Source of the DNA: Thermoleophilia bacterium
GTDB taxonomy: Bacteria; Actinomycetota; Thermoleophilia; Miltoncostaeales; Miltoncostaeaceae
DNA length: 36,067 nucleotides
Direction of reading: 5' to 3'
Assembly: GCA_020438485.1 (NCBI GenBank)
Contig: JAGQUM010000037.1
Location: 1 to 36,067, forward strand
Made by a program: the position numbers and the translations under genes. The notes under the pieces are model-generated. The model did no database searches and was not told where the DNA came from. It worked only from the letters and a program-made list of their open reading frames with translations. Below, piece after piece: positions 1-36,067 of the stretch (its first letter is position 1; each line of letters begins with the position of its first letter).

Positions 1-47
1 TTGCCCTCGTCGCCCCACTGGGCGCCCACCACCACTGTTGCCGGCAT
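1..47 (-). CDS. purA: Adenylosuccinate synthetase, N-terminal fragment (cut by window edge)
   Basis: Only the first 15 codons and part of the next lie in the window. They read MPATVVVGAQWGDEG followed by the start of a Lys codon. The VVGAQWGDEGK motif is the nearly invariant GTP-binding/catalytic start of adenylosuccinate synthetase, which joins IMP and aspartate in AMP synthesis (family knowledge). The ATG lies 4 nt after the dnaB stop codon, so it should be translated from the same transcript. The identification rests on this one very conserved motif; the rest of the gene lies to the left of the window. Confidence 0.85.
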   Translation of the reverse strand, partial: MPATVVVGAQWGDEG

Positions 48-51
48 AGGC

Positions 52-1392
52 CTACGACTCTCTCTGGACGTTGTTTCCGAACTTGGCGTACTTGCTCATG
101 AACGTCAGGCGCGCCCGGCCCGTGGGGCCGTTGCGGTTCTTGGCCAGGTTGATCTCCGCGATGCCCTTCTCCTCCTGCGGGCAGTCCGGGTTATAGTACT
201 CCTCCCGGTAAATCATCATCACCATGTCCGCATCCTGCTCGATGGCCCCCGACTCGCGCAGGTCGGACAGCATGGGGCGCTTGTCGGGACGCGAATCCGG
301 GGTGCGGTTGAGCTGCGAGAGCACCAGCACCGGCACGCCCAGGTCGCGGCCGAGCATCTTGAGGCCGCGCGATATGGTCGAGAGTTCCTGGACGCGGTTC
401 TCGTCACGGCGGCCGCTGCGTGACTCCATCAGCTGGATGTAGTCCACGACGATCATGGAGAGACCCTCGCGGCTCTTGAGCCGCCGTGCCTTCGTGCGCA
501 TCTCGCCCAGGGTCATGCCCTCGGAGTCGTCCACGTAAAGCCGGCACTTGGCCAGCGCGTCGGCGGCCCGGGTGATGCGGGGCCAGTCCTCCGGCGCCAG
601 GCGACCGGTGCGCAGGCGCTGCACGTCCATCATCGCCGCGCTGGCCAGGATGCGCTGCAGCACCTCGTCGTCGCTCATCTCCAGGCTGAATACCGCCACC
701 GTGCCGTCGTCCTGAAGCGCCACGTGCTCGGCGATGCCCAGCGCGAAGGCCGTCTTGCCCATGCTGGGCCGGGCGGCGATCACCACGAGGTTGCCCGGCC
801 GCAGGCCGCCGGTGAGCTTGTCGAGGTCCACGAAGCCGGTGGCGAGGCCCGTGATCTCCGAGCCGCTCTGGGTCGCGGCGGTGAGACGCTCCATGCTGGC
901 GATCACCAGGTCGTGGGCGCTCTTGAGGTCGCCGCGCGTGCGCTTCTGAGATAGCGCGAACACCTGGTCCTCGGCCGTCTGCACCATCTCCGCGGCCTCG
1001 CCCTCGCGCTGCTGCACCATCGTCTGGATGCGCTGGGTCATGTCCAACAGCTGGCGCTGCGTCGACGCGTCGCTGACGATCTGGGCGTACTGCTTGTAGC
1101 TGGCGCCGATGAACGGCCGCTCCATCAGGTCCAGCACGCCGTTGCGCCCGCCCGCCGTCTCCAGGTCGCCGTTCTTCTGCAGCTGCTCAACGACCAGGAG
1201 GGGCTCCATGGAGCCCCCCACCATGAACAGGTCGTTGATGGCGTCGAAGACGCGACGGTGCCCCTCGTTGTAGAAGTCCTCGGACTTCAGCAGCGACAGG
1301 GCGTCGGCCACGTTCACGGGCGAGTCCATCATGGCGGCCAGAAGCATCGCCTCGGCCTCGAGGTTGTTCGGTGGAGACGGTGTGTGGGCCAC
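52..1392 (-). CDS. dnaB: Replicative DNA helicase DnaB
   Basis: DnaB is the hexameric 5'-3' helicase that unwinds DNA at the replication fork and recruits primase. The 446-aa product has the usual N-terminal helical domain (PPNNLEAEAMLLAAMM near its start) and a RecA-like C-terminal domain. The Walker A motif ARPSMGKTAFAL lies near residue 210; the Walker B motif (MIVVDYIQLM) and the GAIEQDADMV motif follow. Length is normal and no intein is present. I chose the GTG at 1392 because GGGAGG lies 10 nt upstream and the protein then begins just before the conserved PxNxEAE motif. A GTG at 1422 is in frame and would add 10 residues. It follows rplI and directly precedes purA, forming the distal part of the rpsF operon. 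Confidence 0.97.
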   Translation of the reverse strand: MAHTPSPPNNLEAEAMLLAAMMDSPVNVADALSLLKSEDFYNEGHRRVFDAINDLFMVGGSMEPLLVVEQLQKNGDLETAGGRNGVLDLMERPFIGASYKQYAQIVSDASTQRQLLDMTQRIQTMVQQREGEAAEMVQTAEDQVFALSQKRTRGDLKSAHDLVIASMERLTAATQSGSEITGLATGFVDLDKLTGGLRPGNLVVIAARPSMGKTAFALGIAEHVALQDDGTVAVFSLEMSDDEVLQRILASAAMMDVQRLRTGRLAPEDWPRITRAADALAKCRLYVDDSEGMTLGEMRTKARRLKSREGLSMIVVDYIQLMESRSGRRDENRVQELSTISRGLKMLGRDLGVPVLVLSQLNRTPDSRPDKRPMLSDLRESGAIEQDADMVMMIYREEYYNPDCPQEEKGIAEINLAKNRNGPTGRARLTFMSKYAKFGNNVQRES

Positions 1393-1437
1393 GGTGAAGG
1401 CGCCTCCCCGGCGCCGGGCCACCCCTGTGCGGCGGGG

Positions 1438-1890
1438 CTAGTCGAGCAGCGGGCTGACGATCGTCTTGACCTCGGCGTTGAGGCCAGGCGCCAGCTCGAC
1501 CGGAACCGTGTACGTTCCCACCGCGCGGATGGCGGGCTCGACCATCACCTTGTGGCGGTCCACCTTGATCTTGCGGGCCTCGAAGATCGCGTCGGCCACG
1601 TCGCCGGCCGTGATCGACCCGAACAGGCGGCCGTCGTCACCGGCCTTCGCCTTCAGCGTGAGGATGGTGCGGTTCAGCAGGTCGACCTGCTCGGCCGCCT
1701 GCTCGCGGAGCCTCTCCTCCTGCACCTTGCGTCGCTCCTCGCGCCGCAGGACCTCGGCGACGCGCCCCGCCGTGGCCTCCTCGGCCAGGCCGCGCGGCTG
1801 GAGGTAGTTGCGCATGTAGCCGCGCGCGACCGAGACCACCGTCCCGGCGTCGCCCAGCCCGTCCACGTCCTTGAGAAGAATCGCCTGCAT
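1438..1890 (-). CDS. rplI: 50S ribosomal protein bL9
   Basis: This 150-aa protein starts MQAILLKDVDGLGDAG and continues with VARGYMRNYLQPRGLA, the rRNA-binding N-terminal signature of bL9. A long charged connecting helix (REERRKVQEERLREQAAEQ) and a C-terminal domain with GRLFGSIT follow. bL9 binds 23S rRNA at the base of the L1 stalk and extends away from the ribosome, helping to maintain frame and spacing in polysomes (family knowledge). The ATG at 1890 lies 25 nt after the ssb stop. In many bacteria rpsR sits between ssb and rplI, but there is no room for it here. Length and domain layout are normal. Confidence 0.97.
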   Translation of the reverse strand: MQAILLKDVDGLGDAGTVVSVARGYMRNYLQPRGLAEEATAGRVAEVLRREERRKVQEERLREQAAEQVDLLNRTILTLKAKAGDDGRLFGSITAGDVADAIFEARKIKVDRHKVMVEPAIRAVGTYTVPVELAPGLNAEVKTIVSPLLD

Positions 1891-1915
1891 CTGGTCGGCC
1901 CTCGGCCCTTTCGTT

Positions 1916-2401
1916 CTAGAACGGAATGTCGTCGTCGTCGGCGGGCGCCCGCATGTCGGACGTGTCGACCGCCAGGTCGGGCGGGCGCTGCTGGCCGTGC
2001 GGCGCGGGCGGCGCGCTCCAGCCCTGGCCACCGCCGGACGAGTAGCCGCCCCCGCCGCCCTCGTCTCCGCGACTGTCAAGGAAGAAGATGTCGTTGGCCA
2101 CCACCTCGACGGCCTGCCGCTTGTTGCCGTCCTGCCCATCCCACTCGCGCCACTGCAGGCGGCCGTCGACGCCGATGCGGCGGCCCTTTGCCAGGTACTG
2201 CGACGCGGTCTCGGCCTGGCGGCCGAACACCGTGACGTCGAAGTAGTTGGGCTTGTCGGTCCAGTTGCCGCCCTCGTCGCGTCCCCGGCTGGTGACGGCC
2301 AGGCGGATGCTGCAGATGGCGTTGCCGCCGGACGTGTGGCGCAACTCAGGGTCGCGGGTGAGGCGCCCGACGAGCGTCACCCTGTTGAGATCGGCCGGCA
2401 T
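1916..2401 (-). CDS. ssb: Single-stranded DNA-binding protein
   Basis: This 161-aa SSB begins MPADLNRVTLVGRLTRDPEL, the first strand of the OB fold. Further OB-fold signatures are GRQAETASQYLAKGRRIGVD and LQWREWDGQDGNKR. A Gly/Ser-rich linker leads to the acidic tip DDDDIPF, the conserved tail through which SSB recruits replication and repair proteins. The protein coats single-stranded DNA as a tetramer. It lies 5 nt downstream of rpsF and is followed by rplI, so its expression is tied to the ribosomal-protein operon. The intact tail and full OB fold make the assignment firm. Confidence 0.97.
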   Translation of the reverse strand: MPADLNRVTLVGRLTRDPELRHTSGGNAICSIRLAVTSRGRDEGGNWTDKPNYFDVTVFGRQAETASQYLAKGRRIGVDGRLQWREWDGQDGNKRQAVEVVANDIFFLDSRGDEGGGGGYSSGGGQGWSAPPAPHGQQRPPDLAVDTSDMRAPADDDDIPF

Positions 2402-2407
2402 GGCGCG

Positions 2408-2827
2408 CTAGACCCGGGCCCGGCGCGGACCGCGGGGACCGCCGCGCCCGCGCTCGCCACCACGACTGGGGCGCTCGCCCTCGGGGCGGTCGTCGTTGGG
2501 CAGCGGTGCGCCCGTCGCCTTGGCCCGCTCGGCCTCGACGCGACTGTGCCGGATGACCTGGTGGCGGATCACCACGTCCTTGTTGATGCCCATGATGCGC
2601 TCGGCCTCGGCCACCGGCGCGACCTCCGCGGAGCACGTGAGGACGACGTAGCGACCGTCGGCCTTCTTGTCCATGGCGTACGCCAGCTTGCGGCGCCCCC
2701 AGTCATCGACATGGTCGATGGTGCCGCCCCCCTCGCGGAGGATGCCCTGCACCCGCTCCAGCATCTCCTGCTGGCGCTCCTCGTCCGCGTCGGGGTTCAG
2801 GATGATCATGATCTCGTAGGGAGTGAT
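2408..2827 (-). CDS. rpsF: 30S ribosomal protein bS6, apparent AUC start
   Basis: bS6 binds uS15/bS18 and the central domain of 16S rRNA. The recognisable product begins TPYEIMIILNPDADEERQQ and contains WGRRKLAYAMDKKADGRYVV, both diagnostic, with a basic Arg/Gly-rich tail of about 35 residues. No ATG, GTG, TTG or CTG lies in frame just before the conserved YEIM strand. The codon in the right place is ATC at 2827-2825, with GGAGG 6 nt upstream. The nearest canonical in-frame start is at 2983, upstream of the apparent TATAGT -10 element, so it should not be in the mRNA. An internal ATG 15 nt downstream would delete most of strand 1. I therefore mark the ATC as start (139 aa); gene identity is firm, the start codon is inference. 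It heads the operon. Confidence 0.93.
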   Translation of the reverse strand: MTPYEIMIILNPDADEERQQEMLERVQGILREGGGTIDHVDDWGRRKLAYAMDKKADGRYVVLTCSAEVAPVAEAERIMGINKDVVIRHQVIRHSRVEAERAKATGAPLPNDDRPEGERPSRGGERGRGGPRGPRRARV

Positions 2828-2896
2828 GCCCGGCCTCCAGCGGTTCCTGAAAAAGTTGGTCGCGTCGCCCCGGTTTCCCGGTCCGGCAAGCGCGAC

Positions 2897-2902
2897 ACTA
2901 TA
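2897..2902 (-). promoter_or_regulatory. Probable -10 element of the rpsF operon
   Basis: The hexamer TATAGT, preceded by TGG, reads on the minus strand about 70 nt before the proposed rpsF start. No convincing -35 box is visible at 17 nt. The position implies a leader of about 60 nt, long enough for bS6-type feedback binding, although I see no clear structure for that. Confidence 0.5.
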
Positions 2903-3002
2903 CCAGCGTGTGTGCCCAGGGGCACGCGCGTCGTGACGGCAGTGTGCCGGCGACGGCGGTGCGGGCGTACCCGCGGCGCCCACGATCGTCCGTGCGCGCG
3001 TC

Positions 3003-3008
3003 TATCGT
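3003..3008 (+). promoter_or_regulatory. Leaderless-type -10 element
   Basis: TATCGT lies 7 nt before the ATG at 3016, the spacing expected when transcription starts at or next to the start codon. There is no Shine-Dalgarno sequence, consistent with a leaderless mRNA. Confidence 0.45.
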
Positions 3009-3015
3009 TCGGCGC

Positions 3016-3360
3016 ATGGGACTGGGCCTCAGGTGGAGCACGTCGGCGCTCGTGGGCGTCGCCGCCGGCGCGGGCGCAGCGCTGGCCCGGGCGCGCCGCC
3101 CCCGGCGCGCGGCGATGCCGCCCCGCACCTCTGTCGGGGTCGACGGGCTGGGGGAGTTCCCGGCCGACGACGTCGATCCGACCGCTTCCGCGCCCGCCCG
3201 CGTGCCCGAGCTGTCCGCTCCCCCCGGGGCCCCCGACCCCGGCGGCGACGAGGCGTCCGCCGCCGCCGGCGACGCCATCCGGGCCCTCGACGAGGCGCGC
3301 GCCCGCCTGCGCCGCAGAGCCGACGAGCTTGCGCGCGAGATGGGGATGCAGGACGGCTGA
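3016..3360 (+). CDS. Small N-terminally anchored hypothetical protein
   Basis: I do not recognise a family for this 114-aa protein. It has one N-terminal hydrophobic helix (residues about 7-25, STSALVGVAAGAGAALA) followed by an Arg patch, which predicts an anchor with the rest in the cytoplasm. A Pro/Ala/Asp-rich linker leads to a charged C-terminal helix (AIRALDEARARLRRRADELA) that could form a coiled coil. The ATG at 3016 fits a TATCGT -10 element 7 nt upstream. Its end overlaps the proposed TTG start of the metallophosphoesterase, so the two may be co-translated. Codon use matches neighbouring genes. Confidence 0.6.
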   Translation: MGLGLRWSTSALVGVAAGAGAALARARRPRRAAMPPRTSVGVDGLGEFPADDVDPTASAPARVPELSAPPGAPDPGGDEASAAAGDAIRALDEARARLRRRADELAREMGMQDG

Positions 3361-4183
3361 CACTCGGCTCCTGGCCCTGGGTGCGCTGGCCGCGGCGCTC
3401 GCCGGGTCCGCGACGGCCACGGCCGCGCCCGCCGGCGTGCACTTCGCCGTGAAGGGTGACTGGGGCGCGGGCACGAACGCGCAGGCCGCCGTCACGCGGC
3501 GCATGTGTGCCGTCAACCGTCGCGCGCCGTTCGCGTTCGTGCTCACGACGGGCGACAACTTCTACTCGCCGGACGGGGTTGCGACACCGGGCAACTTCTC
3601 GACGCCCGAGGCCTGCCTGCTGCGCGCGGGGGTGCGCTGGCGGGCCGCATGGGGCAACCACGACCTGGGCGGTGACGGCACCGCCACCGCGCTGGCCTCC
3701 CCCGCGCGTCGCTACCGCTTCGCCCAGGAGCCGCTGCTCGTCGTGGTGCTCGACGGCAACAACCCCGCGGACCCCGCGCAGCGGCGGTTCCTCGAGAACT
3801 CCCTGCGCGCGTCGCGCCGGCCCGTCCGGATCGTGGTGTTCCACCAGCCCGCGTTCACGGCCGGGCTGCACGCCCCCGGGGAGCAGCAGCAGCTTCGTTG
3901 GGTCCCGCTGCTGCGCCGCTACCGGGTGTCGCTGGTGCTGCAGGGCCACAACCACGCGTACGAGCGCATCGTCCGCGACGGCGTGACGTACATCACGACG
4001 GGCGGCGGCGGAGCGGACCTCTACCCCTGCGTGCGACCCACGCGGGGGCTGCGGCGGTGCGTGATGACCCACCACTTCCTCGACGTCGTGGCCGTCCCCG
4101 GCGGCCTGAGGGTCCGGGCGATCGCCGCGGACGGCACCACCATCGAGCGGTTGCGCCTGCCCGCCCGCCCGGTGACGTCCTAG
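3329..4183 (+). CDS. Secreted calcineurin-like metallophosphoesterase (acid-phosphatase type)
   Basis: The 284-aa product has the five metal-ligand blocks of the calcineurin-like fold in order: VKGDWG, TTGDNFY, WGNHD, VVFHQP and QGHNHAYER. The GDxG/GDNFY/GNHD spacing resembles the small tartrate-resistant (purple) acid phosphatases, which hydrolyse phosphomonoesters with a two-metal centre (family knowledge). An N-terminal hydrophobic segment ending ATATAAPA looks like a cleavable signal peptide, so the enzyme is probably exported. No ATG or GTG fits; the TTG at 3329, inside the end of the preceding gene, gives a complete signal peptide and suggests translational coupling. The exact substrate cannot be read from sequence. 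It could scavenge organic phosphate alongside PhoA and PstSCAB elsewhere in the window. Confidence 0.85.
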   Translation: MRARWGCRTADTRLLALGALAAALAGSATATAAPAGVHFAVKGDWGAGTNAQAAVTRRMCAVNRRAPFAFVLTTGDNFYSPDGVATPGNFSTPEACLLRAGVRWRAAWGNHDLGGDGTATALASPARRYRFAQEPLLVVVLDGNNPADPAQRRFLENSLRASRRPVRIVVFHQPAFTAGLHAPGEQQQLRWVPLLRRYRVSLVLQGHNHAYERIVRDGVTYITTGGGGADLYPCVRPTRGLRRCVMTHHFLDVVAVPGGLRVRAIAADGTTIERLRLPARPVTS

Positions 4184-4609
4184 GCGTCGCGATCACGCAC
4201 GTTGGGGGCGGTGGCCCGGCGCCGGGTGGGGTTTCCAGGCGGGGACGCCGTCGGCGCCTCGCGTGCACCGGGGGGTTTACCGGCACATGGGTCACGCCGG
4301 GCCTGCCCAGGTTGGCCGACGGCCATCCCGTTGGTCATCCGCCGCCGGTCGCGTCGAGGCCCGACGGTCGCTGGCGGCCCGTTTTCCGATCGTGAATCCC
4401 CAGCCGCCTCCGAACGGGAGATGGCACGCCTGGAGCGAGAGCTGCGCGAGCGCTGAAGGGCCGGCCGACCGGCGCATCGGCCGATTCGTCGCAGCCCTCA
4501 GTTCCGGCGACTCGTTCGCCGATGCAGAGGTGCTTGCAGGCGACCGCGAGAGGGAAACGATGAACAACCCGAGCCTTGTGCCGACGCCGGCCGGACGGAG
4601 GGTGACGTC
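4184..4609 (+). other. Intergenic region before the chemoreceptor gene
   Basis: These 426 bases hold no gene I can support. A 12-bp palindrome CCCGGCGCCGGG lies near 4216-4227 and may belong to a terminator for the upstream gene, though it has no T tract. One open frame reaching 4619 has protein-like composition in its last 50 codons, but it has no convincing start and matches nothing I recognise. Near the right end an ATG at 4560 opens a 19-codon frame that overlaps the chemoreceptor start by 10 nt; it could be a leader peptide. No riboswitch fold was evident. Confidence 0.5.
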
Positions 4610-6082
4610 ATGGGCCTGATCCGCACAGGTGGGGGAGACGGAGGGCTCCTGGGGGCTCTCGCCGCCATCCGCGACGGCGACCTCACCCGCCGCATCACGC
4701 CATCGGGGGCGGTGACCAACGCCGCCGCGGCCGCTTTCAACGCGGCGCTCGACCGGATCGACCACGTATTGGGCAGGGCGTCCGGCGACGTGGAGTCACT
4801 GGGTCGCTCGGCGCGGGAGATGGTGGACGCCAGCGGCCAGGCGCGCGTGTCGGTCGACGAGATCGCCACCGGCATCGAGCAGGTCGCCACCGGCGCGTCG
4901 GATCAGGCCGAGTCGGCCGAGCGGGTCGCCGCCAACGTGGAACAGATTCAGCAGGGATTGGCGGGCGTCTCCCACGAGGGGCAGGGCGCCGTGGAAGGGA
5001 TGTCGCGCGCCGACGAGGCCGCCCGCGACGGCGCCGCGTTGCTCACCTCCGCCGGGCAGGCGATGGACGAGATCACCCGCGCGGTGCGATCCTCCACGGA
5101 GGTGGTGACACGGCTCGGCGAACGCGCCGAGCAGATCGACGCGATCGTCGAGACGATCCGGCGGATCGCCGACCAGACCAACCTGCTGGCGCTCAACGCC
5201 GCCATCGAGGCGGCCCGCGCGGGCGAGCAGGGACGTGGCTTCGCGGTCGTCGCCGACGAGGTGCGTGACCTGGCGGGCGACACCGGTGAGCAGGTCGGCT
5301 CGATCTCGTCCATCGTGGCGGAGATCCAGGCCGAGGCGCGTGACGCGATCGCCGCGGCCGAGGCCGGTATGGCGGCGGTGGACGCGGGATCGCAGCGCAT
5401 GAACTCGGTGGCCGAGGCCTTCGAGACCATCCGCACCCGCTCGAGCGAGGCGTCGGAGCGCGTGCGCGGGGTCGCATCGTCCGCGGCCGCGCTGGGGACG
5501 ATGGCGCAGGAGGCTCGCGACGACACCGCCGCGGTCGCCGCCGTGGCACAGCAGAGCGCGGCGGCCGCGCAGGAGGTCGCCGCGTCGACCCACGAGGCAT
5601 CGCGCAGCGTGTCGCTGCTGGAGGGTGCCGCGTCGATGGTGTCGGCCACCGCCGGCCAGCTCGGAACCCTGATGGGCGACGTCACGGTGAGCCCCACCGG
5701 GCACGCCGAAATCGGTGCCGATGCCGAGCTCGCCAGCGTCGCCGATGCCGCGCTGGCGGCTCACGCCGCGTGGAGGGGCCGCCTGCAGGCGGCCATCGAA
5801 ACCGGATCGAGCGACGCGGACCCCGCAACGGTGGCCCTCGACAACGTCTGTCCGTTCGGTGGATGGCTCTACGGGGCAGGCGCGCAGCACTCGAGCGACG
5901 ATCGCTACGAGGAGGTGCGTGCGTTGCACGCGCGGTTCCACGAGGTGGCCGGCACGGTGCTGGGCCTGGCCCTGGCAGGCCGTGCCGACGACGCGCGCCA
6001 GGCGATCGCGGTCGGCAGCGAGTTCCACACGGTGTCGGCAACGCTGTCCGGGACCCTCAGCGAATGGGCCAGGCAGGCGTAG
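4610..6082 (+). CDS. Soluble methyl-accepting chemotaxis protein with C-terminal CZB zinc domain
   Basis: The 490-aa protein has no signal peptide or membrane segment, so it should be a cytoplasmic chemoreceptor. Residues 10-50 resemble the end of a HAMP domain ([17 protein letters not shown]). A long coiled-coil signalling domain follows, whose hairpin tip ([20 protein letters not shown], about 187-222) binds CheA/CheW. The C-terminal part carries the chemoreceptor zinc-binding (CZB) signature: His385, Cys414 in [12 protein letters not shown], His440 and His444 in HARFH. This 3His/1Cys site binds zinc and, in studied CZB receptors, responds to zinc or hypochlorite (family knowledge). GGAGGG lies 6 nt before the ATG. 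No other chemotaxis or flagellar gene is nearby. Confidence 0.93.
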
Positions 6083-6092
6083 GCCGCCGCCG

Positions 6093-6120
6093 CCGTGAGT
6101 GGCCCCGCGGCCACTCACGG
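6093..6120 (+). terminator. Perfect 12-bp hairpin after the chemoreceptor gene
   Basis: CCGTGAGTGGCC (6093-6104) pairs perfectly with GGCCACTCACGG (6109-6120) across a 4-nt loop, starting 11 nt after the stop codon. There is no T tract, as is common in high-GC actinobacteria. Confidence 0.75.
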
Positions 6121-6179
6121 CGTTCGCCGAGACGGGCTCATGACGCGCGGACCGCTATCCGCACGTCGAAGGAGCCCCG

Positions 6180-6431
6180 ATGGGCAGCACCGCCACCTGC
6201 TGGGCGAAGACCGTATCCATACCCGCTCGCACAGCATCGCCGCCGGTCTTCCGAGCCCCATGCCGCCCCCGCCGGGACCCGACGGTACCCCCGGCATGCC
6301 GACCTTCCGTCCTCCCGACGGAGCAGATCGGCCAGGAGGTGAGCGAGGACCGCTGGGCCGGGGTGCCCGACCGGTGCGTCCGCGCGGTCGTTGCTGATGG
6401 GGATCGACGGGACAGCCGCTCCTCCAGGTGA
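6180..6431 (+). CDS. Possible small protein, unknown
   Basis: An 83-codon frame starts at an ATG preceded by AAGGAG at 5-nt spacing, one of the better ribosome-binding sites in the window. The N-terminal half is Cys/Pro/Arg-rich and not convincing as protein. The second half (EQIGQEVSEDRWAGVPDRCV) is amphipathic and has the local codon bias. It may be real, a degraded gene remnant, or chance in GC-rich DNA. I recognise no family and assign no function. Confidence 0.25.
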   Translation: MGSTATCWAKTVSIPARTASPPVFRAPCRPRRDPTVPPACRPSVLPTEQIGQEVSEDRWAGVPDRCVRAVVADGDRRDSRSSR

Positions 6432-6819
6432 CCGGTTCGGCCGAGGCGGCCCGGACGGCGTAGTCGGGTGCCCGCGTCGGTTCGGGCCTTCAGGTCTGGC
6501 GGGGATGGATCGCCCGACGGGTCGGGTGATCCCGCCTGCGCGTACGCGTCCCGCCCGGCGGGCTGGTGCCTGGCGATGTCAAGGAACCCGGCCGGGCGCC
6601 CGATGGCGCCGAGGCCCGCCTCCGCGAGCGCGTCCCGACCGCGATCTCCGGGCAGACGCCCGGCCGCACCGGCCGCACCCCGCCCTGCTCACCCCGGGCG
6701 CGGCCGGACAACCCCACCCGCACCGCGGCCCCCGGCGACCGCGGCCACCCCCACGACTACCGCCGCCGCCATCCGGCCATCGGCACCCCACCCATGCGTT
6801 GCGCCGGCGACCCGCCGGG
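6432..6819. other. Intergenic stretch with no supported gene
   Basis: About 390 bases of very GC-rich, low-complexity sequence lie downstream of the regulator pair. Open frames exist in several phases, but their translations are Pro/Arg/Ala-rich and lack any start with a ribosome-binding site. I see no RNA gene or clear terminator. Confidence 0.5.
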
Positions 6820-7524
6820 TCACCACACCTCGCGGCGGACCCGGGCGGCGTCAGGGGCCGCCCGCGGCGCGGGGCGGTGCTCCCCCGCGTGGCGGGCGCC
6901 GCGCCCGGCCACCGCGGCGGCCCACGCGGTGGCCACGCGCACGGTGAGCTGGCTCATTGCGCCGACCAGCTCGTGGCGCGCGCCCTCGTCGAGCGTGGTC
7001 AGGGCGCGGTCGAGCGCGCGCTCCAGCGCCAGGCTGCCGCCGAGCGTCACGTCCGCCGAGCTTCCGGCAAGCCCGTGCCCGCGCCCGTACACCTCTGCGC
7101 GTTCGAGCGCGTCGGCCAGGTTGCCCGACTCGAACGCGTCGGCCAGCGCATCCATCCACGCGCGCACCACGGCGCGGCGATCCGCGGGCGGCAGGCGGCG
7201 GAACGCCACCTCGGCGGTGCCCTCCACGAGCGACTCGACCTCCTCGGCCACGCGTGTCGCGCGCTCGCGGACGACGGCCGCGAGGGCCGGCGAGCGGGTG
7301 ACGCGGGCCGTGACGCGCCGCGCCGGCCGCGTCGGACGGGAGGGTTGCTGGGCCAGCCATTGGCGCAGGGCCTCGGGGTCGAACCGCCGGTGGCCGCCCG
7401 CCGTGCGGACGTGGGGGATGCGGTCCTCGCTGGCCCACAGGCGGAGCGTGCTGGGGCTGACCCCGAGCGCGCGGGCGGCGCCGGACACCGAGAGCCACGG
7501 GCCGTCCGCCCGGCGCGGGCTCAT
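6820..7524 (-). CDS. GGHRRF-type HTH regulator B (tandem paralogue)
   Basis: The 234-aa product has an N-terminal MerR/excisionase-like winged-helix domain: LSVSGAARALGVSPSTLRLW, then HVRTAGGHRRFDPEALRQWL. The RTxGGHRRF wing is typical of MerR-superfamily and BldC-like DNA-binding domains. Residues about 85-215 form an all-helical domain with no cobalamin-binding signature; blocks such as AFESGNLADALERAEVYGRG resemble the helical input domains of RsbR-type proteins, but that is only a weak visual likeness. The tail is Arg/Pro/Ala-rich. Its ATG overlaps the stop of the upstream paralogue (ATGA), so the two are co-translated and may act as a heterodimer. Target genes and signal are unknown. Confidence 0.8.
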   Translation of the reverse strand: MSPRRADGPWLSVSGAARALGVSPSTLRLWASEDRIPHVRTAGGHRRFDPEALRQWLAQQPSRPTRPARRVTARVTRSPALAAVVRERATRVAEEVESLVEGTAEVAFRRLPPADRRAVVRAWMDALADAFESGNLADALERAEVYGRGHGLAGSSADVTLGGSLALERALDRALTTLDEGARHELVGAMSQLTVRVATAWAAAVAGRGARHAGEHRPAPRAAPDAARVRREVW

Positions 7525-8198
7525 CGTTCGTCGACCTTCAGGCGGGCCCGGACGCCTTCCGCGTATCCGGAGGCGATGCGGATGGCCATCCGGTCCATGG
7601 CTCGCTCGATGGTGCGCCGCTGGTCCGGCTGGCCGTCCAGGTGCGGCACGGCCGCCCTGTCGAGCGCACGGCGCAGGGCGAGGGCCTCCGTGATGGGCCC
7701 GTCGCCGGCCTGGCCGCCGGCCCCGTGACGGAAGCCCTCCCACTCGGCGTCGCGCAGGAACCCCGAGAGATCGCCGGACTCCACCCCGCCGGCCAGCGCG
7801 TCGACCGCGTCCAGCGCGCGCGTCCTCCGGCCGGCGGCGCTGCGCGCCGTGACGGCGCGGCTGCGGGCGAGCTCCTCCTCGAACACCGCGGCGATCGCGC
7901 CGCGGGAGCGCCGCACGAGCGCCGCGACCTCCGGCATGGCGGGCACGCGGGTCGGGACGAGCTCGGTTCCGCGCGACGACCCGGACGGCGGCCCGGCTCC
8001 CCGGTCCTTCAACCACTTCACCAGCGTCTCGCGCTCGAACCGGCGGTGGCCGCCGGGGGTGCGCACGTGGGGAACCCGGCCGGCGGCGGCCCAGGCGCGC
8101 AAGGACGAGGAACTGACTCCGAGCATGCGCGCGGCGGCCGATACCGACAGCATCTCGCGGTCATCCACCGACGTCTCCACGTGCGTGCCCTTGGCCAT
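7521..8198 (-). CDS. GGHRRF-type HTH regulator A (tandem paralogue)
   Basis: This 225-aa protein has the same architecture as its downstream neighbour: an N-terminal HTH (LSVSAAARMLGVSSSSLRAW, HVRTPGGHRRFERETLVKWL) and a helical C-terminal domain with the parallel block GVESGDLSGFLRDAEWEGFR. The two are clearly paralogous but diverged outside the HTH. I place the start at the ATG at 8198 because GGGGAGG lies 8 nt upstream; a GTG at 8207 would overlap that site. A dyad and a third half-site lie over the apparent promoter (8237-8275), suggesting autoregulation. Family placement in the MerR-like HTH group is good; the biological role is unknown. Confidence 0.82.
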   Translation of the reverse strand: MAKGTHVETSVDDREMLSVSAAARMLGVSSSSLRAWAAAGRVPHVRTPGGHRRFERETLVKWLKDRGAGPPSGSSRGTELVPTRVPAMPEVAALVRRSRGAIAAVFEEELARSRAVTARSAAGRRTRALDAVDALAGGVESGDLSGFLRDAEWEGFRHGAGGQAGDGPITEALALRRALDRAAVPHLDGQPDQRRTIERAMDRMAIRIASGYAEGVRARLKVDER

Positions 8199-8236
8199 TT
8201 CGCGCACCTCCCCGAACGCCCGCCGGGTCTCGTGAC

Positions 8237-8275
8237 AACGGTGTCTAACCGTTACAATCTGTCTCTGTCACCGTT
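8237..8275 (-). promoter_or_regulatory. Promoter with dyad operator for the regulator pair
   Basis: AACGGT (8237-8242) and ACCGTT (8248-8253) form a perfect dyad with a 5-nt spacer. A third ACCGTT lies at 8270-8275, 22 nt, or two helical turns, from the second. On the minus strand GTGACA and TTAGAC are separated by 17 nt and could be -35 and -10 boxes, placing the dyad over the -10 and transcription start. This fits autorepression by the adjacent HTH proteins, which is inference. Confidence 0.55.
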
Positions 8276-8417
8276 TCTTGCACGACCGGCGCTTTCGCGC
8301 AACCGGAATCGCGCACGAAGTACGCCAAAAGTCGGCGGATCCGGGGCCGAACATAATGGTCCTGCCTGAAACCTATGAAATCCGACCACCGAACGCGCGG
8401 CGGCTATCCCTTTTCGG
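8276..8417. other. AT-richer intergenic segment
   Basis: The stretch between the regulator promoter and the end of the DedA gene is visibly less GC-rich than its surroundings. It contains a TATAAT-like CATAAT at 8350-8355 on the plus strand, but no coding frame that I trust. It could hold a small RNA promoter; nothing further can be supported. Confidence 0.3.
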
Positions 8418-9101
8418 TTATCCCGCCGTGGCGTCCGGGTCCGGGGCGCCGGTGCGGCGCTCAGCGGCGAGGCGGGCCTCGTGCGCGCGGCGCATGGCGT
8501 GCTCGCGTCGCGTGATCACGAAGGCCACGACGACCATCACCCCGCCGGCGACCACGAACGCCACCCACGTCTGCTCGGCGAACGCCTTGCCGGCGAAGTA
8601 GCCGAGCAGGGCCGCCTGCGTCGACCACAGGACCGCGCCGATGGACTCGTACATGAGGAAGCGCGGGTACGTGAGGTGTCCGGAGCCGCACGCCATGTTG
8701 ACCGCGATGCGCAGGCCGGGAAGGAACCGGCCCCCGATGACCAGGGGGCGCGCGTTGCGCTCCACCATCGCGTCGGCCTGCGCGTAGCGCTTCGCGCCGA
8801 CCATTCGGGTGAGGAAACGCTGGATGGGCCCGGCGCCCCATCGCCCGATCCAGAACGCCAGGGAATCGCCCAGCATCGCCCCCAGGGCCCCGGCCGCGAT
8901 GACCAGCAGGAGGTGCCCCTTGCCGTGCGCGGCCAGCACGGCGGCCCCCACGATGGCCGTCTCGCCCGGGAGGATCGGCAGCACCCCGTCGCCCGCAACG
9001 ACCGCGAGGACGCCGAAGAACCCCCACTTCGCCACCACGTCGCCCAGGTCGTGGGCCTTCGCCATCAGGTCGGAGATGACGAGCAGGGACAGCGGGTTCA
9101 T
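8418..9101 (-). CDS. DedA-family membrane protein
   Basis: The 227-aa protein has the DedA/VTT (SNARE-associated) layout. A first hydrophobic stretch leads to LPILPGETAIVGAAVLA, followed by GALGAMLGDSLAFWIGRWGAG and the family motif GGRFLPGLRIAVNMACG, and then two more membrane helices. The C-terminal tail is Arg/Ala-rich and cytoplasmic. DedA proteins support membrane homeostasis; some members flip polyprenyl-phosphate or phosphatidylethanolamine carriers (family knowledge). The conserved acidic residue in PGE and the FxPxxR arginine are present. GGAG lies 4 nt before the ATG. The exact cargo cannot be inferred. Confidence 0.9.
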   Translation of the reverse strand: MNPLSLLVISDLMAKAHDLGDVVAKWGFFGVLAVVAGDGVLPILPGETAIVGAAVLAAHGKGHLLLVIAAGALGAMLGDSLAFWIGRWGAGPIQRFLTRMVGAKRYAQADAMVERNARPLVIGGRFLPGLRIAVNMACGSGHLTYPRFLMYESIGAVLWSTQAALLGYFAGKAFAEQTWVAFVVAGGVMVVVAFVITRREHAMRRAHEARLAAERRTGAPDPDATAG

Positions 9102-9208
9102 CGGTCTCCGGCGAACGGGAACGGCGTCGGGACACCATACCGGCGGTTCAACCGTGCCGGATCACGGCCGATTGACGTTTCACACATGTCCGCCACACGG
9201 AATACCCC

Positions 9209-9214
9209 TACCCT
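9209..9214 (+). promoter_or_regulatory. Leaderless-type -10 element (L,D-transpeptidase)
   Basis: TACCCT ends 7 nt before the chosen ATG at 9222. There is no Shine-Dalgarno sequence. The -35 region is not recognisable. Confidence 0.45.
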
Positions 9215-9221
9215 TCGCGTG

Positions 9222-9959
9222 ATGACCGCCCGCTCGCGCCGCGCCGCCCTCGCCGTGTCCCTCTGCGCCCTCGCGCTCGCCGCGCCGCCCGCGCTGGGCC
9301 AGGCGACGGCACCCGCGTACGGCCCCGAGGTGCCCACCGCGTCGCGCACGTGGGTCGGCCGGCTGGTGGCCAGCGTCGTGGTGCGCAGCCAGCCGCGGGA
9401 CGGCGCCCCCCGCGTGATGACCGTCGGCCCCATCGCCCCCCTCGGTAAGGGCATCACGACGCTGTCGATCATCGACCGGCGACGTGACGTCACGGGCAGG
9501 ATGTGGGCGAAGGTGCTGTTGCCGCGCCGCCCGAACGGCTCGGCCGGGTGGCTCCCCGCCGACCAGATGCGGCTTCTCGCGACGCCCATCCGGGTGCGCA
9601 TCGACCTCAGCGAACGGCGCTTGTACGTGTTCCGGGCGGGCCGGCTGCTGCGGCGTTACCCCGTGGCGGTGGGCGCGCTCGACACCCCCACCCCCACCGG
9701 GCGTTTCGCGGTGGCGGAGATGATCCGCACGAACCACCCCGGCGCGTTCCTCGGGCCGCTGGTGTTCCCGCTCACCGGCTTCTCGCGCGTGCTGAACGAG
9801 TACGCGGGCGGCAACGGCCGCGTGGCCATCCACGGCACATCCCTGCCGGAGCTCATCGGCACCCGGGCCAGCCACGGATGCATCCGCATGCGCAACGCCG
9901 ACGTGGTGGCGCTGTCGCGGCTGCTGCGTCCCGGCGCTCCGGTCCGGATCGTGCCCTGA
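9222..9959 (+). CDS. L,D-transpeptidase (YkuD domain), secreted
   Basis: The 245-aa protein has a signal peptide (RRAALAVSLCALALAAPPALG) and a small beta-rich region that resembles an SH3-like wall-binding domain (SVVVRSQPRDG to GWLPADQM). A YkuD catalytic domain follows. The active-site pattern is complete: VAIHGTS, then RASHGCIRMRNADV with the catalytic Cys in SHGCIRM. Such enzymes form 3-3 peptidoglycan cross-links or attach proteins to the wall. The ATG at 9222 fits a TACCCT -10 element 7 nt upstream (leaderless). An ATG at 9186 would add 12 residues before the signal peptide and is less likely. It is transcribed divergently from the DedA gene. Confidence 0.92.
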   Translation: MTARSRRAALAVSLCALALAAPPALGQATAPAYGPEVPTASRTWVGRLVASVVVRSQPRDGAPRVMTVGPIAPLGKGITTLSIIDRRRDVTGRMWAKVLLPRRPNGSAGWLPADQMRLLATPIRVRIDLSERRLYVFRAGRLLRRYPVAVGALDTPTPTGRFAVAEMIRTNHPGAFLGPLVFPLTGFSRVLNEYAGGNGRVAIHGTSLPELIGTRASHGCIRMRNADVVALSRLLRPGAPVRIVP

Positions 9960-9977
9960 CCCAGGTGGGCCCGCTGG

Positions 9978-9983
9978 TACAGT
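9978..9983 (+). promoter_or_regulatory. Leaderless-type -10 element (571-aa protein)
   Basis: TACAGT ends 7 nt before the ATG at 9991, in the 31-nt gap after the L,D-transpeptidase gene. It indicates that the downstream gene has its own promoter despite the short spacing. Confidence 0.5.
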
Positions 9984-9990
9984 CCGGCCG

Positions 9991-11706
9991 ATGAGCAGGA
10001 TCGCCCAGGCCGCGATGTCGATCCTGGCGGCGGGACCCGTCGCCGCCTCCGACATCGGTCGCCTGCTGGCGCGCCAAGGCGTCACGAAGGCCCGGGACCC
10101 GGGCGCCGCCGTGCGCCGTGCCCTGCGCGACGACTCCCGCGTGCTGCACCTGCACGACGGCCGGCTGGCTCGCGTGGACCAGGCCTTGTCGGGCATCGCG
10201 CTCACGACGCGCGTGACGCGCGAGGCCCGCGAACGCGGCGTCCTCCACCTGGACGGCGACCTGGCCCCGCTTGGGCCTCTGGGCCTCGACGCGGTGGACC
10301 TCCCCGACCGCGCGGCCGCGGGGGACCTGGTGGTGGTGAGGGTGGAGGACGGCGCCAGCGCCCGCGTGAGCGTGGCCGTGATGGGGGCGGGCGCCGGCGC
10401 GCGCGCCGCGGACGAGGCCGAGCTCGCCGAGGCGGTCGCCGCGCGCCTGGCGCGCACGAACGCGGGCCTCGCCGCCGCGACCTCCATCGCCCGGCTCGCA
10501 CCCCTGTTCGTGGCGGTGTCGGCCGCCCGTCCCGACGCGTTCCGCGTGCCGGGGCGGCCGCTGACGGAGGCGCTGCGCGAGGCGGGGTGGGAGGTCCACC
10601 TGGGCTGGGTCGGTGGCCGCGGAACCGCATGGGCATCGGTGACCGAGGAGGAGGTCGCCGCCCTGGAGGCCGACGTCGCGCAGCTGCTGGCCGCCGAACG
10701 GGCGCTGGATGCGGCCCGCGCGCAGGATCGTGTGGTGACGCTGGTGCGCCGGCACCTGCCGGAGCGCGCGCCCGAGGCTCGTCGCCGCCTGGCGAGGGTT
10801 CTGGCGCGCGCGGGCAGGCACGAACACGGGCTGGCCGTTCTGACCGCCGCCATGCGGTTCCGCGACCCCGAGGACTCATACGAGGCGGCGCTTCTGGCCG
10901 TCCGCTCGGGTGACGCGGTGCGCGCCCGGCGCTGGGTCAACGAGGGGCTCGCCCTCGCGCCCGAGGAGGGCGAGCTGGCCGCGTGCCTCGAGGACCTGGC
11001 GTCCGACCTCGACGCGCAGGCGGCGTTGGTCGCGGCGCGCGAGTCGCTGCACCTGCCGGGCGCCCGCCACGACCTCGTGATGCGTTACGCGCGGGCGATC
11101 GTGGCGCCGCGGCGTTCGTACCTCGTGGAGGCGCTCGTCGACGAGGCGTTCGCCGAGCTCGAGTACCGCGACGCCGCGCGCCTGATGGAGGCCATGGCGG
11201 GGGCTGGCGACGCGGGCGTCGACGCATGCCACGCGTGCGCGGCCGTGCTGCCCGAGGCGCTCGCCACGGTGGCGAGAAGCGTGGTGGAGGGCACCGCCCC
11301 GCGGCGCGCCTGGGTGGAGGGTCTCGTGGATGCGATGCCCGTCCGCGCGTGGGCCACCCATCGCGACGCGGCGCCCGACCAGCAGCAGTTGCTGATCGTC
11401 GTGGGCAAGGAACTGCGCCGCTGCTCGGGTCTCGTGGTGCTGCGGGACTTCCTCAGTATGGGCGGCGCCGTGAAGGACGCGTTCTTTCTGCCCGACTTGG
11501 TCGAGGCGAGGCTGGCGCGCGAGGTGTTCGCGCCCATGGCCGAGCTGGGCGTCCCCAGCCACCCCACGTCGCTGCGCGGGGCCGTGGCGGCCCTCCGGGA
11601 CGGGCTGGAGCTCACGGATGAGCGCGGGTGGGAGATGCCGTCGAGCGCCCGCCAGAACGTGCGCGAGCGCATCGACCGCTGGGTGCTGGGGAGGCTGCCC
11701 GCCTGA
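9991..11706 (+). CDS. Uncharacterised 571-aa protein, possible winged-helix N-terminus and helical repeats
   Basis: I cannot assign a known function. Residues 1-70 (IAQAAMSILAAGPVAASDIG, then AVRRALRDDSRVLHLHDGRL) resemble a HARE-type or RpoE-delta-type winged helix, in which a short wing carries the residue pattern of a substrate or DNA reader. Residues about 75-210 are mixed alpha/beta. From about 215 to 420 the protein is almost entirely helical, with alternating pairs such as RRLARVLARAGRHEHGLAVL and YEAALLAVRSGDAVRARRWV that read as TPR-like repeats. There is no signal peptide or membrane segment. It has its own apparent promoter and no operon partner. The HARE comparison is a visual judgement, and a general scaffold role is equally possible. 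Confidence 0.75.
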   Translation: MSRIAQAAMSILAAGPVAASDIGRLLARQGVTKARDPGAAVRRALRDDSRVLHLHDGRLARVDQALSGIALTTRVTREARERGVLHLDGDLAPLGPLGLDAVDLPDRAAAGDLVVVRVEDGASARVSVAVMGAGAGARAADEAELAEAVAARLARTNAGLAAATSIARLAPLFVAVSAARPDAFRVPGRPLTEALREAGWEVHLGWVGGRGTAWASVTEEEVAALEADVAQLLAAERALDAARAQDRVVTLVRRHLPERAPEARRRLARVLARAGRHEHGLAVLTAAMRFRDPEDSYEAALLAVRSGDAVRARRWVNEGLALAPEEGELAACLEDLASDLDAQAALVAARESLHLPGARHDLVMRYARAIVAPRRSYLVEALVDEAFAELEYRDAARLMEAMAGAGDAGVDACHACAAVLPEALATVARSVVEGTAPRRAWVEGLVDAMPVRAWATHRDAAPDQQQLLIVVGKELRRCSGLVVLRDFLSMGGAVKDAFFLPDLVEARLAREVFAPMAELGVPSHPTSLRGAVAALRDGLELTDERGWEMPSSARQNVRERIDRWVLGRLPA

Positions 11707-11720
11707 GGGGGCGCGCCGCG

Positions 11721-12053
11721 CTACGCCGCGCGGCGGAGGGGGATGACGTCCGCGTCGCTCTCGGGGCGGGCGACCGCCGCGGGGGCCGTCCGGGGGCGTC
11801 GCGCCAGGGCGAGCCGCGGCAGCGGAAGGGCGCCGAGGGCCAGGGCGGCGGTGCCTCCGACGGCGATCCACACGCCCTCCCACACCCGGAGCCTCAACGC
11901 GACGAGGCCCAGGGCCACCAGCGCCCCGCCGCCCATCAGCAACAGGGCCGTCGCGCCGTCGCGGCTATCCCGGTCCGCCATCAGCGCCCGGCAGTTGACG
12001 CCGATCACGCCGAGTGCGGCGATCACTCCCAGGGACGCAACGATCTCCAGCAC
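11721..12053 (-). CDS. Small membrane protein, three predicted helices
   Basis: The 110-aa protein has three hydrophobic segments: IVASLGVIAALGVIGVN, ATALLLMGGGALVALGLVAL and GVWIAVGGTAALALGALPL. A basic tail of about 30 residues ends PESDADVIPLRRAA and should be cytoplasmic. I chose the GTG at 12053, which has GAGGAG 6 nt upstream and begins just before the first helix; a longer in-frame opening upstream is Arg-rich and unlikely. No family is recognised. It converges on the 571-aa gene with a 14-nt gap and diverges from the small gene at 12183. Confidence 0.65.
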   Translation of the reverse strand: MLEIVASLGVIAALGVIGVNCRALMADRDSRDGATALLLMGGGALVALGLVALRLRVWEGVWIAVGGTAALALGALPLPRLALARRPRTAPAAVARPESDADVIPLRRAA

Positions 12054-12170
12054 GGGGTACTCCTCGCGTCGTCGCCGCGCTCGGGTCGCGCGGCGTGCAC
12101 GGCCGGAGTTCGCCCGGGCCACGACCGCACCTGCCCGCCCGCGGCAAGGCGCAATGCGCGTTTCCTGTGC

Positions 12171-12176
12171 GATAAT
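12171..12176 (+). promoter_or_regulatory. Leaderless-type -10 element
   Basis: GATAAT, close to the consensus TATAAT, is followed by exactly 6 nt and then the ATG at 12183, so transcription should start on the A of the start codon. Confidence 0.6.
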
Positions 12177-12182
12177 CCGCAC

Positions 12183-12440
12183 ATGTCTGATGAGCTTTCG
12201 CCCACGCTGCTCGAGTCGCTCGGCGTTCTCGATCCGCAGCTGGCCACCGAGTTGAAGGATGCGCTTGTCCCCGTGGCCGCCGAGATCGGAGACCGCGAGG
12301 AGGCCGTGCTCCAGCGGCTGGCCAACGGCATCGCCACCGGCGCGAAGCCCGCGGAGCTCAACGCGTTCGTACGGCTGCTCCCGGTGACCGTCAGCCGGGC
12401 CGTTCAGCCCGTCATCGAGCCGGTGATCGCCGCCACCTGA
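12183..12440 (+). CDS. Small soluble helical protein, unknown
   Basis: This 85-aa acidic protein (MSDELSPTLLESLGVLDPQL to AVQPVIEPVIAAT) reads as four or so amphipathic helices with no membrane segment, cysteine or obvious motif. A near-consensus GATAAT element sits exactly 6 nt before the ATG, and the codon bias is that of a real gene. No family is recognised. It ends next to a hairpin shared with the convergent ppk2 gene. It is probably expressed on its own as a leaderless mRNA. Confidence 0.65.
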   Translation: MSDELSPTLLESLGVLDPQLATELKDALVPVAAEIGDREEAVLQRLANGIATGAKPAELNAFVRLLPVTVSRAVQPVIEPVIAAT

Positions 12441-12448
12441 CCCGCCTG

Positions 12449-12466
12449 CGCCCCGCCTACGGGGCG
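12449..12466. terminator. Bidirectional hairpin between the 85-aa gene and ppk2
   Basis: CGCCCCG (12449-12455) pairs with CGGGGCG (12460-12466) over the 4-nt loop CCTA. The hairpin includes the ppk2 stop codon and could end transcription from both sides. Confidence 0.5.
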
Positions 12467-13284
12467 GGCGCGTGGCGCAGTTCCTCGGGCAGGTCCTCCG
12501 GCAGCGGCGGTTCCGCGAGGTCCATCCCCTCGAGTGCCTCGGCGATGGCCTGCATCACGACGATGTTGCGCACCCACTTGCGGTCGGCGGGCACGATGAG
12601 CCACGGCGCGTCCGGCCGCGACGTGCGGCGGATGGCGTCCTCGTAGGCCTCCGCGTACTCGTCCCACTGGGCGCGGCGCGCGTAATCGTCGGGGTTGTGC
12701 TTCCAGCGCTTGATCGGGTTGTGCACCCTCTCGCGCAGCCGCTCGAGCTGCTCGTCGGGCGACACGTGCAGCATGAACTTGACGATCGTGGTGCCGTTGT
12801 CGGTGAGGAACTGCTCGAAGCGGTTGATCTGCTCGAAACGCGGTTCCCACACGTCGCGGGGCACCAGCTCGTCCACCCGCACCACGAGCACGTCCTCGTA
12901 GTGGGAGCGGTTGAACAGCGACATGCGCCCCTTCTCGGGCGTCTCCTGGTGGACGCGCCACAGGTAGTCGTGCGCGAGCTCGGGCTTCGTCGGCGTGCTG
13001 AACCCGCGCAGGTGGATCAGCATGGGCTGCATCGCGTGGCCCAGCGCCTTGATGACGCCGTCCTTGCCCGCGGCGTCGACCCCCTGGAACACGGCCAGCA
13101 GCGATCGGCGCGACGCCGCCAACAGGCCCTGCTGGCGCTCGAGCCGCTCGGTGAGATCGGCGAGGATGTCCGCCTCGTCGTCGCGGTCCAGCCCGAGGTC
13201 GTCGCCGGGATCGCGCCGGTCCAGCCGCGGCCGGCGTCCCTTGCCCACCCGCAGGGGTGCCAGATCGACGTGCGTCTTCGGCAT
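12457..13284 (-). CDS. ppk2: Polyphosphate kinase 2 family phosphotransferase
   Basis: The 275-aa protein matches the PPK2 family. The Walker A loop FQGVDAAGKDGVIKALGHAM is followed by FNRSHYEDVLVVRV (Walker B region), IVKFMLHVSPDEQLERLRER and the lid motif KRWKHNPDD. PPK2 enzymes transfer phosphate between polyphosphate and nucleoside mono- or diphosphates and usually run in the nucleotide-forming direction. Whether this one prefers AMP or ADP cannot be read safely. The ATG at 13284 has GAGGAAAGG upstream and is preceded by TAGGGT (-10) about 30 nt away. It is divergent from the sugar dehydrogenase operon. It fits the phosphate theme of the window. Confidence 0.92.
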   Translation of the reverse strand: MPKTHVDLAPLRVGKGRRPRLDRRDPGDDLGLDRDDEADILADLTERLERQQGLLAASRRSLLAVFQGVDAAGKDGVIKALGHAMQPMLIHLRGFSTPTKPELAHDYLWRVHQETPEKGRMSLFNRSHYEDVLVVRVDELVPRDVWEPRFEQINRFEQFLTDNGTTIVKFMLHVSPDEQLERLRERVHNPIKRWKHNPDDYARRAQWDEYAEAYEDAIRRTSRPDAPWLIVPADRKWVRNIVVMQAIAEALEGMDLAEPPLPEDLPEELRHAPAP

Positions 13285-13313
13285 CGGGGGCCTTTCCTCG
13301 GAAACGGTCCCAC

Positions 13314-13319
13314 ACCCTA
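13314..13319 (-). promoter_or_regulatory. Probable -10 element of ppk2
   Basis: TAGGGT on the minus strand lies 29 nt before the ppk2 ATG, leaving room for the visible GAGGAAAGG ribosome-binding site. A similar TAGGGT precedes the aconitase gene. Confidence 0.35.
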
Positions 13320-13354
13320 GCCGCGGCGACCCGCGCGACGCACTCCCGCGTCGG

Positions 13355-13360
13355 TAACCT
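13355..13360 (+). promoter_or_regulatory. Leaderless-type -10 element (sugar dehydrogenase operon)
   Basis: TAACCT is followed by exactly 6 nt and the ATG at 13367. The same hexamer occurs before the PAS protein and ettA. Confidence 0.55.
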
Positions 13361-13366
13361 GTGCCC

Positions 13367-14584
13367 ATGTTCGCTTCCACGAGGGGCACGGTCGTCGCCG
13401 CCGGGGCGCTGGGCACCGCCGCGGTGCTGGCGGTGGGGTGCGGCTCGAGCGCCCCGTCCGTCACGTCCGCGGATACCGCCACCCCCACCACCGTCCCCAC
13501 GGCGACGGCCCAGGCGACCGCCGCGTCGGGCGGCCTGCGCCTGCGCCGCGTCGCCGCGGGTCTCGCCGACGCCCTCTTCGTGACGTCCGCGCCGGGTCGC
13601 GCCGGGGAGCTGTACGTGGTGCAGCAGTCGGGGCGCATCCGCGTGGTGCGCGGCGGACGGGTGCTTCCCCGGCCGTTCCTCGACATCTCCCGCAGCATCT
13701 CCAGCGGAGGGGAGCGAGGCCTCCTGGGCCTCGCGTTCGACCCGGGTTTCGCCCGCAACCGGCGTTTCTACGTCCACTACACGGACCCCGCCGGCAACAC
13801 CCGCGTGGCGCGCTATACGGCCCGCCCGACGCCCGCCGCGACGGCCGCGACCGGGCGCGTCATCCTGCGTCAGCAGCAGCCCTACCCCAACCACAACGGC
13901 GGCATGCTGGCGTTCGGGCCGGACGGGATGCTTTACGTGGGCCTGGGCGACGGCGGCAGCGCGGGGGACCCTGAGAACCGCGCGCAGGACCTCTCGACGC
14001 TGCTGGGCAAGATCCTGCGCATCGACGTCCGCGGCAACGGCGGCTACCGCGTTCCGCCCGACAACCCGTTCGCGCGCACGGCGGGAGCCCGGGGCGAGAT
14101 CTGGCACTACGGACTGCGTAATCCCTGGCGGTTCTCGTTCGACCGCACCACGGGCGACCTCTGGATCGCCGACGTCGGCCAGAACGCCATCGAGGAGATC
14201 GACCGTGCGCCGGCCGGCAGGGGCGGGCTGAACTTCGGCTGGAACGCGTGGGAGGGCCGCAGCCGGTTCGACGGCGGCCCGCTGCGCCCCGGTAGCACCC
14301 CGACGCCGCCGGTGGCCCAGTACACGCACGCCAGCGGCGTGTCGGTGACCGGTGGCTACGTGTACCGCGGCACCGCCATCCCCGCGCTGCGCGGCCGCTA
14401 CGTCTACGCCGACTACGGCTCGGGGCGCGTGTGGACGCTGCGCGCCGCGGCCCGGCCGGGGGCGCCGCGCGAGGAGACCCGGCGCCTCGGCGCCAGGCTG
14501 CAGGGCGTGACGTCGTTCGGTGAGGACGCCGCCGGCGGCGTGTACGTGATCGCCAACCAGAGCCTGTACCGCTTCACCCGCTGA
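13367..14584 (+). CDS. PQQ-type glucose/sorbosone dehydrogenase-like lipoprotein
   Basis: The 405-aa protein is a six-bladed beta-propeller of the glucose/sorbosone dehydrogenase family. Visible landmarks are LYVVQQSGRIRVV, GGERGLLGLAFDPGFARN, HNGGMLAFGPDGMLYVGLGD, LLGKILRIDV, YGLRNPWRFSFD and WIADVGQNAIEEID. Relatives oxidise aldose sugars using PQQ and calcium (family knowledge); no PQQ synthesis gene is in the window. A lipobox (LAVGC, Cys25) followed by a Thr/Ala-rich linker predicts anchoring to the outer face of the membrane. The ATG at 13367 lies exactly 6 nt after a TAACCT -10 box. It heads a four-gene plus-strand operon with hemQ, an alcohol dehydrogenase and a sugar-nucleotide transferase. 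Confidence 0.88.
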   Translation: MFASTRGTVVAAGALGTAAVLAVGCGSSAPSVTSADTATPTTVPTATAQATAASGGLRLRRVAAGLADALFVTSAPGRAGELYVVQQSGRIRVVRGGRVLPRPFLDISRSISSGGERGLLGLAFDPGFARNRRFYVHYTDPAGNTRVARYTARPTPAATAATGRVILRQQQPYPNHNGGMLAFGPDGMLYVGLGDGGSAGDPENRAQDLSTLLGKILRIDVRGNGGYRVPPDNPFARTAGARGEIWHYGLRNPWRFSFDRTTGDLWIADVGQNAIEEIDRAPAGRGGLNFGWNAWEGRSRFDGGPLRPGSTPTPPVAQYTHASGVSVTGGYVYRGTAIPALRGRYVYADYGSGRVWTLRAAARPGAPREETRRLGARLQGVTSFGEDAAGGVYVIANQSLYRFTR

Positions 14585-14591
14585 CCCCGGA

Positions 14592-15389
14592 GTGCCGTTG
14601 CCCGCGACGCCGACCCCCGCCCACGAGCCGCTGGAGCCCTCCGAGGGGTGGGGCGTCGTGCACCTGTTTCTGCGTGCCGAGCGCGGGGGCGACGCGTCCG
14701 GGATTCTCGACGCGATCGCCCGCTTCACGGCCGTGGACCCGCAGCAGGTCGTGGCGTTCTCGGTGCTGGGCGGCCGCGCCGACCTGGGCGTGATGGCCCT
14801 GGGGCCCGACGTGGATGCGCTGGACGCCTTCACGAAGGACGTGCTGGCGGGTCCCGTGGAGGTCGTCTACTCGTTCTTCTCGCTGACCGAGCTGTCCGAG
14901 TACACGGCCACCGAGGACGACGAGCGGGCCCGCCTGGAAGCGGAGGGAACGGCCGACGTCGACGCGGCGTTGGCGGAATGGCGCGACCGGATGGCGATCT
15001 ATCGCCGCCACCGCCTTCACCCGCGCATGCCCGGCAAGCGCCTCATCTCGTTCTACCCGATGGCCAAGACCCGGACGCCGGGCGCCAACTGGTACGGCCT
15101 GCCGTTCGAGGAGCGCAAGCGGCTGATGCTGGGCCACGGGCGCGTGGGCCGCACGTACGCGGGACGGGTGTTGCAGCTCATCACGGGCTGCACGGGCCTG
15201 GACGACTGGGAGTGGGGGGTCACGCTGCTGGCCGACGACCCCGTGGCCCTCAAGGACATCGTGTACGAGATGCGGTTCGACCCCGTCAGCGCCGACTACG
15301 GCGTGTTCGGGTCGTTCTGGACGGGCTTGGTGATGGATCCGGCCGACGCGGCCCGCCGCGCCGGCCTCGACGCGGGGGCGGCGGCATGA
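14592..15389 (+). CDS. hemQ: Coproheme decarboxylase (HemQ/ChdC, chlorite-dismutase family)
   Basis: HemQ converts coproheme III to protoheme, the last step of the coproporphyrin-dependent haem pathway used by Actinomycetota and Bacillota. The 265-aa protein carries the family hallmarks: ISFYPMAKTR containing the catalytic Tyr, NWYGLPFEERKRLMLGHG with the proximal haem-ligand His, YAGRVLQLITGCTGLDDWEW, and IVYEMRFDPVSADYGVFG. A GTG at 14592 and a TTG at 14598 are both possible starts; GGAG lies 5 nt before the TTG, so the true product may be 2 residues shorter. It lies 7 nt after the sugar dehydrogenase gene, and its stop overlaps the next start. Other haem genes are not in the window. Confidence 0.93.
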   Translation: MPLPATPTPAHEPLEPSEGWGVVHLFLRAERGGDASGILDAIARFTAVDPQQVVAFSVLGGRADLGVMALGPDVDALDAFTKDVLAGPVEVVYSFFSLTELSEYTATEDDERARLEAEGTADVDAALAEWRDRMAIYRRHRLHPRMPGKRLISFYPMAKTRTPGANWYGLPFEERKRLMLGHGRVGRTYAGRVLQLITGCTGLDDWEWGVTLLADDPVALKDIVYEMRFDPVSADYGVFGSFWTGLVMDPADAARRAGLDAGAAA

Positions 15390-16474
15390 GGGGGCTCACG
15401 TTCCACGGCAACGGCGACGTGCGCGTGGAGGAGGTTCCCGACGCGTCAATCGAGCAGCCCACGGACGCGGTGGTGCGCGTCACGATGGCGGCGATCTGCG
15501 GGTCCGACCTCCACGTGCTCCAGAGCGGCGAGGCGTTCGGTTTCGCGCCCGGGGCGCGGCTCGGGCACGAGTTCATCGGCGTGGTGGAGGAGGTCGGCTC
15601 CGACGTCCACACGGTCTCCCCGGGCGACCGCGTCGCCGTGGCCGCGGGTGTGAGCTGCGGTGACTGCGTCTACTGCCAGGAGGGCAAGCGGTACGCGTGC
15701 ACGCGGATGTCGATGTTCGGCTGGGCCCCCCGCCTGTGGCGCCACGGTGGCGACGTCCAGGGCGGCCAGTCGCAGTTCGCCCGCGTCCCGCTGGCCGACT
15801 CCACGCTGTTCCGGGTGCCCGACGAGATCGCGTCGCCCGAGCGGCAGGCCACCCTCCTGCCGCTGGTCGACGTGATGTCCACCGGCTGGCACGGCCTCAT
15901 CTCCGGCGGCGCGGGCCCGGGCTGCGACGTGGCCGTCATCGGCGACGGCGCGGTGGGCCTGTCGGCCGTGCACTGCGCCAGGGCCATCGGCGCGCGCAGC
16001 ATCATCTGCATGGGGCACCACGACGACCGGCTGACGCTGGCGCTGCGGCTGGGCGCCACGCACACGGTCACCACGCGCAACCCGGACGAGATCCGCGAGC
16101 TGGTGCGCGAGGCGACCGACGGGCACGGCGCGCACGTCGTGGTGGACACCATCTCCAGCGAGGCGTCGATGCAGGGCGCCCACGCGGCCGTGCGGGCAGG
16201 GGGCAGCATCGCGTGCCTGGGGATGGATCACTTCAAGGGTCAGGTGCCGGCCATCAACTGGTACGACCAGTTCGTGCGCAACATCACCGTCACCGGGGGA
16301 CTCATCCCGATGGGCCACTACATACCGGCGCTCATGGGCCTCGCGGCGCGCGGCGAGGTGGATCCGGCGCCGATGCTCACGACGCGCCTCGGCCTGGACG
16401 ACGCGCCCGAGGGGTACCGCATGATGGCCGGCCGCGCCCCGGGCGTGCTCAAGGTGGCCCTGGAGTTCGGGTGA
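15386..16474 (+). CDS. Zinc-dependent alcohol dehydrogenase (MDR family)
   Basis: The 362-aa protein has the medium-chain dehydrogenase/reductase plan. CGSDLHV holds the catalytic zinc Cys, LGHEFIGVVEEVG is the GHE signature, and CGDCVYCQEGKRYAC supplies the four structural-zinc cysteines. The nucleotide-binding fold has VAVIGDGAVGLSAVHCA. The C-terminal part (GLIPMGHYIPALMGLA) is typical of alcohol and threonine dehydrogenase relatives. The substrate is not predictable; NAD(P)-linked oxidation of an alcohol is the family role. The start ATG overlaps the hemQ stop (ATGA), and the stop overlaps the next GTG, so the three genes are tightly coupled. Confidence 0.92.
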   Translation: MRGLTFHGNGDVRVEEVPDASIEQPTDAVVRVTMAAICGSDLHVLQSGEAFGFAPGARLGHEFIGVVEEVGSDVHTVSPGDRVAVAAGVSCGDCVYCQEGKRYACTRMSMFGWAPRLWRHGGDVQGGQSQFARVPLADSTLFRVPDEIASPERQATLLPLVDVMSTGWHGLISGGAGPGCDVAVIGDGAVGLSAVHCARAIGARSIICMGHHDDRLTLALRLGATHTVTTRNPDEIRELVREATDGHGAHVVVDTISSEASMQGAHAAVRAGGSIACLGMDHFKGQVPAINWYDQFVRNITVTGGLIPMGHYIPALMGLAARGEVDPAPMLTTRLGLDDAPEGYRMMAGRAPGVLKVALEFG

Positions 16475-17895
16475 GCGGCCTGGGCGACGACGAGCGCCGG
16501 GCGCTGGCCGACGCCGGACAGGCGCACCTTGCCGACAGGGTCGACGCGGCGTCGGGGGAGGACCGCGCCACGCTACTGCGCGACATCCGGGGCCTCGACC
16601 TTCCGCTGGTCGCCGACCTCGTGCGACGCTTCGTGCTGGCCCGCGAGGAGACGCCGCACGGCGGCGAGATCCAGCCGCCCGAGGCCATCGCCCTGCCGGG
16701 GTCGCCCGAGGAACGCGACGCGGAGGCGGCGGCGGCCGCGCGCGGCGAGGAGTTCCTCAGGGCCGGCCGGCTGGCGCTCGTGCTGCTGGCGGGGGGGCAG
16801 GGCTCGCGCCTGGGGTTCGACGGACCCAAGGGTCGCTACCCGTACGGGCCGGTCACGGGCCTGACGCTGTTCGCCCAGCACGCACACCGCGTGCAGGCTC
16901 TGCGCCGCCGGTACGGGGCGGCGCTGCCGCTTTACGTGCTCACGTCGCCCGCCAACGACGACGACACCCGCCGGGCGTTCGCGGAGGCCGGTCACTTCGG
17001 CCTCGACCCCGACAGCGTGCGGTTCGTTGTACAGGGGACGCTGCCCGCCGTGGACATGACCACCGGCCGCATCCTGCTCGACGATGTGGGCCGTCTTGCC
17101 CTGTCACCCGACGGGCACGGAGGCCTGCTGATGGCGCTGCGCCGCTCCGGGGCGCTCGAGCGGATGCGCGCCGACGGGAACACCACCTTCTTCACGTTCC
17201 AGGTCGACAACCCCATCATCCGCGTCGCGAACCCCGCGTTCATCGGCCACCACCTCGAGGCGGATGCCGACATGTCGAACCTGGCGGTGCGCAAGCACGA
17301 CCCGGCGGAGAGGGTGGGCGTCATCGCCCGGGTCGACGGGCGCACGGCGGTCGTGGAGTACAGCGACCTGTCCGACGAGCTCGCGGCCCTGCGGGCCGGG
17401 GACGGCCGCCTCGCGCTGTGGGCGGGGAACATCGCCACGCACCTCGTGGAGGTGGCGTTCGCCGACCGTCTGACGGAGGGAGGCCTGCACCTCCCCTTCC
17501 ACCGGGCCGTGAAGCGGGTGCCGCACGTCGACGCCGCCGGCCGCCGGGTGGAACCGGACGAGCCAAACGCGGTGAAGTTCGAAACCTTCATCTTCGACGC
17601 GCTCGGGCAGGCGCGGCACTCGGTCACCGTCGAGGTTCCCCGCGAGGTGGACTTCAGCCCCATCAAGAACGCCGACGGGTCCGACTCGCCCGAGACGGCC
17701 CGGCGCGACCTCAACCGGCTGTACGCGTCGTGGCTGGAGGCCGCGGGCGTCGCCGTGGCGCGCGACGCGGACGGCGAGCCGCTGCACGACCTGGAGATCG
17801 ACCCCCGGCTGGCGCTCGACGCCGACGAGCTGGCGGCCCGCCTGCCTCCGGGCACGACGATCACGGGCCCGACCGCGCTGGGCCCCGGGGACTGA
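16471..17895 (+). CDS. UDP-sugar pyrophosphorylase, eukaryotic UAP1/UDPGP type
   Basis: The 474-aa protein belongs to the UDPGP type 1 family, which makes UDP-N-acetylhexosamine or UDP-glucose from UTP and the sugar 1-phosphate. Diagnostic blocks are LLAGGQGSRLGFDGPKGRYP (the nucleotide-binding loop), FQVDNPIIRVANPAFIG, GNIATHLVEV, and VEPDEPNAVKFETFIFDAL. These match eukaryotic UAP1 more than the bacterial GlmU or GalU families. The N-terminal helical region and C-terminal domain are full length. The GTG start at 16471 overlaps the upstream stop (GTGA). Choice of GlcNAc, GalNAc or glucose cannot be made from sequence. The link to hemQ and the dehydrogenases is unexplained. Confidence 0.88.
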   Translation: MSGLGDDERRALADAGQAHLADRVDAASGEDRATLLRDIRGLDLPLVADLVRRFVLAREETPHGGEIQPPEAIALPGSPEERDAEAAAAARGEEFLRAGRLALVLLAGGQGSRLGFDGPKGRYPYGPVTGLTLFAQHAHRVQALRRRYGAALPLYVLTSPANDDDTRRAFAEAGHFGLDPDSVRFVVQGTLPAVDMTTGRILLDDVGRLALSPDGHGGLLMALRRSGALERMRADGNTTFFTFQVDNPIIRVANPAFIGHHLEADADMSNLAVRKHDPAERVGVIARVDGRTAVVEYSDLSDELAALRAGDGRLALWAGNIATHLVEVAFADRLTEGGLHLPFHRAVKRVPHVDAAGRRVEPDEPNAVKFETFIFDALGQARHSVTVEVPREVDFSPIKNADGSDSPETARRDLNRLYASWLEAAGVAVARDADGEPLHDLEIDPRLALDADELAARLPPGTTITGPTALGPGD

Positions 17896-18482
17896 CCCCG
17901 CCGTCTCGCCGTGGTGACCCCGCGCGCGTTGCCGGCGGCGGTCCGGCACGTGGTGGGGCTCTTCGGGCGGGGGAGTTGTCTCGACGCCGCGCGTGGATCG
18001 CGAGGCCGGCCGGTGTGCGATGGCACTGGGCGCGCGCCGGTTGGTCGGCCACGCTGGTGAGACGGATGGGGCCGCGGGCGGTCGGCGGCGCACGTCGCGG
18101 CAGGGTTGGGGTCCTTACCCCTCCAGGTGCCCGGCACCGGCCCACTGCGGCCTGCTCACCCCGACCGGCACCGAAGGCCGAGTGGTGCAACCGCACCTGC
18201 CTTGACGAGTGGCGCCACGCCCGGCGCGGGTGGATCCGCTCGTCCGCCACCGACGTCGGCGCCCCGCCCCGCAGCCGCGCCGACGGGGTCACCACACCCA
18301 GCGTCCCGGGTCGGGGTGTCGCGGCGGCGCTCTCACGTGGAACGCATCACGGCGCGGCGAACCCGGAATCCCCGTGTGCGCCGGGTCGTCGGCTCGGGGC
18401 CCGGCACCGATCCTCCCCGAGTCCCTCCCTGTCGCACGCGGTTCTCGCTCGCCGCGCTGCCCGCGACCTCCGACTCGCGACG
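17896..18482. other. Intergenic region with a cysteine-rich possible gene remnant
   Basis: These 587 bases hold no intact gene that I trust. On the plus strand, Cys codons cluster in two frames: CPAPAHCGLL at about 18128-18157 and, in another frame, EWCNRTCLDEWRHARRG at about 18180-18230. Joined, they would resemble a zinc-ribbon motif, so a frameshifted or degraded small gene is possible. No clear hairpin ends the upstream operon. Nothing else is supported. Confidence 0.35.
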
Positions 18483-19427
18483 CTAGCGGAACTCGCGCGG
18501 GAGTTGGAAGAACACGCCCTCGGCGGATGGCTCCTCCGAGCCGGTGCGCCCGTAGCCGCGCGACTCCAGCATCTCGGCGACCTCGCGCACCAGCACCTCC
18601 GGGGCCGACGCGCCGGCGGTCAGCGCCACCCGCCGCTTGCCCTCGAGCCACGCCTCGTCGATGGAGCGGGCGTTCTCGATGAGGTGCGCCTCCGCGCCGG
18701 CCGCGGCGCCCACCTCCACCATGCGGTTGGAGTTCGACGAGTTCTTCGAGCCGACCACCAGCACGAGGTCCGCGCCGCCGCGGACGGCCAGCTTGACCGC
18801 ATCCTGGCGGTTCTGGGTGGCGTAGCAGATGTCGCCCTTGGGGGGGATCTCGAGCGCGGGGAAGCGCTCGCGCAGCACGCCGACGATCTCGGCCATGTCG
18901 TCCAGAGACAGCGTGGTCTGCGTCGCCAGGGCGACGTTGTCCGGGTCCGGCACGTCGACCTCGCGGGCCTGCGCCACGTCCTCCACGACGATCACCCGGT
19001 CGGGGGCCTCGCCACGCGTGCCGATCACCTCGTCGTGGTCCACGTGGCCCACGAGCAGGATCGTCGCGTCGCGCCTGGCGTAGCGGCGCACCTCGGCGTG
19101 GACCTTGCTGACCAGTGGGCACGTCGCGTCGATCACCCGTAGATCGCGGGCGGCGCAGTTGCGGTGCACCTCCGGTGACACGCCGTGGGCCGACAGGATG
19201 ATGGTGGCGCCCTCCGGCACGTCGAGTTCGGTGGGGACGAACACGGCGCCGCGCGCGGACAGGCTGTCGACGACGTGTCGGTTGTGGACGATCTCGCCGC
19301 GCACGTATACGGGCGGGCCCAGCTCCTCCAGCGCCCGCTCCACGGTTTCGATGGCGCGGTCCACGCCCGCGCAGTACCCGCGGGGGGCGACCAGGTCCAG
19401 GGAGGGGGAGGCGTCGGCGGTCGTCAT
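18483..19427 (-). CDS. ispH: 4-hydroxy-3-methylbut-2-enyl diphosphate reductase
   Basis: IspH (LytB) makes IPP and DMAPP in the last step of the MEP isoprenoid pathway using a 4Fe-4S cluster. The 314-aa protein has all three cluster cysteines: GYCAGVDRA near residue 19, DATCPLVSKVH near 103, and GDICYATQNRQ near 200. Other conserved blocks are VYVRGEIVHN, LSAHGVSPEV, VGSKNSSNSNRMVE and LTAGASAPE. The start at 19427 fits a TACCCT -10 element on the minus strand 7 nt upstream (leaderless) and gives the normal length. It is divergent from the inositol-phosphatase gene, with 79 nt shared between them. Confidence 0.97.
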   Translation of the reverse strand: MTTADASPSLDLVAPRGYCAGVDRAIETVERALEELGPPVYVRGEIVHNRHVVDSLSARGAVFVPTELDVPEGATIILSAHGVSPEVHRNCAARDLRVIDATCPLVSKVHAEVRRYARRDATILLVGHVDHDEVIGTRGEAPDRVIVVEDVAQAREVDVPDPDNVALATQTTLSLDDMAEIVGVLRERFPALEIPPKGDICYATQNRQDAVKLAVRGGADLVLVVGSKNSSNSNRMVEVGAAAGAEAHLIENARSIDEAWLEGKRRVALTAGASAPEVLVREVAEMLESRGYGRTGSEEPSAEGVFFQLPREFR

Positions 19428-19434
19428 GGCGGTC

Positions 19435-19499
19435 AGGGTAACGGGTTCGCGGCGGGACGCGACCCGGGTGGTGCCGACGGCCCCCTCGTCTGGCAGGCT
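19435..19499. promoter_or_regulatory. Divergent leaderless promoters, ispH and inositol-phosphatase gene
   Basis: TACCCT on the minus strand (19435-19440) ends 7 nt before the ispH ATG. CAGGCT on the plus strand (19494-19499) ends 7 nt before the ATG at 19507. Both have the leaderless spacing. The plus-strand box is the weaker match. Confidence 0.45.
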
Positions 19500-19506
19500 T
19501 GCGCGC

Positions 19507-20298
19507 ATGGACCTGCGCAACCACCCCGACGCCGGGCTCGTCGATCTCGCCGTGCGCGCGGCCCGGGCCGCGGGGGACGAGCTGCGGGACCGCGCCACGC
19601 GGCCCGCCGAGGGCGTCGAGTCGAAGTCCACCCGGACGGACCTCGTCAGCGCGGCCGATCGCGCCGCCGACGACATCATCCGCGGCATGATCCGCGACGC
19701 CCGGCCGGAGGACGGCCTGCTGACCGAGGAGTCGGGCGAGGACCCGGTCTCGGGCGACGTGCGCTGGGTCGTTGACCCGCTGGACGGCACCATCAACTTC
19801 CTGTGGGGCATCCCGCACTGGGCGGTCAGCATCGCGGCCGAGCGCGGCGGCGAGCCGTTCCTGGGCGTCGTGCTCGATCCTTCGAGGGACGAACTGTTCG
19901 TCGGCGTGCGCAACGTCGGTGCCGAGCTGAACGGGCGGCCCATCCGCGTCAATCCCGCCCCGCCGCTGGACGAGGCCCTGGTGGCCACAGGGTTCCACTA
20001 CTCGGTCGAGGAACGCACGCGCCAGTCGGCCCGCATGGCCGACGTGGTGCCGGTGGTGCGCGACATCCGCCGCTTCGGCGCCGCGGCCCTCGACCTGTGC
20101 TGGGTCGCCGCCGGCCGCTTCGACGGCTACTTCGAGCGCGGCGTCCACGACTGGGACTGGGCCGCCGGGGGACTCATCGCGCGCGAGGCGGGAGCCGGTC
20201 TGGTGGAGCTCCCCCCCGTCGGCGGGCGGCCGTTCGGCGTCGCCGTGGCCCACCCCGACATCCTCGATGACGTCCGGGCGCTCGACGGCTCGGCCTGA
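19507..20298 (+). CDS. Inositol monophosphatase family protein
   Basis: The 263-aa protein has the metal-dependent phosphatase motifs of this family: LTEESGEDP (first metal ligand), WVVDPLDGTINFLWGIP (the DPxDGTxNF signature) and HDWDWAAGGLIAREAG (the WDxAAG motif). Members hydrolyse inositol-1-phosphate, histidinol phosphate, fructose-1,6-bisphosphate or PAP. The sequence alone does not decide, although the TINFLWGIP form is common in SuhB-like enzymes. It is full length. The downstream membrane-protein gene starts inside its last 32 nt, which suggests co-translation. Confidence 0.92.
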   Translation: MDLRNHPDAGLVDLAVRAARAAGDELRDRATRPAEGVESKSTRTDLVSAADRAADDIIRGMIRDARPEDGLLTEESGEDPVSGDVRWVVDPLDGTINFLWGIPHWAVSIAAERGGEPFLGVVLDPSRDELFVGVRNVGAELNGRPIRVNPAPPLDEALVATGFHYSVEERTRQSARMADVVPVVRDIRRFGAAALDLCWVAAGRFDGYFERGVHDWDWAAGGLIAREAGAGLVELPPVGGRPFGVAVAHPDILDDVRALDGSA

Positions 20299-21091
20299 CG
20301 CCCCGCGCTTCTGGGAGCTGGACGCCGCCCGGACCGTCGCCGTGGTGATGATGTCGGCCTACCACGCGGCCTACGACGTGTGGTTCCTGGCCCCGTCCGT
20401 CGGGTTCGACCCGTTCGGCGGCGGATGGCGGGCCCTGCAGGTGGCGACGGGATCCACGTTCATCACGCTGGTGGGCGTCAGCCTGGCGGTGGGCAACGGC
20501 AGGGCCCGGGCCCGGGGCGTGGCGGGCGTGGCCCTGTGGCGCCGCCACGCGCGCCGGGCCGTGGAGGTGTTGGCGGCCGCCACGCTGGTGAGCGCGGCCA
20601 CCCGGGTGGCGCTGGGGCCCGAGGACTACATCCGCTTCGGCGTGCTGCACTGCATCGGCACCATGATGCTCCTGCTGCCGCTGTTCGTGCCGCTGGGCCC
20701 GTGGGTGAACGCGGCGCTCGGCGCGGTCGCGCTGGTTGCCGGCTTCGCGGTGCGGGGGCATGCGAGCACCGTTCCCGGCGCGCTCGTGCTGGGCACGCCG
20801 CCGCCGGGCGGGGCGGGTGTGGACTGGTATCCGTTGCTCCCGTGGGGCGGTCTGGCGCTGATCGGGCTCGCCGTCGGCACGCTGGCCTACCCGGGGGGTG
20901 TTCCCGCCCCGCCGCTCGCCCGGGCGGCTCGCCGCCTGGGCGACGCGCTCGGGCGTCCCAGGCTGGCCGCGCTGACGTGGCCGGGCCGCCACGCGCTGCC
21001 CATCTACCTCGCGCACCAACTCGTGCTGGTCGCCCTGGTGGCCGCCGTGCTGGCGGTGCTGGGGGTCGCCATCGACCCCCGCACCGGGTAG
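20267..21091 (+). CDS. DUF1624 (heparan glucosaminide acetyltransferase-like) membrane protein
   Basis: The 274-aa protein begins FWELDAARTVAVVMMSAYHA, the first helix of DUF1624/HGSNAT-type proteins with a conserved membrane-face His. It then shows about seven hydrophobic segments, among them STFITLVGVSLAVGNGRAR, IRFGVLHCIGTMMLLLPLF and the terminal helix after ALPIYLAHQLVL. Relatives of the wider acyltransferase group move acetyl groups across membranes onto glycans (family knowledge); the substrate is unknown here. The ATG at 20267 lies inside the preceding gene. It converges on lpdA, the two stop codons lying in a 13-bp palindrome. Confidence 0.82.
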   Translation: MTSGRSTARPDAPRFWELDAARTVAVVMMSAYHAAYDVWFLAPSVGFDPFGGGWRALQVATGSTFITLVGVSLAVGNGRARARGVAGVALWRRHARRAVEVLAAATLVSAATRVALGPEDYIRFGVLHCIGTMMLLLPLFVPLGPWVNAALGAVALVAGFAVRGHASTVPGALVLGTPPPGGAGVDWYPLLPWGGLALIGLAVGTLAYPGGVPAPPLARAARRLGDALGRPRLAALTWPGRHALPIYLAHQLVLVALVAAVLAVLGVAIDPRTG

Positions 21092-21096
21092 CCGGG

Positions 21097-22500
21097 CTAC
21101 CTCTTCTTCGCCGGGGGGACGTGCAGCGGGCGGTCCAGGGCCACGAGCGCGGCCTCCTTGAACGCCTCGGCCAGCGTGGGGTGGGCGGCGATGGAGTCGC
21201 CCACCGTGTCGATGCGTGCCTCGGAGTCGATACCGATGACGCCGGCGTTCACGATCTCCGTGGCCGAGTGGCCCACCACCACGACGCCGACGAGCGCGTC
21301 GAGGCCCGTCTCGTGGATCGTCTTCACAAAGCCCGTCTTGTCGGCGAACATCGCGGCGCGGGCGACCGCCTGAAACGGGAACTTGCCGACCCGGACGTTC
21401 TCCTTGCCGTACGTCTCGACGGCCTGCGCCTCCGTGAGCCCCACGGCCGCGACCTCGGGGTCGGTGTAGATGCAGCGCGGCACGACGCCCGACATCTCCA
21501 CCTCGTGGCCGGCGCAGTTCTCCGCGGCCACCTCTCCCTCCTTGAATGCCGTGTGGGCCAGCTGCCAGTAGCCCGCCACGTCGCCCACGGCGTAGATGTG
21601 GCCCACGTTGGTGCGCCGGCGGCCGTCCGTGGGGATGCGCGTCTTCTCGGCCTCGACGCCGGCGGCCTCCAGGCCGAGGTCCTCGACGTTGGCGCGGCGG
21701 CCCGTGGCCACCAGTACCAGGTCGCCCGTCACCGTCTGCTCCGTGCCCTTCGCGTCGGTGAAGTGCAGCGTCACGCCGTCGTCGCCGTCCGTGGCCTTCG
21801 TGGCCTTCGCGCCCAGATGCACGGCGATGCCGCTCTTCTTGAACGCGCGCTCCAGCTCCTTGACGGCGTCGGCGTCCTCCATCGGGATGAGGTGGTCGAG
21901 CATCTCGACGACCGTCACGTCGCTGCCGAAGTGGTTGAAGATCGACGCGAACTCCACGCCGATCACACCGCCGCCGAGCACGATGAGGCGCTTCGGGACA
22001 TCCTCCACGGCCAGGAGCCCGGTGGAGTCCACGCACCGGGGGCCGTCGAGGCCCTCGACCGGCGGGATGGCCGGGCGCGACCCGGTGGCGATGATCGCGT
22101 TCTGGAACCTGACCTGCTCGCCGCCCTCCACCTGGATGGTGTTGGCGTCCGCGAACGTGCCGCGGCCCTCCACGACGGTCACGCCGTTGGCCTTCAGCAG
22201 ACCGCCGACGCCCGTCACCATGCGGTCCACGATCTCGCCCTTGTTGGCCTGAACCCGGGCGAAGTCGAGCTCCGCCGACGGCACCGTGACCCCGAGCTGG
22301 GCGAACGTCGTGTGGGCGTCCTTCATCGCGTGGGCGCTCTGCACCCACGCCTTCGTGGGGATGCACCCCACGTTGAGGCACGTTCCGCCGAGCCTCCCCT
22401 GTTCGATCAGCGCGGCGCTCTTGCCCAGCTGCGCGGCGCGGATGGCGGCCGGGTACCCGCCCGGTCCGCCGCCGAGGACGGCGACATCTACCTCGATCAC
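21097..22500 (-). CDS. lpdA: Dihydrolipoyl dehydrogenase (E3)
   Basis: The 467-aa flavoprotein reoxidises dihydrolipoamide in 2-oxoacid dehydrogenase complexes or the glycine cleavage system, passing electrons to NAD. It has the FAD motif VLGGGPGGYPAAIRAAQ, the redox disulfide GGTCLNVGCIPTK, the NAD motif IVLGGGVIGVEFASIF, the second FAD motif IYAVGDV and the C-terminal AAHPTLAEAFKEA with its catalytic His-Glu pair. GGGAG lies about 7 nt before the GTG at 22500; a longer upstream frame is not conserved-like. No E1 or E2 gene lies beside it, so which complex it serves is open. Confidence 0.95.
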   Translation of the reverse strand: MIEVDVAVLGGGPGGYPAAIRAAQLGKSAALIEQGRLGGTCLNVGCIPTKAWVQSAHAMKDAHTTFAQLGVTVPSAELDFARVQANKGEIVDRMVTGVGGLLKANGVTVVEGRGTFADANTIQVEGGEQVRFQNAIIATGSRPAIPPVEGLDGPRCVDSTGLLAVEDVPKRLIVLGGGVIGVEFASIFNHFGSDVTVVEMLDHLIPMEDADAVKELERAFKKSGIAVHLGAKATKATDGDDGVTLHFTDAKGTEQTVTGDLVLVATGRRANVEDLGLEAAGVEAEKTRIPTDGRRRTNVGHIYAVGDVAGYWQLAHTAFKEGEVAAENCAGHEVEMSGVVPRCIYTDPEVAAVGLTEAQAVETYGKENVRVGKFPFQAVARAAMFADKTGFVKTIHETGLDALVGVVVVGHSATEIVNAGVIGIDSEARIDTVGDSIAAHPTLAEAFKEAALVALDRPLHVPPAKKR

Positions 22501-22605
22501 GAGAACTCCCAGGGGACGACGTGCGATGGACGCGGCCGCGCGCGCGGCCGAACGCACAGAGGGTACCGCGCCGCCTCCGGCGGGGTCGCTCGCGCGGCGA
22601 GCGGC

Positions 22606-22645
22606 GTTCACAACTGGTTCACATCAGCGCCACCGCATGGTCACC
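22606..22645 (+). promoter_or_regulatory. PHO box: four 11-bp direct repeats upstream of pstS
   Basis: Heptamers GTTCACA (22606), GTTCACA (22617), CGCCACC (22628) and GGTCACC (22639) recur every 11 bp. The first two are identical and match the GTTCACC-type direct repeat bound by the response regulator PhoP in actinobacteria. The last unit lies about where the -35 box should be, the usual place for activation under phosphate starvation. The repeats are seen directly; the regulator is inferred. Confidence 0.8.
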
Positions 22646-22665
22646 ACCGTCGAAACCGGCGCCCA

Positions 22666-22671
22666 TACTCT
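22666..22671 (+). promoter_or_regulatory. Probable -10 element of pstSCAB
   Basis: TACTCT lies 20 nt after the last PHO-box unit and about 60 nt before the pstS ATG. The leader contains the AGGAGAG ribosome-binding site. There is no consensus -35, as expected for an activator-dependent promoter. Confidence 0.5.
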
Positions 22672-22731
22672 CGGGGCAGTTGGCCGCCCGTGGGCGGCGC
22701 CGTGACCCCTTGGACACAGGAGAGTTCCCGC

Positions 22732-23697
22732 ATGGCCCGTATTTCCCGTCGCCGTCTCGCCCTCGGGTGCGCGCTTGCGACCATGTCCCTCGGAGTCGTC
22801 GCCGCCGGCTGCGGTGGTGACGACGACAAGTCCTCCTCCAGCGGGGGAGACCTCAAGGGCAAGATCGCCGTGGACGGCTCGTCGACGGTGGGCCCGCTCA
22901 CGTCGGCCGCCGCCGAGCGCTTCAACGAGGACAACCCCGACGTCGACATCACGGTCGGCACGTCCGGCACGGGCGGCGGCTTCGAGGTGTTCTGCAAGGG
23001 CGAGACCGACATCTCGGACGCGTCGCGCGCCATCAAGGACGAGGAGGTCGCGGCCTGCAAGAAGGGCGGCGTCGAGTACGAGGAGCTGCGCGTCGCATCG
23101 GACGGCATCACCATCGTGTCGGGCAAGAACGCCGACCTGGGCGGCGACGGCAACCTCACGAAGGACCAGCTGAAGGCCGTGTGGGGCCCCGACTCGAAGA
23201 TCAAGAACTGGAGCGAGATCCCCGGCGGCAACTTCAAGGGCGTCAAGCTCACGCTGGCCGGCCCCGACTCGCAGTCGGGCACGTACGACTTCTTCAACGA
23301 GGAGGTCTTGGGTGAGGACGCCAAGGGCGACACCCTGGCCCCCCGTCAGGACTACTCCGCGTCGGCCGACGACAACGTCATCGTGCGCGCGGTCGAGGGC
23401 GCCGAGGGTGGCATGGGCTACTTCGGCTACACGTACTACGAGGAGAACCAGGACAAGCTGATGGCCTGGAAGGTGGACGGCGTCGCGCCGAGCGCCGAGA
23501 CCATCACGAGCGGCGACTACCCGCTGTCGCGCCCGCTGTTCATCTACGTTTCCAAGAAGTCCCTGCAGAAGCCCGAGGTCAAGGCGTTCGTCAAGTACTA
23601 CCTGGAGAACGCCACGTCGCTGGCCGAGGAGACGCAGTTCGTCCCGGCGCCGCAGGACGCGCTCGACAAGTCCCTCGAGACGCTCAACGCGGGTTAG
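22732..23697 (+). CDS. pstS: Phosphate-binding lipoprotein PstS
   Basis: PstS captures phosphate outside the membrane and hands it to the PstCA channel. The 321-aa protein has a signal peptide with RRR and a lipobox ending VVAAGC (Cys27), so it is membrane-anchored. Phosphate-binding landmarks are IAVDGSSTVGPLTSAAAE, VGTSGTGGGFEVFCKGETDI and GPDSQSGTYDFF. AGGAGAG lies 9 nt before the ATG. The gene is first in pstSCAB, with a PHO-box array upstream. It is a full-length member of the PstS family rather than the shorter SphX-like form. Confidence 0.96.
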   Translation: MARISRRRLALGCALATMSLGVVAAGCGGDDDKSSSSGGDLKGKIAVDGSSTVGPLTSAAAERFNEDNPDVDITVGTSGTGGGFEVFCKGETDISDASRAIKDEEVAACKKGGVEYEELRVASDGITIVSGKNADLGGDGNLTKDQLKAVWGPDSKIKNWSEIPGGNFKGVKLTLAGPDSQSGTYDFFNEEVLGEDAKGDTLAPRQDYSASADDNVIVRAVEGAEGGMGYFGYTYYEENQDKLMAWKVDGVAPSAETITSGDYPLSRPLFIYVSKKSLQKPEVKAFVKYYLENATSLAEETQFVPAPQDALDKSLETLNAG

Positions 23698-23709
23698 CGG
23701 CACCCGGCG

Positions 23710-24633
23710 ATGAGCACGGCAACGCCCGACGCGCCGGCGGGTCTTCGGACCCGCCGGATTCGCCCGCTGGAGCAGGGGACGCTGCTGATCCTCGGCTCGG
23801 CGGCTGCCCTCTCCGTCCTGATCACCATCGGTATCGTCTTCACGCTCGTCGAGGAGGGGTGGGGGTTCTGGTCGAAGGCGTCGCCGGTCGACTTCCTGAC
23901 CGGCAGGGACTGGTTCCCCGTCAGCGACGAGTTCGGCGTGTTGCCGCTGCTGTCCGGCTCGGTGATGATCGCCCTGCTCGCCGGCATCTTCGCGGTGCCG
24001 GTGGGTCTCGGCTCGGCGATCTACCTCTCTGAGTACGCGTCGCCCCGGGCGCGCGGCCTCATCAAGCCGGTGCTCGAGCTGCTGGCGGGCATGCCCACCA
24101 TCGTGCTGGGCTTCTTCGCGCTCGACACCATCAACCCCGTGCTGCAGAGGCTGGGGCTGGTGGACAAGAACCAGATCTACAGCTATCTCGCCGCCGGCCT
24201 GGTGGTGGGCCTGCTGATCGTGCCGTTCATCGCGTCGCTGTCGGAGGACGCGCTGCGCGCCGTGCCGCGCTCCATGCGCGAGGGCGCGTACGGCCTCGGG
24301 GCCACCCGCCGGGTCGTCGCCACGAAGATCATCGTCCCCGCCGCCCTGTCGGGCATCATGGCGTCCATCGTGCTGGCGCTGTCGCGCGCGGTGGGTGAGA
24401 CGATGGCCGTGACCCTGGCCGCCGGCACCCAGCCCAACCTCACGTGGAACCCGTTCGACCAGGGCCAGACGATCACGTCGGTCATCGTGGCGGTCTCGAA
24501 GGGCGAGGCCAGCCGCGGCACGACCATCTACCAGTCGATCTTCGCGATCGGCCTGGTGCTGTTCGTGGTCACGCTCGTTATCAACATCATCGCCGTGCAG
24601 ATCGTGCGGCGCTTCCGGACGGTGTACAACTGA
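23710..24633 (+). CDS. pstC: Phosphate ABC transporter permease PstC
   Basis: PstC is one half of the phosphate channel. The 307-aa protein has six predicted membrane helices, from LLILGSAAALSVLITIGIVF to the last helix before a short basic tail. The MetI-type permease loop contacting PstB reads EDALRAVPRSMREGAYGLGA, followed by TRRVVATKIIVPAALSGIMA. It begins 13 nt after pstS and its stop overlaps the pstA start (TGATG), so translation is coupled. Length and motif spacing are normal. Confidence 0.95.
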   Translation: MSTATPDAPAGLRTRRIRPLEQGTLLILGSAAALSVLITIGIVFTLVEEGWGFWSKASPVDFLTGRDWFPVSDEFGVLPLLSGSVMIALLAGIFAVPVGLGSAIYLSEYASPRARGLIKPVLELLAGMPTIVLGFFALDTINPVLQRLGLVDKNQIYSYLAAGLVVGLLIVPFIASLSEDALRAVPRSMREGAYGLGATRRVVATKIIVPAALSGIMASIVLALSRAVGETMAVTLAAGTQPNLTWNPFDQGQTITSVIVAVSKGEASRGTTIYQSIFAIGLVLFVVTLVINIIAVQIVRRFRTVYN

Positions 24634-25682
24634 TGGCCACGACCGCCGCACCGCAGTCGTCCGCCGAGGCGCGCCCCCTCGCCCGCAAGAAGTTCCAGCC
24701 GGCCGAGGTCGCGTTCGAGTGGGCGCTGCGCCTGTCCATCGCCCTCGCCCTCGGGGCGCTCGTCTGGTTGTTCGTCAGCGTGCTGACCGAGGGGGCCTCC
24801 TCCCTTTCGTGGGACTTCCTCACCAGCAAGGCGTCGTCGTCGGCCGCGCGCGCCGGCTTCAAGAACGCCCTGTACGGCTCGCTGGTGCTCATGATGATCA
24901 CGGTGGCCGTCGCCGTGCCCCTGGGATTCGCGGCCGCGACGTACCTCGAGAAGTTCGCCCCCATGTCCAAGGACGAGCTGCGGGTCATCGCCATGCGGCG
25001 CCAGCGCGCCCTGGAGCACCGCCGCGGGCACGGCCTGTCGGGCATCCGCCTGCTGCTCGCCCGCATCGGTGTGGCGGCCAGCAGGGTGTGGGCGACGATC
25101 GGGCCCCCCATCAACCGGATCGTCGAGGTCAACATCTCGAACCTCGCGGCCGTGCCGTCGATCATCTACGGCCTGCTGGGGCTCGCCCTGTTCGTGTCGA
25201 TCATGGGGGTGAGCAAGTCCCTGCTTGCCGGCGGCCTGACCCTGGCCATCCTCGTGCTGCCCATCATCATCATCGCGTCCCGCGAGGCCATCCGGGCGGT
25301 ACCCAGCTCCATCGAGCAGGGGGCCATGGCCCTGGGCGCCACCAAGTGGCAGGCCGTGCGCAGCCAGGTGCTGCCGGCGGCGCTGCCCGGCATGCTCACG
25401 GGCACCATCCTGGCCACGTCGCGCGCGATCGGCGAGACGGCGCCGCTGATCGTGGTGGGCGGCGCCGCGTACTCCACCAAGGTTCCCAGCCTCAACCCGC
25501 TGCAGGCGGGCGATCAGCCCCTGCTCGCCATGCCGCTCCAGATCTTCGACTGGGTGGAGCGCCCCCAGGAGACCCTGTGGGGGCCGCTCGCGGCCGCCGG
25601 CATCCTGGTCCTGATCGGTACGCTGGTGGTGATGAATCTCATCGCCATCGTTCTCCGCAACCGTTTCTCGCGCAGCTGGTAG
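24633..25682 (+). CDS. pstA: Phosphate ABC transporter permease PstA, with inserted segment
   Basis: PstA is the second half of the phosphate channel. The 349-aa protein has the permease coupling loop [20 protein letters not shown] and the usual [17 protein letters not shown]-like block (here [18 protein letters not shown]). About residues 111-159, between TYLEKFAP and NRIVEVN, lie some 49 mostly basic residues ([31 protein letters not shown]) that ordinary PstA proteins of about 290-300 aa lack. The frame stays open and codon use is unchanged. It overlaps pstC by 1 nt and precedes pstB. Confidence 0.93.
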
Positions 25683-25692
25683 GAGGCTGACG

Positions 25693-26619
25693 ATGTCCGA
25701 CGAGCGAACCGCCGTGACGACTGACGAAGACGAGGCACTCGCAGTGACCGACCAGGAACCAAGGCAGTCCGATCCCCGCGTCGGCGACGGCCCCGGGATC
25801 TCGGTGGCGGGACCGGCGCAGGGCTCCCGCGACGGCGCACAGCAGGAGACGGTGGTGTTCGAGGCCAGCGGCGTCAACGTCCACTACGGCACCAACCTGG
25901 CGCTGAAGGGCGTCGATATCCCCATCTACCGGCGCGAGATCACGGCCCTCATCGGCCCGTCCGGCTGCGGGAAGTCGACGTTTCTGCGCTGCCTCAACCG
26001 CACGAACGACCTCATCCCGGGCGCCGCCGTCAGCGGGGACCTGACGTTTCACGGCGAGGACATGTACGCGCCCGACATCGACGCGGTCGACCTGCGCCGT
26101 CGCGTCGGGATGGTGTTCCAGAAGCCCAACCCGTTCCCCAAGTCCATCCGCGAGAACCTCGCATTCGGGATGAAGGTCAACGGCCTGAAGGCGAACGACG
26201 ACGCGATCGAGCGTGTGCTTCGCCGCGCCGCGCTGTGGGACGAGGTCAAGGACAAGCTGGGCGACGACGCGTACGCGCTTTCCGGCGGCCAGCAGCAGCG
26301 CCTGTGCATCGCCCGCGCCATCGCCGTCGAGCCCGAGGTGATCCTGATGGACGAGCCGTGCTCGGCCCTCGACCCCATCTCGACGCTGGCGATCGAGGAT
26401 CTGATGCGCGAGCTGCGCGAGCAGTACACGATCGTGATCGTGACGCACAACATGCAGCAGGCGGCCCGCGTCAGCGACCGCACCGCGTTCTTCACGGTGG
26501 AGCAGCCCGGCGACGGCAGCCGCTACGGCATCCTGGCCGAGCATGACCACACCGAGAAGATGTTCCGGGCGCCCGAGGACCAGCGCACGCAGGACTACAT
26601 CACCGGCCGCTTCGGCTGA
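25693..26619 (+). CDS. pstB: Phosphate ABC transporter ATPase PstB
   Basis: PstB powers the PstCA channel. The 308-aa protein has Walker [21 protein letters not shown], the typical PstB block [19 protein letters not shown], the signature [16 protein letters not shown] and Walker [14 protein letters not shown]. The first 55 residues or so are an acidic, disordered-looking extension that most PstB proteins lack; the core begins around [14 protein letters not shown] later start is possible, but GGAGG lies 6 nt before this ATG and supports it. No phoU follows in the window. Confidence 0.95.
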
Positions 26620-26686
26620 CGCCGCCGGGGGCGGCCCGACACGCCGCCGGCGCGTTTCCGACCGTTTCGCCTGCGGGGAGGTCCGC

Positions 26687-26692
26687 TAACCT
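26687..26692 (+). promoter_or_regulatory. Leaderless-type -10 element (PAS-GAF gene)
   Basis: TAACCT lies 5 nt before the GTG at 26698 and 8 nt before a second GTG at 26701. It indicates that this gene has a promoter separate from the pst operon. Confidence 0.5.
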
Positions 26693-26697
26693 TGCCC

Positions 26698-28065
26698 GTG
26701 GTGGGCGACGGGATCGAGATGCTCGGCGTGGTGGCGGTGGTGCTGGCACTGGTCGCCATCCTTCTGTGGCGCCAGGCCGCAGCCGGGCGCGCGGAGCTGC
26801 GCCGCGTCCGGGGGCTGGCCGACCGGGAGTCCGAGCGCTTCGCGTCGCTCGTGTCCGGTTCCCCCGCGGGCATCTACCAGATCGACAGCGAGGGGCGCGT
26901 CGTGTTCGCGAACCCGGCCTGGCGGCAGATGGCGGGGTTCGGCCCCGACGAGGATGTCGGCAACGAGTGGGCGCAGCGGATCCACCCCGACGACCTCGCC
27001 CAGATGGCCGAGTGGCAGCGGCAGGCCAGAGAGGGGGCCGCGACCATCGAGAGCGCGTTCCGGTTCATCCGCCCGGGGGGCGAGGAGCGCTGGTTCGAGG
27101 GCCGGACGGCCGCGCTGCCCGCTGACGACGGGGCCGTCGCGGGGTTCATCGGGACGATCATCGACGTGACCGAGCGGGAACGGACGCGCATCCGCCTGGG
27201 GGAGTCGGAACGCCTGCACCGCGCCATCGTGGACGGCGCCGTCGAGGCGTTCGTCATGACCGATCGCGACGGCGTCATCGTGGCGGTGAACCCCGCCGCG
27301 AAGGTGATGTTCGCCGTCCGCGAGGGGGACGTCGAAGGGCAGCACCTCGCGACGCTCATCCCCGGGATCACGGAGATGGTCACGCACGCGCCGCGGCGGA
27401 TGGAGGCCCGCCGCTCCGACGGGCGGACCGTGATGGTCGACGTGTCGATCAGCTTCGCCCACACCCGCGACGCCCGGTTCACCGCCATCGCGCGCGACGT
27501 CACGGCCGAGGTGGAGGGCGAACGCCGCCGGCGGGAGCACGACCTCGAGCAGACCGCCCTGCGCGACCTGGCGGCCAGCATTCCGGCGTCCGCGGGCATC
27601 GACGCCCTGGCGCGCGACGCGTCCGGCCGCCTGCTGGGGCTGACGGGCGTCGACACGGTCCTCGTGGCGGAGTTCGTCGACGATGGGACGGCCGCCGTGC
27701 TGCGCGGCTCGGCGTCCCGCACGGGCCCGTCCGTCGCCGCGGGCGCGCGGCACCGGCTGGTTCCCGACGGGCCGCTGCAGCGCGTGCTGGGGCTGGGGCA
27801 CTTCGCGTCGCGGGGCGTCGGCGGCGCCGACGCGCGCGTCGGTCCGGTGATGCTCGCTCGCCAGCTGTGCGTACCCATCATCAGCGACGACCGGGTGTGG
27901 GGCGCCCTGGTCGCGGGCAACGTCACCCCGGGCCCCCTCCCGGACCGGCTGCAGGAGACGCTGAGGGGCTTCGCCGGCATCCTGGGTCTCGCCGTGTGGG
28001 CCGACGGGCGTCGACCGGCGGGCGAACCGCCGGACGCCCCGGACGCGGGGACGGCCACGGACTGA
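26698..28065 (+). CDS. Membrane-anchored PAS-PAS-GAF sensor protein without output domain
   Basis: The 455-aa protein starts with one membrane helix (MLGVVAVVLALVAILLW). It then has two PAS domains: about 45-155 with GIYQIDSEGRVVFANPAWRQ, ending in GTIIDVTERERT, and about 165-270 with MTDRDGVIVAVNPAAKVMF, ending in IARDVTAEVEGE. A GAF-like domain (about 290-435) follows, with LCVPIISDDRVWGALVAGN. No kinase, GGDEF, EAL, phosphatase or HTH region follows, so how it signals is unclear; it may act through a partner. It sits just after pstB but has its own -10 box. The choice between GTG 26698 and 26701 changes one residue. Confidence 0.88.
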   Translation: MVGDGIEMLGVVAVVLALVAILLWRQAAAGRAELRRVRGLADRESERFASLVSGSPAGIYQIDSEGRVVFANPAWRQMAGFGPDEDVGNEWAQRIHPDDLAQMAEWQRQAREGAATIESAFRFIRPGGEERWFEGRTAALPADDGAVAGFIGTIIDVTERERTRIRLGESERLHRAIVDGAVEAFVMTDRDGVIVAVNPAAKVMFAVREGDVEGQHLATLIPGITEMVTHAPRRMEARRSDGRTVMVDVSISFAHTRDARFTAIARDVTAEVEGERRRREHDLEQTALRDLAASIPASAGIDALARDASGRLLGLTGVDTVLVAEFVDDGTAAVLRGSASRTGPSVAAGARHRLVPDGPLQRVLGLGHFASRGVGGADARVGPVMLARQLCVPIISDDRVWGALVAGNVTPGPLPDRLQETLRGFAGILGLAVWADGRRPAGEPPDAPDAGTATD

Positions 28066-28089
28066 AGCCGGGCCCCGGGGTGCACGCCC

Positions 28090-28131
28090 CGGCGGCGGGC
28101 GTGGGGTGCCGCGTCCCCACGCCCGCCGCCG
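28090..28131. terminator. Perfect 17-bp hairpin between convergent genes
   Basis: Positions 28090-28106 are the exact reverse complement of 28115-28131, with an 8-nt loop. It lies between the ends of the PAS-GAF gene and the aconitase gene and should stop transcription from both sides. Confidence 0.85.
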
Positions 28132-28138
28132 CAGGCCG

Positions 28139-30832
<2,694 letters not shown>

Positions 30833-30952
30833 GGGACCTCCTGAAGTGGGTGGCGACGCCGACCACCAACCCTACTCCATCCCCGCCTGGATCGACGCGA
30901 AATGCAGCGCTTTCGCGCAGTGTGCGGTGCGACTTCCCTGGGGGCCCCGCGA

Positions 30953-30969
30953 TGTGACCGTGGTGTGAC
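30953..30969. promoter_or_regulatory. Possible two-unit PHO-like repeat between acnA and phoA
   Basis: TGTGAC occurs at 30953-30958 and again at 30964-30969, 11 bp apart, with matching flanks on the minus strand (GTCACA then C, then CG). The 11-bp period matches the pstS PHO box, but there are only two units and they point away from phoA. It may be coincidental. Confidence 0.3.
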
Positions 30970-31072
30970 GCGAACGGGCTTTCGGGGCTCGGCACGCCAC
31001 GCGAGCATTCCCCCGTCGGCGCGCGGAACGCGGCGCGCCGTCGTCCACCGCTCAATACCAGGGAGATCCCCC

Positions 31073-32545
31073 TTGCTCCGACTCCGCAGCCGCCGCACCC
31101 TGGCGCTCGGCGCCGCAGGTGCCGTCGCGCTCTCCGGTGTGGCCATCGCCACCAACTACGCCGAGCGCGACCGCTCGGCCCAATTGAAGGCCCAGATCGA
31201 CGGGCACGTCCCGAAGAACGTGATCCTGTTCATCGGCGACGGCATGGGCGACTCCGAGGTCACCCTCGCCCGCTACTACGCCAAGGGCGCCGCCGGCCGC
31301 CTCAACATGGACCGGCTTCCGTTCCGCGGCAGCTCCATCCACTACGTCCTGTCGCCGGGTCCCGGTCCCGACTACGCGCCCAACTACGTCGGCGACTCCG
31401 CCCCGACGGCCACGGCGTGGTCCACCGGCAAGCGCACGGTCGACGGTCGCGTCTCGCAGGGCCCGTCGAGCGCCCTCAACGTGCCCGGCAGCAACGACGG
31501 CTACCGCACGTTCATGGAGATCGCCCGCGACCGCGGCAAGGCGACGGGCAACGTGTCCACCGCCGAGATCACCGACGCCACGCCGGCGGGCCCCAGCGCG
31601 CACATCTCGCAGCGCGCGTGCCAGGGTCCCGACGACACGCGCAAGACGTGCCCCAGCGAGGCCAAGGAGAACGGCGGCCTCGGATCCATCGCCGAGCAGC
31701 AGGCTGACGCGGGCTTCGACGTGGTGCTGGGCGGCGGCCGCAACCGGTACGCGCAGCCCGTCCTGGCCGGCGGCGCGACCACCGTGCTCGACTACGCCCG
31801 CGGCAAGGGTTACACGCAGCAGCCCGCCACGGCCGACGACCTCGCCAAGGTGAGCTCGCTGCGCCGGGGCAAGGTCCTGGGCCTCTTCAGCAAGGGCAAC
31901 ATGACCACGGAGTACGCCCCGCTTCAGGCCCGCTCCAAGGCGTGGCAGGATGCGCACCCGGGCTTCGACCCGCAGAAGGACGCCGGTAGCGCCGAGACCA
32001 CCTGCGTCGAGACGAATCGGCCGGCCAACGAGCCGTCGCTGTCGGACATGACGGCGAAGGCGATCGAGCTGCTGTCGAAGAACCGCAAGGGCTTCGTGCT
32101 GCAGGTGGAGGGTGCGTCGATCGACAAGCGCGACCACGCCGCGGACGTGTGCGGGCAGATCGGCGAGACCGTGGCGATGGACGACGCGTTGGGCGTCGCT
32201 CTGCAGTTCCAGCGCCGCAACCCCGACACGCTGATCATCGTGACGGCCGACCACTCCCACACGTCGCAGATGATCAACGCCCAGCAGGTGCCGGCGTCGC
32301 TGGCCGCATACGCGACGCTCAAGACCGTCGACGGCGCGCCCATCCGCGTCGCGTACGGCACCGCCACCGAGGAGGGCGCCTCGCACGGTCACACCGGCGC
32401 GCAGGTGCCGGTCTGGGCCATTGGGCCGCAGGCCGCGAACATCCAGGGCACCATCGACCAGACGGACATCTTCGGTGTCCTGAACGGTCTGCGCCCCTCG
32501 CGCGGCTCGGGCTGGTGGTCACACCGCCCGGCCTACGGCAAGTAG
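31073..32545 (+). CDS. phoA: Alkaline phosphatase, PhoA type, secreted
   Basis: PhoA releases phosphate from organic monoesters outside the membrane. The 490-aa protein closely resembles the E. coli enzyme. VILFIGDGMGDSE holds the first metal Asp and GDSAPTATAWSTGKRT the nucleophile Ser. Then come GNVSTAEITDATPA, EGASIDKRDHAADVCGQIGE, IVTADHSHTSQM and ASHGHTGAQVP, which supply the remaining metal ligands; the arginine of HISQRACQG fits the phosphate-binding position. Cysteines at the positions of both E. coli disulfides are present. No ATG fits; the TTG at 31073 with GGGAG upstream gives an N-terminal export signal containing SRRTLALG, possibly Tat-type. It converges on ettA at a hairpin. Confidence 0.95.
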   Translation: MLRLRSRRTLALGAAGAVALSGVAIATNYAERDRSAQLKAQIDGHVPKNVILFIGDGMGDSEVTLARYYAKGAAGRLNMDRLPFRGSSIHYVLSPGPGPDYAPNYVGDSAPTATAWSTGKRTVDGRVSQGPSSALNVPGSNDGYRTFMEIARDRGKATGNVSTAEITDATPAGPSAHISQRACQGPDDTRKTCPSEAKENGGLGSIAEQQADAGFDVVLGGGRNRYAQPVLAGGATTVLDYARGKGYTQQPATADDLAKVSSLRRGKVLGLFSKGNMTTEYAPLQARSKAWQDAHPGFDPQKDAGSAETTCVETNRPANEPSLSDMTAKAIELLSKNRKGFVLQVEGASIDKRDHAADVCGQIGETVAMDDALGVALQFQRRNPDTLIIVTADHSHTSQMINAQQVPASLAAYATLKTVDGAPIRVAYGTATEEGASHGHTGAQVPVWAIGPQAANIQGTIDQTDIFGVLNGLRPSRGSGWWSHRPAYGK

Positions 32546-32557
32546 CCGCCGGCTGTC

Positions 32558-32590
32558 GCGCCCGGGGGTTCATCGCGAACACCCGGGCGC
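32558..32590. terminator. Bidirectional hairpin between phoA and ettA
   Basis: GCGCCCGGG (32558-32566) pairs with CCCGGGCGC (32582-32590), and inside it GTTC (32568-32571) pairs with GAAC (32577-32580) across a single mismatch. The loop is ATCGC. It lies 13 nt after the phoA stop and 13 nt past the ettA stop. Confidence 0.8.
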
Positions 32591-32602
32591 ACCCGGCCGG
32601 GG

Positions 32603-34291
<1,689 letters not shown>

Positions 34292-34300
34292 AGGGAGCGC

Positions 34301-34306
34301 AGGTTA
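34301..34306 (-). promoter_or_regulatory. Probable -10 element of ettA, near-leaderless
   Basis: TAACCT lies 9 nt before the ettA ATG; the expected leader is 2-3 nt and no Shine-Dalgarno sequence is present. Confidence 0.45.
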
Positions 34307-34430
34307 GCCGAGCGGCGCGTCGAACGCTGTCCCCACCTTGTTCGAGGTGTAACAGGGATGCCCCGCCGCTCAAGGAACGGTGCGCTACCGTCGAGTCCGA
34401 CATTCAGGAGAGAGCGCGAGGGGCGTCGAC

Positions 34431-34460
34431 GTGGCAATGGCCGTCCGCCCGGTCCCCTAA
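34431..34460 (+). CDS. Possible 9-codon leader peptide whose stop overlaps the next ribosome-binding site
   Basis: A GTG (34431) or the in-frame ATG at 34437 opens a very short frame ending VRPVP-stop. The stop TAA at 34458-34460 is part of TAAGGAGGGG, so its last two bases begin the ribosome-binding site of the next frame at 34472. That layout suits translational coupling or a regulatory leader. GAGGGG lies upstream of the GTG. There is no direct proof that it is translated. Confidence 0.3.
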   Translation: MAMAVRPVP

Positions 34461-34471
34461 GGAGGGGTTCG

Positions 34472-34717
34472 TTGGGTTCGTTGAGTTTTTCGCCGCGCGT
34501 CCGTGACGGCGTCACCGAGGGTGTGGTTGGCCGGTTCAGTGTGGGGGGCTGGGGGCACTACCACCGCAGCGATTGCGCGCAGGCGCCGCGCCGCGGCGAC
34601 GTGGGCGTGCGCAACGTGGTGCACGGCCCGTGGCGGTACCTGTCGACCCATTGGGCGCCGTGCCCGGAGTGCCGACCCCCGCACATGCCGGTGGCCGGGG
34701 ACGTCCGCGCGGCCTGA
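34472..34717 (+). CDS. Possible small Cys/His-rich protein
   Basis: An 81-aa frame starts at a TTG preceded by AAGGAGG at 6-nt spacing, the strongest ribosome-binding site in the window. The product contains WGHYHRSDCAQ and, further on, HWAPCPECRPPHMP. The CxxC pair with nearby His and Cys looks like a small zinc-binding fold. Codon third positions are G/C-rich, as in local genes. I recognise no family. It lies between divergent ettA and the thioredoxin gene and ends 79 nt before the latter. A TTG start and short length keep this tentative. Confidence 0.45.
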   Translation: MGSLSFSPRVRDGVTEGVVGRFSVGGWGHYHRSDCAQAPRRGDVGVRNVVHGPWRYLSTHWAPCPECRPPHMPVAGDVRAA

Positions 34718-34759
34718 CCGGCACCCGCGCCGCGCAGGCGCCCGGCGCGCCCCCTGCGT

Positions 34760-34765
34760 TAGCCT
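34760..34765 (+). promoter_or_regulatory. Probable -10 element of the thioredoxin-TPR gene
   Basis: TAGCCT lies 31 nt before the GTG at 34797, leaving a leader long enough for its GAGGGGGGG ribosome-binding site. Confidence 0.4.
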
Positions 34766-34796
34766 TCCCGGTTCAGGACGCGTGAGGGGGGGACGA

Positions 34797-35534
34797 GTGG
34801 ACGTCACCGAGGGCACGTTCGAGCACGACGTGATCGCGCGCTCGCATGAGACGCCGGTCGTGGTGGACTTCTGGGCGCCGTGGTGCGCCCCCTGCCGGCA
34901 GCTGGCGCCGGTCATCGAGGCGGCCGTCGACGCGACGGGCGGCGAGGTGGTGCTGGCCAAGGTCGACATCGACGAGAACCCGGCGCTCGCCCAGCGCTAC
35001 CGGGTCTCCAGCATCCCGTTCGTGATGGCGTTCACGGGCGGGGAGCCCGCCGGGAGCTTCGTGGGCATGCAGCCCGCCGCCCAGGTGGGCGCGTTCGTGC
35101 GCCGCCTCGTGCCCTCGCGGGCCCAGCGGCTGACCGAGGCCGGCGACGAGGAGTCCCTGCGCGAGGCGATCGAGGCGGACCCCGCGTACGTGCCCGCCCG
35201 CCTGGCCCTGGGCCGGCTGCTGTTCGACGACGGTCGCGACGAGGAGGCCCGCGAGACGCTGCAGCCCGCCGCGTTCGATCCCAAGGCCGGGGGCCTGCTG
35301 GCCCGCCTGGACCTGCGCGACTCCGACGTGCCCGACGTCCAGGCGGGGCTCGACCACCTGGACGCCGGGCGCGTGGAGCCGGGGCTCACGAGCCTGCTCG
35401 ACGCCGTCCGCGCCACCGACGGCGACGTGCGCGACCGCGTGCGCGCCGCGATGGTCGGGGTGTTCGGCGATCTCGGCGACACGCACCCCACCACCATCCG
35501 GTTCCGCAAGCGACTGGCACAGAGCCTGTACTGA
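34797..35534 (+). CDS. Thioredoxin-TPR protein, CnoX (YbbN)-like
   Basis: The 245-aa protein has an N-terminal thioredoxin fold (about 1-105) with FWAPWCAPCRQLAPVIE holding the active-site CAPC, and the cis-proline loop SSIPFVMAF. The C-terminal half is helical and TPR-like (AYVPARLALGRLLFDDGRDE, and the closing RVRAAMVGVFGDLG). This is the layout of CnoX, a chaperone that protects substrates from oxidative damage and hands them to folding machinery (family knowledge). E. coli CnoX lacks one of the two active-site cysteines, whereas here both remain, so redox activity is likely. The GTG at 34797 has GAGGGGGGG 4 nt upstream. Confidence 0.9.
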   Translation: MDVTEGTFEHDVIARSHETPVVVDFWAPWCAPCRQLAPVIEAAVDATGGEVVLAKVDIDENPALAQRYRVSSIPFVMAFTGGEPAGSFVGMQPAAQVGAFVRRLVPSRAQRLTEAGDEESLREAIEADPAYVPARLALGRLLFDDGRDEEARETLQPAAFDPKAGGLLARLDLRDSDVPDVQAGLDHLDAGRVEPGLTSLLDAVRATDGDVRDRVRAAMVGVFGDLGDTHPTTIRFRKRLAQSLY

Positions 35535-35540
35535 GGCCCG

Positions 35541-36067
35541 CTACGGGGTGATCGGCAGCGTCTGCAGGCTGTCGGCCCTCGTGGCGGTGATGCGGATGTT
35601 GCCGGGCACGACCGCGGCGGCCGCCGCGCCGTTGCCGGTGGCCTGCGTCTGACGGCACGAGACGATGGCCCGGCCCGGTGCGGTGAACGTTGCCGGCATC
35701 CAGCCCACCAGCATCGCGGAGTCGTCGCTGGACGCGCTCGGCGCGAGCGCCGGCGTGGCGAGGCGCGCGGCCATCGCCTCGGACAGGGCACCGGTGCCGA
35801 TCTGGCACGTCACCTGGCTGGTGCGCATGCCCGACGCGGTCGACGGCAGCGACGCGTCGAGCCTGGCCCGGATCATCCAGGTACCCACGGGCAGCGACAG
35901 CCCGGCGATGTTGACCGAGGAGCCGTCGGCGGGGATGGGCGTCGACGTCGCGAGCGCGCCGTGCAGCACGGTGGTGCCCGGGCCCTGGGCCCCGGTCCTG
36001 CCCTGGGCGCCCTGCTTACCGGAAACGCCGGCGGGCCCCGCGGGCCCGGCGGGCCCCGGGGGGCCCA
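35541..36067 (-). CDS. Collagen-like protein, C-terminal part (cut by window edge)
   Basis: On the minus strand the frame runs in from the right edge as Gly-X-Y triplets (GPP GPA GPA GPA GVS GKQ GAQ GRT GAQ GPG). It continues as a 140-residue domain starting TTVLHGALATSTPIPADGSS and ending RADSLQTLPITP. The second part alternates hydrophobic residues in a beta-sandwich-like way and has two cysteines (VTCQIG, VSCRQ). Bacterial collagen-like proteins are usually surface or exported. I do not recognise the C-terminal domain. The start lies outside the window. It converges on the thioredoxin gene, with 6 nt between the stops. Confidence 0.8.
   Translation of the reverse strand, partial: GPPGPAGPAGPAGVSGKQGAQGRTGAQGPGTTVLHGALATSTPIPADGSSVNIAGLSLPVGTWMIRARLDASLPSTASGMRTSQVTCQIGTGALSEAMAARLATPALAPSASSDDSAMLVGWMPATFTAPGRAIVSCRQTQATGNGAAAAAVVPGNIRITATRADSLQTLPITP

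What the first reader, a model, noticed from the sequence alone, without database searches (positions are those of the whole stretch)
6820..8275. Tandem paralogous GGHRRF regulators with a dyad operator
Two genes overlapping by ATGA encode the same layout: MerR/BldC-like HTH plus a helical domain of about 130 residues with no cobalamin-binding motif. The HTH parts are similar, the helical parts diverged. A dyad AACGGT-N5-ACCGTT and a third half-site two helical turns away cover the promoter. This looks like an autoregulated heterodimer whose signal-sensing half is undescribed; no target operon is attached.
Basis: partly seen in the sequence, partly recalled or inferred. Interest (0 to 1): 0.62.

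Follow-up and report, generated by a model that had tools for sequence, protein, structure and literature searches.

The report
Tandem globin-fold BldC/MerR-type regulators
Two overlapping bacterial genes make a pair of DNA-binding switch proteins whose unexplained second half is predicted to have the fold of the haemoglobin family, a combination I found no description of, so what the pair senses has become an easy laboratory question.

Summary
Two minus-strand genes overlap by ATGA. Their HTH domains are 63% identical and their C-terminal domains 33%. The dyad AACGGT-N5-ACCGTT and a third half-site 22 bp away are where stated.

(1) The "undescribed" sensing half matches no Pfam or NCBIfam model. 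In AlphaFold2 models of both proteins it has a globin fold: nearly all top structural matches are globin-coupled sensors, phycobiliproteins or RsbR-type sensors (Z 10-14). Profile alignments to protoglobin and RsbRD_N beat reversed controls. A histidine kept in 18/20 A and 19/19 B orthologues, and lost in the third paralogue, falls on protoglobin's haem-proximal His in 15 of 17 resampled alignments that reach it.

(2) The pair is ancient: it occurs in 24 of 37 genomes of its family, kept or missing together, beside rpsF-ssb-rplI-dnaB. The domain was not found convincingly outside that family.

(3) The exact dyad is specific to this genome and probably lies downstream of the promoter; the same-genus relative has a different dyad at the same centre.

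Most likely a globin-fold one-component regulator pair, probably a heterodimer. Haem versus another ligand is unresolved; targets are unknown.

The parts
7521..8198 (-). Gene A (225 aa): BldC/MerR-type HTH plus globin-fold domain
   Evidence: orthologue in 24 of 37 family genomes
8001..8153 (-). HTH of A (residues 16-66)
   Evidence: PF12728 HTH_17 48.2 bits, PF00376 MerR 37.7 bits, above cut-offs
7524..7958 (-). Predicted globin-fold domain of A (residues 81-225)
   Evidence: AlphaFold2, Foldseek, VIA-align, HHalign with reversed controls
7725..7727 (-). Codon of His158 of A, at the position of the globin proximal (F8) histidine
   Evidence: Kept in 18/20 A orthologues; aligns to protoglobin's conserved His
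6820..7524 (-). Gene B (234 aa): same layout, start overlaps the stop of A (ATGA)
   Evidence: directly downstream of A in 23 of 24 genomes, the other cut by a contig end
7345..7497 (-). HTH of B (residues 10-60)
   Evidence: PF12728 45.8 bits, PF00376 40.5 bits
6880..7311 (-). Predicted globin-fold domain of B (residues 72-215)
   Evidence: AlphaFold2, Foldseek, VIA-align
7075..7077 (-). Codon of His150 of B, same position
   Evidence: Kept in 19/19 B orthologues that reach it
8237..8253 (.). Perfect dyad AACGGT-N5-ACCGTT
   Evidence: specific to this genome
8270..8275 (.). Third half-site ACCGTT (AACGGT on the minus strand), 22-bp direct repeat of one dyad arm
   Evidence: Read from sequence; shuffles
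8275..8304 (-). Promoter-like element GGTTGC-N18-CAAGAA, similar element upstream of A in several relatives
   Evidence: inferred, no start site mapped

Best explanation
A and B are one-component transcription regulators: a BldC/MerR-type winged HTH joined by a flexible linker to a globin-fold sensor domain. They are made together from one mRNA by stop-start coupling and most likely work as a heterodimer (or mixed homo- and heterodimers) joined through the long last helices of the globin domains, as in globin-coupled and RsbR-type sensors. A ligand or cofactor in the globin pocket, beside the conserved His158 (A) / His150 (B), would alter how the two HTH domains sit and so change DNA binding. 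Shown: gene layout, orthology, old duplication, co-inheritance, conserved His. Predicted: the globin fold. Inferred: dimer type, ligand control, autoregulation. Haem in at least B is about one chance in three; a non-haem ligand is somewhat more likely.
For: HTH families above curated cut-offs. AlphaFold2 models with mean pLDDT 81 and 78. Foldseek matches to BldC for the HTH and to globin-coupled sensors and other globins for the C-terminal domain. VIA-align lists that are globin-fold nearly throughout, Z 10.4-13.7. HHalign of the B domain to RsbRD_N 34.5 and of A+B to protoglobin 30.2, against 8.6-14.8 for reversed profiles. Proximal-His alignment. Pair kept or missing together, A and B separate clades, short spacing throughout.
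Against: No sequence family reaches a cut-off for the C-terminal domain. Foldseek E-values are only 0.02-0.3. Helical models can reach Z near 13 by chance. The two models share one six-sequence alignment. No dimer model could be made. No target or ligand is known.
Confidence: 0.55

Rival explanations
1. Haem-based gas or redox sensor: at least B binds haem through His150, and the pair controls transcription in response to O2, NO, CO or haem level.
For: His kept in 19/19 B and 18/20 A and aligned with protoglobin's near-invariant His in 15 of 17 runs; it lies eight residues before helix G. B usually keeps an aromatic (F/Y) before helix E. Haem-binding RsbR sensors exist (PMC9237108).
Against: His is replaced by Asn or Asp in two A proteins and is absent from all C proteins. 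The other conserved protoglobin residues (Tyr, Phe) are not evident in A. Protoglobin model PF11563 hits another gene of the genome but not the pair.
Confidence: 0.3
2. Non-haem sensor globin: the pocket binds another small molecule, or transmits stress directly, as in RsbR, pXO1-118 or MabR.
For: B domain aligns best with RsbRD_N by HHalign; RsbR (3zta) and pXO1-118 (3pmd) among the best structural matches of A; MabR is a globin-fold non-haem regulator (PMC11617747).
Against: Does not by itself explain the strict His in B. No ligand is suggested by the gene neighbourhood.
Confidence: 0.45
3. Degenerate CarH/LitR protein: the C-terminal domain is the four-helix cap of a B12 photoreceptor that lost its Rossmann domain.
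For: Best PDB sequence match is a MerR-type B12 photoreceptor, 8jbs.
Against: The reliable match is confined to the HTH. HHalign to B12-binding_2 scores 11.8-12.9, the level of reversed controls. Predicted fold differs.
Confidence: 0.03
4. The helical domain senses nothing and only dimerises the HTH, making an architectural, BldC-like DNA-binding pair.
For: BldC itself acts without a sensor (PMC5859096). C has lost the His but keeps the domain.
Against: Conserved buried-type residues and His in A and B are more than a dimer interface needs.
Confidence: 0.2
5. The dyad is not an operator but a 5'-leader RNA hairpin or a chance palindrome.
For: It lies downstream of the inferred promoter; the same-genus relative has TTGTGGCG-N9-CGCCACAA with the same centre and paired changes. 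About 11% of shuffles hold such a dyad.
Against: Only two sequences; RNA folding z-scores are +0.9 and -1.15. Dyad plus third half-site is rare in shuffles.
Confidence: 0.5

Closest known systems
BldC (Streptomyces), PDB 6ama/6amk
   Same: Closest solved HTH by structure and among the closest by sequence
   Different: BldC has no second domain and binds direct repeats head-to-tail (PMC5859096); A and B score below the NCBIfam BldC cut-off
Globin-coupled sensors (BpeGReg, AfGcHK, DosC), Pfam Protoglobin PF11563
   Same: Predicted fold; position of the conserved His
   Different: Output is a MerR-type HTH; PF11563 does not hit the pair; haem binding untested
RsbR-type sensor globins (RsbRD_N PF14361; 3zta, 3pmd)
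   Same: Predicted fold, compactness, best HHalign score for the B domain
   Different: PF14361 does not reach its cut-off in any listed genome of this family; no STAS domain
MabR (Rv2242), PucR-type regulator of Mycobacterium tuberculosis
   Same: Globin-fold sensor on a one-component transcription regulator (PMC11617747)
   Different: MabR has a GGDEF-like domain and a PucR HTH with the globin domain N-terminal; A and B have a MerR-type HTH with the globin domain C-terminal
Photoglobins / photocobilins (8j2w, 8j2x) and phycobiliproteins
   Same: Predicted globin fold
   Different: No B12 domain, no Cys of the CXRD/CXQD motif, no PF01126 haem oxygenase in the genome
CarH/LitR and CtMerR (8jbs) B12 photoreceptors
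   Same: MerR-type HTH of the same kind
   Different: No B12-binding_2 or Rossmann module in A or B

Membership tests
MerR/HTH_17 HTH superfamily | Pfam HTH_17 or MerR match above the curated cut-off | tested here: met
   all 52 A, B and C members match
BldC family (NF033787) | Score at or above 77 bits | tested here: not met
   40.5 and 34.9 bits
BldC family (NF033787) | Head-to-tail binding to DNA direct repeats | not testable with these tools
   Needs binding assays; a 22-bp direct repeat is present
Globin superfamily (fold) | Globin fold of the C-terminal domain | tested here: met
   Predicted only; HHalign
Globin-coupled sensor (Protoglobin PF11563) | PF11563 match above cut-off | tested here: not met
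   No match; the own genome's only match is another gene
Globin-coupled sensor (Protoglobin PF11563) | Proximal haem-ligating histidine | tested here: inconclusive
   A conserved His aligns at the position; haem binding not tested
RsbRD_N (PF14361) | Match above 24.3 bits | tested here: not met
   No listed genome of this family matches; one member at E 0.16
CarH/LitR B12 photoreceptor | B12-binding_2 and B12-binding domains | tested here: not met
Phycobiliprotein/photoglobin | Bilin-site Cys motif CXRD/CXQD | tested here: not met
   No Cys in A or B; motif from PMC10151467
PucR/MabR type | GGDEF-like domain and PucR-type HTH | tested here: not met
   Neither is found by Pfam

The most novel reading that the evidence does not exclude
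The first MerR/BldC-type regulators built on a haem-binding globin: an obligate AB heterodimer in which B carries haem and A a degenerate or different ligand site, giving a gas- or redox-sensing regulator pair specific to one actinobacterial family.
Probability: 0.2. Interest if true: 0.7.

Novelty: new variant of a known kind. Interest (0 to 1): 0.42.

Why it matters
Globin-fold sensors are known on kinases, cyclases, chemoreceptors, stressosome proteins and PucR-type regulators. In the open library searched I found no description of one on a MerR/BldC HTH, although the main photoglobin survey (PMC8717448) could not be read. If right, the finding gives this protein family a fold, a candidate ligand residue and a short list of tests. 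It also shows a small HTH of a kind that works alone in BldC coupled to a sensor domain and duplicated into a possible heterodimer.

Tried and rejected
Direct family placement: Pfam, NCBIfam and PDB sequence searches found only the HTH. B12 cap: rejected. Dyad as a conserved operator: the exact dyad is in no other locus that had been fetched by then. The own genome has four further one-mismatch copies, against one for the control pattern: in front of a tetR gene, upstream of an ETF-domain gene, just past the end of a coaBC-like gene, and at 34376 in the window. This is too little to name a regulon. Photolyase link: only in some genomes and not obligate, since G009 keeps the photolyase without the pair. 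RNA hairpin: folding not significant. Domain outside the family: none convincing in 299 genomes of the class and 396 of the phylum (the first look scores only 10-13 candidates a genome; one weak partial hit, G349). Bilin ligand: disfavoured. Families that the VIA lists do not show are not thereby excluded.

Full report
OBSERVATION. Gene A runs 8198-7521 and gene B 7524-6820 on the minus strand, sharing ATGA. Both start with a MerR/BldC-type HTH ending in GGHRRF, followed by a linker and about 140 mostly helical residues. Within the window genome the HTH parts are 63% and the C-terminal parts 33% identical. The dyad at 8237-8253 is exact, and a third half-site lies at 8270-8275.

CONSERVATION. 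A search that included 37 genomes of the same family found A in 24. B is directly downstream in 23 of these; in the other, A runs into a contig end. The remaining 13 have neither as a pair. A-B spacing is short everywhere examined and stop-start overlaps recur. A third, separate paralogue C lies near lexA. A tree puts A, B and C in three groups, B and C with full support and A at 81/74, so the A-B duplication appears older than the radiation of the family (the tree warns of long branches between groups). The neighbourhood is conserved: rpsF, ssb, rplI, dnaB and a metallophosphatase on one side, a DedA/VTT protein on the other. None of these is an obvious target. The organism belongs with Thermoleophilia by a relative's record title; the family Miltoncostaeaceae is my guess and was not tested.

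THE SENSOR HALF. No curated family covers it. Foldseek hits among solved structures are BldC for the HTH and globin-coupled sensors and other globins for the C-terminal domain, with high probabilities but E-values of only 0.02-0.3. The VIA realignment lists are globin-fold nearly throughout, Z 10.4-13.7 over roughly 115-138 residues. Because helical domains can reach such Z by chance, I checked by sequence profile. HHalign against protoglobin and RsbRD_N domains collected from related genomes gives in-register alignments over most of the domain. Scores are 20.8-34.5 for A, B and A+B, against 8.6-14.8 for reversed profiles; the B12-binding_2 cap scores at noise. HHalign's own probabilities for these pairs are modest (4-71%). 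The lines of evidence agree on a globin fold; none alone is proof.

THE HISTIDINE. His158 of A (His150 of B) sits near the end of the helix that would be F, eight residues before the next helix. It is kept in 18/20 A and 19/19 B orthologues and absent from all 12 C proteins. In 24 resampled profile alignments it fell exactly on the near-invariant His of protoglobin in 15 of the 17 that reached that column. That is the haem-proximal position in globin-coupled sensors (established knowledge of that family). Against haem: the other protoglobin signature residues are not clearly kept in A, two A proteins have Asn or Asp instead, and the compact fold resembles non-haem sensors equally well. I put haem binding in at least B at about one in three. 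Bilin is unlikely: no Cys, and no haem oxygenase of family PF01126 in the genome.

THE DYAD. Alone it is weak, in about 11% of shuffles. With the third half-site it is rarer, 60 of 20,000, but the test is post hoc. The exact dyad is absent from the other pair loci. The same-genus relative has a different perfect dyad with the same centre, which could mean a co-evolved operator or an RNA hairpin; folding energies do not decide. A promoter-like element with counterparts in other genera lies upstream of it, so the dyad is probably in the leader. BldC itself binds direct repeats (PMC5859096), and a 22-bp direct repeat is also present here. Autoregulation remains a hypothesis.

CONCLUSION. The pair is an old, co-inherited tandem of BldC/MerR-type regulators with a predicted globin-fold sensor half, probably a heterodimer, with ligand and targets unknown. 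A precedent for a globin-fold one-component regulator exists (MabR, PMC11617747), so I class it as a new variant of a known kind.

Noticed in passing
L009-L012, roughly 130-190 bp upstream of gene A: In four genomes of one genus a promoter-like GGTTGC...AAT element is followed within a few bases by a short ORF of about 27-30 codons (starting M-x-G) that ends at or overlaps the start of A: a possible leaderless upstream ORF.
   Followed up: no
G000:C87:12796-13398 and relatives (L056-L067): A third paralogue with the same layout but without the conserved His lies beside lexA in the loci examined.
   Followed up: partly
L050-L055, L049: In one genus and one more genome a DPRP-type photolyase and a LOG-family gene lie just upstream of A; G009 keeps the photolyase at 94% identity without the pair.
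   Followed up: partly
G000:C75:26585-26601 (L099): A one-mismatch copy of the dyad lies about 77 bp upstream of an ETF-domain gene.
   Followed up: partly
window 4610-6082: A chemoreceptor-type protein (MCPsignal plus CZB zinc-binding domain) lies between the pair and the conserved metallophosphatase gene; it was not part of the conserved neighbourhood in the relatives examined.
   Followed up: no
G000:C33:29290-29739 (L151): The genome also encodes a recognisable protoglobin-domain protein, separate from the pair.
   Followed up: no
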